Assembly: GCF_900215435.1 (NCBI RefSeq)
Contig: NZ_OCMY01000001.1
Coordinates: forward strand, 868,001 to 932,000
Length of the DNA: 64,000 nucleotides
Reading direction: 5' to 3'
Origin: Candidatus Pantoea floridensis
Lineage (GTDB): Bacteria; Pseudomonadota; Gammaproteobacteria; Enterobacterales; Enterobacteriaceae
Shown here: piece by piece, positions 1 through 64,000 of the stretch
Layout: each line of letters opens with the position of its first letter
Numbering within the stretch: position 1 is the stretch's first letter
Notes under the pieces: generated by a model
Told to the model about the DNA's origin: nothing
The model's database searches: none
The model's input: only the letters and a program-made list of their open reading frames with translations
Translations under genes and position numbers: made by a program

Positions 1-345
1 CACAAATCCCGCCACCACCCATTGCCAGCTCATGGCCGGAATTGCCATCAGCGTAATCCACATGCCAATGAACTCATCCCAGACGATGCTGCCATGATCG
101 TGCACGCCCATATCTTTGGCGGTGCGGTGACACAGATAGACGCCGACGCTGATCCCCACTAACAGCACCAGCGTATAGATCTGGAACGGCAGGAAGGTCA
201 GTAGCCACCAGAAAGGGATGGCGGCAACCGAGCCAACGGTGCCCGGCATTGACGGACTTAAGCCGCTGCCAAACCCCGTCGCCAGCAGATGCCAGGGATT
301 GCGCAGGCGCAGGCGACTTTTAGCAACATCTTTACTTGCTAGCAA
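1..345 (-). CDS. pgpA: phosphatidylglycerophosphatase A, 3' part outside window
   Basis: Inner-membrane lipid phosphatase that dephosphorylates phosphatidylglycerol-phosphate. The visible N-terminal part reads [20 protein letters not shown] near the start, then a hydrophobic segment, then [17 protein letters not shown], all typical of PgpA. No ATG is available: an in-frame TAA lies at 361-363, so the start is a TTG at 345 or at 354. I prefer 345 because an AAGGA ribosome site lies about 10 bases upstream. It overlaps the end of thiL by 14 bases, so translation is probably coupled. The C-terminal end lies before base 1. Confidence 0.93.
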
Positions 346-1309
346 AGTGATCAAATCCTTTTAGATTGACGCTGCGCGGCTTACCGTTCTCCAGCAGGTT
401 CAGCCCTTCTGATTCCGGAGCAATTTGGCCAATGCAGGTATAAGGCACGCCAAAATGACCGAGCGCCACGTCAAGCGCGCCACGGTTAACTTCGGGCACG
501 GTAAAGCACAGCTCGTAATCTTCGCCACCGCTCAGCGCCCATTGCAGCACCAGCTCAGGTTCGAAGTGGTCGCGCAGCGCCGGAGAAAGCGGTAACGCGT
601 CAAGATTAAGGCGAGCACCCACGCGGCTGGCGGTCAGCACATGCCCGAGATCGGCAATCAAACCATCTGAAATATCGATCGCCGAGGTCGCCAAACCGCG
701 CAGCGCCTGCCCTTGCAGTACGCGCGGCATCGGACGCAGATGGCGCTTAATCAACGCTTCGTGCACCGCAGGATCGTTCAGGCGATGGCGATGCTGTAGC
801 AGCGATAAACCAGCAGCGCTATCGCCCAGCGTACCGGTGACGAAGATCCAGTCGCCTGGCTTGGCACCAGAGCGTTTCAGTGCCCTGCCCACCGGCACCA
901 GGCCATGAATGCCGAGCGTCATACTCAGCGGGCCGCGCGTGGTATCACCGCCAATCAGCTGCATATCGTAATAATCCAGCAGCTCAAACAGGCTATCGCT
1001 AAAGGCAGCCACCCAACTTTCATCGATCTCGGGCAGCGTTAACGCCAGCGTTAGCCAGGCAGGATCGGCGCCCATGGCGGCTAAATCGCTGAGGTTGACG
1101 GCAACGGCTTTGTAGCCGAGATCGGCAGGATGGATGTCACGTAAGAAGTGGACGCCCGCTACCAGCGTATCGGTACTGATGGCGAGAGTCTGTTTTTCTG
1201 GCACGTTGAGTAACGCGCAGTCATCACCAATTCCTTTCTCCACATCGCGGCGGGAGCTGGTGACGCGGTTAAAGTAACGTGCGATCAGTTCGAATTCACC
1301 ACAAGACAT
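332..1309 (-). CDS. thiL: thiamine-monophosphate kinase
   Basis: Cytosolic kinase that phosphorylates thiamine monophosphate to thiamine diphosphate, the last step of cofactor synthesis. At 325 aa it matches the E. coli enzyme. The AIR-synthase-like fold shows its N-terminal GIGDDCALL motif (Mg/ATP site), the DLAAMGADP segment and the C-terminal [12 protein letters not shown] motif. It follows nusB by about 46 bases and overlaps pgpA, the conserved nusB-thiL-pgpA order. The initiator ATG is at 1309, with a weak upstream ribosome site. Confidence 0.98.
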
Positions 1310-1355
1310 AAGTCAGGTCTCAATGAGAAAAAGGCCGGTAAACCGGCCTTCATTA

Positions 1356-1775
1356 CTATTTTTTATTGGGTCGAATTTGCGGGGCAGCTTTGTCGAGGAC
1401 ACCGTTGACGAATTTGTGGCTGTCTTCAGCACCAAACACTTTGGCCAACTCAATGCCTTCGTTGATGGCCACTTTGTAAGGCACATCAGAACGCTTGCTC
1501 AGCTCATACAGCGAAATACGCAGGATGGCTTTTTCTACCTGGCCCAGCTCTTCCAGCTGACGCGACAGGTAAGGCTTCATCAGACCGTCCAGGTACGCGC
1601 TGTTAGTCGCCACACCGGCCAGCAATTCGCGGAAATAGCTAATATCGACGTCTTTGACGTCTTGTTCCGCCAGAAACTGGTATTCCACATCGGCAATGTC
1701 GTTCTTAGACAGCTGCCAGGAGTAAAGCGCCTGAACAGCGCACTCACGGGCGCGACGACGAGCAGCAGGTTTCAC
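1356..1775 (-). CDS. nusB: transcription antitermination factor NusB
   Basis: RNA-binding subunit of the rRNA antitermination complex; pairs with NusE (S10) on boxA RNA. The 139 aa length equals the E. coli protein. The basic N-terminus ([20 protein letters not shown]) is the boxA-binding face. The C-terminal [20 protein letters not shown] helix is a family signature. It lies 19 bases after ribE in the nrdR-ribD-ribE-nusB-thiL-pgpA operon, a standard gammaproteobacterial arrangement. Confidence 0.98.
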
Positions 1776-1794
1776 AAAATTCCCCTTACAAAAA

Positions 1795-2265
1795 TCAGGC
1801 TTTGATGGCTTTCAATACGTTGATCATTTCGAGTGCAGTCAGGGCCGCTTCGGCACCTTTATTTCCTGCTTTCGTGCCGGCGCGTTCAATCGCCTGCTCG
1901 ATATTTTCAGTGGTCAACACGCCGAAGGTCACCGGGATTTCGCTGGACATGGCGACGTGCGCAATGCCCGAGCTGGCTTCACCGGCCACATATTCGAAGT
2001 GTGCGGTGCCGCCACGGATGACAGTGCCCAACGCGACAATGGCGTCGTGCTTACCGGCTTTCGCCAGTGCGCGTGCTGCCAGCGGCAGTTCGTATGCGCC
2101 CGGAACCCAGACAACGGTGATGTTGTCTGCTTTCACCTGGCCGATGCGCTTAAGTGCATCCACCGCGCCGTCCAGCAGGCTGTCATTAATGAAGTTGTTA
2201 AAACGCGCAATTACGATGGCAATCTTTGCATCAGGCGTGGCAACAGGAGCTTCGATAACTTTCAT
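1795..2265 (-). CDS. ribE: 6,7-dimethyl-8-ribityllumazine synthase
   Basis: Penultimate riboflavin enzyme (also called RibH): condenses the ribityl-aminouracil with dihydroxybutanone phosphate. The 156 aa equals the E. coli length. The family motif [16 protein letters not shown], the [14 protein letters not shown] segment that holds the catalytic His, and [15 protein letters not shown] are all visible. It sits 70 bases downstream of ribD in the same transcription unit, so two riboflavin steps are co-expressed with nusB. Confidence 0.98.
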
Positions 2266-2335
2266 ACATATCCTTTGGGTTGTTTTATGGCCCCGCAGAA
2301 GGGGGCGGATTCTATCATACTCTTTGGCGACGCGC

Positions 2336-3460
2336 TCAGGCTTTTCCGCACGCTGTCAACGCGGGGGTTAGCGTTAAGCGCAGGTCTTCGCCGACCCGGC
2401 GCACATCGCTATAATTCAGGGCGGGCGCATCCGTCAATTGTTCCAGTCCGGGCAGCTCGCACAGGCCACGCGCGGCGTTGCCCAGCAGCTTCGGTGCCAT
2501 ATACACGATCAACTCATCCACCAGCCCCGCCTGCAGCAGCGCGCCGGCTAAGCTGGCACCCGCTTCGACCCAAACGCTGTTAATCTGGCGCTGGCCGAGC
2601 AACATCATCATGGCGACCAAATCGAGCTGTTCGCCGCGTTGCGGCACCGCAATCTGGGTAACGCTAGCAGGCCACGTTTGGCGATCGGGTTCGCTGCGCA
2701 TCAGCCAGGTTTCGCCGGGCTGGTCGATCAAACTATGCTGCGGCGTAACGCGCTGTTGGCTGTCGATCACCACCCGCACCGGCTGACGCAGCTGGTTTTC
2801 ATCGAGTCGTGCACGGACATCGGCACTCAGTTCATTCCAGCGCACCGTCAGCGAGGGATTGTCGGCTAACACGGTGGCGCTGGTGCTAAGGATAGCTGAA
2901 CTCTGGGCGCGCAGACGTTGCACATCGCGCCGTGCCGCTGCCGAGGTGATCCATTGACTCTCGCCGCTCGCCATCGCGGTGCGCCCATCAAGGGATGCGC
3001 CAAGTTTCAGCTGAATCCACGGGAAGCCGGTGCGCATGCGTTTCAGAAAACCGCGATTCAGCGCTTCCGCTTCGTTGATCATGACGCCATGGCTGACATC
3101 AATGCCCGCCTGCTGTAAACGATACAGTCCGCGCCCCGCCACCTGCGGATTGGGATCCTGCATCGCGGCGACCACGCGTGTGACGCCTGCGGCAATCAGC
3201 GCATCGCAACAGGGCGGCGTGCGTCCATGATGGCTACAAGGTTCCAGGGTGACATAGGCGGTTGCGCCTTTGGCACGTTCGCCCGCCATACGTAGCGCGT
3301 GCACTTCCGCATGCGGTTCGCCCGCGCGCTGATGCCAGCCTTCGCCGACAATCTCGCCCGCGCGCACAATCACGCAGCCAACGTTGGGATTAGGCGTGGT
3401 GGTAAAGCGTCCGCGGCGCGCCAGTTCCAGCGCGCGCGCCATGTAGCGTTCGTCAGTCAT
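2336..3460 (-). CDS. ribD: bifunctional riboflavin deaminase/reductase RibD
   Basis: Two-domain cytosolic enzyme for the second and third steps of riboflavin synthesis. The N-terminal deaminase (about 1-145) has the zinc motif HAEVHAL and [12 protein letters not shown]. The C-terminal reductase (about 150-374) has the [19 protein letters not shown] and [14 protein letters not shown] motifs. At 374 aa it is slightly longer than E. coli RibD (367). The start is 3 bases after the nrdR stop, so the two are probably translated in succession. Confidence 0.98.
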
Positions 3461-3463
3461 GGA

Positions 3464-3913
3464 TTAATCCTGTAAACGGGCAATCTCTTCGCCAAAATCG
3501 CGAATATCTTCAAAGCTGCGGTAGACCGAGGCAAAGCGGATGTAAGCGACTTTATCGAGCTTTTTCAGCTCATCCATTACCAGATTACCAATCAGGGCAC
3601 TGGGTACTTCACGTTCGCCGGTGGCACGCAGCTGGGTTTTAATATGATTTACCGCGCTTTCCACCGCATCGGCGCTCACTGGGCGTTTTTCCAGCGCCTT
3701 GATCATGCCGCTGCTGAGCTTATCTTCGTTGAAGGGTTCACGTACATCGTTGCTTTTCACTACGCGCGGCATCACCAGTTCAGCCACTTCAAAGGTGGTA
3801 AAACGCTCGTGACACACCAAACACTGGCGGCGGCGGCGCACCGAAGAGCCTTCACTGACCAGACGCGAATCAATCACTTTGGTGTCCACAGCGGAGCAGA
3901 ATGGGCAATGCAT
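3464..3913 (-). CDS. nrdR: ribonucleotide reductase repressor NrdR
   Basis: Zinc-ribbon/ATP-cone repressor of ribonucleotide reductase operons. Cysteines CPFC near residue 3 and CLVC near residue 31 form the ribbon. The ATP cone begins after [20 protein letters not shown]. 149 aa is the usual length. It is the first gene of the minus-strand ribD/nusB operon, as in E. coli. The 174 bases between it and the divergent kbp gene must hold both promoters. Confidence 0.98.
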
Positions 3914-4087
3914 GACGTTTCCTGTCGCGAGATAATTAGGTCACACAGTGTAGCGCGATCTCGGTTGCAACTAAATACAAGGCGCGGAATCTGCATCCCC
4001 TTCACAGACATGGCATCAGCATGCCAGCAAACGGTAAAAAACCACTACGCTTTAAGAGCCAATCCGGCACATTTTCAGGAGGTTTCT

Positions 4088-4525
4088 ATGGGTCTGTTCG
4101 ATTTCGTGAAAGAAGCTGGAGAAAAACTGTGGGATGCCGTCAGTGGCGGCGATGATGCGAGTAAGAAACTGCAGGATCACATCAATAAACTGGGTTTACC
4201 CGACAGCGATAAAGTGAAGGTGAATGTGCAAGGCGACACCGTTACGGTCAGCGGCGATGGCGTTTCCCAGGAGCTGAAAGAGAAGATTCTGGTAGCGGCG
4301 GGGAACGTGGCAGGGATTACTAAAGTAGACGATCAGGTAAAAACCACCGATTCCGCCACGCCAGCCGAATTCTACACGGTGAAAAAAGGCGATACCTTGA
4401 GTGCGGTATCAAAAGCCGTCTACGGAAATCCTAATGAATACAACAAGATTTTCGAAGCAAACAAGCCAATGCTGACGCATCCTGATAAGATCTATCCAGG
4501 TCAGGTTTTACGCATTCCCAAATAA
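4088..4525 (+). CDS. kbp: potassium-binding protein Kbp (BON + LysM)
   Basis: Cytoplasmic-type K+-binding protein of the YgaU/Kbp family. There is no signal peptide. A BON domain spans about residues 20-90 ([20 protein letters not shown]) and a LysM domain about 95-144 ([18 protein letters not shown] ... YPGQVLRIP). The ATG at 4088 was chosen over upstream in-frame codons because AGGAGG precedes it by the right distance and it matches the E. coli N-terminus [15 protein letters not shown]. The length is 145 aa. The YajI-like gene follows 14 bases later. Confidence 0.95.
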
Positions 4526-4539
4526 CAGAAGGATATTGC

Positions 4540-5103
4540 ATGACGATCAGGAGGTTTATGGTGCCAGCGGCGCTCTCAATGCTGGTGCTAAGTGGTTGCA
4601 GTTCAACGCCGGTTTCACCGCAGGTCAAAGAGTTGCATCAGGAAGTGAGTCAGCTTAATCAACAGATGCGCAAGCTGACGAATCAGGCAACGGCACTGGA
4701 AATTCAGGGACAGCTGAACAGCCAGTCGACGCAAGGCGCATGGCTGTTACCGCAGGCAAACACGCCGGTGGAGTTGCAAACACAGCTCGGCAAGCTGCGT
4801 TTATCGCTTACTCAGGTGGCGGGTGAAGCCAACGGCAGTCGTGCCAACCTCAATATCCGCGCCACCGATGACCAGCCGATTCCGGCGCTGCGCGCTACCG
4901 TTGTCTGGGGTGAAATGGATCCGGCCAGCGGCAAACCGCTTAATGCAGAGAGTCTTAGCCAGACCATCGAAGTTCCGGCTAGCTTGATGCCGCGTAGCAC
5001 GGTGACCGTACCGCTGCGGCTGAGCGGCTTAGCGCCGGATCAGCTCGGCTACGTACGCGTGCACGATGTTGAGCGTCCCGCGGCGAACACCATCACGCCC
5101 TGA
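4540..5103 (+). CDS. yajI: DUF3251 lipoprotein, YajI-like
   Basis: Predicted outer-membrane lipoprotein of unknown function. The signal peptide MTIRRFMVPAALSMLVLSGC ends in an LSGC lipobox, followed by a coiled region (KELHQEVSQLNQQMRKLTNQ) and a globular DUF3251-type C-terminus. Two ATGs have ribosome sites (4540 after GAAGGA, 4558 after AGGAGG). I chose 4540 because only that form has the positive charges a lipoprotein signal needs. E. coli yajI lies in the same neighbourhood. Convergent with secF, separated by a hairpin. Confidence 0.88.
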   Translation: MTIRRFMVPAALSMLVLSGCSSTPVSPQVKELHQEVSQLNQQMRKLTNQATALEIQGQLNSQSTQGAWLLPQANTPVELQTQLGKLRLSLTQVAGEANGSRANLNIRATDDQPIPALRATVVWGEMDPASGKPLNAESLSQTIEVPASLMPRSTVTVPLRLSGLAPDQLGYVRVHDVERPAANTITP

Positions 5104-5117
5104 TCGCAGGCATAAAA

Positions 5118-5144
5118 AAACGGGCTGCCACTGGCAGCCCGTTT
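5118..5144. terminator. bidirectional terminator between yajI-like gene and secF
   Basis: A 13-bp perfect stem (AAACGGGCTGCCA with its complement) and a one-base formal loop. There are A runs on the left and TTTACTTTTT on the right, so both strands carry a U tract after the stem. It fits the convergent genes. Confidence 0.9.
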
Positions 5145-5160
5145 ACTTTTTCACGTAGCG

Positions 5161-6129
5161 TTAAGGCAGAATAGAAGGCTGATCGGCGCCCTCTTTTTCC
5201 ACTTTCTGCACCAGCATGTGTTCGCGCTTCATACCGAGTTTCAGCGCCAGCGCTGAAGAAACGTAGATGGACGAAATGGTACCGATGGTGACACCGATCA
5301 GCATGGTCAGTGAGAAGCCTTTCAGCAACGCACCACCAAACACGAACAGAATCAGGATCATCGCCAGCGTGGTGAGTGAGGTGATCAACGTACGGCTCAG
5401 CGTTTGGGTAAGCGACACGTTAGTAATGTCGTAAGAGGAACCGCGACGAATCTTGCGGAAGTTCTCACGAATACGGTCAGATACCACGATCTTATCGTTA
5501 AGCGAGTAACCAATCACCGACATCAGTGAAGCGACAATGGTCAAATCGATCTCAACATGCGCCAGCGACAAAATGCCGCAGGTGATAATCACGTCGTGCG
5601 CCAGCGCCAGCACGGTACCGAGCGCTAAACGCCACTCAAAGCGGAAGCCGATGTAGATCAGAATCGCAATCAGTGCCGACAGCAGCGCCATTGCGCCGGC
5701 CTGCGCCAGATCGCTACCCACGCTGGGTCCAACGAACTCGACACGCTTCACGGTGGCGTTCTGTTGCGTAGTCTGACTGATGGATGCCAGCACTTTATTA
5801 CCCAGTTCCGTACCGGCATTGCCGGTGGCTGGCGGCATACGCACCATCACGTCGCGGCTGCTGCCAAAGTTCTGCACCAGCGGCTCTTCAAAGCCCGCCT
5901 TCACCAGCCCTTCACGCAGCGCATCCAGATCCGCCGGTTTTTCCAGGTTAATCTCAATCACCGTTCCGCCGGTAAAGTCGAGGCCCCAGTTGAAGCCTCG
6001 CACACCAACGATGGCAATAGACGCCACAATCAGCAAACCGGAGATGATGAAAGCCAGCCGATCCCAGCGCATAAAGTCGACGACTTTACGCCCGTGATTG
6101 AGCTGCTCAATACTATATTCCTGTGCCAC
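5161..6129 (-). CDS. secF: protein translocase subunit SecF
   Basis: Inner-membrane partner of SecD that uses the proton gradient to help SecYEG export. There are six membrane segments; [17 protein letters not shown] in the first periplasmic domain and [20 protein letters not shown] in the membrane half are signatures. A longer open frame runs upstream, but the true start is GTG at 6129: GAGGAG precedes it and the product begins like E. coli [16 protein letters not shown]. The length is 322 aa. It starts 10 bases after the secD stop. Confidence 0.97.
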
Positions 6130-6139
6130 AACGCACTCC

Positions 6140-7987
6140 TCAGATAGACAGCTTGTTGATGCGTTTGCCGCCGTACACCAGGTTAACGATGGCACGGGTG
6201 CCGACGATAGCGGTAAACATCGAGGTTGCGATACCGATAGCGGTGGTAATCGCAAAGCCTTTGATTGAACCGGTACCGACCGCATAAAGAATGATGACTT
6301 TAATCAGCGTGGTGACGTTGGCGTCGACGATACTGGAGAAGGCGCCTTTATAGCCCTCATGAATCGCCTGCTGTACCGAGCGTCCGTTACGCAACTCTTC
6401 TTTAATACGTTCGTTAATCAACACGTTAGCATCGACCGCCACCGCCAGCGTCAACACAATACCGGCAATACCCGGCATGGTGAGCGTCGCGCCTGGCAGC
6501 AGTGACATGATGCCGACAATCAGCACCAGGTTACACAGCAGTGCGCTGGTCGCGATAAGACCAAACTTCTTGTAGAACACCACCATAAAGATGATAGAGG
6601 CGATCAAACCCCACAGGCAGGCTTCAAGGCCTTGTGTGATGTTCTGCTGGCCCATGGTTGGACCGATGGTACGCTCTTCTACAATCTGGATCGGCGCAAT
6701 CAACGCACCCGCGCGCAGCAGCAGCGACAGCTGGCGTGCTTCGTTTGGATTGCTGATGCCGGTGATACGGAAGCTATTGCCGAGGCGCGACTGAATGTTC
6801 GCCACGTTAATCACTTCTTCCTGTTTCACCAAAATGGCACGGCCGTTGGCATCTTTCTTACCGCTGTCTTTGTACTCCACAAACAGGGTCGCCATCGGTT
6901 TACCGATGTTGTCCTTAGTGAAGTTCGACATCATATTGCCGCCCGCGCCATCCAGCGAAATGTTCACCTGCGGCTGGTTGTACTCATCCATGCTTGAAGT
7001 GGAATCGGTGATGTGGTCACCGGTCAGAATCACACGTTTGTACAGCACCACGGGCTGCCCTTCACGCGTCTTCTTCACTTCTGAATCGCCCGGCACACGG
7101 CCGCTTGCCGCCGCGCTTGGGTCTACGCTGGTGTTAACCAGACGGAACTCCAGCGTCGCGGTTGCACCCAGAATCTCTTTGGCGCGCGCGGTATCCTGAA
7201 TACCCGGTAGCTCCACCACGATGCGGTCAGAACCCTGACGCTGCACCAGCGGTTCGGCGACACCAAGCTGGTTCACACGGTTACGCAGGATAGTGATGTT
7301 CTGCTGAACCGCATACTCACGCGCTTCGCTCAGACGCGCATCGCTCATGACGGCACGCAGCGTATCGCTGCCAACGCTCGAAATCACCAGATCGCGATGA
7401 CGGGATGACAAATAGCTGATTGCCGCGTCACGGCTAGCGCCGTCACGGAAACGCACTTCTACGCCATAGTTCGCGATTTTGTTAACGGTAGTATACGGAA
7501 TGCTTTTGTCGCGCAGATCACTGCGCAGGCTGTCGGCATTCTGCTCTTGCAGTTTGCCCAGCGCGGTATCCATATCCACTTCCATCAGGAAGTGAACGCC
7601 GCCGCGCAGATCAAGACCGAGTTTCATCGGTTCTGCGGCCAGCATGGTCAGCCAGCGTGGCGTGGCCGGCGCGAGGTTGAGTGCCACAACGTAGTCTTCG
7701 CCCAGCGCGGTGGTGATTGCATCACGCGCGCGCAGCTGCACATCCTGAGTAGAAAAACGGGCCAGAATGGCACCATTTTCCAGAGCAAGAGATTTGCTCT
7801 CAATATTGTCTTGTTTTAATACGGTCTGGATCTGATCCAACGTTTGCTCACTGGCGGCGCCACCGCGCGCACCAGTGATCTGAACGGCCGGATCCTCACC
7901 ATAAAGGTTAGGAAGCGCATAGAGCAGGCCGACGAGAATCACGACGACCAGCATGATGTACTTCCACAAAGGATAACGGTTTAACAC
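6140..7987 (-). CDS. secD: protein translocase subunit SecD
   Basis: Inner-membrane export accessory protein, 615 aa, the E. coli length. The N-terminal membrane segment ([24 protein letters not shown]) is followed by the large periplasmic P1 domain containing [19 protein letters not shown]. Five C-terminal membrane segments follow, with [18 protein letters not shown]. It lies between yajC and secF in the queA-tgt-yajC-secD-secF operon. Confidence 0.98.
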
Positions 7988-8012
7988 GGCAGTTCCCTTC
8001 GGGAAGAAAAAA

Positions 8013-8345
8013 TTACAGCGCCTTCATAGTACCTTTCGGTAGAACGGCGGCCACGAAATCACGTTTAACAACTACTTCAGTGGTGTCGTTCAGGGCGATA
8101 GAAACATAGCCAGTTTCTGCCACTTTGGTCACACGGCCAACCAGGCCACCGCTGGTCAACACTTCATCACCTTTAGAGATGGAATCCATCAGCTTCTTGT
8201 GATCTTTGGTACGCTTCTGCTGCGGGCGCAGAATCATGAAGTAGAAGATCAAACCAAAGACCACCAGCATGATCACCAGAGAATACGGACTTCCCTGCGA
8301 CGGTGCGCCTGCTGCGGCTACGGCGTCAGAAATGAAAAAGCTCAT
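8013..8345 (-). CDS. yajC: Sec translocon accessory subunit YajC
   Basis: Small single-span inner-membrane protein of the SecDF-YajC complex. 110 aa as in E. coli. The membrane segment [21 protein letters not shown] is followed by [20 protein letters not shown] and a small beta domain with GLVGRVTKV. 24 bases separate it from tgt upstream and 25 from secD downstream. Confidence 0.98.
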
Positions 8346-8369
8346 TAAATTTCCCTCATTGATGAATTA

Positions 8370-10596
<2,227 letters not shown>

Positions 10597-10744
10597 GCTT
10601 CACTTCTTCAGGACTTAAAATCAGGCGGCATAGTCTAGCGGAAAAGCGGCAAATTCTGAACAACTGGCTGTGCTTCTGTGATTCTGCCTATACACACCAT
10701 AATTCGAGTCAGTGATTCGGGTGAGCGAGAGCAGCCAGCGCACC

Positions 10745-10773
10745 TGTAACTTGAAGTCTGACGTGTATATAAT
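10745..10773 (+). promoter_or_regulatory. promoter-like element just ahead of acpH
   Basis: A perfect TATAAT (10768-10773), extended by TGTA, lies 17 bases after a weak -35-like TGTAAC (10745-10750). Only five bases separate the -10 box from the acpH ATG, and there is no ribosome site. If used, the transcript would start at or next to the ATG. Confidence 0.5.
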
Positions 10774-10778
10774 GCGCC

Positions 10779-11360
10779 ATGAACTTTCTCGCTCACCTTC
10801 ACCTGGCGCAGCTGGCAAACAGCTCACTGCTGGGCAATCTCATGGCCGACTTCGTGCGCGGCAACGTGCAATCGCAATGGCCTGCTCCCGTGGTGGATGG
10901 CATTGCCATGCATCGCCGCATCGACGTATTGACCGACAATCTGCCCGAAGTGCGTATTGCTCGAGAACTGTTTCGCCCTGAAACGCGCCGCGTGGCGCCG
11001 ATCACGCTGGATGTGATTTGGGATCATTTCCTTGCGCTGCATTGGGATAAATTTCACCCTACGCAATCGCTGGTCGCATTCACCGCCGCGGCCGAGCGCG
11101 ACATCGTGCCGCAGCTGGCGGGTACGCCGGAAGGCTTTATCGAGCTAAACGCGGTGATGTGGCGCGAGCGCTGGTTTGAGCATTACGCTGAGCCGACGCG
11201 GCTGGCGCGCGTATTAAGCGGCATGGCGCATCGCCGTCCACGCCTGGCGGCGTTACGCGATTCCTATCAGGATTTTGTCGATCACTACGATCAACTTGAA
11301 CCGCTTTTCTTCCAGTTTTATCCCCGCCTGATGGCCGACGCGCGCGCGCAGCGACTGTAA
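10779..11360 (+). CDS. acpH: acyl carrier protein phosphodiesterase AcpH
   Basis: Cytosolic hydrolase that removes phosphopantetheine from holo-acyl carrier protein. 193 aa as in E. coli. The N-terminus [36 protein letters not shown] and [20 protein letters not shown] match the family, including the His/Asp metal ligands of the HD-like fold. No ribosome site is visible before the ATG, although the start matches E. coli AcpH exactly. Confidence 0.96.
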
Positions 11361-11434
11361 GTGCAACGCCGCGTTCGCCGCTTTACACACCACGCGTGCG
11401 AAATTTCCTGCTGTCCCGCCCTGCCCTCTTGTCA

Positions 11435-11452
11435 GCCGCAGTCATCTGCGGC
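11435..11452 (+). terminator. hairpin after acpH
   Basis: Perfect 7-bp stem GCCGCAG/CTGCGGC with loop TCAT, followed by TTAATG. The U tract is weak. A second small dyad (CTTAAC/GTTAAG, 11467-11482) follows. It probably ends acpH transcription. Confidence 0.5.
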
Positions 11453-11555
11453 TTAATGAAGCCTTTCTTAACTTTTGTTAAGTCTGTCACACAGCCAATG
11501 CGCCATTTTTGGCGTTTGATGTTGCTTCTCCGGCCTGAAATCATAAGAGGGAAAG

Positions 11556-12365
11556 ATGTCATCAGCTTCGCTTACCGAACTCGACGCTCGTTATCAATTC
11601 GCCCGCGATGTGGCGAAAGCCGCCGCCAGTCGCGCCTTATCCTGGTATCAGCAACGCCATCAGTTAGTGATTGAGCATAAAAAGAATCTGCAGGATGTTG
11701 TGAGCGAGGCGGATCGTAACGTGGAGGAGCTGGTCAAGCACCTGATCAATGAACGCTTTCCTGAGGATGCGGTGCTCGGTGAAGAGAGCGGTGGTGAAAC
11801 CGCTAACGCACGTTTCATCTGGGTGATTGATCCCATCGACGGCACCAGCAGCTTCCTCAATGGGCTCCACAACTGGTGCGTTTCGCTGGCAGTGGTGTGC
11901 GAAAACGAACCGGTGATTGGTGTGGTATGCGATCCTAATCATCAGGAAACCTTTCATGCCTGCCGTGGTAAAGGGGCGTGGGTCAATGACCAACGCATCC
12001 ATGCGCATGGCGCGCAGCGGCTCGATCAAGGCGTGCTTGGCCTTAGCAGTTCGAACAGCCAACCGATTGAACCTCTTACCCGGTTTATTGGCGCACTCCT
12101 GACGCAGGGCGGAATGTTTATCCGTAATGGTTCCGGTGCGTTAATGAGCGCCTGGGCGGCTGCCGGTCGCCTGATCGGTTACTACGAAGCACATATGAAT
12201 CCGTGGGATGGCTTGCCAGGCATTGTCCTGATGCGCGAAGCGGGTGGGATCACCAACGATTACCTTAGCCACGACGGACTTCAGCACGGCAACCCTGTTC
12301 TGCTGGCGAATGCGGTCATTTACCCCCAGCTGAAAGCGCTGCTGCCTGCGCACCAGAGCCTGTGA
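11556..12365 (+). CDS. inositol monophosphatase family protein
   Basis: Mg-dependent phosphatase of the IMPase/HisN/CysQ superfamily; no signal peptide, so cytosolic. Metal-site motifs are in order: GEESGG (about residue 80), WVIDPIDGTSSFLNG (about 91), and NPWDGLPGIVLMREAGG near residue 215. The 269 aa length is typical. Preceded by AGAGGGAAAG. Its TGA stop overlaps the ATG of the next gene, a histidine acid phosphatase, so the two are coupled. Substrate is uncertain: inositol phosphate, histidinol phosphate or another sugar phosphate are all possible. Confidence 0.9.
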   Translation: MSSASLTELDARYQFARDVAKAAASRALSWYQQRHQLVIEHKKNLQDVVSEADRNVEELVKHLINERFPEDAVLGEESGGETANARFIWVIDPIDGTSSFLNGLHNWCVSLAVVCENEPVIGVVCDPNHQETFHACRGKGAWVNDQRIHAHGAQRLDQGVLGLSSSNSQPIEPLTRFIGALLTQGGMFIRNGSGALMSAWAAAGRLIGYYEAHMNPWDGLPGIVLMREAGGITNDYLSHDGLQHGNPVLLANAVIYPQLKALLPAHQSL

Positions 12366-13606
12366 TGGCACGCTTGTTTCTCGCCTTGATCTTCTGCTTG
12401 CTGGCGACGCAGGCAGCCGCCGACGAGCGCTATCAGTTGGAAAAAGTGGTAGAGATCAGCCGCCACGGCGTCAGGCCCCCGACGCCAGGCAATCGCAAAG
12501 AGATTGAAGCCGCAACGGCACGGAGTTGGCCGCAGTGGAATACCGCTGATGGCGATCTCACCGGGCATGGCTATGCGGCAGTTGTGAATAAAGGGCGCTG
12601 GCAAGGCGAGCACTATCGCCAACTCGGGCTGCTAACCACCGGTTGTCCGGATAGTGCGCAGATCTACGTGCGTGCCAGCCCTCTGCAGCGCACGCGCGCC
12701 ACCGCCGATGCGCTGGTAGACGGCGCCTTTCCGGGCTGCGGCGTTCAGATCCATCATGTGGATGGCGATATCGATCCGTTATTCCAAAGTAATAAGCTGC
12801 CGTTCGCGGAGCTCGATCCCACGCAGGAAAAAGAGGCCATTGCCGCGAGAGCGGGTGATCTTGCAGCGTTACAACGGCGTTTACAGCCCGAAGTTCAGCA
12901 ATTGAAACAGGCCGTCTGCAGTAGCGATTGCGCCTTTTTTGATCGACCCTGGCAACTGCGGCAGACCAAAAGCGGCCACACTTATGTGCAGGGTTTGAGC
13001 GTGCTGGCGAGCATGGTGGAAACGCTACGGCTCGGCTGGAGCGAGAATTTGCCGCTCAGCCAGCTGGCGTGGGGAAACATCACCTCGGCGCGGCAAATCA
13101 GCGCCCTGCTGCCGTTGCTCACCACCAATTACGATCTCAGCAATGACGTGCCCTACATCGCCCAAAAGCGCGGTTCAATCCTGCTCGATGCGATTGTAAA
13201 AGGGTTAGATAACCGCGCTGATTCGCCAAATACCCGCTGGCTGCTGCTGGTCGCGCATGATACCAACATTGCTATGCTACGCACGCTGATGCATTTCAGC
13301 TGGCAGCTGCCCGGCTATGCGCGCGGCAATATTCCGCCCGGCAGCAGTTTAGTATTCGAGCGCTGGCGGGACACCACCGATAACACGCGTTTCCTGCGTA
13401 TCTATTTTCAGGCACAAAGCCTGGACGATCTGCGCCATCTCACGCCGATCGATTCACAACATCCGTTACTACGCGCAGAGTGGCATCAGCAAAACTGTCG
13501 TGAAACCAAGGTGGGTACGCTTTGCCCTTATCAATCAACCCTGCAACAGTTGAACCAAGCCATCGATCGCCATGCATTAAGTACGGTGGATTACCCTCAA
13601 CCCTAA
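12365..13606 (+). CDS. periplasmic histidine acid phosphatase (AppA/Agp type)
   Basis: Secreted phosphatase of branch-2 histidine acid phosphatases (phytase AppA or glucose-1-phosphatase Agp). The signal peptide MARLFLALIFCLLATQAAA precedes the catalytic EISRHGVRPPTPG motif, whose His takes the phosphate. The C-terminal LLVAHDTNIAML carries the HD proton donor. 413 aa is typical. The ATG overlaps the preceding stop as TGATG. Which of phytase or sugar phosphatase it is cannot be decided from sequence alone; the HDTN form resembles AppA. Confidence 0.9.
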   Translation: MARLFLALIFCLLATQAAADERYQLEKVVEISRHGVRPPTPGNRKEIEAATARSWPQWNTADGDLTGHGYAAVVNKGRWQGEHYRQLGLLTTGCPDSAQIYVRASPLQRTRATADALVDGAFPGCGVQIHHVDGDIDPLFQSNKLPFAELDPTQEKEAIAARAGDLAALQRRLQPEVQQLKQAVCSSDCAFFDRPWQLRQTKSGHTYVQGLSVLASMVETLRLGWSENLPLSQLAWGNITSARQISALLPLLTTNYDLSNDVPYIAQKRGSILLDAIVKGLDNRADSPNTRWLLLVAHDTNIAMLRTLMHFSWQLPGYARGNIPPGSSLVFERWRDTTDNTRFLRIYFQAQSLDDLRHLTPIDSQHPLLRAEWHQQNCRETKVGTLCPYQSTLQQLNQAIDRHALSTVDYPQP

Positions 13607-13815
13607 GATTGATTTCAATTACGCTTAAGCTCGATAAATGATGCGGGCTTAACTTTCCTGAAAAATTACTCAAGCTCAGCGTAAGTAACGATCTCATTCC
13701 GGCTGCGACTTTTCTCCTTTTAGCTTTCTCTATCCCGGCGCCAATAAAAATAGGATATGCTGCGCAAGTCAAACATCCCTTAGTAATACTCATTTTCTCT
13801 TTTTTGCAGTTTTTT

Positions 13816-13843
13816 CGGCGACAGGATGCGCCGATTTATTTTT
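13816..13843 (+). terminator. terminator-like hairpin downstream of the phosphatase pair
   Basis: CGGCG (13816-13820) pairs with CGCCG (13829-13833) across an 8-base loop and is followed by ATTTATTTTTT. It lies about 210 bases past the phosphatase stop, in an AT-rich stretch without genes (13607-13898). Confidence 0.55.
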
Positions 13844-13898
13844 TAACGCCCTGTATTCGTCCAAGCCCAAATCATTAATATCAATTTGGCTCACTATT

Positions 13899-14285
13899 AT
13901 GACTGCGACTGCCTCTCACCGCTATCGGGCGGACATCGACGGCCTGCGTGCCGTGGCCATTATCCTGATGGTACTGTTTCATTCCGGCGTCGCCACGCGG
14001 CATGGCGGCTTTATCGGTGTTGATGTGTTTTTTGTTATCTCTGGCTTTTTAATTGGCGGGATTATTAGTACAGAAATAGCCGAAGGGCGTTTCTCGTTTT
14101 ATCAATTCTATTTGCGCCGTATTCGTCGTATCGCCCCTGCGCTATTTTTTATGATGACGATATTGCTGCTGCTCGGATTTATTCTGCTTTCACCGCTGGA
14201 GTTCAGCCAGCTGGCGAAATACAGCGTGGCGGTATTTATCTCCGTGCCCAATAGGTTATTGCTGAAAAGCGGTGACTATTTTTAG
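13899..14285 (+). pseudogene. truncated membrane acyltransferase (OafA/acyltransferase-3 family)
   Basis: The first 128 residues of an acyltransferase-3 membrane protein: RYRADIDGLRAVAIILMVLF with the family start motif, then the catalytic-type HSGV, GGFIGVDVFFVISGFLIGG, and YLRRIRRIAPALFF. Full members run to 360-660 aa with ten membrane spans; this one stops after about three, just where the GYF motif is expected (SGDYF). A following frame (from about 14288) includes LIEDAPSVDVDP, which may be a remnant of a C-terminal SGNH domain. The gene looks broken by an internal deletion. Confidence 0.8.
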
Positions 14286-14373
14286 CAGTGATTCCGTCAG
14301 GCGGGCAAAAAAACACACTGATTGAGGATGCGCCCTCGGTGGATGTCGATCCGCTGCGCTCATTCATGGCAAT

Positions 14374-14397
14374 CAGGTGCGCAGAAATGCGCACCTG
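14374..14397. repeat. palindrome of the GGTGCGCA/TGCGCACC class after proY
   Basis: A 10-bp stem CAGGTGCGCA/TGCGCACCTG with a GAAA loop. The core differs from the intergenic repeat core GGTGCGCATGAATGCGCACC (57751-57770) at two bases. It sits 12 bases past the proY stop and may terminate proY. Confidence 0.7.
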
Positions 14398-14408
14398 GAA
14401 TAACAACC

Positions 14409-15764
14409 TCAGCGCTTATGCTTTTTCACCAGCGGCCACGCCAGTAACAGCAACACAATCCACGCGAAACCGACATACAGCGACACGCGCGTATCCGGGA
14501 AATAACCAATCAACCCGATGATAAACGCCAGGAACAGCACGCCGAACCACGCCGTGGCGCTGCCGCCCGGCATGGCAAACTGCAACTTACCGGCTTCTTC
14601 TTTGCCAATCTTGCGGCGGAAAGCGATCTGCGACAGCAGAATCATGATCCACACCCAAACGGTGGCAAAGGTCGCCAGCGAGGCGATCACCAGGAACACT
14701 TTTTCGGGCATCAGGTAATTCAGATACACCGCAACCAGCATCGCCAGCATCATCACCACAACAGTGACCCACGGAATGCCACGCTTAGAGATCTTCTGGA
14801 ACACCTTTGGTGCGTGGCCCTGCTGCGCCATGCCGTGCAGCATACGCCCTACGCCAAACACATCGCTGTTAATCGCTGACAGCGACGCCGTCAGCACCAC
14901 GAAGTTAAGGATCGAGGCCGCGGCGGCAATGCCCAAATGCTGGAAGGTCAGCACAAACGGGCTGCCTGAGGTGCCAACCTGGTTCCACGGATAAATCGAC
15001 ATGATCACGAACAGCGTGCCGACATAAAACACCAGGATACGCATCGGTACCGAGTTGATGGCGCGTGGAATTGAGGTCTTTGGATCGTCGGCTTCACCGG
15101 CCGTGATGCCGATAATCTCAATGCCGCCGTAGGCAAACATTACCATCTGCAGCGAAAGCAGCATGCCAACGATGCCGTGGGCGAAGAAGCCGCCGTTCGT
15201 CCAGAGATTGTGAATACCGGTCGGCTGCCCACCGTTGCCAATCCCCCAGAAAATCATGCCGAAGCCCGCGATGATCATAATGATGATGGTGGCGACTTTG
15301 AAGAACGAGAACCAGAACTCCACTTCGCCAAACACTTTCACACTCATCAGATTAATGGCACCGATAATCAGCACCACGCTCAGCACCCATATCCAGTGCG
15401 GCACCTCGGGGAACCACACGCCCATGTAGATACCAAAAGCCGTTACGTCGGCAATCGCCACAATCAGGATTTCAAAGCAGTAGGTCCAACCGGTGATGTA
15501 CCCCGCCAGCGGGCCGAGATAGTCCTGCGCATAGCGCGAGAAGGAGCTGGCCTGCGGATTGTTCACCGACATCTCACCCAGCGCGCGCATGATGATGTAC
15601 GCCACCGCACCGCCGATGATGTACGCCAGCAGCACGCTAGGGCCCGCCATTTTGATGGCATCAGCCGAGCCGTAAAACAGCCCAGTACCAATTGCCGATC
15701 CCAGCGCCATAAAGCGAATGTGGCGCGTGCTCAGTCCGCGTTTGAGCTTATTGGTTTCTTGCAT
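14409..15764 (-). CDS. proY: amino-acid permease ProY
   Basis: APC-superfamily inner-membrane transporter, cryptic proline permease in E. coli. 451 aa with about 12 membrane segments. The N-terminus [20 protein letters not shown] and [19 protein letters not shown] are typical of the AAT family; the [18 protein letters not shown]-type motif is present as [20 protein letters not shown]. The brnQ-proY order is conserved with E. coli. A strong terminator lies between the two genes, so proY likely depends on readthrough or its own promoter. Confidence 0.94.
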
Positions 15765-15785
15765 AACACTCAGTACCTTGAAATG

Positions 15786-15810
15786 AAAAAACCACGGGCG
15801 AGCCCGTGGT
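15786..15810 (-). terminator. terminator of brnQ
   Basis: Perfect 9-bp stem ACCACGGGC/GCCCGTGGT with a GA spacer, followed on the minus strand by a T5-6 run. It lies 22 bases after the brnQ stop and upstream of proY. Confidence 0.9.
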
Positions 15811-15831
15811 CGAAATTAACAGCAGTGTCGC

Positions 15832-17151
15832 TTACTGATGCACAGCGACCTGTTCACGTCCTTTGGCCCGATCGACCACTGCGGCAATCACCAGCATCGC
15901 CAGTGACGGCGGCAACCAGGAGAGCCCCTGATCGGCCAGCGGCAGATGCTGGCTGAACAGCGGCAGCACATCTTTAAAGCTGGTAGTTTTAATCGCATCC
16001 ACGACACCGAAAAGCAGGCTTATCAGCATGGTCGGCGCAATGATACGCGTGCTTTTATTCCACCATTTCAGGGTGAAACTCAATACCACCAGCACGATGC
16101 ATGGCGGATAAATCGCCGTCAGCACCGGAATCGAGATCTGAATCAGATGGCTCAGGCCGAGATTCGACACCACCATGGAGAACAGACCCAAAATAAATAC
16201 CAGCGTTTTATACGACAGTGGCAGGTATTGCGCAAAGAATTCTGCACAAGCGCAGGTCAGTCCAACCGCCGTCACCATGCAGGCCACGAAGATCAGCGCC
16301 GCAAGGAAGAAGCTGCCCATGCCGCCGAACGTCTGCTGTACGTAAGCATGCAGAATCTCTGCACCGTTGGCGCTCTGCGCCACCAATGCACCGCTATCGT
16401 TGCCGAGTTTGAACAGCGTCAGATAAATCAGCGTTAAACCGATACCCGCGATGATGCCAGCCAGCATGGTGTAGCGCGTCAGCAATTTGGCATCTTCAAC
16501 ACCGCGTGAACGCGCCGCATTGACGATGACGATACCGAACACCAGTGCGCCCAGCGTATCCATGGTCAGATAACCGTTGACGAAACCGCTGGAGAAAGCC
16601 GCACGCTGATACTCTTCAGTGGCCGGCGACAGGCCGCCAGCTGGCCAGATCAGTACGGCAACGCCAAGTACAATCAGTGCCAGAATTTTCAGCGGTGCGA
16701 GGAAATGGCCCACGGTATCCAGCAATTTGCCCGGATAAAGCGAAATGCCGATCACCAGCGCGAAGTAAATCAGGCTGTAGATAAACAGCGGCATGGCGCC
16801 ATCGCCAGTCAGCGGAGCAATACCCACGGCAAAGGAGACGGTGGCCGTACGCGGAGTCGCAAATAGCGGTCCAACGGCCAGGTAGCAGACGGTTGCCAGC
16901 AGCAAACCAGCCGCTTTACCAATCGGTGAGCTCAGCGCATCAATGCCGCCGCCAACGCGCGCCAGCGCAATAACGGTGATCACCGGAAGACCTACAGCAG
17001 TGATCAGGAAGCCGAGAGCAGCCACCCAAACGTGTTCGCCAGACTGAATACCCACCATCGGTGGGAAGATAATATTTCCTGCGCCAACGAACAGGGCAAA
17101 CGTCATAAAGCCCAGCGCCAGGATATCCTTGGAGGTTAAACGGTGTGTCAT
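15832..17151 (-). CDS. brnQ: branched-chain amino acid transporter BrnQ
   Basis: Na+- or H+-coupled carrier for Leu, Ile and Val in the inner membrane. 439 aa as in E. coli, about 12 membrane segments. [20 protein letters not shown] and [20 protein letters not shown] at the N-terminus and [20 protein letters not shown]-like [13 protein letters not shown] are family marks. In E. coli it follows phoR directly; here two extra genes lie between. Confidence 0.98.
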
Positions 17152-17553
17152 AAACTTCTGTACTGCCTGTAGCTGATGTTGCGGTGGAAGTTGGGTTCGT
17201 GTTGTCCTCTGGATGCGCTAAAACAAGGGCTTAACTGACAAGACCAGCGTGTTATACCGGTCAAAACGCCAAAGCGCAGGTGATTTAAACTACTTTTCTT
17301 CTGTTCGCAGAGGGATAAATCGACAACGGCGCAAATTAGAACGTTTATAGCGAAGAAAGGCAATACAGGATCGGAAAACCAGAAGGATATAACAAGATAG
17401 CGGCATAAAGCAGTGAATCACGGCGGATTAGCGGTAAAACACCCCAGATGATTTGCTTAAACTTTCCTCAGAGCGAAAGATCTCTTTGCATAAATCCGCC
17501 TGAAAATGCACAAAAGGCGCGATTTACGCGCCTGTTTGCTCAGGTTTACAGCA
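17152..17553. other. intergenic region between MetE-like gene and brnQ
   Basis: About 400 bases with no convincing gene on either strand. The distal end holds the terminator of the methyltransferase gene (17511-17533). The rest must contain the brnQ promoter, but I could not pick a clear -35/-10 pair or operator. Confidence 0.6.
17511..17533 (-). terminator. terminator of the MetE-like gene
   Basis: Stem AGGCGCG/CGCGCCT with loop ATTTA; on the minus strand TTTTG follows. Lies 21 bases past the stop of the methyltransferase gene. Confidence 0.85.
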
Positions 17554-18657
17554 TCACCAAACGCTTTTGGCGATATCGACCACCAGACGAATCTTCTGCC
17601 ACTGCTGCGCTTCGCTCAGGCTGTTCCCCTCTTCCGTTGAGGCAAAACCACACTGTGGGCTCAGGCAAATCTGCTCCAGGCTTACGAACTGCGACGCTTC
17701 CTGCAGACGTGCTTTCACCTGCTGCGCGTCTTCCAGCTCGCCGGTTTTGGTGGTGATCAGCCCGAGAACCACCTGCTGATGGCCTGGCTTGAGGAAGCGC
17801 AACGGTTCAAAGCCACCCGAACGCTCGTTATCATACTCCAGATAGAAGGCATCAATATTTACCCCGCCAAACAGCACTTCGGCCACCGGTTCATAGCCGC
17901 CTTCAGAGATCCAGGTTGAACGGAAGTTGCCGCGACACACATGCAGCCCAACGGTCAGATCTGCTGGTTTGCCTTCCAGCGCGCTGTTCAGTACGTGAGC
18001 GTAGATGCGCGCCAGTTCCTGTGGATCTTCACCCCGTTCACGGATCTGCTGCTGCTGTTCGGTAGAGCACAGATAGGCCCATACCGTGTCATCCAGCTGC
18101 AAATAACGGCAGCCTGCGTCGTAAAACGCTTTGATAGCATCTTTGTAGGTTTGCGCCAGATCGGCGAAGTATTGCTTAAGGTCGGGATAAACCGTGGCAT
18201 CAATCACCTTACGGCCGCCGCGGAAGTGCAGCACGCTTGGGCTCGGAATGGTCATCTTCGCCACCGCATCGCCCGCAATGCTTTGCAGGAAACGGAAGTG
18301 ATCCAGCATTGGGTGATGCGGATTAAAAGCCACTTTGCCGGTGACTTTCACGCCGTGGGCTTTGGTCTGTACGCCATTGAATTGAATGCCCTGCTCCGCC
18401 TCGAACAGCTCAACGCCGAGCAGATCGCCGAAGAAATCGAAGTGCCACCATGCACGACGGAATTCACCATCGGTAACGATTTGCAGGCCATTGGCGCGCT
18501 GCTGCTCGACGACATTGCGGATTTCACGGTCTTCAACCTGACGCAGTTGGTCAGCATTGATTTCACCTTTGGCGAACTGCTCGCGCGCCTGCTTGATAGC
18601 GGCAGGACGCAAGAAACTTCCCACGGTATCGGCACGGAACGGGGCTTGAGCTGGCAT
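17554..18657 (-). CDS. cobalamin-independent methionine synthase II family protein
   Basis: Homologue of the C-terminal catalytic half of MetE (YxjG/MetE-C type), expected to move a methyl group to homocysteine from a simple donor. 367 aa. Zinc ligands appear in LHVCRGNFRS, the EYDNERSG segment and SPQCGFAS. The substrate segment YLQLDDTVWAYL is also seen. ATG at 18657 was chosen because AAGGAGT precedes it. A MetJ-like box array lies 60-83 bases upstream, which supports a methionine role. Not present between brnQ and phoR in E. coli. Confidence 0.9.
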   Translation of the reverse strand: MPAQAPFRADTVGSFLRPAAIKQAREQFAKGEINADQLRQVEDREIRNVVEQQRANGLQIVTDGEFRRAWWHFDFFGDLLGVELFEAEQGIQFNGVQTKAHGVKVTGKVAFNPHHPMLDHFRFLQSIAGDAVAKMTIPSPSVLHFRGGRKVIDATVYPDLKQYFADLAQTYKDAIKAFYDAGCRYLQLDDTVWAYLCSTEQQQQIRERGEDPQELARIYAHVLNSALEGKPADLTVGLHVCRGNFRSTWISEGGYEPVAEVLFGGVNIDAFYLEYDNERSGGFEPLRFLKPGHQQVVLGLITTKTGELEDAQQVKARLQEASQFVSLEQICLSPQCGFASTEEGNSLSEAQQWQKIRLVVDIAKSVW

Positions 18658-18716
18658 CTTCACTCCTTTAACCCCACGTATAATTACGACAGGGTATAAT
18701 TTCATTGGGTTATTTT

Positions 18717-18740
18717 AGCCATCTGGATGGCTACATGTCC
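18717..18740 (-). promoter_or_regulatory. MetJ-like operator (three tandem 8-bp met boxes)
   Basis: AGCCATCT-GGATGGCT-ACATGTCC matches the consensus AGACGTCT at 6, 5 and 5 of 8 positions in strict 8-base register. The first two boxes together form the palindrome AGCCATC/GATGGCT. Placement upstream of a MetE-family gene fits methionine repression. Confidence 0.75.
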
Positions 18741-18825
18741 AAGAAGAGTGCCACGCTATGCTCATCCCGGCAACAGAAGAAATTTCAGCTCACATGAAGG
18801 AATTTCATGATCAGATGCACGTTCT

Positions 18826-19752
18826 TCAATTTCCTTCAATGGCGGCACGCGACTGTGCCATTTGGCTGTCCGATAACGGCAGATAACCGGCTTCGCTCAC
18901 CCGCCGCTGTCCTTGTGGTGATAGCACCTGATGCAGGAAGGCATTGACCAGCGGCGGTAAGGGTTTGCCCGGCGCTTTATTCACGTAGATATACAGCGGA
19001 CGCGACCACGGATAACGGCCGCTACGAATGGATTCGGCATCCGGCATCACGCTTTCGCCCGCCGGCGTATCCACCGGCAGCATTTTCACACCGCTGAGAT
19101 GAAAGCCAAAGCTAGCGTAGCCAATGCTGTTCGGTGTGGCGGCGACGGCCTGTACCACCGCTGCGGAACCGGGAAATTCAGCGACATCCGCCCGAAAATC
19201 GCCGTTACACAGCGCCTGCTGCTTAAAAAAGCCCCAGGTGCCTGAAGCGGAGTTGCGGCCGTAGCGCTGAATGCTGCGCGTCGTCCATGCGCCGCGACTC
19301 AAGCCGAGATCGCCCCAGTGCTGCGGCACCTGTTGCGCGCCACACAGTCGGGTAATGGAAAACAGCGCATCAAGCTGCTGCGGCGCGATGTGCGACAGCG
19401 GATTGTCCTGATTAACGACCACCACCAGCGCATCCATCGCCACCGGAACCGCCAGCGGCGGGTAGCCGTAGCGGGCGATAAACAGCTGACGTTCATCACT
19501 CTGCATCGGACGGCTCATTGCCCCCAGCTGCGCCGCTCCCGCCGCCAGTGCGGTAGGCGCCGTTGAGGATCCCGCCGCCTGTACCTGCACGTTCACACCC
19601 GGTGACTGGCGGCTGAAATCTTCCCCCCACAACGTCATCAGGTAACCTAGCGTATCCGATCCCACGCTGCTGAGATTGCCCGTCAGCATAGTTTGTTGGG
19701 CGTGCGCTAAAGCAGAGCAAAGCAGCAAGCAGGAGAGCAACAGCGATTTCAT
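18826..19752 (-). CDS. PstS-like phosphate-binding periplasmic protein
   Basis: Secreted substrate-binding protein of the phosphate class. Signal peptide MKSLLLSCLLLCSALAHAQ; mature part has VGSDTLGYLMTLWGEDF, QAAGSSTAPTALAAGAAQLG and RNSASGTWGFFKQQALC, where Ser/Thr/Arg side chains hold phosphate in PstS. 308 aa. No pstC, pstA or pstB accompanies it. It lies downstream of phoR on the same strand, separated by 178 bases and a palindromic repeat. It may feed the main Pst system or act as a phosphate scavenger. Confidence 0.88.
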   Translation of the reverse strand: MKSLLLSCLLLCSALAHAQQTMLTGNLSSVGSDTLGYLMTLWGEDFSRQSPGVNVQVQAAGSSTAPTALAAGAAQLGAMSRPMQSDERQLFIARYGYPPLAVPVAMDALVVVVNQDNPLSHIAPQQLDALFSITRLCGAQQVPQHWGDLGLSRGAWTTRSIQRYGRNSASGTWGFFKQQALCNGDFRADVAEFPGSAAVVQAVAATPNSIGYASFGFHLSGVKMLPVDTPAGESVMPDAESIRSGRYPWSRPLYIYVNKAPGKPLPPLVNAFLHQVLSPQGQRRVSEAGYLPLSDSQMAQSRAAIEGN

Positions 19753-19845
19753 GAGTGGTTCCGCAATTCAATAAGGGCTCTATTCTGTCGCGGCGCGATT
19801 TATCGCGCAATTAAATGCGTCATGGCAGCCAGCGAGGCGCGAATA

Positions 19846-19910
19846 GGTCGCCATGAATGGCGCCCCTACGTTTGCGGAGCTGGGTTTTCGTAGGGTGCGC
19901 ACCTGAATGC
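19846..19910. repeat. mosaic palindromic repeat, copy between phoR and pstS-like gene
   Basis: GGTCGCCATGAATGGCGCCC with flanking CTACG, then a spacer and CGTAGGGTGCGCACC. This is one full A core (one mismatch in the stem) joined to half a B core. It belongs to the family described for 27041, 30475, 33181, 57694 and 62556. Confidence 0.8.
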
Positions 19911-19930
19911 ATAGGCAATAAATTGACTCA

Positions 19931-21244
19931 CTAGGTGTTAACACGCTCTTGAGCCACGTTAGCCACAATCAACCGTGGTGGCAGAAGAAAGCTGAAGCAG
20001 GTTTCCTGATGCGGCACGCTGGTGATCTCCAGCCGCGCATTATGATGGCCCAACGCGTGTTTCACGATCGCCAGCCCTAGCCCGCTACCGCCGGTGGCGC
20101 GCGAACGTGCTTTATCCACGCGATAGAAGCGTTCAGTCAGGCGCGGCAAGTGCTGCTCGCTGATGCCGGGGCCGTCATCGCACACCTTAAACTGCGCGCC
20201 TTGTTTGGTACGCAGCCAGCTGATGTCGATACGCGTCCCTTCCGGCGTGTGGTTCACAGCGTTGTACACCAGATTGGAAATGGCGCTGCGCAGTTGCTCA
20301 TCATTGCCAAATACTTTGAGATGCGGGTCGGTATGGAAATGGAGGGTATGACGTCCCTGACTTAACGTTTCTGCTTCACGCTGCAGCAGCAGCAGCATGC
20401 CCGGCACATCTACCGTCTCTTTCAGATCGATGGCCGGCGCCGCTTCAATACGCGATAAGGTCAGCAACTGTTTTACCAGGCTGTCCATGCGGCGCGTTTG
20501 CTCTTGCATGGTGTGCAGCGCTTTGCTGCGCGTGCGCTCGTTCATCACTGCGTCATCCATCATTTCCAGATAACCCTGCAACACGGTGAGCGGCGTGCGC
20601 AGTTCATGACTAACGTTGGCAAAGAAGTTACGTCGCGCGCCTTCCAGCTGGTGCATCTGGGTGACATCGCGCGCCACCATCAGCCATTGCCCTTCACTGT
20701 AAGGCATCACGCGGAATTCCATATGATGCTGATTATTGAGGATCTGCGTCAGCGGCGCGTCAAAATTGCGCTGACGGATATAGCGGGAAAACTCGGGATA
20801 GCGCAGTAAGTTGAGGATGTTCTGCCCGTTATCCTCTGGCCAGCGCAAGCCCAGATGCTGCTGCGCCAGGCCATTACACCAGAAAATGGTGCCCTCTTCG
20901 GTGGTGAGCACCACGGCATCCGGCAGCGATTCTGCGCCGCTACGGAAACGTTTGATCAGGTTACCCAGCTCGCGCCGACGCCGGCGGTTACGCAGCTGCA
21001 TCTGATACAAACCGTAAAACAGCGGTTCCCAGCTACCGCGCCCGGCAGGCGGCGTCATGGAGCGATCGACCCATAGCCAGTGCGACAAGCGCATGAGATT
21101 CCTGAAGTGCCAAAACAACACGCCGGTGACGGCAATCAGTAGCAGCCACGGCAGATAACCGAACAACAGACCGAGCACCAGCGCAGGTAAACACACCAGC
21201 GCCAGCTCAATCAACAATCTCTTCCAGGAGAGTCGTTCCAGCAC
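19931..21244 (-). CDS. phoR: phosphate regulon sensor kinase PhoR
   Basis: Inner-membrane histidine kinase that phosphorylates PhoB under phosphate limitation. Two N-terminal membrane segments (about 10-50), a charged region, PAS domain (about 95-195), H box [18 protein letters not shown] with the phosphorylated His, and the C-terminal ATP domain with [20 protein letters not shown] and [14 protein letters not shown]. 437 aa. It starts 14 bases after phoB and is probably co-transcribed with it. Confidence 0.98.
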
Positions 21245-21258
21245 GGTAAAAACTCCGT

Positions 21259-21948
21259 TTAGTAGCGGGCAGAGAAACGATACCCTGTTCCGCGAACGGT
21301 TTGAACCATGCGATCGTGGCCGGTGAGCTCCAGCGCTTTGCGTAAACGGCGAATATGCACATCGACGGTACGATCTTCGACATACACATTGGTGCCCCAG
21401 ACGTGGTTCAACAGCTGCTCGCGACTGTAGACGCGTTCCGGGTGGGTCATAAAGAAGTGCAGTAATTTATATTCGGTCGGTCCCATCTCCAGCGGCGTGG
21501 TTTCGGACATCACGCGATGCGAGGAGGGATCGAGGCTTAAACCCTGCATCTCAATCACCTCTTCCACCGCCATCGGTGAAATTCGGCGCATGACCGCTTT
21601 GATACGCGCCATCAACTCTTTCGGCGAGAACGGCTTGGTGATGTAATCATCCGCGCCCACTTCCAGACCACGCACGCGATCTTCCTCTTCACCACGCGCC
21701 GTCAGCATCATCACCGGAATGTCGCGCGTCATCGCTTCGCGTTTCAAATGTTTAATAAATTGAATGCCACTGCCACCGGGCAACATCCAATCCAGCAGAA
21801 TTAAATCAGGCCAGGGTTCGATCAGCTTACCAATCGCGCTGTCATAATCTTCCGCCTCAATAGGCTGGTAATCATTCTGTTCCAGCACGAAACATAACAT
21901 TTCACGGATGGGAGCTTCGTCTTCCACAACCAAAATGCGCTTAGCCAT
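21259..21948 (-). CDS. phoB: phosphate regulon response regulator PhoB
   Basis: OmpR-class transcription factor, 229 aa as in E. coli. The receiver domain has acidic residues in [10 protein letters not shown], the phospho-Asp in [13 protein letters not shown] and the Lys in [13 protein letters not shown]. The winged-helix domain ends [19 protein letters not shown] box lies upstream, so it should activate itself. Start preceded by AGGAG. Confidence 0.99.
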
Positions 21949-21964
21949 TGTAACTCCTGCTAGT

Positions 21965-21979
21965 GTGACACCGTGTCAC
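21965..21979. promoter_or_regulatory. perfect dyad in the phoB leader
   Basis: GTGACAC-C-GTGTCAC, 7-bp arms with a one-base centre, 17 bases upstream of the phoB ATG and inside the likely leader. It could be an operator or a small RNA hairpin near the ribosome site. I do not recognise the cognate factor. Confidence 0.5.
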
Positions 21980-22000
21980 TGGGATTTGCGGCGCCATTAT

Positions 22001-22018
22001 GCGTCAGTTTTATGACAC
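22001..22018 (-). promoter_or_regulatory. PHO box upstream of phoB
   Basis: On the minus strand GTGTCATAAAACTGACGC fits the PhoB consensus CTGTCATAWAWCTGTCAY in most positions. An adjoining TTTCATAAAAGTGTCAT (22013-22029) gives a second overlapping 11-base unit. Position about 50-70 bases before the ATG suits activation. Confidence 0.85.
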
Positions 22019-22145
22019 TTTTATGAAAACCCCGCCCCGTGATAAATAGATAAAAAACAGAAATGTGACAAGCAAAATCCCCTTTTTTCGTTTGCTACTG
22101 AAGCCGTTATACTTGCGCATTGTTTTTATTTAGCAGGAAGCATAC

Positions 22146-23363
22146 ATGCGCATCATTCACACCGCTGACTGGCATCTTGGCCAGTTCTTTTACAGTAAAA
22201 GTCGCGCCAGGGAACATCAGGCGTTTCTCGACTGGCTGCTGGATCAGATTGTGCAGCATCAGGTGGATGCGCTGATTATCGCCGGCGATCTGTTTGATAC
22301 CGGTTCGCCGCCGAGCTATGCGCGTGAAATGTTTAACCGCTTTGTGGTGGCGCTGCAGCCCTGCGGCTGTCAGCTGGTGGTGCTGGCGGGCAATCACGAT
22401 TCGGTTGCCACCCTGAATGAATCGCGCGAGCTGCTGGCCTGCCTGAATACCCAGGTGATCACCAGCGCCACACCGCAGGGCGAGCAGCAGGTGCTAACGC
22501 TGAAGCAGCGCGATGGCGCGCCGGGCGCGCTGCTGTGCGCCATTCCTTACCTGCGCCCGCGCGATATTCTGCGCAGCCAGGCCGGACAATCCGGGCGCGA
22601 GAAACAGCTTTCGCTGCTGGAAGCGATCGAGCAGCACTACCAGCAGTGCTTTGCCGCCGCCCAGGCGCAGCGCGAGGCGCTGACGAACAAACTGCCCATT
22701 ATCGCCACCGGCCATCTCACCACCGTTGGCGTCACCAAAAGTGACTCGGTGCGCGACATCTATATCGGCACGCTGGATGCCTTCCCGGCGCAGGCGTTTC
22801 CACCGGCTGATTACATCGCGCTCGGCCACATTCATCGCGCACAGCGCATCGCTAACAGCGACCATATTCGCTACAGCGGCTCGCCGATCCCGCTCAGCTT
22901 TGACGAACTTGGGCGTGAAAAGAGCGTGTTTCTACTGGAGTTCAGCGCCACGCTTGATGCCGTTACGCCGTTGACCATTCCACTATTCCAGCCGATGCAG
23001 ATGCTTAAAGGCTCAATGGCGGAGATCGAACATCAGCTGGCGCAGTTCAGCGAGCGTGCCAGCGAACATCCCACCTGGCTGGATATTGAGATCACTACGC
23101 AGGAATATCTCAGCGATTTGCAGCGCCGCATCGAAGCATTAACAGAAAATCTACCGGTTGAAGTGCTGCTGGTGCGCCGCAGCCGCGAACAGCGGCAGCG
23201 CAGCCTGGAACGTCTGGAAAACGAAACCCTGAGCGAATTAAAAGTCGAAGAGGTTTTTGCCCGCCGCCTGGCGCAGGAAGAGCAGCTGGATGCTGAGCAG
23301 GCCGAGCAGCTGACGCTGATGTTCCGCCGCCAGCTTGCAGCGCTGGAGAATCCATCCGCATGA
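22146..23363 (+). CDS. sbcD: exonuclease SbcCD subunit D
   Basis: Mre11-type nuclease that opens hairpin DNA and protein-blocked ends with SbcC. 405 aa. Metallophosphoesterase motifs in order: [29 protein letters not shown], and later TGHLTT and ALGHIHRAQ, which supply the Mn ligands. A C-terminal capping region follows. The stop overlaps the sbcC start (ATGA). It is divergent from phoB, as in E. coli. Confidence 0.98.
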
Positions 23364-26300
23364 AAATTTTGACGCTCCGATTTAAAAATCTCAATGCGCT
23401 GCGCGGCGAATGGTTTATCGACTTCCGTCGCGAGCCTTTCGCCAGCAACGGCCTGTTTGCCATTACCGGTGCCACCGGCGCGGGCAAAACGACGCTGCTT
23501 GATGCCATTTGCCTGGCACTTTATCACCAGACGCCGCGCCTTGGCGTGCTGTCGCAAACGCAGAATGAGCTGATCACCCGTGACACCGCCGAATGTCTGG
23601 CAGAAGTGGAATTCGAAATCAAAGGCGAAGCCTGGCGCGCCTTCTGGAGCCAAAACCGCGCGCGCGGGCTGGTTGACGGCAAATTGCAGGCGCCGCGCGT
23701 CGAGCTGGCCCGCGTCGCCGATAATCAAATCATCGCCGATAAAGTGGGCGACAAGTTAAAAGCGATCGAAACCTTATCAGGACTGGATTTTGCCCGCTTT
23801 ACCCGCTCAATGATGCTGTCACAGGGCCAGTTTGCCGCCTTCCTCAATGCGAAACCTGGCGAACGCGCCGAGCTGCTGGAAGAGCTCACCGGCACCGAGA
23901 TCTACGGACAAATTTCGATTCAAATCTACGAACGCTGGCGCAGCGCACGTGGCGAGCTGGAGACGCTGCGCGCCCGCGCGGGCGGCATGTTGCTGCTGGA
24001 TGAAGCGCGACGGGCAGAACTGACGCAGCAGCTGGCGGAGCTGAGCGCTCAGGAAAAAACGTTAAGCGAACAGCTAATACAGGCCCAGCAGCAGCAGCAG
24101 TGGCTGACGCAGTCACAGCAGCTGGCGCAGGAACAGCAGCAGGCCGAACAGGCGCTGCTGAGCGCACAGCAGGCATGGCAGCAGGCCGATAGCGATCGTC
24201 AGCGCCTGGCGCGCGCGGAACCGGCGGAAAAGCTGCGCGATAAACTCCAGCAGCGCGAACGGCTGCAAGCCGATCGGCAAGCTCTGGAACAACACTCACA
24301 GCAGTTGCAGAGCCAGCAGCAGCAAGCCAAAGCGACGCTAGAGCAGAGCGAGAATCACTATCAGGCAGCACAACAGGCGCGTGAGCAAGCGCTACAACAG
24401 CAGCAGCAGCTGGAAACGCTGCTCACCGAGCAGGTCATTCCGCTCGATCACAACATCGCGCATACGGCGCAACAACTTGAGGAACAGCAGCGGCTGCATG
24501 CCCAGCAGCAACTGACACTGCAAAACAGCCAAAGCGCGCTCACCCTGCAACAGCAGGTGAGTGAACGTTTACAGCAGCAGCTGGCGCAGCAGCAGGAATA
24601 TCGTAGCCGCGAAGCGGCGGTGGCCCATTGGGGCGCAGAAATAACCCGCTGGCAGGCCGACATTGCCCGGTTGACCGAACGCGAACAGGCGCTGACACAG
24701 CTGGCTCAAAAACAGCTGCAGCAGCGCAGCCAGCTTGAACAGCTGCAACAGGCGCAGGCACAGCGCGAGCAGGCCGCGCAGCCTCTGCAACAGGCTGAAG
24801 CACAGGCCGCACTGCAACAGCTGCAAGCAGAGCAAGTACTGACTTCGCTTGAGAATGAGCTCAGCAGCTCGCAGCTGCGGACCGCCCTTGCCCAGCATCA
24901 AAAACAGCGTCCAGCGCGCCAACAGCTCACTCTGCTCGCCGCTCAGTGGCAATCGCTACAACCGCAACGCTTACAGCGTCAGCAGAAATTAGCCCAGCTG
25001 CAGCAACAGCATCAGCAAGCAGAGCAGGCGTTGCAGGAGCTGCGCGAGGATTATAAGCGGGAACATCAGGCGCTGCTTGATGTGCGCAGAATCTGCGAGC
25101 TGGAGCGCACCATTGCGCAGCTGGCCGAGGAACGTGCAAAGTTGCAGCCAGATCAGCCCTGCCCGCTGTGTGGCTCATGTCAGCATCCGGCGATTGCGCA
25201 ATATCAGCAGCTTGAACCTGGCGCAAATCAGCAGCGTCTAAACGCGCTGGAAACACGCGTGGCGCAGCTAAAAGAATCCGGTACGGCCAAAGGCGAGCAG
25301 CAGAAACTGTCACTGCAACAGCAGCAGGCATTGCAGCAGGAAATCAGCGAATACGATCGGCAGATTGCGACGGCAGCCACTCAGTGGCAAGCGCTGTGTG
25401 GTGAGCTGGCACTTACCTGCACGCTGGAGCAGCAGGCCGAATTTGCTCAATGGCAGCAGCAGCAGGATGCACAGGAACTGACTCAACAGCAGCAGCTTCA
25501 GGCGCGGGAAGACGCGGTGCGCGCCGCACAGCAGGCGAAGGATGCGCATCTGCAACAGCAGCAGCAGTGGCAACAGCACCAAAACCAGCAGCTATTGGCG
25601 CAGCAGCAGATCGCCAATATCCAGCACGTGCTGGAAGAACATAGCCAGCATGAAAGCAGCGAACGCCATGCGCATCAGCAGCTGGTGCAGCAGCTGTCAC
25701 ACCAGGTAGAGCAGCATCAGCTCAGCCTGCCAGAGCCGACCGCGCGCGATAGCTGGCTCGACGCACTACAGCAGCGCTGGAGGAAATGGCAGGATAGTGA
25801 GCGGTTGCTAGCTGAATTGCAGCCACAGCGGGCAAAAGCCGAGAGCGAACGCAGCAACCTGCAACAGAATCTGGAACGTGAACAGCGGCGCAGCGCTGAG
25901 CTACAGCAAACGCTCAGCGCCTTGCAGCAACAACAGCAGCAATTGCAGCAGCAACGTCAGCAGCTGTTTGGCGAGCAATCAGTGGCGACAGCGCGTCAGC
26001 AGCAGCATGCCGCCCTGCAACAGTGTGAACAGGCGCTGGCGCAGCATTTGCAGCAATGGCAACAGGCGCAAAGCGCGCTGCACGGCCTGAAGGGGCAGTG
26101 TGAGCAAATTGCCGCGCAGCAGCAGACGTTGCATGATCGCGTAGCCGCGGCTGAAGTCGCCCTGCAGGCGGCGCTACAGCAGAGTGATTTTGCTGATGAA
26201 GCCGCGCTGCGTGCCGCACTGCTGGAGGAAAGCGAGGTGCAGCAGCTGCGTCAGCGGCTGCAAACGCTTGAGCAGCAGCGTCAGCAGCAGTTCACGCTAC

Positions 26301-27037
26301 ACGAGCAGCTCACCCTGCGACAAGCCGCACATCAGCAGCAGCGTCCGGCGGATCTCCGCGATGACACCGCCGCCAACATCCAGCAGCAGCTGGAACAGCT
26401 GCGTATTGCGCTGCGCGACAATGCCCGTCAGCAGGGTGAAGCGCAGCAGCAATTGCAGAGCGATGCCGAACAGCGTCAACAGCAGCAGGCGCTGCTGGCA
26501 CACATCGCCGCCGGGGAAGTGGAGCTTGCACAGCTTGGTCGCCTGAACGATCTGGTCGGCTCGGCTAAAGGCGATAAATTCCGCCGTTTCGCGCAGGGGT
26601 TGACGCTTGATCACCTGGTATGGCTGGCGAACCGGCAGCTGGATCGTTTGCATGGTCGCTACCTGCTGCAACGCCGCATCAGCGAGGAGCTGGAGTTGCA
26701 AGTGGTGGATACCTGGCAGGCGGATGCCACGCGCGATACGCGCACGCTGTCGGGTGGTGAGAGTTTCCTGGTAAGTCTGGCGCTAGCGCTGGCGTTATCC
26801 GATTTGGTCAGCCATAAAACGCGTATCGAATCGCTGTTCCTCGATGAGGGCTTCGGCACGCTGGATGCCGAGACGCTGGATACCGCGCTGGATGCGCTCG
26901 ACGCGTTAAACGCCAGCGGCAAAACCATCGGCGTGATTAGCCATGTTGAAGCGATGAAAGAGCGCATTCCCGTGCAGATTAGAGTGCGCAAGATGAACGG
27001 ATTGGGTTACAGCAAGCTGGAGCTGCCGGGCGAGTAA
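23360..27037 (+). CDS. sbcC: exonuclease SbcCD subunit C (Rad50-like ATPase)
   Basis: SMC-like ATPase partner of SbcD. Walker [21 protein letters not shown] lies near residue 35. Long coiled-coil arms flank a zinc hook CPLCGSC at about residue 600. The C-terminal [18 protein letters not shown] signature and [12 protein letters not shown] Walker B complete the ATPase. At 1225 aa it is about 180 residues longer than the 1048 aa E. coli protein. The arms are extremely glutamine-rich, with many CAG/CAA runs. Confidence 0.98.
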
Positions 27038-27040
27038 ACC

Positions 27041-27093
27041 AGGTCGTCATAAATGGCGACCTTACGAAGGGTGCGCATTGCTGCGCACCTGGT
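27041..27093. repeat. mosaic palindromic repeat after sbcC
   Basis: An A-type core (AGGTCGTCAT/AATGGCGACC, one mismatch) joined to a B-type core GGTGCGCATTGCTGCGCACC, followed by TGGTTTTTACC. It lies between convergent sbcC and the GNA1162-like gene and could terminate sbcC. Confidence 0.8.
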
Positions 27094-27095
27094 TT

Positions 27096-27752
27096 TTACC
27101 TTACGGTCGCCAACTTATAGCGCGGGCCGACCAGTAAACCGCCCTGCTCGTTTTGCGCTAACAGGCGAGCGCTGGTAACGCCGGCAATGGTATGGGCTTT
27201 ATCCGAGACATTGCTGGAAATCTGCTTGATGGCGGCCGACACCAGCATGCCGATAAGGCCGCCGTTGTTATTGTTGTTGTCTTCCGCATCGCTGGCGGTG
27301 GCAACGCCCTGCCAAATCTCTTTACCCGTGCGCAAATCCACCAGACGCGCCGTCGCCGATACGGTAGTGACGCTCTGGATCACCTGATAGCTGCTGCCGT
27401 AATCGTTAACGGAAATATAAAGTGCACTGTCCGCATGGAAAATATCGTGCAGGCGCTGTGGGCTAACCGCTTGAATTTCATGACCGTTAGTCAATCCATT
27501 CTGCTGGAAAGTTTCATCCACCACCGCGACCGGGAACACGTAATAGCCCGCCTCTGCCAGCGGTTCGGTTACCAGCGACGTGAAACTGCTCGCCGCGTTC
27601 ACATCAGGAGCTTTGTTATCTGCCGGCAATACCAAAATAGAGGCGGGTTTGCTGGCGCGGAATGCGCTGTAGTCGTAGGGTTTTTTATGCGGTGCACAGC
27701 CGGTCAGCAGCAGTGCCGCCAGCACGCCACAAGCAGCAATGAGTTTCTTCAT
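27096..27752 (-). CDS. GNA1162-family (DUF799) lipoprotein
   Basis: Predicted outer-membrane lipoprotein of the neisserial GNA1162/DUF799 type. Signal MKKLIAACGVLAALLLTGC with an LTGC lipobox. The body has SILVLPADNKAPDVNAASSF and ARLVDLRTGKEIWQGVATA. 218 aa. The start codon overlaps the DUF4810 stop by 4 bases, so the operon csgG-like, DUF4810, GNA1162 is tightly coupled. Members are thought to help move or anchor envelope material through the CsgG-like channel; the substrate is unknown. Confidence 0.87.
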   Translation of the reverse strand: MKKLIAACGVLAALLLTGCAPHKKPYDYSAFRASKPASILVLPADNKAPDVNAASSFTSLVTEPLAEAGYYVFPVAVVDETFQQNGLTNGHEIQAVSPQRLHDIFHADSALYISVNDYGSSYQVIQSVTTVSATARLVDLRTGKEIWQGVATASDAEDNNNNNGGLIGMLVSAAIKQISSNVSDKAHTIAGVTSARLLAQNEQGGLLVGPRYKLATVR

Positions 27753-28108
27753 TGTGCAACTCCTTGTTTTTTCTTCATCAGAAAGTCCATATAGGGGGCA
27801 GATTCCGGGAACAGCTGTTTTTCGGTAGCAAACTGTCCGAAGGCTTTATCGGTAGCACCGGTTTTGGCATACAGCAGCCCCAGCTGCGCGTGCAGACCCG
27901 GTGCGACCGGCTTATTAACGGCCCTGGCTTTTTCGATATCCAGATTCAGCGCGTCGATCTGCTTCTGCGGATCGCTATCTTTTTTGTAGTAGCTGTAGAT
28001 CTGCTGCTGGTAATCACCCCAGTAATAGATCGGCTCCGGTGCTTTAGGCGCACAACCCGCCAGCACGCCTGCGGCGATCAGTGCCGCACTCAGTTGCAAC
28101 ATTTTCAT
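27749..28108 (-). CDS. DUF4810 lipoprotein
   Basis: Small predicted lipoprotein, 119 aa. Signal ending in GVLAGCAPK. YYWGDYQQQIYSYYKKD follows the lipid site, then a helical TPR-like segment (APGLHAQLGLLYAKTGATDK) and a Lys-rich end. The ATG at 28108 is preferred to an upstream in-frame codon because it gives a clean signal peptide. It sits between the CsgG-like and GNA1162-like genes, with 11 and -4 base spacing. Confidence 0.85.
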   Translation of the reverse strand: MKMLQLSAALIAAGVLAGCAPKAPEPIYYWGDYQQQIYSYYKKDSDPQKQIDALNLDIEKARAVNKPVAPGLHAQLGLLYAKTGATDKAFGQFATEKQLFPESAPYMDFLMKKKQGVAQ

Positions 28109-28119
28109 GCTCAATATCC

Positions 28120-28797
28120 TTATTTCGCTGGACGCCATGCGCCGCTGTTAATGCCATCCACTAAGTGATCCACCGCTTCACGGATCGCCAAATCCATCAC
28201 TTTGCCATTCAGCGTAGAGTCATAGCTGGCGGTGCCACCAAAGCCAATGATCTCACGTGCCGACAGCTGGTATTCACCGGCACCTTGCGCGCTATACACC
28301 ACTTCGGACGTGGTCACATCCACCACGTTCAGGTTCACTTTGGCGTACGCGACCTGGCTCTTACCACGACCGAGGATGCCCCACAGCTGCTGATCGCCCA
28401 CTTCTTTGCGACCAAACTCAGTAATATCACCGGTGATGATGTAGCTGGCACCCTTGATATTCTGCTCGCTCTTTTTAAAGCCCGCTTCCTGCTGCAACTC
28501 TTTCAGGTTGCTACGATCCAGCACGTTGAAGCGATTGGTCTGCTGCAAATGCGTAACCAGAATGGTTTTTGACTGATTGCCGAGACGATCAACACCATCT
28601 GAGAAGATGCCATTCATATACGAGGAACGGTTATCGAACTGTCCAACGGCAATCGGGCTGCGTACGCCTTGATACGCAGGCTGGCTGGCCGCACGTACCT
28701 GTGGCGCTTCAATGGCGCGTGACGATTCGGTGGCACAGCCGCTAATCAGCGTCGCGCTTAACAAGGAGAGTGCCGCAAGGGCATATTTTTTCTGCAT
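28120..28797 (-). CDS. CsgG/HfaB-family lipoprotein
   Basis: Outer-membrane lipoprotein related to the CsgG secretion channel. Signal MQKKYALAALSLLSATLISGC with an ISGC lipobox; then SPIAVGQFDNRSSYMNGIFSDG, a LVTHLQQTNRFNVLDRSNL segment with the CsgG nucleotide-binding-like fold, and YIITGDITEFG. 225 aa. First gene of a three-lipoprotein operon. No curli subunit or CsgE/F homologue is nearby, so it is not the curli system. Confidence 0.88.
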   Translation of the reverse strand: MQKKYALAALSLLSATLISGCATESSRAIEAPQVRAASQPAYQGVRSPIAVGQFDNRSSYMNGIFSDGVDRLGNQSKTILVTHLQQTNRFNVLDRSNLKELQQEAGFKKSEQNIKGASYIITGDITEFGRKEVGDQQLWGILGRGKSQVAYAKVNLNVVDVTTSEVVYSAQGAGEYQLSAREIIGFGGTASYDSTLNGKVMDLAIREAVDHLVDGINSGAWRPAK

Positions 28798-28950
28798 TTC
28801 TAATCCATGAATCAAGAAGGGATAACACCGCAAGACTGCGGCAAATTCTGGTTCTGCCGACTGTCAGAGTAATGCCATAGCATTGATTGAGTCGGTCTGT
28901 AGACTGTCGGCAGAGCGAGAGAAAACCTTTAGTGAAAAATAGGCATATTA

Positions 28951-29370
28951 ATGAATTTAATTAATAGAATGACGGGATTATTGGGCGGGTTAATGATTAT
29001 TGCTTTACTAAGTGCCTGCCAGCATTCTCAGCCAAAGCAACAGGATAGCATCGTCAATCTGTGCCAGCCGCAGAGCGAGCCGGGCAGCGCATCCTGTAAA
29101 TGGGCTGATGAGATGCAGCATCAGCTTAACCAGCATTTCCGCGATGCCCCGCGTTATGCTGGTCAGCAATGTCTGGTGCGTCTGGAGTGGCAAACCAGCG
29201 GGCGCTATGCGGTGACCCAGACGCAAGGCGATGAAACGCTGTGCCTGCGCGCCTGGCAACTAATTGGCCAAACCAAAGATCTACCGCCCCCGCCCGATCG
29301 CAAACAACCGGCGTGGTTCGGTTTTGCCCCTAGCTCGCCAGCCCATCCTGGCGCCACTGGCGCGGGCTGA
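28951..29370 (+). CDS. lipoprotein with TolA C-terminal-like domain
   Basis: 139 aa lipoprotein: signal with membrane-like GLLGGLMIIALLSACQH and an LSAC lipobox. Residues about 48-118 resemble TolA domain III: WADEMQHQLNQHFRDAPRYA, GQQCLVRLEWQTSGRYAV, GDETLCLRAW, then LPPPPDR, with the two conserved Cys. TolA itself is much longer and inner-membrane bound. Divergent from the CsgG operon. Its 3' end overlaps the convergent AraC gene by 41 bases. Function unknown. Confidence 0.8.
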   Translation: MNLINRMTGLLGGLMIIALLSACQHSQPKQQDSIVNLCQPQSEPGSASCKWADEMQHQLNQHFRDAPRYAGQQCLVRLEWQTSGRYAVTQTQGDETLCLRAWQLIGQTKDLPPPPDRKQPAWFGFAPSSPAHPGATGAG

Positions 29371-30391
29371 TGCCAAACCAGCGGCGGAAGGCGCGTGAAA
29401 AGGCGCTGACTTCGGAGTAACCGAGCAGCAGCGCCATTTCCGAGATCGGCAGCTGCTTTTGTTGCAGATAATGCGTGGCCATCTCACAGCGCACCTTATC
29501 CACCAGCGCCGTGAAGCTGATCCCCTCTTCGCGCAGTCGCCGTTGCAGCGACCAGCTCGACAGCCCCATTTTTTCAGCAATCTCTTCCAGCACCGGTTCG
29601 CCCTGCATCAATGAGAGATGGATCTGCGAGCGCGCCTGTTCCACCACGCTTTGCAGGCTGGCAGAACTGTTAAGGCGACGAATGGCATCCTGCATCACCA
29701 TCAGCAGCATCGGATCCTGCTCTGGCATGGTGCGCAACAGATCGCGCTTCGGGATCAATAAGGAGTTAAACGGCTGATCAAACCACACGGGCGCATCAAA
29801 GACTTTGCAGTGCTCGTGCCACTGTTCAGGACGCGGATGTTCGAAATGTACCTCGCGCGGCGCCCAGTTTCTCCCCGCAACGTGGCGGATCAAATTGAGG
29901 AACATGCCGAGCGTCAGCTCTGCATCCTGACGCCGCGACAGAATGGCGCCGTGGCGCACCTGGTAATCGAGCCGCCAGCAGTCGCCCTTATCCACCAGCC
30001 GCGTCAGCGTATCATGCTGGTGCCACGGAAAGGCATTCACTACGTTATGCAGCGCCTGCTCCAGCGTCGGCGAGCACAGGCCGATATAACCAATCAGGCC
30101 TAATGACTGCGGTTTGAACTGCTTGCCGTAATGCAAACCGAAGTTATCAAAACCGGAGTGACGTGCCGCCTCCTCCATCACGCGACAATAGTTCACCAAC
30201 CCCAGACTTAACGTTGGGCTTGCCAACAGCTCTGAGTTAATCCCGCTGATACCGAAGATGCGATCGACATCGCCGCCCTTGTCCGTAATAAACGCGCTAA
30301 GTCCAGTGGCCGCCGCCGCCAGCACGCCACGGTTGCTGGCGCTGACGGATAACGCGCTAAACGCTGCCGTCGGTGTCATCATTGATTGCAT
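29330..30391 (-). CDS. AraC-family transcriptional regulator
   Basis: 353 aa. The N-terminal half is an Arabinose_bd-type ligand domain (GFDNFGLHYGKQFKPQSLGL, LIGYIGLCSPTLEQAL). The C-terminal half has two helix-turn-helix motifs (EIAEKMGLSSWSLQRRLREE and SEMALLLGYSEVSAFSRAFR). The upstream frame is longer, but ATG 30391 has a GAGGTTCTA ribosome site. It is followed upstream by the kinase/permease pair, whose shared promoter has phased repeats that it may bind. Confidence 0.9.
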   Translation of the reverse strand: MQSMMTPTAAFSALSVSASNRGVLAAAATGLSAFITDKGGDVDRIFGISGINSELLASPTLSLGLVNYCRVMEEAARHSGFDNFGLHYGKQFKPQSLGLIGYIGLCSPTLEQALHNVVNAFPWHQHDTLTRLVDKGDCWRLDYQVRHGAILSRRQDAELTLGMFLNLIRHVAGRNWAPREVHFEHPRPEQWHEHCKVFDAPVWFDQPFNSLLIPKRDLLRTMPEQDPMLLMVMQDAIRRLNSSASLQSVVEQARSQIHLSLMQGEPVLEEIAEKMGLSSWSLQRRLREEGISFTALVDKVRCEMATHYLQQKQLPISEMALLLGYSEVSAFSRAFRRWFGISPRQWRQDGLAS

Positions 30392-30474
30392 TAGAACCTC
30401 ACAGGGTGGCGTGAATGAAACAGGTGGAGGATTCCAGCAATTTTCATACCAGGCGGATGATCTGCGGGTTTTGT

Positions 30475-30499
30475 CGTAGGGTCGCCATTGATGGCGACC
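30475..30499. repeat. single A-type palindrome between AraC and kinase genes
   Basis: CGTAGGGTCGCCATTGATGGCGACC: a perfect 9-bp-arm core GGTCGCCAT/ATGGCGACC with the usual CGTA leader. It lies in the 151-base gap ahead of the AraC gene and after the kinase stop. Confidence 0.8.
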
Positions 30500-30542
30500 A
30501 CCATTGCGCCGCGGCAGCGCAAAGCTGCTCACTGCTGGTGCA

Positions 30543-31547
30543 TCAAACGCCGAGCGGCAGCTGATTGGTTTCCAGATAACGGCGGCAAAGCCGTACCGAA
30601 TGATCGGCCCACTGCGGCCCCAGACTCCGCGCCATGTCGGTTTCCGCGTGCGATCCCATCCACGCTGTCATCTGAATACGCCGCTGGATCAGCAGCGTCG
30701 GCACCAGCGCCATCTCTTCATCGCTGATGTGGGCCACTTTTTCATAGCCGAGGATCCAGTTATCTACCCATTCGGCAGCGCGTGGATGGTGCTCGACAAA
30801 ACTGACCGCCGCCGCCAGATCGTGCAGATACCAGCCGAGCCCGCAGTCATCAAAATCGATCACCCGCGTTTCGCCCTTGTGCAGCAGCAGATTGGTTAAA
30901 CGCAGATCGGCGTGGATCAAACCATAACGATCCGCGCCTTTGCCAAAGCCCTGCAGCTCTTGCCCCACTCGCGCCACCGCCTCCGCAACGATGCCGTGAT
31001 CGGCCGGATTAAGATTCGGCGCATCCTGCCAGCGTCCCCAATGGCTGCGATCGCTGACCATGGTGTGATGATCCCAAATGATGCGCTGGAAAGCGGCCGG
31101 TTTCTGCCAGCTACGGCTGTGCTGATGCAGGCGGGCGGTAATCTGTCCCAGCTGCTGAAAGGCTTTGGGATCGACATCGGTAGTTGGCATCTCCCCCTCG
31201 ATCCAATGGAACAGCACCGCGTAGCGCTCGCCGCCATCCGCCATCGGCAGCGTTAGCACGGTTTCACCCTCGCTGGTGGGGATCGCCTGCGGCACCATAA
31301 TCCCGGTATCGCGAAGCGCATCCAGCCACAGCAGTTCGCTCAGAATATCTGCTTTGCTGTGATAATTAGGACGATGCAGCCGCAGCGCATAACGCTTGCC
31401 CGCCGCCATCAATAAGAAAGTGGCATTTTCAGAACGACACAGGAGCTTCAGCTCCCCGCACAGCGCGGCAGGAAAACGGGCCAGCGCCTGGTGCGCCAAT
31501 AAGGTGATTTCCGCGTCGGTTAAGGTATCGGATTGTTCGGCACTCAT
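30543..31547 (-). CDS. APH/choline-kinase-fold phosphotransferase
   Basis: 334 aa cytosolic kinase-like protein. ATP-side motif GKRYALRLHRPNYHSKADIL; catalytic loop YGLIHADLRLTNLL (HxDxxxxN) and metal motif VIDFDDCGLGWYLHD. No membrane segment. It is divergent from an ethanolamine-type permease, sharing a 257-base regulatory region. Amino alcohols such as ethanolamine are therefore the best-supported substrates, but homoserine, hydroxylysine or other hydroxyl amines are possible in this family. Confidence 0.85.
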   Translation of the reverse strand: MSAEQSDTLTDAEITLLAHQALARFPAALCGELKLLCRSENATFLLMAAGKRYALRLHRPNYHSKADILSELLWLDALRDTGIMVPQAIPTSEGETVLTLPMADGGERYAVLFHWIEGEMPTTDVDPKAFQQLGQITARLHQHSRSWQKPAAFQRIIWDHHTMVSDRSHWGRWQDAPNLNPADHGIVAEAVARVGQELQGFGKGADRYGLIHADLRLTNLLLHKGETRVIDFDDCGLGWYLHDLAAAVSFVEHHPRAAEWVDNWILGYEKVAHISDEEMALVPTLLIQRRIQMTAWMGSHAETDMARSLGPQWADHSVRLCRRYLETNQLPLGV

Positions 31548-31606
31548 TCATCAGTCTCCAGCATCAAGCACGTGTTATCAGCATGGAATGACGTCGTCCT
31601 GACCGC

Positions 31607-31677
31607 TTGACCGCAGACAACCCAAAGTTGACCGCAGCGTGCATCTGGCACTTTTCTTGCCGCAGAGTTGACCGTGG
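31607..31677. promoter_or_regulatory. phased direct repeats between kinase and permease genes
   Basis: TTGACCGCAG at 31607 and 31628 and TTGACCGTGG at 31668: starts are 21 and 40 bases apart, about two and four helical turns. A degenerate CTGACCG abuts at 31599. This is the layout of AraC-family binding half-sites. Confidence 0.6.
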
Positions 31678-31804
31678 AGGACAAAACTCACTGCGCCCGC
31701 GTCAAGTTTTCCCGCATAAGGCGGCGGCATTATCACTTCACTGTAGCGCAAACAATAAAAAAGCGCGGTGAAGCTGCCGCACCAACAATGACGACGGGGA
31801 GAAG

Positions 31805-33172
31805 ATGATGACGACTAAGCTCAAACCCACGCTGGGCACCCTGCATTTGTGGGGCATCGCGGTTGGACTGGTGATTTCCGGTGAATACTTTGGCTGGAGT
31901 TACGGTTGGGGCGTGGCGGGCACGCTGGGATTTTTGATCACCACCGCGATGATCGCCACTATGTATACCTGCTTCATTTTCAGCTTTACCGAACTGACCA
32001 CCGCGATTCCGCATGCCGGCGGCCCGTTTGCCTATAGCCGCCGCGCCTTCGGTGAAACCGGCGGCCTGATTGCCGGCCTGGCCACACTGATTGAGTTCGT
32101 GTTCGCACCGCCCGCTATCGCGATGGCGATTGGCGCCTACCTCAACGTGCAATATCCCGATCTCAATCCGAAAACCGCTGCGGTGGGTGCTTACGTGGTG
32201 TTTATGACGTTGAATATTCTCGGCGTGAAACTGGCAGCGATGTTCGAACTGGTGGTCACCGTGCTGGCGGTACTTGAACTGCTGGTGTTTATGGGCGTGG
32301 TATCGCCGGGCTTCAGCATCGCCAATTTCGCCGCCAACGGCTGGGCCGGTAGCGATCACTTTGGCATGCCTGCGCTCTCGGGTATCTTCGCTGCCATTCC
32401 GTTCGCCATCTGGTTCTTCCTGGCCATTGAAGGTGCCGCAATGGCAGCCGAAGAGGCCAAAGATCCCAAACGAACCATTCCTAAAGCCTACATCACCGGC
32501 ATCATGACGCTGGTGGTGCTGGCGATTGGCGTGATGCTGCTGGCCGGCGGCGCGGGCGACTGGCGCAAGCTGTCCGACATCAACGATCCGCTACCGCAGG
32601 CGATGAAGATGATTGTTGGTGAGCACTCTAACTGGATGCATATGCTGGTATGGATCGGTCTGTTTGGCCTGATCGCCAGCTTCCACGGCATTATTCTGGG
32701 CTATTCCCGCCAGTTTTTCGCCCTCGCCCGCGCCGGTTATCTGCCGCAAAGCCTGGCGAAACTGTCACGTTTCCAGACGCCGCACCGCGCGATTATCGCC
32801 GGTGGCTTAATAGGGATCGCCGCGATTTACAGCGATGGTTTCGTCAATTTGCAGGGCATGACGTTAACCGCCGCGATGATCACCATGGCGGTGTTCGGCG
32901 CGATTGTGATGTACCTGATGAGCATGCTGAGCCTGTTTAAACTGCGCCGCACGGCACCCGAAATGGAACGCAGCTTCCGCGCGCCGGGCTATCCGATTGT
33001 GCCGGGCATTGCGCTGGTGCTGTCGCTGGTGTGTCTGGTGGCAATGCTGTGGTTTAACCCGGTGATCGGTGGCTTATTCGTGGCGATTATGGCGGTGGGT
33101 TACGTCTACTTCCTGGCCACCAAATCACAACGCGATAACGCGCCGCAGGATTCGATGTTAATAGGTGAGTGA
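31805..33172 (+). CDS. eat: ethanolamine permease, Eat-type APC transporter
   Basis: Inner-membrane amino-alcohol permease with about 12 segments, 455 aa. TLGTLHLWGIAVGLVISGEY, FGWSYGWGVAGTLGF and FTELTTAIPHAGGPFAYSRR are near-identical to the bacterial ethanolamine permease family. AGGGGAGAAG-type ribosome site precedes the ATG pair at 31805/31808. It is divergent from the kinase. No eut microcompartment or ammonia-lyase gene lies in the window. Confidence 0.88.
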   Translation: MMTTKLKPTLGTLHLWGIAVGLVISGEYFGWSYGWGVAGTLGFLITTAMIATMYTCFIFSFTELTTAIPHAGGPFAYSRRAFGETGGLIAGLATLIEFVFAPPAIAMAIGAYLNVQYPDLNPKTAAVGAYVVFMTLNILGVKLAAMFELVVTVLAVLELLVFMGVVSPGFSIANFAANGWAGSDHFGMPALSGIFAAIPFAIWFFLAIEGAAMAAEEAKDPKRTIPKAYITGIMTLVVLAIGVMLLAGGAGDWRKLSDINDPLPQAMKMIVGEHSNWMHMLVWIGLFGLIASFHGIILGYSRQFFALARAGYLPQSLAKLSRFQTPHRAIIAGGLIGIAAIYSDGFVNLQGMTLTAAMITMAVFGAIVMYLMSMLSLFKLRRTAPEMERSFRAPGYPIVPGIALVLSLVCLVAMLWFNPVIGGLFVAIMAVGYVYFLATKSQRDNAPQDSMLIGE

Positions 33173-33180
33173 TGTTTGCA

Positions 33181-33244
33181 GGTCGCCATCAATGGCGACC
33201 CTACGGCATAGGCGGGTTGTGTTGGGTCGCCATTCATGGCGACC
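33181..33244. repeat. two A-type palindromes between eat and mak
   Basis: GGTCGCCATCAATGGCGACC (33181-33200) and GGTCGCCATTCATGGCGACC (33225-33244), identical arms and different central pairs, in direct order 44 bases apart. They lie between convergent genes and may act as terminators. Confidence 0.85.
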
Positions 33245-33248
33245 TCTG

Positions 33249-34160
33249 TTAACTCTTCACCGGCCACAGCCACGCCGCTCCGCGTACGCCGCTTGAATCA
33301 CCGTGCACCGCTTTCAGCACCGGGGTTTCACACTCACGGCCAAATACCCACTGCTTCATCAGCGCCGGCACGGTTTGATACAGACGATCGTTATTGCTCA
33401 TTCCGCCGCCCAGCACAATCACATCCGGATCAAGTAAATTCACCACCTGCGCCAGCGATTTCGCCAGGCGCATTTCGTAGCGATTCATCGCCAGCTCTGC
33501 CACGGGATCCTGCTGCTCAATCAGCTTAATGATCTCAGCCCCTTTCAAAGCCTTACCGCTCAAACGCTGGTAATCGATGGCAAAACCGGTGCCAGACACG
33601 AAAGTCTCAATACATCCCTGCAACCCGCAATAACACGGCACTTCCGCGCGGTAACGCAGCTCATCTTCATCCATCCACGGCAGCGGATTGTGGCCCCATT
33701 CGCCGGCGTTACCGTTACCGCCGATGCGCGACTCGCCGCCAATCGCCACGCCCGCGCCTGAACCGGTACCGATAATCACCGCAAACACCAGCGACTTTCC
33801 GGCGCCTGCTCCATCCACCGCTTCGGAAACCGCCAGACAATTCGCGTCATTGGCGATGCGCACGTCACGATTCAGCGCCTGCGCCAAATCCTTATCCAGC
33901 GGTTGCCCGTTTAGCCAGGTGGAGTTGGCATTTTTCACCCGCTGGGTGTAAGGCGAAATCGTGCCCGGAATGCCGATGCCGACGGTACCCTGCTGCCCGG
34001 TTTTCTCTTCCGCTAACAGCACTAAATCGACAATCGCCTGAACCGTGGCAGCGTAGTCATCACGCGGCGTATTGACGCGATGGCGGAACAACTCTTGTCC
34101 CCGATCGGAGAGTGCAATCACTTCAATTTTAGTGCCGCCTAAATCAATCCCAATCCGCAC
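33249..34160 (-). CDS. mak: fructokinase Mak (ROK family)
   Basis: ATP-dependent kinase for fructose/mannose, 303 aa. ROK features: [17 protein letters not shown] phosphate loop, [27 protein letters not shown] with the catalytic Asp, and the zinc motif [15 protein letters not shown]. Divergent from rdgC with 145 bases between, exactly as in E. coli. Confidence 0.96.
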
Positions 34161-34305
34161 GATTTATTCCTCATTATTCGTTCTGGTGACCAATACAGTA
34201 GAAGGCTGAATCGGGAAAGGCAATGAAACGAATCCGATGTTTCGCTATCATGCGCGCTGACTTTGAGACTTGTGCGCCTGATCGCACCCACGGTAAGGAA
34301 TCCCG

Positions 34306-35217
34306 ATGTTGTGGTTTAAAAATATGATGGTTTATCGTCTGAATCGTGACATTCCGCTGTCCGCAGACGATCTGGAAAAGCAGCTCGACGCCTTCACCTT
34401 TTCCCCGTGCGGCAGCCAGGATATGGCGAAAACCGGTTGGGTTTCACCGATGGGCAACCGCAGCGAAGCGCTGACGCATGAAATCAACGGTCAGATGGTA
34501 ATTTGCGCGCGCACCGAGCAAAAGATCCTGCCATCGCCGGTGGTGAAACAGGCGCTGGAAGCCAAAATCGACAAGCTGGAGGCGGAACAGAGCCGCAAGC
34601 TGAAGAAGACCGAGAAAGACTCGCTGAAAGATGAAGTGCTGCATAGCCTGCTGCCGCGCGCGTTTAGCCGCTTTAGCCAGACGTTTATGTGGATCGATAC
34701 CGTCAATAACCTGATCATCGTTGACTGCGCCAGCGCCAAAAAAGCCGAAGATACGCTGGCACTGCTGCGTAAAAGCCTCGGTTCATTGCCGGTGGTGCCG
34801 CTGACGCTGGAGAATCCGATCGAGCTGACGCTGACTGAATGGGTGCGTTCCGGTGAATTGCCGGCCGGTTTTGCCCTGATGGATGAAGCCGAGCTGAAGG
34901 CGATGCTGGAAGATGGCGGCGTGATCCGCTGCAAGAAACAGGATCTGATCTCCGATGAAATCGCCACGCATATTGAAGCCGGTAAAGTGGTCACTAAGCT
35001 AGCGCTCGACTGGCAGGAACGCATTCAGTTTGTCATCGCCGATGATGCTTCGGTGAAACGCCTGAAGTTTAGCGACACGCTGCGTGAGCAGAATGATGAC
35101 ATTGACCGCGATGATTTCGCTCAGCGTTTCGATGCCGATTTCATTTTGATGACCAGCGAACTGGCCGCGCTGATCGCTAATCTGGTGGAAGCGTTAGGCG
35201 GCGAAGCGAAGCGTTAA
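34306..35217 (+). CDS. rdgC: recombination-associated protein RdgC
   Basis: Ring-shaped DNA-binding protein that limits RecA. 303 aa as in E. coli. [20 protein letters not shown] and [20 protein letters not shown] are signatures; the [20 protein letters not shown]-type helix is present. Followed by a 12-bp hairpin. Confidence 0.98.
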
Positions 35218-35230
35218 CGACGATGACAAT

Positions 35231-35265
35231 GCAGGGCAAAACGTCTTCCTTAAGTTTTGCCCTGC
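35231..35265 (+). terminator. hairpin after rdgC
   Basis: 12-bp perfect stem GCAGGGCAAAAC/GTTTTGCCCTGC, loop of 11 bases. No U tract follows, so termination strength is uncertain. Confidence 0.6.
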
Positions 35266-35305
35266 GCTGCCGATAGCCTCTTCTTTCGGCAAAGGGATTC
35301 TGCAT

Positions 35306-36700
35306 ATGTCTTCTTCAATTCAACGCGCGGTATTATTCGGCGCACTCTCACTATTCACCGTCAGTAGTTTCAGCGAACCAGTCATTACCCGACTCAATGC
35401 AGTGCGTATTGGTGATCGTCTTAATGTCATGGTTGCGTTGGCCGGAAAACAAGGCGGCGCCATGCAAGTATGGCAAGCCTACGACTGTAAAACGCTACGC
35501 GCTGAAGCACTCTATCGTAACTTCCTGGATAATGATGGGGCGACAAAAGGCCGCTTTTATGGTTCTGAATTCAGCCACTATCTGGCCCCACAGCCCGGCC
35601 CAAACCAGGATCCTGAAATCATTAAACGGATTTGCTCGCTACCCGAGCGAGCTGTCGTGTGGGAAAAAATTCAAACCGAAGATAAGTATGGCAGCACAGC
35701 GTTGATTGACATCGCTAATCTAAAGCGCGACGGCGATGAATTGCAGGTACGTGTTGGTTACGATTATGCAGCTAAGGACTTCGATCCACCGTACGATGCA
35801 CCTTATGCGCTGAAAGTTGAAAATTACCGCTTTAACTGTAAAACGCAATTACATATTCCTGTGTCTGCGCAGGATATTGATGAAAATGGCTATGTGACTG
35901 ACTCGCTCGATAGTGCAGATATTGAGCGGCGAAAATCCTCTTTTCCGTTAACAACGCTTTTGGAAAAAAACTTCATTCAGCTTTGCTCGCTGGCCGATCC
36001 GCAGCACTTTCGCGCGCTGGGGCGCTTTACCGCCGCTACACACAAGCCTCTCAGCACAACAGCCATGCCTGTGCTACCCGACCTAAGCGCTAATCCTTCC
36101 TCTGTCATGGCAAGATTTCCTTTATCTGCCTCAGTGCAGCAGCAGGCAAAATCGATTATTCATCCTTGGGCGACGCCACGTTTTCGTCAGATCAGCTGGG
36201 TAGAGAAAAATCGTAGCGGTGAAGTCAAAGTACGCATGGATGTAGACGAGCAAGGCTTTATTCGCAAACTTGAAGATTACGGTATCTGGAAAGTACAGCG
36301 GTTATCGTTAGCAAACGACACACAACTCGAATTTGCCATGTCGATAGCTTCCTATCCGACTCGACTTAAAAAGCTGGACACCACGCTACGTTACCCGTTG
36401 CATGCCGGGCAGCAGTATAAAAGTGTGCTGATCAATGAGGACCCGGTGAAAAGGGTCAGCGAAAGTTATCAAAGTGAAACCTGCAATGTTTACGAAGGCG
36501 GCAACGCTCACGAAATTACCCCCGCGTTCAGCGGTCACTATTTACGCGTGGATTGCCTGATTGAATCTGATAAACAGCCGGCACTCGTGTCACGTCAGGC
36601 GTGGATCGATGATTTGAAAGTGATGGTTCCAATCAGTGCGAAGATAGGTGACAAGCCTGAGGAACAGACACAACTGCTTGATGTGAAGATTTGGCGTTAA
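35306..36700 (+). CDS. secreted hypothetical protein with duplicated SaeA-like cysteine domain
   Basis: 464 aa, signal peptide to about residue 24 (LFGALSLFTVSSFSEP). Two related segments each carry a Cys pair exactly 49 residues apart (C61/C110 and C178/C227), with an aromatic-Asp/Asn-Cys start and an I/L-C-S end. This pattern resembles surface-adhesin E-type proteins. The third part (about 285-464) has another Cys pair (C393/C417). It is visibly more AT-rich than rdgC and ppnP on each side and is absent there in E. coli. Probably periplasmic or surface exposed; function unknown. Confidence 0.8.
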   Translation: MSSSIQRAVLFGALSLFTVSSFSEPVITRLNAVRIGDRLNVMVALAGKQGGAMQVWQAYDCKTLRAEALYRNFLDNDGATKGRFYGSEFSHYLAPQPGPNQDPEIIKRICSLPERAVVWEKIQTEDKYGSTALIDIANLKRDGDELQVRVGYDYAAKDFDPPYDAPYALKVENYRFNCKTQLHIPVSAQDIDENGYVTDSLDSADIERRKSSFPLTTLLEKNFIQLCSLADPQHFRALGRFTAATHKPLSTTAMPVLPDLSANPSSVMARFPLSASVQQQAKSIIHPWATPRFRQISWVEKNRSGEVKVRMDVDEQGFIRKLEDYGIWKVQRLSLANDTQLEFAMSIASYPTRLKKLDTTLRYPLHAGQQYKSVLINEDPVKRVSESYQSETCNVYEGGNAHEITPAFSGHYLRVDCLIESDKQPALVSRQAWIDDLKVMVPISAKIGDKPEEQTQLLDVKIWR

Positions 36701-36727
36701 AAAATGGCCGCATCGCGCGGCCATTTT
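36701..36727. terminator. terminator between hypothetical gene and ppnP
   Basis: 11-bp stem AAAATGGCCGC/GCGGCCATTTT, loop ATCGC, A and T runs on the two sides; serves both convergent genes. Confidence 0.85.
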
Positions 36728-36732
36728 AAGTC

Positions 36733-37017
36733 TTACAAGTAGCGGCACAGATATGAAGAAGGCTCGGCCACCTGCAAATGGAATTCGCTCTGGCCCGGTA
36801 CGCTGAAAACGGAACCGGCTTCGTACCATTTCCACTCGGTTTCGCCCGGCAGCAGCACTTTCAGTGCACCGCTGACTACCGTCATCTCTTCCGGCTGAGC
36901 AGTGCCAAAGGTGTATTCACCTTCCGCCATCACGCCGACGCTGGCACGGCCAATGGTGACGCTGTCGAAACCAATGGATTTCACTTTTCCGTCGAAATAC
37001 TCACTCGTATTGAGCAT
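36733..37017 (-). CDS. ppnP: pyrimidine/purine nucleoside phosphorylase PpnP
   Basis: Small cupin enzyme (YaiE) that phosphorolyses several nucleosides. 94 aa as in E. coli: [31 protein letters not shown] and [15 protein letters not shown] fit the cupin fold. It lies downstream of aroM on the same strand. The 104 bases between contain a 7-bp dyad GATCTGT/ACAGATC (37071-37100) that may stop aroM transcripts. Confidence 0.96.
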
Positions 37018-37121
37018 ATTACTTCCTCACAGCACATTATCGTGACTGGCAGATTACTAAGGAACTCGCTGATCTGTCACGCGAAATAGCGCCACAGATC
37101 GCAAGTTGTGATCTCTTCGCA

Positions 37122-37799
37122 TTAGACGATCAATTCTGCTGCCAGCTTGGCCACCAGCACGTTCGATAACAGTACTGGAATACCCAGCATTTTCTGCAGG
37201 AAATCACGGTGCTTCTGGTGGTAACCGATGCAATCCAGTACCACCACATCCGCCCCCTGCTCCTGCAACGACAATCCTGCTTCCACCAGATCCGACTGCT
37301 CTGCCAGGTAAGGGCTGGCAACCGCAAAACACGGCGGGCAGTTCAGATTGCGCCATTTACTGGCCTGCTCGGCAATCTGCTCTTTGACCGGTACCACAAT
37401 GCCCACTTTGTGCTCCTGCACAATTGCACGCACCAGCGGCGGAATGATGCGATCCGGCTCCAGCAGCAAGGCGGATTGCGTTTTCAGCGTGCCAAACTCG
37501 CCGGTGCACAACAGCAGAATAGTGTCGTAGCCCTGCTGTTCCAGCGCGTTGATTTTTCGCTGCAATCCCTGCTCCACTTTGGGTGCCGACAGGCGCACCT
37601 GCTCGCCGCTGGTCATGCGCGAGACCAGTACTTTGTCACCCGGCGCGGGCGCGTACTGCTGTTCAACGTCGGCCAGCGTCAGGCCGTCGAGCAGTCCAGC
37701 ATGTGCCACCTGTTCAGCGGGTAAATGCTCCAGCAGCAGCGGCAGAATGTCGCTGCGCGGTGATTGACCAATCGTAAGTGTGACCAGAGACGTATTCAT
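37122..37799 (-). CDS. aroM: AroM family protein
   Basis: 225 aa, same length as E. coli AroM, a protein of unresolved function related to Asp/Glu racemase-like folds. VTLTIGQSPRSDILPLLLEH at the N-terminus; LLLCTGEFG, VGIVVPVKEQ and VVVLDCIGYHQ hold conserved Cys and acidic residues. Begins 2 bases after the DUF1177 stop, so it is the third gene of the transporter-DUF1177-aroM operon. In E. coli aroM follows aroL-yaiA instead. Confidence 0.92.
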   Translation of the reverse strand: MNTSLVTLTIGQSPRSDILPLLLEHLPAEQVAHAGLLDGLTLADVEQQYAPAPGDKVLVSRMTSGEQVRLSAPKVEQGLQRKINALEQQGYDTILLLCTGEFGTLKTQSALLLEPDRIIPPLVRAIVQEHKVGIVVPVKEQIAEQASKWRNLNCPPCFAVASPYLAEQSDLVEAGLSLQEQGADVVVLDCIGYHQKHRDFLQKMLGIPVLLSNVLVAKLAAELIV

Positions 37800-37801
37800 T
37801 A

Positions 37802-38734
37802 TCAGGCTTTCCGGTTGCGCAGGTGGCTGAGGCTACCATACAAAGATAGCAGCAGCGCATACTCTTGCGGGTCATAGAAGTGGCAGGTTTCACGCCCAAA
37901 CTCCTTCGCCACTTCTACCGCAAACTTCACCGCAGAGGCGATATCCACTTCATGGCTGGCGCCGGTACCGCAGCCCGGCACCACCGATTCGGCACAAATT
38001 GCCACGCCGACCACCGGCACATCAGTGGCGGTGGAGGGCTGCAGAATGCTGTTGAGGTGATAAACCCCGTTGCCGTAAGGCGTGATGTCCTGCGTGGTGA
38101 TCGGGAAAGTGACCGCCGGTTTGCCGCTGGTCATCTCCATAATGCGCAGCAAATCCTCCGAGACGCGCAGGATGTAGCCCTCTTTCACCGTCGGCGACAG
38201 CGCATAACCTTTGTGATTAAGGATGCGATTCCCTTTGGTGGTATCGATCGAGAGAATCGCATCGACGCCCGCAATCACTTCATTGTCATTCATGGTGATG
38301 TCGTCGCACGGCGAATCCATGAAATCGACCGGTTCGTGCGGACGGGTTGGCGCATCCGGACAGATGTGGGTGGTGATGATCACGTCACCCGCCAGCACGT
38401 CGCCTTTGGTCTGCATGTGCGCCAGCTTCAGCGCGCTGCTCACCGCCGCCACCGCGCCATCGGCATCAGAGACCATGCCAATGCGCGTTGGGCGCGCACC
38501 GATGCCGCCGAGGCGACCAATAATCCCCAGCGTCGGCGCGTTGCCGCCGTTGCTTTTGCCCTGCGCGCCGGGGATATCGATGCGCACGAAATCGGTACGC
38601 CCTTTCGGCCCGCTGACGCGTTTGGTGCTCGCCTTCACACCGGGATAAGCCGCAAAGAGATCCACGATCTGCTGACCATCAATGTAGGCGCTGTCGAGTA
38701 ACTCAAAAACCTGCAGTGTCTGCTGTAAACTCAT
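37802..38734 (-). CDS. DUF1177 protein
   Basis: 310 aa cytosolic protein of unknown function. GRLGGIGARPTRIGMVSDAD, DVIITTHICPDAPTRPHEPV and HFYDPQEYALLLSLYG are conspicuous, as is VVPGCGTGASHEVDIASA. The His, Asp and Cys residues suggest a metal- or nucleophile-dependent hydrolase, but that is inference. 15 bases after the transporter and 2 before aroM. Confidence 0.85.
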   Translation of the reverse strand: MSLQQTLQVFELLDSAYIDGQQIVDLFAAYPGVKASTKRVSGPKGRTDFVRIDIPGAQGKSNGGNAPTLGIIGRLGGIGARPTRIGMVSDADGAVAAVSSALKLAHMQTKGDVLAGDVIITTHICPDAPTRPHEPVDFMDSPCDDITMNDNEVIAGVDAILSIDTTKGNRILNHKGYALSPTVKEGYILRVSEDLLRIMEMTSGKPAVTFPITTQDITPYGNGVYHLNSILQPSTATDVPVVGVAICAESVVPGCGTGASHEVDIASAVKFAVEVAKEFGRETCHFYDPQEYALLLSLYGSLSHLRNRKA

Positions 38735-38749
38735 AATAATTTCCCTGGA

Positions 38750-40309
38750 TTATTTCTTGGTGCTGCTGACAAAAAGTGAATGGAAGAAGCTGTAGAGCGC
38801 ATCGCCCGCGATAAACCCAGCGGCCATCACCTCCATCGGAGAACGTCCACGCTCGCCCCACACGCGCAGGATCAGGATACGCAGCGCGATGCCTACCATC
38901 ACTGCCCAACCGGCAGCGGCATTGTTAATGAGCAAACCGGTTGCCAGCAGCACGCCAAGCTGACGTTTCGGCCCACCGATCAATTGAATGATGGCGCCTG
39001 GAATCGCCCACATCAGCAGGTTACCGGCGATACCCGGTTCCGCGCCGGCCTGAATCGTTTTGGCATAGACGCGCGCCACCGGCGGCAGCAGATTTTCGGC
39101 AAAGAAAATGGTGTGCGCATACCACACCACCGGAATACAGATAACAAAGGCGATCATCGCGGCGATCAGCTGAATGCGGCGGCCCCACAGCTCCTGCTGC
39201 ACATCCGCGCCGTTACCGCGCAGAATAAAGCCGGCTTTCAGGTCATAGCCCATATCGGCAAATGCCGGGCCGGTGGCGGCGGTGAAACCACACAGCAGGC
39301 ACAGCGCCAGCGGCGGAAAGCCGAGCAGGATCCCAAGAATCAGCGTGATCAGCGCCACCGCAAAGGCGGGGAACCAGCCCGAGTGCATGGCGGCGATGCC
39401 GACAATCAGTTCATGCACAAAGGCAGCAAACGCGGCGTAAACAATAAACAGCACCAGCATCGGCAGCCCCATCTGGCTCCATAATCCGCCCGCCAGCGCC
39501 AGCAGCGTGGAGATGACGATGTAACCCACGGTGCCGAAACCGAGCGAACGCTTCACTTCGCTGTCGCTGCGGCTGACGTTAACCTGATCGTTGCGGCGGC
39601 TGCGAATCACCTGCACCACCTGAATCAGCGCGACCAAACCGGCACCGACCATCACGCCGTGCGGAATATAGAGTGCGTTGATATCAATACCGGCAACCGG
39701 TTGCGCATAAGCACGCAGCAGGAACCCCAATCCGAGCATGCTCAGCGCCCAGATATTGCCGATAAATGCAGTACCAAACGCTGACATGGGGATTTTCAAC
39801 ATTGAGCCGACAATGCCGCCGACAATCCCCACCACCAGCAGCCACGCCTGACGACCGCCTTTATCACCGGCTTTGATCGCTTCGGCTGCCGCCACGCCCG
39901 GTGGCCACGCATTGCTGGCCGGGAAGACGCGCGTATCAAACAGGCGATAGAGTAAATAGGCATCCAGCAGCATCGCTGCACTGACGCCGACAAACAGCGG
40001 CAGCACCAATTGCGGTTCACCCAGCGCCCACGGCACGGCAATCGGCATCAGCAGGCTGTTGGCTGCGCCGAAGGTGGCTGAGGAGATCGCGGTCTGCGCC
40101 AGGTTTTGGACTTCTATCGAACGGTAGCGACGAAACCATTGCAGAGGAATACGCGCCAGCAGCATGGCAAACAGCGCGCCAATAATAGACGTATTGGGTG
40201 TTACCCCAATGGTGGTAATAAGCTGAACCCCAATAATGGCCCCTGCAACAGAAAGCAGAACCAGCATTAAGGCAACGCCAACACTTTTTATTGGATTATT
40301 TTGACGCAT
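38750..40309 (-). CDS. OPT/YSL-family transporter
   Basis: 519 aa inner-membrane protein with about 12-14 segments. VFPASNAWPPGVAAAEAIKA is the OPT family mark; GFTAATGPAFADMGYDLKAG and GGPKRQLGVLLATGLLINN are also typical. OPT/YSL carriers import oligopeptides or metal-chelator complexes. First gene of the operon with DUF1177 and aroM. A 13-bp dyad GCATTTAAAATGC (40341-40353) lies upstream of its start. Confidence 0.87.
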   Translation of the reverse strand: MRQNNPIKSVGVALMLVLLSVAGAIIGVQLITTIGVTPNTSIIGALFAMLLARIPLQWFRRYRSIEVQNLAQTAISSATFGAANSLLMPIAVPWALGEPQLVLPLFVGVSAAMLLDAYLLYRLFDTRVFPASNAWPPGVAAAEAIKAGDKGGRQAWLLVVGIVGGIVGSMLKIPMSAFGTAFIGNIWALSMLGLGFLLRAYAQPVAGIDINALYIPHGVMVGAGLVALIQVVQVIRSRRNDQVNVSRSDSEVKRSLGFGTVGYIVISTLLALAGGLWSQMGLPMLVLFIVYAAFAAFVHELIVGIAAMHSGWFPAFAVALITLILGILLGFPPLALCLLCGFTAATGPAFADMGYDLKAGFILRGNGADVQQELWGRRIQLIAAMIAFVICIPVVWYAHTIFFAENLLPPVARVYAKTIQAGAEPGIAGNLLMWAIPGAIIQLIGGPKRQLGVLLATGLLINNAAAGWAVMVGIALRILILRVWGERGRSPMEVMAAGFIAGDALYSFFHSLFVSSTKK

Positions 40310-40406
40310 GATATCCCCGTATTTTCACCCTGAAGAAAACGCATTTAAAATGCAACGCCCGACACGCGGGACATCCACATATTTATTTAATCGTTCCCTG
40401 ATTATT

Positions 40407-40437
40407 GAAATAAGCAGGTCCGAAGACCTGTTATTTC
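40407..40437 (-). terminator. terminator of the iclR-type gene with UUCG loop
   Basis: On the minus strand GAAATAA-CAGGTC pairs with GACCTG-CTTATTTC around a TTCG tetraloop closed by C-G, an unusually stable loop. It separates the regulator from the transporter operon. Confidence 0.75.
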
Positions 40438-40498
40438 CCTGGTGTGGCGCGAATAAACGCCTTTAAAACAAAAATAGGGTTTTCCTGTTTAGACAGGA

Positions 40499-41251
40499 TT
40501 ATGCGCCGTATTTTTCGGCCATCAGTGCAGCCGTTGCGCGTAGTTCACTGAGCAGCGTCTCCGGATAACCGGGCGCCGCCTCTTGCGATAAAAACGAGAG
40601 ACAGAGCGCGGCACTTTCACCGCGATGTTTATTGGTTACCGCAACGGCCAAAGAGCTGATGCCCGGCAGCGTCTCATTGCGCGCCAGTGCCCAGCCCTGC
40701 TGGCGAATCACAGCCAGTTCACGACATAAATCATCCAGCGTGAGCGGTGAGTTCATCGAAGCCGCCTGCCAGTGGCTGGCAAAACGGTCGCGCACCTCCT
40801 CATCACTGAGCTGTGCAAGCAGCACGCGTCCGGTCGAGGTGCCGGTTAATGAAACTCGCGTGCCCGGCGGCGTCACCAGCTGGGTAAAGAAGCGACCGTG
40901 ATACATGCGCATGACCAGCACATCGTCGCCATCCAGCACCGAGATATAGCCCATGCAGCCGCTGCTGGCTGCCAGACGCGCCATCGGTGCTGAAGCGCTA
41001 TCTACCAGCGGCGTTGACAGATAGTGACCTGCCACCGAGAGCAGAACGCGGCCAATCTGGAAGCAACGGCTCTCGGCATCACGCTCAAGCAAGCCTTCAT
41101 TTTCCATGGTTGCCAGCAGGCGCGACACCGTACTTTTTGGCAAACCCAATGCGTCAACCACCTCGGTAAAGGTGAGGCCAGGATGGCCTTGCGTCACGCC
41201 AAAGCGCTGGAACAACTTTAATACGGCAGAGGCATTTTCGAGTGTGGTCAT
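40499..41251 (-). CDS. IclR-family transcriptional regulator
   Basis: 250 aa. The N-terminal winged helix (VVDALGLPKSTVSRLLATME) and the C-terminal GAF-like effector domain (MARLAASSGCMGYISVLDGD, TSTGRVLLAQL, SLAVAVTNKH) are clear. It is next to and on the same strand as the OPT-DUF1177-aroM operon, and is the likely regulator. A 13-bp dyad upstream of its own start fits autoregulation. Confidence 0.93.
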   Translation of the reverse strand: MTTLENASAVLKLFQRFGVTQGHPGLTFTEVVDALGLPKSTVSRLLATMENEGLLERDAESRCFQIGRVLLSVAGHYLSTPLVDSASAPMARLAASSGCMGYISVLDGDDVLVMRMYHGRFFTQLVTPPGTRVSLTGTSTGRVLLAQLSDEEVRDRFASHWQAASMNSPLTLDDLCRELAVIRQQGWALARNETLPGISSLAVAVTNKHRGESAALCLSFLSQEAAPGYPETLLSELRATAALMAEKYGA

Positions 41252-41560
41252 GGCGCTTGTTTCACTATATGGAACTGAGTTCCTCTATCAAGATCTCGAA
41301 AGTAAAACGCACGGCTTTATGCGTCAAGCGCAAATTTTGAGCCGTGCCGTTGCCACTAAATTTAGGACAGCAGAAAATACGGTGGAAAAAGAAAATTGAA
41401 AGATGTTATCAGGCCAGATAAATAGTTAGCAGGAAAGTATGCAGATTTATTTGAGGATGACAGCGCGTTTGCGGAAATATAAAAAAGCATGTAGTGACAG
41501 GAGGTAATTAATTATGTGCTAGCATCCTTGCCAGCCGACGTTAATCTTTTTCGACGTTAA
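41252..41560. other. intergenic region between iclR-type gene and yaiA
   Basis: 309 bases without a long gene. It holds the IclR operator candidate (41271-41283), an AGGAGG followed by a two-codon frame ATG-TGC-TAG (41514-41522), and short direct repeats CGACGTTAATC (41536-41546, 41552-41562) that reach into the yaiA stop. Confidence 0.6.
41271..41283. promoter_or_regulatory. IclR-type operator candidate
   Basis: GGAACT-G-AGTTCC, perfect 6-bp arms, 20-32 bases upstream of the regulator's ATG. It resembles IclR-family sites (TGGAA..TTCCA class). Confidence 0.6.
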
Positions 41561-41752
41561 TCAATCTTTGCCAGCATCCTCATAGCGCTCTTTCGCATCT
41601 TGCGCTTCGGCTTCCGTTTTGTGTTCGCTAATTAGGGTATCGGGTTTGGGATGGTCGGCGCGTAATTCATACCAGGTGACGGTTTGATCCGCCGAACCCT
41701 TTTCAACCGTGACGATGCGCGCTTCACGCGGATAGGGTGGTTTAGTTGGCAT
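41561..41752 (-). CDS. yaiA: small conserved protein YaiA
   Basis: 63 aa, same length as E. coli Yai[20 protein letters not shown], then [20 protein letters not shown] and a charged end. Function unknown. In E. coli it lies between aroL and aroM; here aroL is still upstream, but three extra genes separate it from aroM. Confidence 0.92.
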
Positions 41753-41860
41753 AATTTTCCCTCTTCTATCAGTTGTCCACGGGCAGCAGTGATCCTCTGC
41801 CTACGATTCAGTATAGACAACGGAGGATCGCTGCAAAAAAAGAGAGAGAAATCTGAGGGT

Positions 41861-42385
41861 TTAGCTGGCGCGGGCGAGCGAAAGCGACTGCAGTATTTGT
41901 TCCACCACGCGATCGGGCGATTGCATGGCGTTGACTTCGTGATGCGCCGTTTGACGATAAAGATGCGCACGCTCGCGCAGAATATCGCCCATCTCTTCGG
42001 CAATCGGACGCCCGGTTAAGGTGGGACGCTGCGCCGCTTCCGGCTGATGTTCCAGCCGTTCAGCCAGCACATCCGATGGCGCATTGAGCCAAATCACCTG
42101 GCCGTGTTCGCGCATAAAGCGGCAGTTGAACTCAGCCAATATCATGCCACCGCCGGTGGCGATGACGGTGTTAGGTGCAGTGACGGCGCGCAGCGATTCA
42201 GTTTCACGCGCGCGAAAACTCTCCCAGCCTTCAGACGCTACAATCTCCGCCACGCTACGCTGCGTGCTGAGTTGCAGATGGTGATCGGTATCGTTAAAGG
42301 CATAGCCCAACGCTTGCGACAGCGCCTGGCCAACAGTGGTTTTACCGCAACCGCGTGCGCCGATCAGATAGATGGGTAATGACAT
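41861..42385 (-). CDS. aroL: shikimate kinase II
   Basis: Cytosolic kinase of aromatic amino-acid synthesis, 174 aa as E. coli AroL. P-loop GARGCGKTTVGQALSQAL, shikimate residues in FNDTDHHLQ and ATGGGMILAE, and the lid arginines in RPTLTGRPIAEEM. No clear TyrR box was found in the 285 bases upstream. Confidence 0.97.
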   Translation of the reverse strand: MSLPIYLIGARGCGKTTVGQALSQALGYAFNDTDHHLQLSTQRSVAEIVASEGWESFRARETESLRAVTAPNTVIATGGGMILAEFNCRFMREHGQVIWLNAPSDVLAERLEHQPEAAQRPTLTGRPIAEEMGDILRERAHLYRQTAHHEVNAMQSPDRVVEQILQSLSLARAS

Positions 42386-42670
42386 CCGGGCTCATCCTCC
42401 GCCGTAATGTGCCGCACGGGCAACGTCATCAGGTCAATAATGCGTCGCATAATACCTGGATTTTATTTTATCAGCCACCCGCCAGGCACGATTTACGCAT
42501 ATTTCAGCGCTTGGCTGAGCTACTTCTTTGTTAAATAAAAGAAAAGCAATGCGTGAAACGTGCATCAGGCTAAATGTAAGAGCAGGCAACATTTCCTTAC
42601 CAGGCCGTTGATTTACTTTCTCTGTTCGCACCCTCATATAGTGTGATAAGTCGCAAACGGAGGATTCCCC

Positions 42671-43372
42671 ATGCAAAGCGAAGAACAACAACTCATTGAA
42701 AGTCTGTTCAGCCGTCTGAAACAGGCTGAGACGCAAAGCGGCCCGCGTGATGCGGGTGCCGAGCAATTAATTAAACAGCATTTACAGAACCAGCCGGGCG
42801 CGCCCTATTACATGTCGCAGGCGATTTTGATTCAGGAGGCCGCGCTGAAAAAGCTTAATGCGCAGGTCACCGATCTGGAAAATCGTCTGGCGCAGGCGCA
42901 GCAGCAACAGGCGCCGCAGCAGAGCAGCGGCGGCTTTCTCTCTAGCCTGTTTGGCGGCGGCTCACGCCCGGCAGCATCACAACAGCAGCAACCGGCATGG
43001 GGCAATCCACCGCCGCAGCCTCAGCAACAGTATGCGCCACCGCCGCAGCAGCAATATGGTGCAGCGCCGGCGCGCGGTACCGGTTTCCTGGGCGGCGCAT
43101 TGCAGACGGCGGTGGGCGTGGCCGGAGGCGTGGTCATGGCGGATATGCTGACCAGCATGTTCCACCACTCGCAGCCGGAAGAGATCGTGAACATTATCAA
43201 TGAACCCGCGCTGCCGCAGGTGGATAACAGCCTCGATACCTTTAACGGTAACGACAGCAACAGTGCCTTCCTGAACGATAACTCAGGTTGGGACAACAAC
43301 CTGGCGGATAACAATGATTTTGGCGACTTTGGCAGTGGCGGCGACTTTGATGACGATGACAGCTTCGTCTGA
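42671..43372 (+). CDS. DUF2076 protein
   Basis: 233 aa. The N-terminal helical domain (about 1-75: QLIESLFSRLKQAETQSGPR and YMSQAILIQEAALKKLNAQ) is typical of DUF2076, sometimes described as periplasmic ligand-binding. A low-complexity Gln/Pro/Gly middle follows, then a hydrophobic GFLGGALQTAVGVAGGVVMA segment, and an Asn/Asp-rich acidic tail ending FDDDDSFV. AACGGAGGA precedes the ATG. Convergent with yaiI with no gap. Role unknown. Confidence 0.85.
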   Translation: MQSEEQQLIESLFSRLKQAETQSGPRDAGAEQLIKQHLQNQPGAPYYMSQAILIQEAALKKLNAQVTDLENRLAQAQQQQAPQQSSGGFLSSLFGGGSRPAASQQQQPAWGNPPPQPQQQYAPPPQQQYGAAPARGTGFLGGALQTAVGVAGGVVMADMLTSMFHHSQPEEIVNIINEPALPQVDNSLDTFNGNDSNSAFLNDNSGWDNNLADNNDFGDFGSGGDFDDDDSFV

Positions 43373-43816
43373 TTACCGCTGACGTAGCCACTTATCCAGT
43401 TCGTTAGCAAACAGTTGGCGGTCGCGTTGGCTCAATGTCGATGGGCCGCCACTCTGAATCCCGCTGGCGCGCAGGGTTTCCATAAAATCACGCATGGTCA
43501 AGCGCTGACGAATCGTATCCGCCGAGTAGCGTTCCCCACGCGGATTCAACGCCGCCGCCCCTTTCTCCAGCACTTCCGCCGCCAGCGGAATATCGCCAGT
43601 AATGACCAGCTCACCGGGCTGCACGCGTTTTACAATCTCATTATCAGCCACGTCAAAACCGGCGGCGACCTGTAGCGTCTTCAGCCACGGCGACGGCGGC
43701 ACACGTAACGGCTGGTTGGCGACGAACGTCACGGTAACCTTGGCGCGCTCGGCGGCGCGGTAGAGCACCTCTTTGATGACATTGGGGCAGGCATCAGCAT
43801 CAACCCAAATCGACAT
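43373..43816 (-). CDS. yaiI: UPF0178 (DUF188) protein YaiI
   Basis: 147 aa. [20 protein letters not shown] places acidic residues as in a PIN-like nuclease fold; [19 protein letters not shown] and [16 protein letters not shown] are family marks. Enzyme activity is not established. Beside proC, as in E. coli. Confidence 0.94.
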
Positions 43817-43964
43817 AGTGAATCCTTTTTCGCGGAGAATGTGGCTGATCTTGCCGTGCTGCTGAAGAATGGCAACTGTTTTTGATAACTGCCAGCCTTG
43901 TTATTCATGGCCGCTAACGTAAGCTTACCCCCACAGAAAAATGAACCACGTGAAGGATAATGCG

Positions 43965-44777
43965 ATGCTGGAGAAAAAAATCGGGTTTGTTGGCTGCGGC
44001 AATATGGCAAAAGCCATCATCAGCGGACTGGTCAATAGTGGAAAAATCGCCCCGGCCAATATCTGGGTGTGTGACCGTAAGCCGGCAACCAACCAGGAGA
44101 TGGCGCAGCAATACGGCGTAACCGCCGCCGCAAGCGTTGAAAGCATGGCGCGTGAAGTCGATATTCTTTTTGGCGCGGTAAAACCCAACGTCATCCTCAA
44201 AGTGCTGAAAGATCTTGCCGGCCAACTTAAAAAAGACGTGCTGGTCGTATCGATTGCCGCAGGCGTGACGCTGGATTCGTTAGCCTCAGTCTTGGGCCAC
44301 GATCGTAAAATCATTCGCGTGATGCCCAATACGCCGTCGCTGGTGAATGAAGGCATGACGTCGGTGACGCCAAACGCGCTGGTTGAACCGCATGAAGTGG
44401 ATGAAGTGGTCAGCATCTTCGAGAGCTTCGGCAAAGCGGCGGTGGTGAACGAATATCTGATTCACGCGGTGGTTGGCGTGAGCGGATCGGCGCCCGCCTA
44501 TGTGTTTATGTTTATTGAAGCGATGGCCGATGCGGCAGTGCTTGGCGGCATGCCGCGGGCGCAGGCGTACCAGTTTGCCGCGCAGGCGGTTAAAGGCTCG
44601 GCGCAGATGGTGCTGGAAACCGGCAAGCATCCGGGCGAGCTGAAAGATATGGTGTGTTCGCCAGGCGGCACCACCATTGAAGCGGTAAAAGTGCTGGAAG
44701 AGAAAGGCTTCCGCGCTGCGGTGATCAACGCGATGCAGGCCTGCATGGCGAAGTCAGAGGCGTTGAGTAAGCAATAA
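43965..44777 (+). CDS. proC: pyrroline-5-carboxylate reductase
   Basis: Last step of proline synthesis. 270 aa. Rossmann motif KIGFVGCGNMAKAIISG, HDRKIIRVMPNTPSLVNEGM, and the substrate segment VVGVSGSAPAYVFMFIEAMA with C-terminal SPGGTTIEAVKVLEEKGFR. The frame opens 24 bases earlier, but ATG 43965 follows GAAGGAT and matches E. coli MEKKIGFIGCGNM. Confidence 0.98.
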   Translation: MLEKKIGFVGCGNMAKAIISGLVNSGKIAPANIWVCDRKPATNQEMAQQYGVTAAASVESMAREVDILFGAVKPNVILKVLKDLAGQLKKDVLVVSIAAGVTLDSLASVLGHDRKIIRVMPNTPSLVNEGMTSVTPNALVEPHEVDEVVSIFESFGKAAVVNEYLIHAVVGVSGSAPAYVFMFIEAMADAAVLGGMPRAQAYQFAAQAVKGSAQMVLETGKHPGELKDMVCSPGGTTIEAVKVLEEKGFRAAVINAMQACMAKSEALSKQ

Positions 44778-44790
44778 TCGGAGCGGCTTG

Positions 44791-44827
44791 CCCCTCACCC
44801 TAACCCTCTCCCGACAGCGGGAGAGGG
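44791..44827. repeat. CCCTCACCCTAACCCTCTCCC element, left copy
   Basis: Starts CCCCTCACCCTAACCCTCTC and ends with the dyad CTCTCCCG/CGGGAGAG. The reverse complement of the right copy (44901-44935) is nearly the same. It belongs to a short intergenic element seen in many proteobacteria. Confidence 0.8.
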
Positions 44828-44900
44828 AACCGATCGAGCATGTTGCAGCATCTATCTTTCCCACAGGCGGGAGAGGAAATAGTTAGCTCGGACGGCCCCC

Positions 44901-44935
44901 TTCTCCCGCTGGCGGGAGAAGGTTGGGATGAGGGG
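44901..44935. repeat. CCCTCACCCTAACCCTCTCCC element, inverted right copy
   Basis: TTCTCCCGCTGGCGGGAGAA followed by GGTTGGGATGAGGGG. It is the inverse of the left copy, so the 145-base region between proC and the reductase can fold as a whole. A third partial unit (CCCACAGGCGGGAGAGG) lies at about 44860-44876. Confidence 0.8.
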
Positions 44936-44947
44936 GCTGCGCGCACT

Positions 44948-46474
44948 TTACCCCTGACTCGCCTCATACAGCGCAATCCCCTGCGCCAGCGTCATTGGCT
45001 GCTGCATCTGCTGCACCAGCGCTGCCGTCAGCGTATACAGCCCGGCAGAACACACCGCCGCAATCATTCCTTCGCGGCAATAGAAGGCGATAAAGCGCTT
45101 ATCCTGCAGCGATCCCAGCAGACGATAATCATCCCACTCTTCCGCATGGCCTAAATATTCATAGCGCGTACCGTAATGTGCGGTCCAGAAGAACGGCACG
45201 CGATCGTACATTATCTGTTTGCCCAGCATATTCAGTGCGGCAATGCGCCCCTGCTGATGTGCCACGCGATAATGCTCAATACGTTGCGGGCCGCGCACCG
45301 AAGGATAGCTGGCAATATCACCGGCCACCCAAATGTTGTCAGCCACACGCAGCTGGCTATCCGTCAGCAAACTGCCATCCTCTTCGAGCGGCAGGTCGTG
45401 AATAAACTGCGTGGCAGGCACCACGCCGGTTCCAAACAGCACCAGGCTGGCCTCCACCGTGTTGCCGCTTTTTAACCGCACCGCCTTTACCTTGCCCTCG
45501 CCCTCCAGCGCCACTGGATCGCCCTCAACAAACTTCACGCCGTTGCTGCGGTGCAGATCGTAAAAGTGGCGGCCAATCTCTTCGCCAAACTGTTTGGCAA
45601 AGGGCAGCGGATGACGCGCAATCACCGTGACATCCACATCACGATTGCGCAGCGATCCCGCCATCTCCATACCAATAAAGCTATTGCCAATGATCACCAG
45701 CTGCTCGGTTTTATCTATCTCTTTCAGCAGTTCATCGGCCTGATTGAGCGAGCGCAACAGATGCACGCCGTCCAGATCTTTGCCTGGAATGTCCAACAGC
45801 TTCGGCACGCCACCGCTGGCAATCAGCAGCTGATCGAATTTAACCTGTTGGCCGCCCTTGAGAATCAAGGTTTGCTCATGTGCTTTGAGTTGTTCTACTT
45901 CTCCCTGAATCCGCTCCACCGCGCCCAGCACATCCTGCTTTAACAGTTTTGGCACATCCTCAATCGCCATTTTTCCCGACGGCACAAATTTGCTCAAAGC
46001 CGTGCGATCGTAAGGCGCCGGTGATTCGCGCTCGATCAAGACGATGTGTCCGTTAAAGCCTTCATCACGCAGCGTCCAAATCGCAGCGCTACCGGCAGCA
46101 CCGGAACCCAGGATCACGCAAACCGGGGATTGACCTTGAGGAGAAGGCGAACTGGCGGGCGACATCGCTTGCGGATTGACCAGCACTTTGCCCTGTTCAA
46201 CGCGCACCGGATAACGCTTCAGATGAGCCAGCGCCAGCGGCTCGCACATCTGACCATCCTGCAGCTGAAACACCGCTTTATGCCACGGGCACACCAGCTT
46301 GTCGCCACATACTGCGGCCTGCTCTAACGGCGCACCCGCATGCGGGCATTTGGCTTGAAACGCTTGTACCCGCTCATCGTCACGAATCAACACCACATCG
46401 GTATCACCCACGGTAAATTTGGTGGGTTTGCGCTGCGCCAGCGACTTGAGTTCCACGACGGTTTGATAGCTCAC
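44948..46474 (-). CDS. Rieske/FAD ferredoxin-reductase-like protein (AIFM3-like)
   Basis: 508 aa. The N-terminal Rieske [2Fe-2S] domain has CPHAGAPLEQ and CPWHKAVF (about 42-66). The FAD domain begins VILGSGAAGSAAIWTL, followed by an NADH-binding VIIGNSFIGMEMAGSLR and VWVAGDIASYP-type end (IWVAGDIASYPSVRG). The GTG start at 46474 follows GGAGG. It probably passes electrons from NAD(P)H to an unknown acceptor; no partner gene adjoins. Convergent with proC. Confidence 0.88.
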   Translation of the reverse strand: MSYQTVVELKSLAQRKPTKFTVGDTDVVLIRDDERVQAFQAKCPHAGAPLEQAAVCGDKLVCPWHKAVFQLQDGQMCEPLALAHLKRYPVRVEQGKVLVNPQAMSPASSPSPQGQSPVCVILGSGAAGSAAIWTLRDEGFNGHIVLIERESPAPYDRTALSKFVPSGKMAIEDVPKLLKQDVLGAVERIQGEVEQLKAHEQTLILKGGQQVKFDQLLIASGGVPKLLDIPGKDLDGVHLLRSLNQADELLKEIDKTEQLVIIGNSFIGMEMAGSLRNRDVDVTVIARHPLPFAKQFGEEIGRHFYDLHRSNGVKFVEGDPVALEGEGKVKAVRLKSGNTVEASLVLFGTGVVPATQFIHDLPLEEDGSLLTDSQLRVADNIWVAGDIASYPSVRGPQRIEHYRVAHQQGRIAALNMLGKQIMYDRVPFFWTAHYGTRYEYLGHAEEWDDYRLLGSLQDKRFIAFYCREGMIAAVCSAGLYTLTAALVQQMQQPMTLAQGIALYEASQG

Positions 46475-46619
46475 GATAGGCCTCCATTCTTCTGGTTTTT
46501 GATGTAGACAACAAATCCCTACAAAGAGTAAGCCTGGCAAAACGTCGTGATTTGTCCGCAACAACAAAGCGCAGCGGTGGATAAGTGGTTGTTTAACTGA
46601 GAAAGATAATCTGCGGCTG

Positions 46620-47786
46620 TTACGTCGCAGCGTCATGACTCCACACCCGCGCGCCCTGTTTTACGCAGCCGCGTAGCGTCACGCTCCCGTCCGCCAACGG
46701 CGCCAGCAGCAGCACATCAGCGGGAGCGCCGCACGCTAAACCTTGCTGCTGTGGCAGATCAAGCTGGCGCGCCGGCCGCAGCGATGCCATCTCAATCGCC
46801 TGCGCCAGCGTGGCGAGCTTGTGGCGCAAGAGAACGTTTACGCCGTCCAATAGCCCGCGCGCTGAGCCCGCCAACAGCTGCGGGGCATCCGCCATGCTGA
46901 GACGTCCGCTGGCGCTAAGCTGCACGCGGCCACCAATAGCGGTGTGGTAGATGCCCGGCGGCTGTCCGGCAAACGAGGTCACATCACTCACCAGCAATGC
47001 CTGCTCCCCTTTCGCGCGCAGAAATACTTTTAGCACCTCTGGCGGCAGATGATCGCCATCGGCAATTAGCGTTGCCGTCAGCGCGTCTTCCGCCAATTGC
47101 TGCCAGATGTAATTCGGATGACGCGGCAGTTGCAGATGCGCACCATTGCCGAGATGCGTAGAAAGCGTGGCGCCGGCTTCCACCGCCGTATGAATCTGTT
47201 CCGACGTTGCCGCAGTATGGCCAATCGCGACGCGCACCTGCTGCGCCACACAATGCCGAATCAACGCCCCGCTTTGTGGCCACTCCGGCGATAGCGTCAG
47301 CATTCGGATACGCCGCTGTGCTGCGCGCTGCCAGCGGTCGAACAGGGCGATATCCGGTGCGCAGATCGCCTCACGCGGATGTGCACCGCGCGGACCATCC
47401 TCCAGGGATAAAAACGGTCCTTCCAGGTGGAAGCCCGGCACCGCGCGCGCCACGTCCGCGTAATGTTCACAGGCGCTGGCAAGACGCTGCATGGCCTGGT
47501 CGATCGCTTCTGGCATGGCGGTAATGACCGTCGGCAAATAGCTGGTCACGCCCTGCTGCCACAGCGCGCGTGTAGCATGCAGCACATCCAGTTCACTGAA
47601 CGGAAAATGGTTGAAATCCACGCCCTGAAAACCGTTAACCTGCAGATCCACCAAACCCGGCGCGAGTATGACATCCTCCTCAACGTCACGCAGGGAACGA
47701 ATCTTGATGATGCAACTGTGCTCAATCTCCAGCTCAATCGGTTGCAGCGTGCGGTAATCACGGCCGCGCAAAATGGAACTAGTCAA
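46620..47786 (-). CDS. N-acetylglucosamine-6-phosphate deacetylase-like protein
   Basis: 388 aa amidohydrolase of the NagA family. Metal residues in APGLVDLQVNGFQGVDFN, HLEGPFLSLEDGPRGAH, VAIGHTAA, THLGNGA and LLVSDVTSF. Overlaps the NagB-like stop by 8 bases, so the two are coupled. Expected to remove acetyl from an N-acetyl amino-sugar phosphate. The substrate may differ from GlcNAc-6-P because the operon has no PTS or kinase. Confidence 0.86.
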   Translation of the reverse strand: MTSSILRGRDYRTLQPIELEIEHSCIIKIRSLRDVEEDVILAPGLVDLQVNGFQGVDFNHFPFSELDVLHATRALWQQGVTSYLPTVITAMPEAIDQAMQRLASACEHYADVARAVPGFHLEGPFLSLEDGPRGAHPREAICAPDIALFDRWQRAAQRRIRMLTLSPEWPQSGALIRHCVAQQVRVAIGHTAATSEQIHTAVEAGATLSTHLGNGAHLQLPRHPNYIWQQLAEDALTATLIADGDHLPPEVLKVFLRAKGEQALLVSDVTSFAGQPPGIYHTAIGGRVQLSASGRLSMADAPQLLAGSARGLLDGVNVLLRHKLATLAQAIEMASLRPARQLDLPQQQGLACGAPADVLLLAPLADGSVTLRGCVKQGARVWSHDAAT

Positions 47787-48552
47787 ACGTCACCTCCGCG
47801 CAGGCTTCGCTATCGGTATACAGCGTGCAGTGCGGATGCTGGCGCAGCCGGGTTGCCGGACAAGCGGTGGAGAGTTCATCATTGAGCGTTGCGTTTACCG
47901 CCGCACGTTTGCTGGCCCCAGGCACCATGCAGAACAGGCGCGCCCCGCTCATCAGGGCCGGAATGGTCAGCGTCACCGCCTGTGTTGGCACCGCGTCCAG
48001 CGTCGCGAAGCAACCATCGTTGACCTGTTGCTGACGGCAGGCGGCATCCAGTTGCACCGCCTTGACGGTGAAAGGATCGTTGAAGTCAGCCACTGGCGGA
48101 TCGTTAAAGGCTAAATGCCCGTTCTCGCCAATGCCGAGGCACACCACGTCAATCGGCGCAGCGTGGAGTTTTTGGCTGTAATCGGCGCAAATTGCCGCCG
48201 GTTCGCCCTCATAAGGGATCAGATGAACCTCACCCGGCCGCACCGCATCAAACAGGTGTTGGCATAGAAACTGACCAAAACGCTGCGGGGCCGCGCGATC
48301 GAGTCCAATGTACTCATCCATGTGGAAGGCGTGAATACGCGACCAGTCGATATCGTTCTCCGCAATCAGCGCAGCGAGAAACTCGTTTTGCGACGGCGCA
48401 GCAGCAAATACCATGCGCACTGCATCTTGTGTGCTCAACAGCTGACGCAAATGCGCCGCAACGTCATGTGCAGCCGCGACTCCCAGCGCAGCGCGGCTGG
48501 CGAAGCGTTTGACCCATAGGCGATCTCTTTTCCCCTGTTGTAATAGCGTCAT
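47779..48552 (-). CDS. glucosamine-6-phosphate deaminase-like protein
   Basis: 257 aa, NagB/6-phosphogluconolactonase fold. HMDEYIGL and GIGENGHLAFNDPP, which hold the active-site Asp and His, are intact. The N-terminal phosphate loop usually written PTGGTP is replaced by AAAPSQNEF, a variant seen in a divergent NagB subgroup. ATG 48552 follows GGAGGG, one base after the symporter stop. May isomerise and deaminate an amino-sugar phosphate other than GlcN-6-P. Confidence 0.83.
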   Translation of the reverse strand: MTLLQQGKRDRLWVKRFASRAALGVAAAHDVAAHLRQLLSTQDAVRMVFAAAPSQNEFLAALIAENDIDWSRIHAFHMDEYIGLDRAAPQRFGQFLCQHLFDAVRPGEVHLIPYEGEPAAICADYSQKLHAAPIDVVCLGIGENGHLAFNDPPVADFNDPFTVKAVQLDAACRQQQVNDGCFATLDAVPTQAVTLTIPALMSGARLFCMVPGASKRAAVNATLNDELSTACPATRLRQHPHCTLYTDSEACAEVTFD

Positions 48553-48553
48553 G

Positions 48554-50077
48554 TTATCCCTCCTGAGAAATATTGGTTTTCTGCGGCCAGCGCTGATCGC
48601 CGGGCACATGCTGATCCTGATTCAGTGCGTTGAGCAACTGGTCCACTTCCGGACGTACCGGTGCGCGGCGCAGCCAGCCCATCACCACGAAAAGCACCAG
48701 CGATGACATCACCGGCGCAGCCACCACGGTGGCGGTGCTGACATCGGCAAAAACGAATTTCACGCAGAAAAAAGTCCCAACGCCGACCGCCCAACTCACC
48801 AGCGCGGCGGCACTGCCGCTGCGACGAAAAGCGGGTAGTAAACCGAGCAGCATCGGAATCGAAATCGGGCCGACCAGGCCGCCAAACCAAACGATCAGCA
48901 GCGACAGTACGCCGCCAAAGTGGCTGGCATTGATGGCAATCACCAGCGTGGTGATAATGAACAGAAAGGCGGTGAGTCGCGCTACCAGCAGCGAGCTGTT
49001 ACCGCGCTGAAAGCGTTTTGGCAGCATGCCCGGTAGAATATCGCGCGTGACGACGGCGGTGATGGCGTTGGCGTCAGAGGAGGTCATCGATAGTGTATGA
49101 GTGAACATCGCCACCAGCACCAACCCCACCAGGCCATTCGGCAACAGCTCCATCGCCATCATCGAATAGGATCGCGACGGGTCGCTCAGACCGGGAAACA
49201 GCAGCGGCGCCGCCCACATTGGCCAGAACAGAATCAGCGGCCAGATGAGATAGAGTGCCGCGGAAAGCAGCGCCGCTTTGCGGGCATCGCGGCCAGCGGG
49301 TGCGGCAATAAATCGTTGAGCCAGGTTCCACGTCCCGCCGTTGTAACTCAGGGTATAAATCACAAAATAGGCGAGGATAAAGCCGAGCGAATACGGTTCC
49401 TGAATAATCTGTGTGTGCGTGGATGGCAGGCGTTGCCAGATGGTGAACAGCTCAGCAAAACCGCCCAGATGCATTGCCACCGCCAGCACCATCACTATGG
49501 CGGCAACAAACTGTACGACAAACTGACCGAAATCGTTGCAGGCATCGGCCCACAACCCGCCCATCACGGTATAAAACAAACTCAGCGCACCCGATACGCA
49601 GATGCCCACCAGCGGATCGAGTCCGGTGAAAACGTTAATGATTACCGCAATTGCCGCCCACTTTGCTCCCACATCAAAGGTTTTCAGCAGCACCCCACTC
49701 CACGCCAATATCATTTGCGTCGGCAGGTTATAGCGCGTGGCGAGATACTCCATCGGTGATTCGATGTTCATATAAATGCGCAGTCGCGCCCAGCGCGGCG
49801 CAAACAGACGCGATCCCAACAGCACGGCAATCGCAATGGGAAAGGCCCACCAAAAGTAGATGGTGATGCCCATGTTGTAAGCCACCGCAGCGTAGGCCAC
49901 GAACACCGCGGCGCTGTAACCCGACATGTGGTGCGATACGCCAGACAGCCACCACGGCATTTTGCCACCCGCAGCAAAGAAATCGCGCGTGCTGCCCACC
50001 TTGCGCATCGCCCACAGGGTTATCGCTACAATCATCAGCGCGTATAGCGCCATCACTGCATAATCAAGCACATTCAT
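48554..50077 (-). CDS. sodium:solute symporter (SSS family)
   Basis: 507 aa inner-membrane carrier, about 13 segments. YALMIVAITLWAMRKVGSTRDFF, GGKMPWWLSGVSHHMSGYSA and YNGGTWNLAQRF are SSS features. The second in-frame ATG (50077) follows GGAG. First gene of the operon with the NagB- and NagA-like genes. Na+-coupled entry means the sugar arrives unphosphorylated, unlike PTS-fed GlcNAc. Confidence 0.87.
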   Translation of the reverse strand: MNVLDYAVMALYALMIVAITLWAMRKVGSTRDFFAAGGKMPWWLSGVSHHMSGYSAAVFVAYAAVAYNMGITIYFWWAFPIAIAVLLGSRLFAPRWARLRIYMNIESPMEYLATRYNLPTQMILAWSGVLLKTFDVGAKWAAIAVIINVFTGLDPLVGICVSGALSLFYTVMGGLWADACNDFGQFVVQFVAAIVMVLAVAMHLGGFAELFTIWQRLPSTHTQIIQEPYSLGFILAYFVIYTLSYNGGTWNLAQRFIAAPAGRDARKAALLSAALYLIWPLILFWPMWAAPLLFPGLSDPSRSYSMMAMELLPNGLVGLVLVAMFTHTLSMTSSDANAITAVVTRDILPGMLPKRFQRGNSSLLVARLTAFLFIITTLVIAINASHFGGVLSLLIVWFGGLVGPISIPMLLGLLPAFRRSGSAAALVSWAVGVGTFFCVKFVFADVSTATVVAAPVMSSLVLFVVMGWLRRAPVRPEVDQLLNALNQDQHVPGDQRWPQKTNISQEG

Positions 50078-50147
50078 AGCAGACTCCACAGGTAAAGGCT
50101 GCCCAACGAACGGTCTGGCTTCGCGGGGATTAAAAAGATTCGAATTA

Positions 50148-50170
50148 ATTAGTCACTAATTAGGACTAAT
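50148..50170. promoter_or_regulatory. operator-like dyad upstream of the amino-sugar operon
   Basis: ATTAGTC-N9-GACTAAT, perfect 7-bp arms, 70-93 bases before the symporter ATG. The ACTAATTAG spacer repeats the half-site motif. The layout suits a GntR- or MarR-type regulator not encoded here. Confidence 0.6.
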
Positions 50171-50280
50171 GCATCCTGCCAGTGTTGTTGGCCTTATTTT
50201 GTGATGTGCATCCTGGTATGAGTTTTTCCTCTGACGTGATAAGAGAAGTTGAATATTTCGATGAGCGCATTATCAAGATA

Positions 50281-50311
50281 AAAAAAGGGTTCATGTTTAC
50301 CATGAACCCTT
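50281..50311 (-). terminator. terminator of psiF
   Basis: 11-bp stem AAGGGTTCATG/CATGAACCCTT, loop TTTAC, then TTTTTTATC on the minus strand. Confidence 0.9.
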
Positions 50312-50368
50312 CTTATCTCTACTTTGCCATTAATTACACGCGACGAGTAGGTTCGCGGGGGAATTAAA

Positions 50369-50671
50369 TCAGCTCTTCTTTAAACAGGAACTCATAAAGG
50401 TTTTACGTGCGTCGCCGGTGAGTTTTTTATCGCCCGCGTCGGCATTACAGGTTTTCATCTTCATTTGTTGGGGTGACATGCTGCCCATTTTGCTGTCTTT
50501 TTTCAGACAGTCACTCATAAAGCTTTTACGCGCATCACCTTTCAAATTCTGCGAACCTGCATGCTGATTACACATGGTCATTTTTTCCTGCTGTGCGGTT
50601 TTTTCGGCCGCACTCGCACCGCCTGCCAACAGCAAGCCTGCTGCCATTATTGCCAAAAGACACGATTTCAT
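50369..50671 (-). CDS. psiF: phosphate starvation-inducible PsiF-family protein
   Basis: Secreted 100 aa protein: signal MKSCLLAIMAAGLLLAGGAS, then two repeats of the PsiF unit (MTMCNQHAGSQNLKGDARKS, FMSDCLKK and MKTCNADAGDKKLTGDARK, FMSSCLKK), each with a Cys pair. ATG 50671 was chosen for its signal peptide and GGAG site. In E. coli psiF adjoins phoA and iraP; here iraP is next but phoA is missing. No PHO box was obvious upstream. Confidence 0.9.
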   Translation of the reverse strand: MKSCLLAIMAAGLLLAGGASAAEKTAQQEKMTMCNQHAGSQNLKGDARKSFMSDCLKKDSKMGSMSPQQMKMKTCNADAGDKKLTGDARKTFMSSCLKKS

Positions 50672-50773
50672 TACCGGATTCTCCATAGCATTATTGCCTG
50701 TTAAGCATGGCACGGAATAAGCAAATGCGAGAAATCAATAATGGAAATCGCCTGCAAAAACAGGCGAAGCAGG

Positions 50774-51028
50774 TTAAACGCGGGGATGATCCAGCAGTTT
50801 TTCAACGTAATTGCGCAGCAGGGTGGTATCAGGCGTTTCAGCAGCGGGGGCAACGGGCGGCATGGCTAATTTAATACCCGCCGCAATGTCATGGAACTGT
50901 TGTGGATCCAGTTTGCGCAGCATCGCCGTTAACACGATTTCTAACGCCTCAACCTGAACCACTAATTCTTTAGACTCTTCTTCTTTTTCAGCCAGCTTTA
51001 GAAGGAGTTCCGCAATCAGGTTTTTCAT
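50774..51028 (-). CDS. iraP: anti-adaptor protein IraP
   Basis: 84 aa. [40 protein letters not shown] and [14 protein letters not shown] line up with E. coli IraP, which binds RssB and so protects sigma-S from ClpXP during phosphate starvation. The N-terminal half is a predicted coiled coil. It sits one gene from psiF, as around phoA in E. coli. Two Cra/LacI-like sites lie 135-180 bases upstream. Confidence 0.88.
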
Positions 51029-51162
51029 GCGACAAGCTCATTGAGAGAAGAAAAAAAGACGTTAGCACTGAGCAGATTAAAACAACAAGAAATTTTCAGT
51101 ATTTTTGAGAAAAAAAAGACGCGCTGCGACGCGAAAAAAGAAATGTATTTCAATATCTAACG

Positions 51163-51208
51163 GCGAAACGTTTCACTGACGTGAAGCCTATTTATTGAAA
51201 CGTTTCGC
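51163..51208. promoter_or_regulatory. paired GAAACGTTTC sites upstream of iraP
   Basis: GCGAAACGTTTCA (51163-51175) and TGAAACGTTTCGC (51196-51208) are exact inverse copies. Each holds a 10-bp palindrome; the centres are 32 bases apart, about three turns. The motif resembles Cra/LacI-family operators. As one unit it could also fold as a hairpin after the Gly-rich lipoprotein gene. Confidence 0.6.
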
Positions 51209-51235
51209 TTAAAAGTTAAATAATACTAAGACGCA

Positions 51236-51379
51236 TTAATGAGGCCCGACAAATCCGCGTCCCGGTCCGCCGCCATGGCCATGACCGCCACCCCAACCGC
51301 CGCCCGGCGGTGGGAAAATACAGCCGCTCAACGCGGTAACCAATGCCACAACTGCGGCGAGTTTAATCATACGAACCAT
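51236..51379 (-). CDS. small Gly/His-rich lipoprotein
   Basis: 47 aa. MVRMIKLAAVVALVTALSGC with an LSGC lipobox, then IFPPPGGGWGGGHGHGGGPG and a short end. Preceded by TGAGGTAAT. The His/Gly tail might bind metal, but nothing else supports that. No name recognised. Confidence 0.65.
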   Translation of the reverse strand: MVRMIKLAAVVALVTALSGCIFPPPGGGWGGGHGHGGGPGRGFVGPH

Positions 51380-51597
51380 AATTACCTCAGAATGGTGAAA
51401 TCGGGCTGAGTGTATGAGGCCGCATCGGGCGCGACAATACAGAATTCTCCGCAACCCCGCGCTATTCATCTCTGCTCACCACGCTTAACAATTTACTGGC
51501 ACTACCCCGGCAAAAACATCACACAGCTGGCATGCAAGTCAGCCGATGGCTCTCGCAAAATCACTGTCGTTCACTTTACAGCTGACGCAAATTCACG

Positions 51598-51618
51598 CAA
51601 TGTGAGCGCATTACAATA
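51598..51618 (+). promoter_or_regulatory. lac-operator-like site ahead of lacZ
   Basis: CAATGTGAGCGCATTACAAT agrees with E. coli lac O1 at 16 of 21 positions over the same register, including TGTGAGCG and ACAAT. It lies 15 bases before the lacZ ATG, the usual place. No lacI is in the window. Confidence 0.75.
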
Positions 51619-51623
51619 AATGA

Positions 51624-55956
<4,333 letters not shown>

Positions 55957-56348
55957 GGGCGTGAGCGTCAGAAGAATGAAACGAGGGTTCAGTCTAACAA
56001 TCCCGTAACATTACTGGACGGCAAAACATGGCATCGGGGTAAAAACGCAGTTTTACGCTGTAGAGCGTGATTCTGCTCACAGCAAATCATGCAAGAGAGC
56101 GTTTTTTTAGTGGCTTTATGTGCTGAAACCTCTTTCCCCGCAAGATAAGCGCATCCTGATGACCGGCAAACGTGAAAAAATATGTCTACTCGTTACTGAC
56201 AATCGTCTTCACCGCATCTATGTTTAAAAAACAACCAGCCATCGCTGGCGACGTACTGCCCGTTCTGGACAGTCCGCATGCTTAAACCTTATTTCCCCAT
56301 GCTGCTACTCTCAGGCGGCGGGCATCGTTGTCTCTGCGGAGGTCAGCC
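55957..56348. other. intergenic region between mdtG and ariR-like gene
   Basis: 392 bases with both promoters. A possible 37-codon frame lies at 56172-56285. TAAGCGCATCCTGA (56146-56159) is a weak RcsB-box look-alike. I saw no other repeat or RNA gene. Confidence 0.5.
56172..56285 (+). CDS. possible 37-aa small ORF
   Basis: GTG start, product KKYVYSLLTIVFTASMFKKQ then PAIAGDVLPVLDSPHA. The start looks like a signal or membrane segment with an Ala-Ile-Ala-Gly end. The ribosome site is poor and no homologue is recognised, so it may be chance. Confidence 0.25.
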   Translation: MKKYVYSLLTIVFTASMFKKQPAIAGDVLPVLDSPHA

Positions 56349-56600
56349 ATGAGAACCCAACCAAACAGCGCCAGTCGGGCGATTACCGACTACTTCAACA
56401 GTCCGGCCTGGCATGCGCCTCATGAGAGCGATTTGCTGGCGGCAATTATGCGCGAAATGATGGATGAAGGGCAGCCAGCGACCAGCAAAGCCATTATTGC
56501 GCGCGTAATCGATAAGCTGGAATTTGCCGGGGATGAGCAGCAGCTGCAAAGCTATCGTGCGCTGCTGGCAAAACTGCTGGAATCAGGGCCGCAGAAGTAG
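56349..56600 (+). CDS. AriR/YmgB-family biofilm regulator
   Basis: 83 aa. ITDYFNSPAWHAPHESDLLA, IIARVIDKLEFAGDE and LQSYRALLAKLLE line up with E. coli AriR (YmgB). That family forms helical dimers tied to acid resistance and biofilm through the Rcs network. GGAGG lies six bases before the ATG. Convergent with a small secreted protein gene. Confidence 0.83.
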   Translation: MRTQPNSASRAITDYFNSPAWHAPHESDLLAAIMREMMDEGQPATSKAIIARVIDKLEFAGDEQQLQSYRALLAKLLESGPQK

Positions 56601-56612
56601 CAGCCCGAAGGA

Positions 56613-56933
56613 TTATTTCACCGCGCGCAGCTGGTCGGCTTCGCTGACAAACGCCTTACCGCTTTGACGCTGATACAGGCATAGCTCGCGCCCGACCTGG
56701 TTCTTCATGTGCTTCTGCGGATAGCGGCCTTCCAGCAGCAGCGCATCAATACCGATGCGGTCGTCATACTGGATCGGCTTGCCGACCACTTTCACGCTCT
56801 TCAGACCGCTGGCCTTAAGACAGCTTTGTAGTCTGTTATTGTCGTTCTGCTGCCAGGCCGCTTCGCTTGATGCCTGCGCCAGCGGGCTTACCAGCAGGGC
56901 TAACAACAGTAATTTTTTGGTATGTCTCATCAT
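56613..56933 (-). CDS. small secreted protein of unknown function
   Basis: 106 aa with signal peptide (HTKKLLLLALLVSPLAQA, cleavage before SSEAAW). The mature part has two Cys (LQSCLKASG and RELCLYQRQ), likely a disulfide. GAGGAG precedes the ATG pair. No family recognised; probably periplasmic. Confidence 0.75.
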   Translation of the reverse strand: MMRHTKKLLLLALLVSPLAQASSEAAWQQNDNNRLQSCLKASGLKSVKVVGKPIQYDDRIGIDALLLEGRYPQKHMKNQVGRELCLYQRQSGKAFVSEADQLRAVK

Positions 56934-57102
56934 CACTCCTCAATTGGCGGCATTACGCCAACCGATAAAAAAATTCCCGCCGAAGCGGGAAGAAATAAGA
57001 CGAGCATTGCATATTCGAGAGTGACGAGGAAATCTCCGTAGTGCGCAGCTATCCTCGCCCGGCGCTGTGACAGCCGGATGACAATGCAATGTCGGTTTAG
57101 TG

Positions 57103-57402
57103 TTATCCGCAGTAAACCCGTGAAATCTTACCGCTCTGATCCGCCGCGAAATTCACCCGACGCAGATTGAAATCCATCGTTACCGCTGAATTCCAGGGAA
57201 TCGCGCGTACCGGAACGGCAAAGCGCTTGTTGTCGAGGGTCGATAACGGTTGACCAACATAGTTCTGATATTGCGATGCGCCACACTGATCGGTTTCCGG
57301 ATCGTGGCTGGCCGCCGCACTGGTGTCAGGTTTGCTGGCAGACTGGCAGGCGGTCAGGGCAAACAAGGCCGTAACCAGCAGCGCTTTTCCATAATGGGTC
57401 AC
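57103..57402 (-). CDS. I78-family peptidase inhibitor lipoprotein
   Basis: 99 aa lipoprotein. GTG start after GGAGGAG; signal VTHYGKALLVTALFALTAC. The mature part has QCGASQYQNYVGQPLST, a RRVNFAADQSGKISRVYCG end and a Cys at each end, which is the I78 fold that blocks serine proteases such as subtilisin. Likely guards the envelope against proteolysis. Confidence 0.82.
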   Translation of the reverse strand: MTHYGKALLVTALFALTACQSASKPDTSAAASHDPETDQCGASQYQNYVGQPLSTLDNKRFAVPVRAIPWNSAVTMDFNLRRVNFAADQSGKISRVYCG

Positions 57403-57585
57403 AAGTTTCTCCTCCTGGATAAATAGACAACCGGTGGGTGAGAGTAACAAAGCACGACCGTGAAGCGAAAATTTTTACAGCAGATAGTGGGTCTGGATCG
57501 GCTTTAAAGCGCGATCTTGTTCTCAATTTTTAAGATTAATCGCACGCACTGTCTAAAAAACAATCCTTCAGCCACTAAAATTACC

Positions 57586-57599
57586 TAAGACAATTCTTA
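57586..57599 (+). promoter_or_regulatory. RcsAB-like box
   Basis: TAAGACAATTCTTA, a near-perfect dyad similar to RcsA/RcsB sites (TAAGAATATTCTTA class), ending 12 bases before the small ORF's ATG. It could also be a 6-bp RNA hairpin next to the ribosome site. Confidence 0.5.
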
Positions 57600-57611
57600 G
57601 AGGAGGTCATT

Positions 57612-57677
57612 ATGGAACTGGTGATTTTTGTTGGCTTCGCCGCATTGATGACGTTTGTAGCGATTAGAGTGCGTTGA
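57612..57677 (+). CDS. 21-aa small membrane protein
   Basis: Product MELVIFVGFAALMTFVAIRV plus Arg: one membrane span with a positive end. AGGAGG lies 5 bases before the ATG, as strong as any in the window. Resembles the single-span microproteins of enterobacteria, but no homologue is recognised. Confidence 0.6.
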   Translation: MELVIFVGFAALMTFVAIRVR

Positions 57678-57693
57678 GTCACTGCATGTGGTT

Positions 57694-57866
57694 GGTCGCC
57701 ATGAATGGCGTAATGCCGCTCACTTAAGCAAAAAAATGCCTGTTTATGCAGGTGCGCATGAATGCGCACCCTACGAAAACCCGGCGATATCCACGTAGGG
57801 TCACCATTCATGGTGACCGATGCATGCTTAACTGACGAGCATTACGCCATGAATGGCGACCCTACG
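57694..57866. repeat. mosaic palindromic repeat cluster
   Basis: Four units: GGTCGCCATGAATGGCGTAA (57694), GGTGCGCATGAATGCGCACC (57751-57770), GGTCACCATTCATGGTGACC (57799-57818), and GAGCATTACGCCATGAATGG followed by CGACCCTACG to 57866. The third unit has a G-to-A change on one arm matched by C-to-T on the other, preserving pairing. Flanks CGTAGG/CTACG recur. Confidence 0.85.
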
Positions 57867-60399
57867 ATGCAACTTCCTCCTGTAACCGGGCATTAAACGC
57901 CGCTAACGGCATCGGACGCCCCAGGAAATATCCCTGTCCCTCCTCGCAAGAAAGTGCTTTTAGCGCATTTAACTGCGCTTCGGTTTCGATCCCTTCTGCG
58001 GTGATGGTGAGCGCAAACGCGCGTGCCAGCCCCACAATACCGGCCACCACCGATTGTGCCTGCTGCGACTCTGGGAACTCTTTCATCCACGAACGATCAA
58101 TCTTTAAGCCATTGAACGGGAAGGCTTTCAGATAACCGAGCGCCGCATAGCCGGTACCAAAATCATCCACGGTTAAACGCACGCCAAGCGCGCGCAGACC
58201 TTGCATGATCTCCAGCGCGCGATCCGGGTTTTCGAAAGTGACGTTTTCGGTAATTTCCAGCTCCAGCCGCGTCGCGGGTAATCCGCTGATGTCCAGCGCA
58301 TGCGCGACGCGCTTGACCAAATCACTATTACGGAACTCCACCGGCGAAATATTCACCGAAACATAGCGATGTTCGCCCCAGTGACTGGCATCGAGACAGG
58401 CACGCATTAGCACCCAGTCGCTGATGGCGGTGATTAACCCTTTCTCTTCCGCCAGAGGAATAAAGCGGTCTGGTGTGATCCATTGTCCCTCCGCGACCTG
58501 CCAGCGTATCAGCGCTTCAGCCCCCGCCAGCTGCCCGCTTTGCAGCTGATAACGCGGCTGATAGTGCAGCGTAAACGCGTTTGACTGCAGCGCCTGTTCA
58601 ATCGCCTGCACCATCTCGCGTTTTGACTGCAGGTGATTCGCCATATCGCTGGAGTACCACATCCATTGATCGCGACCGGCGCTGCGGGCCTGGCTCAATG
58701 CAATATCCGCGAGCCGCAGCAGCGCTTCCGGCTGTGCCGCATCCTGTGGCGCAGAAACAATGCCCATACTGGCGGTCAAACTGATCTGATGCGAGCCGCT
58801 GAAAATCGGTTGATGAACGATGTGTTGCAGTGCCCGACAGCGATACTCCACCCCCGCACGACTGTTTTCACGCAGCAGCAGAATAAAAGCATCGCCGCCA
58901 AGACGCGCCGCCAGCTCATTGGGTGCCAGCAGGCTTTTTAAGCGCTGTGAAACCTCATTCAGCACCTCATCCCCCACCGCGTGGCCCCAGGTATCGTTGA
59001 TGGGCTTGAACTGGTCGATATCAAAACTGATGATGAACAGCGGATCTTCTTCACTGACGCGCTCCAGATACGCGGTTAAATACTCCTGCAGCTGGACGCG
59101 GTTGGCCAATCCCGTCAGCATGTCGTGGCGTGACAAAAACTGAATGCGCGCTTCTGCATCCACTTCATGGGTGATATCTGACACCGTGCCACGAAACCCC
59201 GTGCGCAGGCCGCTGCGGCGAATAGCCTTCGCCATCAGCTGTCCAATACGTCGCTCGCCGCTGGCTGACATAAACTGGCAGCGCAGCGGCACATGCTGCA
59301 CCTCTTCTCCCTGACGCATCAGCCAGGAGACCAGCGAATGGCTAGGATGACTGAGGAGCTGGTCGAGCGGGCGCCCCATCCAGCTTTTCACTTCATGGCC
59401 GGTTACCACGGCAAAACGCGACGAGAGATAGCAGAGACACCCGCGATCGTCGATTTCCCAAATCCAGTCCGACGCGGCTTCCGCCAGATCGCGAAAGCGT
59501 TCTTCGCTGTCAGCCAATTCGCGCTGGCTGATGGCCAGCAATGCAAAGCGCCGATCGGAGATGACGGCATTGTGCAAAGCATGGCGCAGCACCCGACGCG
59601 TAACCAGCGTCACGGCCAGTGCCGTGAACAGCAGCAGCGGCATCATCAGCCAGATCACCCCAAAGCCCGGATCTTTCGGCTGCCAGCGAATCACCATCGC
59701 TTCACCCTGCAACACCGGCTCTACCAGCCGCGGCTCATACCGCGCATCGGCTACATCCGCAGCAATACGCGGCGCAATCACATTTAGCGATTTACCCAGC
59801 GCCTGCAGTTTATCCGGGGTAAACACATTGATGAACACCATCACCGAAGCGGGACCGGGAAGGCTTGGTAAATCGGGGACTTTTCCCGGCGTAATGGGGG
59901 CGGCCACCATAATCGCCGGGTTGTTATCTATGATAACGTTGCGCGCCACTCCGTCACGCAGGGTGCGCGCCGAGTTCAATAACAGCGCGCTTTGCGCACC
60001 TAACCAACTCTCAAGTGACACATCGGATAATTTGCCGCGAACCACCGCATAACGGGTTTTACCGGCACCATCGACAACAAAGACACCGTCGTAGTGATAC
60101 TCCTTGTAAAGCCCCGCGCCAAAGTTCTCTTCATCCCAGGCCCAGACTTTGTTTACCGTGAGATGCAGGTTTTTCCAGCCTTCGCCCCAGTTGGCGTAAT
60201 CTCGCGCATCAACAATCATCTCCTGCTGCTGTTGCTGCCACGCCTGACGCATCAAATTGACGTCCTGGCGGATCGCGTCGCGGTTTTGTCGATGGGCGAT
60301 AACCAGCACCATTACAACAGAGAGAAGCAGTACGCCAAACAGCAGCGAGGATAAGGTGCGAAGACTGCGCCGCGTCACCCGAACCGTATGTGCCTCCAT
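57862..60399 (-). CDS. CHASE4-PAS-GGDEF-EAL signalling protein
   Basis: Inner-membrane c-di-GMP enzyme, 845 aa from ATG 60399 (60447 would add 16 residues). Two membrane segments flank a periplasmic CHASE4 domain (VDARDYANWGEGWKNLHLTV). A PAS domain (FRDLAEAASDWIWEIDDRG) follows, then a GGDEF domain whose signature is GGDAF (LAARLGGDAFILLL) and an EAL domain with AEALIRW, LELEITENV, DDFGTGYAAL and LKIDRSW intact. It is therefore expected to degrade, not make, c-di-GMP. Confidence 0.92.
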   Translation of the reverse strand: MEAHTVRVTRRSLRTLSSLLFGVLLLSVVMVLVIAHRQNRDAIRQDVNLMRQAWQQQQQEMIVDARDYANWGEGWKNLHLTVNKVWAWDEENFGAGLYKEYHYDGVFVVDGAGKTRYAVVRGKLSDVSLESWLGAQSALLLNSARTLRDGVARNVIIDNNPAIMVAAPITPGKVPDLPSLPGPASVMVFINVFTPDKLQALGKSLNVIAPRIAADVADARYEPRLVEPVLQGEAMVIRWQPKDPGFGVIWLMMPLLLFTALAVTLVTRRVLRHALHNAVISDRRFALLAISQRELADSEERFRDLAEAASDWIWEIDDRGCLCYLSSRFAVVTGHEVKSWMGRPLDQLLSHPSHSLVSWLMRQGEEVQHVPLRCQFMSASGERRIGQLMAKAIRRSGLRTGFRGTVSDITHEVDAEARIQFLSRHDMLTGLANRVQLQEYLTAYLERVSEEDPLFIISFDIDQFKPINDTWGHAVGDEVLNEVSQRLKSLLAPNELAARLGGDAFILLLRENSRAGVEYRCRALQHIVHQPIFSGSHQISLTASMGIVSAPQDAAQPEALLRLADIALSQARSAGRDQWMWYSSDMANHLQSKREMVQAIEQALQSNAFTLHYQPRYQLQSGQLAGAEALIRWQVAEGQWITPDRFIPLAEEKGLITAISDWVLMRACLDASHWGEHRYVSVNISPVEFRNSDLVKRVAHALDISGLPATRLELEITENVTFENPDRALEIMQGLRALGVRLTVDDFGTGYAALGYLKAFPFNGLKIDRSWMKEFPESQQAQSVVAGIVGLARAFALTITAEGIETEAQLNALKALSCEEGQGYFLGRPMPLAAFNARLQEEVAS

Positions 60400-60664
60400 A
60401 TTGGCCCTGGCGGTTAACGCCGGGTGCCGGTGATACTCAGAATTCATGCGCATTGCTCGTAAAATGCAGGCGGCGAAAAGAGGCGGATGAGGGGCAACAA
60501 CCGCCCCTCTCCACCCTGTAAGGTTTGATCGGTTATCGGCGCTGGCCGTCGCAGATTTAGCCTTGGCGGTGGAATATTTGAACAGCGCAAATGTGCAGCA
60601 CACCACCTCGACAGCGATCACCGCCGTTGCTACTATGCGCTCTCCTCTGTCCGCTGAGTCGCCT

Positions 60665-61312
60665 ATGGATACGCAATCCGACAAAGTTACGTTAACGCTC
60701 TTCTACGTTGGTAGCTTTGTGGTCTATTACCTTGTGACCATGCTTGTTACGCTGTTTCCCAACTATGGGGTGCTGCGTAACGATGGCTTGCTGATGCCGG
60801 TACTTTGCTTATTCGAATTCGCCGTGATTTACCCGCTCTACCGCTTTTATTGCCAGCGTCGTAGCGATATTCCGCTTGGCTATGTGCGTCCGCTGCAGGC
60901 GCTGCTGTTTATTGGCCTGCTGTTTGCGTTGATGGTGGCACAAACCCAGTTTTTGCAGCCGGAAGGTTGGTTGATTGCGCAATCCCAGCAGGGACGCAGC
61001 TCCATGCTAATTCTGTTGCTGACGGCGGTGCTGCTGGCACCGGTGTTTGAAGAAGTGCTGTTTCGCGGATTCTTACTGCAAGGTTTTCTACTGTGGGCGC
61101 CAAAAAGCCGTTTTGCCTGCATGCTGCTGACATCCCTGCTGTTCGCCGCCATGCATACCCAATATGTGCACTGGGAAACGCTGGTCGCCTTAACGCTGTT
61201 TTCGCTGCTATTATGCTATGCGCGCCTGCGCAGCAATAGCCTCGCGCTCCCGATTTTCCTGCATACGCTGAATAACCTGATTGCCATCCTGCCCGCCTGG
61301 TATTTCGCCTGA
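60665..61312 (+). CDS. CPBP-family intramembrane metalloprotease
   Basis: 215 aa from ATG 60665; other starts lie upstream (60635). About six membrane segments. The EExxxR motif in APVFEEVLFRGFLLQG and the later AAMHTQY and LHTLNN histidines form the presumed metal site. Such proteins process prenylated or membrane targets or act in bacteriocin immunity; the target here is unknown. Divergent from the EAL gene. Confidence 0.85.
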   Translation: MDTQSDKVTLTLFYVGSFVVYYLVTMLVTLFPNYGVLRNDGLLMPVLCLFEFAVIYPLYRFYCQRRSDIPLGYVRPLQALLFIGLLFALMVAQTQFLQPEGWLIAQSQQGRSSMLILLLTAVLLAPVFEEVLFRGFLLQGFLLWAPKSRFACMLLTSLLFAAMHTQYVHWETLVALTLFSLLLCYARLRSNSLALPIFLHTLNNLIAILPAWYFA

Positions 61313-61348
61313 AAACAGCCATCATACGATGGCCGTAAACCTAGCGCC

Positions 61349-62080
61349 TTACACCTGCGTTAAACCGCCATCCACACAGATCTCTGCCCCGGCAATATAG
61401 CTGCTCTCGTCACTGGCGAGGAACAGTACCGCGTTAGCGACCTCTTCTGGCTTGCCCATGCGGCTCAGCGGAATGGTGCTGGTGATGCCCGTGCGCACCT
61501 CTTCAGAAGCCGCCTGCATCATATCGGTATCAATGGGCCCAGGCGCCACCACATTAATCCGGATGCCACGCGCGGAGAGTTCACGCGTCCAGGTGCGCGC
61601 AAAGGAGCGCAGCGCCGCTTTACTGGCGCTGTAAACGCCGTAACCCTGCGTACCAATGACATCGGCGATCGAACCAATCAGCACCACGCTGGCGCCAGGT
61701 TTCAGCAGCGGTAGCGCTGCCTGCAAAGCAAAGACCGGCGAGCGCACATTGAGGCCGAAGATCTGATTGAAATGCTCTGCGCCGATCTCATCAATGGTGG
61801 CGTATTCGGCCATGCCCGCGTTAATCACTAGCACATCCAGCTGCCCGGCTTCGGTCTTGATCGTCTCCATAATGCGGGTGAGTTCGCTTTGCTGGCTCAC
61901 ATCGGCACGCAACGGGTGTGCATTACCGGTAATGGTGCTGCCGGCCGCCTGTAACTCTTCATCACGACGCGAGGTATACCAGGTTGTCGCACCTTCGCTG
62001 GCAAAACGCTGGCTGATTGCCAGCCCAATCCCTTTTGCGCCGCCCAGGACGACGGCCACTTTTTTTTCCAGTCTGCTCAT
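61349..62080 (-). CDS. short-chain dehydrogenase/reductase
   Basis: 243 aa classical SDR. Cofactor motif VVLGGAKGIGLAISQRF, NAG at about 87, catalytic GSIAD and YSASKAALRSFARTWTRELS (Tyr and Lys). Arg in YTSRRDEEL suggests NADPH. Divergent from an HxlR regulator with 98 bases between, so likely its target; substrate unknown. Confidence 0.93.
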   Translation of the reverse strand: MSRLEKKVAVVLGGAKGIGLAISQRFASEGATTWYTSRRDEELQAAGSTITGNAHPLRADVSQQSELTRIMETIKTEAGQLDVLVINAGMAEYATIDEIGAEHFNQIFGLNVRSPVFALQAALPLLKPGASVVLIGSIADVIGTQGYGVYSASKAALRSFARTWTRELSARGIRINVVAPGPIDTDMMQAASEEVRTGITSTIPLSRMGKPEEVANAVLFLASDESSYIAGAEICVDGGLTQV

Positions 62081-62126
62081 TTGCTTTCTCCGGTTGGGTA
62101 GAAAGCTGATGGTATATATTTTATAC

Positions 62127-62136
62127 TTGATATCAA
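62127..62136. promoter_or_regulatory. dyad between SDR and HxlR genes
   Basis: TTGATATCAA, perfect 10-bp palindrome, flanked by GGTATA (62111-62116) and TATACC (62151-62156). A good candidate for HxlR binding. Confidence 0.5.
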
Positions 62137-62178
62137 TTACGCACTTTGTTTATACCAGATATCCCGGAGTATATCGCC

Positions 62179-62559
62179 ATGGCAGAAATCAACGGTAACA
62201 GCTTGAGAGAGGTAGGAAAAACGCGTCCAATCCTGGAGCACATCACCAATAAATGGTCGATTTTAATTCTCACTGTGCTCTGCACTCAGCCTGCGCGGTT
62301 TAATGAAATTCGCCGGCGACTGGATGGCATTACTCATAAAGCGTTGGCGGATGCGTTAAAGCGTCTGGAGCGCAATGGGTTAGTGAATCGTGAGGTGCTG
62401 AACACGGCACCTATCGGGGTGGAATACAGCCTGACGCCGCTGGCGCAGACGCTACAGCAGCCGTTTATCGCGCTGTACGATTGGGCATTGGAGCATGGCC
62501 CTGCGCTGGAACGCGCGCAGGCAGAGTATGATCGCACTCATGCAGAAGCGCTGTTGTAG
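62179..62559 (+). CDS. HxlR-family transcriptional regulator
   Basis: 126 aa winged-helix protein. ILEHITNKWSILILTVLCTQ, RFNEIRRRLDGITHKALADA and LKRLERNGLVNREV are HxlR marks. ATG 62179 has GGAG nine bases upstream and fits family length. There is no sensing Cys near the N-terminus of the kind seen in redox-sensing members. Probably controls the divergent SDR. Confidence 0.93.
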   Translation: MAEINGNSLREVGKTRPILEHITNKWSILILTVLCTQPARFNEIRRRLDGITHKALADALKRLERNGLVNREVLNTAPIGVEYSLTPLAQTLQQPFIALYDWALEHGPALERAQAEYDRTHAEALL

Positions 62560-62695
62560 GGCCGTCATGCATGGCGTAATGCTCGTCAGTTAAACGTAGG
62601 GTTTTCGTAGGGTGCGCATTCATGCGCACCTGCATAACGCGGTTTTTATGGCTCAAATGAGCGGCATTACGCCATTCATGGCGATCGCTGACCAG
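62556..62695. repeat. mosaic palindromic repeat cluster after HxlR gene
   Basis: GTAGGGCCGTCATGCATGGC with GTAATGCTCGTCAGTTAA, then GGTGCGCATTCATGCGCACC (62610-62630 region), then GCGGCATTACGCCATTCATG and GCGATCGC. It reuses the GCATTACGCCAT and ACTGACGAGC segments of the 57694 cluster in the opposite order. Confidence 0.8.
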
Positions 62696-62700
62696 AAAAA

Positions 62701-62868
62701 CTACGCTTTTTCCGCTTCGAAATGGTTTTTGAACTGCTCGTAAATGGAGATCATATTTGACGCATCGCCGTGCAGCGGGCTCAGTTTTCCCGCGCGGACC
62801 AGTTCAATCACCAGCTGCAGAGCGGCTTGTTTAGGGCTGCTGGCCGGATGGGCAATTTCGTTAGACAT
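62701..62868 (-). CDS. small conserved-looking protein, 55 aa
   Basis: Product MSNEIAHPASSPKQAALQLV, then IELVRAGKLSPLHGDASNMI and SIYEQFKNHFEAEKA. Soluble, helical, strongly protein-like codon use. The ribosome site is weak (GTGAG). Not recognised by name; function unknown. Confidence 0.7.
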   Translation of the reverse strand: MSNEIAHPASSPKQAALQLVIELVRAGKLSPLHGDASNMISIYEQFKNHFEAEKA

Positions 62869-63081
62869 GGTTTACTCACTCATCATTATTGTCAGGGCCG
62901 CACAGTTTAGCCCAGATTACGCTGCTGATGCGCGCCACGATGGGTATAATCTTGCCGACCGAACAAGAAAGCCGCTCAGGGTGATAATTGACTCCCGACG
63001 CGTTTAGCTATACTGGATCAAAAAAGGGAACGACCAGCCACACATTCCGTACCAGCGAGAAGGTGTTAAAGGAGTCTGAGT

Positions 63082-63252
63082 ATGCTGATTGGTTTTGTTT
63101 TGTTAGTGAGCGCGTGTGGGCACGATGCCTGCGATGCGTTGCCGGTATCGGAGCGGATTTACCCAACCAAAATGGCCTGTGAGCAAATGGCCGATCGCAT
63201 CCATAAAGTTCGGCCTAACGTGGTCTTACTTTGTGGCGAAGTGCACCGTTAA
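63082..63252 (+). CDS. small Cys-rich exported protein, 56 aa
   Basis: MLIGFVLLVSACGHDACDAL has an LVSAC lipobox-like site; the rest includes YPTKMACEQMADRIHK and VVLLCGEVHR, four Cys in all. AAAGGAG lies seven bases before the ATG and a terminator follows the stop. Possibly a lipoprotein or a disulfide-bonded periplasmic peptide. Confidence 0.7.
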   Translation: MLIGFVLLVSACGHDACDALPVSERIYPTKMACEQMADRIHKVRPNVVLLCGEVHR

Positions 63253-63269
63253 TTCGGTGCCATTTTTAT
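63243..63269 (+). terminator. terminator of the 56-aa protein gene
   Basis: Stem GCACCG/CGGTGC with loop TTAATT, overlapping the stop codon, then CATTTTTATT. Confidence 0.85.
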
Positions 63270-63363
63270 TACAGTTGCGCAAAAAACAGCCAGACGGCAT
63301 TGCAAGAATGGGTTGTAGCGTTCAAAATATAAGCTGCTTTTCACTATCACCGTTGTGAATCCA

Positions 63364-63597
63364 ATGAAAACATCTCGCCCCCGTCGTCCAAACGGACGCT
63401 GGGTTTATTACATTTTGTATGATGGCATTCTCTGGCCCTGCCCCGTGCGTTGGGAATGGGAGAGCGGCTTCGGCGGCTGGCTGCCGTTTTACTTCTCGCC
63501 AACTTTTGAGTTTGTGGCGGGCGATCCACGCAAGGCTTATCGCATTGCGCGCAGCAGCGTGCGTAACGTACGCCAGACAGACGGCGAGTACGCCTGA
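63364..63597 (+). CDS. Trp/Tyr-rich small protein, 77 aa
   Basis: MKTSRPRRPNGRWVYYILYD, then GILWPCPVRWEWESGFGGWL and PFYFSPTFEFVAGDPRKAYR. Very rich in aromatics, basic at both ends, no clear membrane span. A GTG nine bases upstream is another start. Unrecognised; perhaps part of a phage or plasmid relic, but no neighbour supports that. Confidence 0.55.
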   Translation: MKTSRPRRPNGRWVYYILYDGILWPCPVRWEWESGFGGWLPFYFSPTFEFVAGDPRKAYRIARSSVRNVRQTDGEYA

Positions 63598-63601
63598 TTG
63601 A

Positions 63602-63721
63602 TTAGCTAATCTGCCACGGGAACCACGACGCCGTGAGCAGATAGTGCAGCAGCTCCAGCACTAAAATCACCATCACCAGCACGCCGAGCTTGTGGCTGCA
63701 AATCCAGTCTTTCAGCCCCAT
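63602..63721 (-). CDS. 39-aa membrane protein
   Basis: MGLKDWICSHKLGVLVMVIL then VLELLHYLLTASWFPWQIS: one membrane span with aromatic end. Its ATG overlaps the last 10 bases of the yniD-like gene, so translation is likely coupled. Confidence 0.55.
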   Translation of the reverse strand: MGLKDWICSHKLGVLVMVILVLELLHYLLTASWFPWQIS

Positions 63722-63819
63722 AACATGGCCGCCCAGCGAATCAGCATCAACGCGCCACAGATGCATAACAGCACCACTATCATTTTCCAATGTTTGGTTG
63801 CAGCCAGTTTTTTTGCCAC
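63712..63819 (-). CDS. yniD: YniD-like small membrane protein
   Basis: 35 aa with GTG start after GGAGG. KHWKMIVVLLCICGALMLIR and WAAMLWG match the recalled sequence of E. coli YniD, a single-span microprotein of unknown role. Followed by, and overlapping, a second small membrane ORF. Confidence 0.78.
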   Translation of the reverse strand: MAKKLAATKHWKMIVVLLCICGALMLIRWAAMLWG

Positions 63820-63841
63820 GCACCCTCCAGATGACAGAAAG

Positions 63842-63869
63842 CAACAATGCGCCCTGAGGCGCATTGTTG
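63842..63869 (-). terminator. hairpin after the osmC-like gene
   Basis: 12-bp stem CAACAATGCGCC/GGCGCATTGTTG, loop CTGA, 29 bases past the osmC-like stop. U tract is weak on the minus strand. Confidence 0.6.
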
Positions 63870-63898
63870 ATTCTAACGCTGGTCACCCGGAAGGGCGA

Positions 63899-64000
63899 TT
63901 ATTTATTCAGCGTATAGTCGAGCGTGATCTCAGCGTTCAGTACCTGAGACACCGGGCAGCCCGCTTTGGCTTTCTGGATAATCTCATCGAACTTCGCATC
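63899..64000 (-). CDS. OsmC-family peroxiredoxin, 3' end only
   Basis: The last 33 residues, DAKFDEIIQKAKAGCPVSQV then LNAEITLDYTLNK, carry the second redox Cys of OsmC/Ohr proteins (AGCPVSQVLNA). These enzymes reduce organic peroxides. The rest lies beyond the window end. Confidence 0.88.
   Translation of the reverse strand, partial: DAKFDEIIQKAKAGCPVSQVLNAEITLDYTLNK

What the first reader, a model, noticed from the sequence alone, without database searches (positions are those of the whole stretch)
37122..41251. aroM embedded in a DUF1177-OPT/YSL transporter-IclR cluster
aroM is 2 bases from a DUF1177 gene, which is 15 bases from an OPT/YSL importer; an IclR regulator with its own dyad adjoins. 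In E. coli aroM sits next to yaiA-aroL without these partners. Here yaiA-aroL are intact but separated from aroM by exactly this block. AroM (racemase-like fold), DUF1177 (possible hydrolase) and an oligopeptide/chelate carrier could form an uptake-and-processing route, with E. coli aroM as a leftover. This would give AroM a role outside aromatic synthesis.
Basis: partly seen in the sequence, partly recalled or inferred. Interest (0 to 1): 0.78.

Follow-up and report, generated by a model that had tools for sequence, protein, structure and literature searches.

The report
Parent operon of E. coli aroM
A four-gene block (regulator, OPT peptide-type importer, DUF1177, AroM) belongs to a gene set found in many bacteria and a haloarchaeon, and the E. 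coli gene aroM, named for aromatic synthesis, looks like an orphan of this block whose active site has changed.

Summary
In detail: IclR-OPT-DUF1177-aroM lies between yaiA and ppnP, with gaps of 189, 15 and 2 bases. The coupling is real. In a Paenibacillus-order sample the same 39 of 174 genomes carry DUF1177 (over cut-off) and AroM, adjacent in 39 of 39. AroM lies within 4 kb of 73 of 80 named DUF1177 loci, and an OPT or Opp transporter near 75. E. coli aroM occupies the same slot without the block, and its protein nests inside block-bearing slot AroMs. Rouxiella aceris keeps a scar: IclR, a 56-codon DUF1177 remnant, aroM. In the block-less slots examined AroM's near-invariant residues change: Cys98 is Ser in all 18 E. 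coli-type rows, in 0 of 32 block-bearing rows. Yet aroM is found over at least 80% of its length in 5372 of 5426 E. coli genomes and shows purifying selection, so it looks repurposed rather than dying. Against: 7 of 80 DUF1177 loci lack nearby AroM, and in another class AroM mostly pairs with DUF917/HyuA. Substrate and activities are untested.

The parts
40499..41251 (-). IclR-family regulator, first gene of the block
   Evidence: IclR_C 78.3 bits, HTH_IclR 51.8 bits
41271..41283 (.). dyad GGAACTGAGTTCC, predicted IclR operator
   Evidence: conserved at -31 to -35 in 32 of 34 slot loci. Binding is inferred
41264..41291 (-). promoter-like TTGATA-16-TATAGT whose spacer holds the dyad
   Evidence: consensus match only; 6 promoter-like sites found against 3.7 expected in the region
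38750..40309 (-). OPT/YSL-type transporter
   Evidence: PF03169, 97.7 bits
37802..38734 (-). DUF1177 protein, predicted hydrolase-like fold
37122..37799 (-). AroM with both racemase-type cysteines (C98, C190)
41561..41752 (-). yaiA, upstream border of the slot
41861..42385 (-). aroL, upstream border of the slot
36733..37017 (-). ppnP, downstream border of the slot

Best explanation
The block is an IclR-controlled cassette for taking up and processing a peptide-like compound: OPT imports it, DUF1177 (predicted hydrolase fold) and AroM (two-cysteine Asp/Glu/hydantoin racemase type) act on it, and cellular peptidases finish the job; free copies often encode dedicated ones (peptidase E or M29 type) and a second racemase alongside. 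It settled between yaiA and ppnP in an ancestor shared by Pantoea, Serratia, Rahnella, Rouxiella and the E. coli group. In the E. coli group IclR, OPT and DUF1177 were deleted; aroM stayed next to aroL-yaiA and its former active site changed. Shown by computation: the anatomy, co-occurrence, slot synteny, nested tree, deletion intermediates in relatives, loss of residues, purifying selection. Inferred: vertical descent of the slot, one transcript, IclR binding to the dyad, the direction of transport, the enzyme activities, and a cyclic or D/iso-aspartyl-type dipeptide as substrate (a guess from peptidase E, Asp/Glu racemase and hydantoinase-type neighbours).
For: Co-occurrence: 39 of 174 genomes for both families, the same 39, AroM directly downstream of a DUF1177 on the same strand in 39 of 39; 73 of 80 named loci, in 25 of 29 genus labels (unnamed ones count as one label); 5 of 6 Enterobacterales genomes with DUF1177 over its cut-off also have AroM, against 21 of 394 overall; 5 of 7 plasmid records, one of them haloarchaeal. 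Relic: all 52 slot AroMs form one clade (100/99), the aroM-only rows nested within block-bearing ones, and the sister group is free-cassette AroM of Proteobacteria; slot DUF1177 falls in one 37-row clade (100/100). Intermediates: L133 with aroL-IclR-aroM; L183 with IclR, 56 DUF1177 codons and aroM. Coevolution: at 29 sites conserved in 53 non-slot AroMs, 32 block-bearing rows change 1-3 sites (A13, L138, M191, I10 or L211 only), while the block-less rows change 4-14, or 18 with gaps in one split gene. Ratio of conserved-site to other-site change: median 0.10 in 496 block-bearing pairs, against row medians of 0.71-0.80 in four E. coli-type rows and L142, 0.56 in L183, 0.29 in L133.
Against: 7 of 80 DUF1177 loci lack AroM on the same strand nearby, and 5 of those 7 genomes have no AroM match at all, so DUF1177-OPT can exist without it. 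G495 has two DUF1177 copies and no AroM, and G1074 has a second DUF1177 copy without AroM beside it. In another proteobacterial class only 1 of 13 AroM genomes has DUF1177 in the stretch looked at; 11 of 13 have DUF917 and HyuA instead or as well. The slot copies lack the peptidase and racemase (0 of 29). DUF1177 shows no sequence match to any peptidase, and its fold match has TM about 0.5 with rmsd near 7. L142 branches with the E. coli clade, so its loss may not be an independent event. L133's ratio (0.29) overlaps the tail of the block-bearing pairs (95th percentile 0.27, maximum 0.48). No remnant of the block was found in any E. coli-type slot.
Confidence: 0.72

Rival explanations
1. aroM was in the yaiA-ppnP slot first, in aromatic metabolism, and IclR-OPT-DUF1177 was later inserted beside it in Pantoea and others.
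For: 15 of 21 AroM-bearing Enterobacterales genomes have aroM alone in the slot, and OPT-DUF1177 without AroM exists in Buttiauxella and Chromobacterium.
Against: AroM is paired with DUF1177 in Bacillota, a haloarchaeon and other Proteobacteria with no aroL match nearby; the aroM-only rows are nested, not basal; R. aceris carries a DUF1177 remnant beside aroM.
Confidence: 0.08
2. E. coli AroM is still an enzyme, of changed chemistry, that uses the single remaining cysteine (C190), as arylmalonate decarboxylase does with one cysteine (recalled).
For: C190 is kept in all 18 E. coli-type rows and D189 in all 19 aroM-only rows, while C98 is Ser in those 18; the best fold match of the window's AroM is arylmalonate decarboxylase; purifying selection.
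Against: The residues Q12, R15, D38, R61 and Q141 are lost together with C98, so no ancestral ligand site remains to suggest a substrate.
Confidence: 0.3
3. The block is a metal-chelate (YSL-like) importer cluster rather than a peptide route.
For: The transporter is of the OPT/YSL family, whose plant members carry metal chelates (recalled).
Against: In other cassettes OPT is replaced by an Opp-type peptide ABC system, and the recognised neighbours are peptidases and racemases. The reference set held no metal-transport proteins, so absence of metal genes was not tested.
Confidence: 0.1

Closest known systems
Cyclodipeptide-oxidase (CDO) gene clusters, PMC11055893 (Nat Commun 2024; passages read)
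   Same: That paper reports AroM, hydantoin racemases, DUF917, OPT and ABC peptide transporters as enriched in non-CDPS CDO clusters and peptidase genes in many of them, and proposes that AroM has isomerase activity.
   Different: It does not mention DUF1177 in its main text (0 occurrences). In the passages read it does not discuss the IclR-OPT-DUF1177-aroM block or the origin of E. coli aroM. I did not search for CDO genes in the loci here.
Asp/Glu/hydantoin racemase superfamily (2eq5, 3s81, 5lg5)
   Same: Predicted AroM fold (Foldseek E 1e-5 to 1e-6) and two cysteines at matching places.
   Different: 11-14% sequence identity in these fold matches; the second cysteine lies in a DCxGY-type motif; activity unknown.
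M17 and M28 metallo-aminopeptidases
   Same: Predicted DUF1177 fold is closest to these (E 1e-8 to 1e-9).
   Different: No sequence or profile match, and metal ligands could not be mapped.
E. coli K-12 aroL-yaiA-aroM-ppnP
   Same: Same slot and an aroM of the same clade.
   Different: No IclR, OPT or DUF1177; C98 and several otherwise conserved residues are replaced.

Membership tests
AroM (PF07302) | profile match over the curated cut-off | tested here: met
   258.9 bits against 23.8
Asp/Glu/hydantoin racemase superfamily | racemase fold | tested here: met
   model pLDDT 92.6; Foldseek matches with E down to 6e-7 for the superfamily. The Pfam family PF01177 itself scores 23.1, below its cut-off of 31
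Asp/Glu/hydantoin racemase superfamily | two active-site cysteines | tested here: met
   C98 in 85 of 86 and C190 in 85 of 86 block-bearing or cassette rows, L086 left out; both align with cysteines of 2eq5 (the first stretch scores only 3.0 bits)
Asp/Glu/hydantoin racemase superfamily | racemase activity | not testable with these tools
   needs purified protein
DUF1177 (PF06675) | profile match over the cut-off | tested here: met
   442 bits against 25
M17/M28-type metallopeptidase | fold | tested here: inconclusive
   E 1e-9 but TM about 0.55 and rmsd about 7; best model pLDDT 84, other four 68.5-70.8
M17/M28-type metallopeptidase | sequence or profile match to a peptidase family | tested here: not met
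   (the last against one M28 protein only)
OPT transporter (PF03169) | profile match over the cut-off | tested here: met
   97.7 bits against 25.8
IclR regulator | HTH plus IclR C-terminal domain | tested here: met
CDO gene cluster | cyclodipeptide oxidase genes present | not tested
   no CDO reference was searched

The most novel reading that the evidence does not exclude
DUF1177 is an unrecognised family of metal-dependent hydrolases that, with AroM as its dedicated racemase or epimerase and an OPT or Opp importer, forms a widespread uncharacterised pathway in bacteria and archaea for cyclic or isomerised dipeptides. AroM's ligand site has been reused at least twice: as the sensor domain of LuxR-type regulators that have lost both catalytic cysteines, and as the repurposed single-cysteine AroM of E. 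coli beside aroL.
Probability: 0.3. Interest if true: 0.8.

Novelty: new variant of a known kind. Interest (0 to 1): 0.64.

Why it matters
It gives a testable origin for an E. coli gene for which no function was found in the sources searched and whose aromatic name probably reflects only its neighbour aroL. It puts the uncharacterised family DUF1177 into a defined context, and the deletion intermediates show what happens to an enzyme's active site when its pathway is removed. If the chemistry is confirmed, a nutrient route shared by many plant- and soil-associated bacteria gains a name.

Tried and rejected
Rejected: insertion of the block beside an older aroM (scar and tree speak against it). 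Rejected: chance adjacency. Led nowhere: sequence searches of DUF1177 against solved structures and a profile comparison with one M28 protein (probability 0.3), so metal ligands were not mapped; the alignments A4 (M28/M20 type) and A5 (M17) were built but not compared with DUF1177. phmmer of OPT against the PDB found nothing. A search for a relic dyad within 300 bases upstream of aroM in 12 aroM-only slots found none better than 3 mismatches. No E. coli genome has DNA similar to DUF1177-OPT at blastn sensitivity. Literature: DUF1177 occurs in 1 paper, on DUF1996 proteins, seen as a listing only. 'AroM family protein' occurs in 1 paper, the CDO paper. Of the searches on cyclic dipeptides, one search returned only that same CDO paper, and one paper each whose title and abstract start do not concern these genes (listings only). 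In 'AROM' proved to be strain names. The 1986 aroL-aroM paper is not held; TyrR control of aroL-aroM is recalled. Statements that something was not found in print rest only and the passages.

Rows dropped: the tree left out duplicate short loci (L001, L003, L004, L097-L100), AroM hits under 90 bits (L090 among them) and, for L124-L145, under 150 bits; of the split aroM in L134 only the longer piece was used. The trees left out L001, L101 and L103 and DUF1177 hits under 150 bits. Searches defined conserved sites from 53 non-slot rows, leaving out L086 and L014. The structure alignments used the window plus 60 of the 80 DUF1177 loci and 55 AroM rows, chosen by hand for diversity. L182 and L183 were added after the tree. 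One search tested 7 block-less rows of 22. The 80 named loci are the closest of at least 591 relatives found, so they lean towards near kin of the window's protein.
Full report
WHAT IS THERE. The minus strand of the window reads aroL (42385-41861), yaiA (41752-41561), IclR (41251-40499), OPT (40309-38750), DUF1177 (38734-37802), AroM (37799-37122), ppnP (37017-36733). The genome is a Pantoea by nearest named matches (98% DUF1177 identity to Pantoea sp. SOD02 and P. endophytica). Of the three other same-genus genomes listed, one (G464) has both families and two (G178, G493) have neither.

IS THE ASSOCIATION REAL. Both families are rare: DUF1177 in 1 of 249 and AroM in 4 of 249 Pseudomonadota genomes, the own genome included; in Enterobacterales 7 of 394 (6 over the cut-off) and 22 of 394 (21 over the cut-off). 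Five of the 6 Enterobacterales genomes with DUF1177 over the cut-off also have AroM; the sixth, G495, has two DUF1177 copies and no AroM. In a sample from the order of a Paenibacillus genome, 39 of 174 genomes have DUF1177 over the cut-off (one further genome has a weak match) and the same 39 have AroM, directly downstream of a DUF1177 on the same strand in 39 of 39. In one of them (G1038) DUF1177 is in two pieces, and another (G1074) has a second DUF1177 copy without AroM beside it. The hypergeometric figure (about 1e-39) ignores relatedness and is not a real probability. Among 80 named DUF1177 loci (the closest 80 of at least 591), AroM lies within 4 kb on the same strand in 73, OPT in 68, OPT or a strong Opp match (within 9 kb) in 75, IclR in 55. 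In plasmids 5 of 7 DUF1177 records have AroM next to it. Klebsiella pRHB26-C08_2 and Sodalis pHS1 carry IclR-OPT-DUF1177-AroM-PepE-racemase, and the haloarchaeon Salinigranum carries Opp, DUF917, DUF1177, AroM, an M29-type aminopeptidase and a racemase in this order. The two Planococcus records have no AroM hit; in the one displayed DUF1177 lies among hydantoinase-type genes.

THE REVERSE TEST. Starting from AroM rather than DUF1177 in another proteobacterial class (that of genome G139, unnamed), AroM is in 13 of 337 genomes. In the stretches looked at, 11 of these 13 have it beside DUF917 (S-Me-THD) and HyuA (hydantoinase/oxoprolinase) genes; two of the 11 (G774, G866) have only the fused form described below. 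One of the 11 (G797, L178) also has DUF1177 and PepE. Two of 13 have neither (G656, and G650 with a weak AroM match). So AroM's wider setting is hydantoinase- and peptide-type clusters, and DUF1177 is one partner among others. The only shikimate-gene neighbourhood I met is the Enterobacterales slot.

THE E. COLI GENE. E. coli K-12, Salmonella, Enterobacter and Klebsiella records have aroL-yaiA-aroM-ppnP. Of the 21 AroM-bearing Enterobacterales genomes over the cut-off, 4 have the block in the slot (own genome included), 15 have aroM alone, 1 has IclR plus aroM (G454, L133), and 1 carries a free cassette with PepE (G580) (yaiA was not recognised in L126 and L133). In the AroM tree (107 rows) all 52 slot rows form one clade (100/99). 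The 19 aroM-only rows form one group (99/94) inside it, beside Pantoea; L133 sits with Rahnella (100/95). The sister of the slot clade is free-cassette AroM from Proteobacteria, and the Bacillota cassettes lie outside. The root is at the midpoint, and the tool flagged several long-branch cassette rows. Slot DUF1177 falls in one 37-row clade (100/100) of 33 slot rows and 4 rows from elsewhere, namely Chromobacterium (2), Edaphovirga and Buttiauxella, so the two genes largely share a history.

DELETION INTERMEDIATES. L133: aroL, IclR, aroM, ppnP, with no OPT or DUF1177 found by tblastn. Rouxiella aceris (L183): aroL, yaiA, a full-length IclR match, a 56-codon stretch matching DUF1177 residues 253-308 at 71% identity, then aroM and ppnP. 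No remnant was found in the other 20 block-less slots searched, the E. coli type included. Serratia sp. Ag1 (L043) shows the opposite loss: block kept, aroM gone, and no AroM match in its genome.

WHAT HAPPENS TO AROM. At 29 positions conserved in at least 95% of 53 non-slot cassette AroMs, the 32 block-bearing slot rows change 1-3 positions, always among A13, L138, M191, I10 and L211. The 18 E. coli-type rows of the tree, and Buttiauxella (L182), change 13-14, apart from the one split gene (18 with gaps counted): Q12, R15, G35, D38, R61, C98 and others. C98 is Ser in all 18 and in L182, while C190 is kept. L142 changes 8, including C190 to Ser; L183 changes 8, including C98 to Gly and R61 to Cys; L133 changes 4, including R61 and T99, and keeps both cysteines. 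The ratio of change at conserved sites to change elsewhere has median 0.10 over 496 block-bearing pairs (95th percentile 0.27, maximum 0.48). Row medians are 0.71-0.80 for E. coli, Salmonella, Enterobacter, Buttiauxella (L182) and L142, 0.56 for L183, and 0.29 for L133 (7 block-less rows tested). The pairs are not independent, and L133 overlaps the upper tail. G454 and Rahnella are close in RdgC (99% identical), PpnP (97%) and AroL (90%), but AroM is only 72% identical.

NOT A DEAD GENE. Pairwise dN/dS of aroM within the E. coli type is 0.036-0.105 in the five pairs computed, against 0.051-0.094 for aroL in the same pairs; two of the five have dS above 2 for aroM and are saturated, the other three give 0.061-0.095. 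aroM is matched in 5375 of 5426 complete E. coli genomes, over at least 80% of its length in 5372 (frames not checked). The relic is therefore retained, most likely for something else.

FOLDS AND CHEMISTRY. AroM models at pLDDT 92.6 and matches arylmalonate decarboxylase, aspartate racemase, allantoin racemase and hydantoin racemase. Its profile aligns C98 and C190 to cysteines of hydantoin racemase 2eq5, the first stretch very weakly. DUF1177 models at pLDDT 84 (the other four models 68.5-70.8) and matches M17 and M28 aminopeptidases by fold only, with no sequence support. Hydrolase is thus a lean, not a result. Peptidase E or M29-type genes accompany 39 of 51 non-slot loci and 0 of 29 slot loci; a further Asp/Glu-type racemase accompanies 24 of 51 and 0 of 29. 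The slot version must rely on unlinked enzymes if the pathway is the same; I could not search the own genome for them.

REGULATION. The dyad GGAACNNNGTTCC occurs 31-35 bases before the IclR start in 32 of 34 slot loci, including both intermediates. In the window it fills the spacer of a promoter-like site. No copy with fewer than 2 mismatches lies within 200 bases upstream of OPT in the slot loci tested. Of six free cassettes 2 have it exactly. This fits autoregulation by IclR from a single promoter for the block, but there are no transcript or binding data here.

AROM AS A SENSOR. In Neorhizobium (L013:6928-7815) and Shinella (L014:7995-8942) an AroM domain is fused to a LuxR-type HTH. Seven of the 13 AroM genomes of the G139 class carry such a fusion (L171, L172, L173, L175, L178, L179, L180). 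These seven and Shinella lack cysteine at both positions, yet all eight keep R15, D38, G100 and Q141; the non-fused AroMs in the same loci (L171, L172, L173, L175, L178) keep both cysteines. The cysteines of the Neorhizobium fusion were not examined. This suggests that AroM binds the pathway compound and that the fusions sense it without turning it over.

COMPARED WITH WHAT IS KNOWN. PMC11055893 (passages read) already reports AroM, hydantoin racemases, DUF917, OPT and peptide ABC transporters as enriched in non-CDPS cyclodipeptide-oxidase clusters, with peptidases in many, and suggests isomerase activity for AroM. Its main text does not mention DUF1177. Within the searches made (listings) I found nothing on the IclR-OPT-DUF1177-aroM block or on the origin of E. 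coli aroM; most subscription papers are not held.

VERDICT. The added results are the deletion scar in a relative, the change of active-site residues where the partners are gone, the retention of the orphan under selection, and the AroM-HTH fusions. Substrate and activity remain open.

Noticed in passing
L013:6928-7815, L014:7995-8942, L171-L173, L175, L178-L180: AroM domains fused to a LuxR-type HTH (GerE), apparently sensor versions of AroM; the Shinella one and the seven of the G139 class lack both cysteines.
   Followed up: partly
L183:6783-8667: Rouxiella aceris slot with a full-length IclR match, a 56-codon DUF1177 remnant and an aroM with altered conserved residues; the same genome has a second OPT-DUF1177 and a second, distant AroM (L184).
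   Followed up: yes
L006:1-13453: The full cassette on a conjugative Klebsiella plasmid lies between transposase genes (IS66, IS110, IS5 types), so it may be mobile.
   Followed up: no
L134 (G474): An E. coli-type aroM split into two open pieces, a possible recent loss.
   Followed up: no
L041, L042, L045, L053, L058: DUF1177 loci without AroM nearby (OPT present in four of the five). DUF1177 of Buttiauxella, both Chromobacterium and Edaphovirga branches inside the slot clade, as if transferred out without aroM.
   Followed up: partly
L008:7322-7972: The small gene before DUF1177 in the Niallia cassette is an S-Me-THD (DUF917) C-terminal domain on its own; relatives of it lie at the same place in other Bacillota cassettes.
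   Followed up: no
window 40415-40430: A short hairpin (CAGGTCTTCGGACCTG) lies between IclR and OPT; possible attenuator, consensus match only.
   Followed up: no
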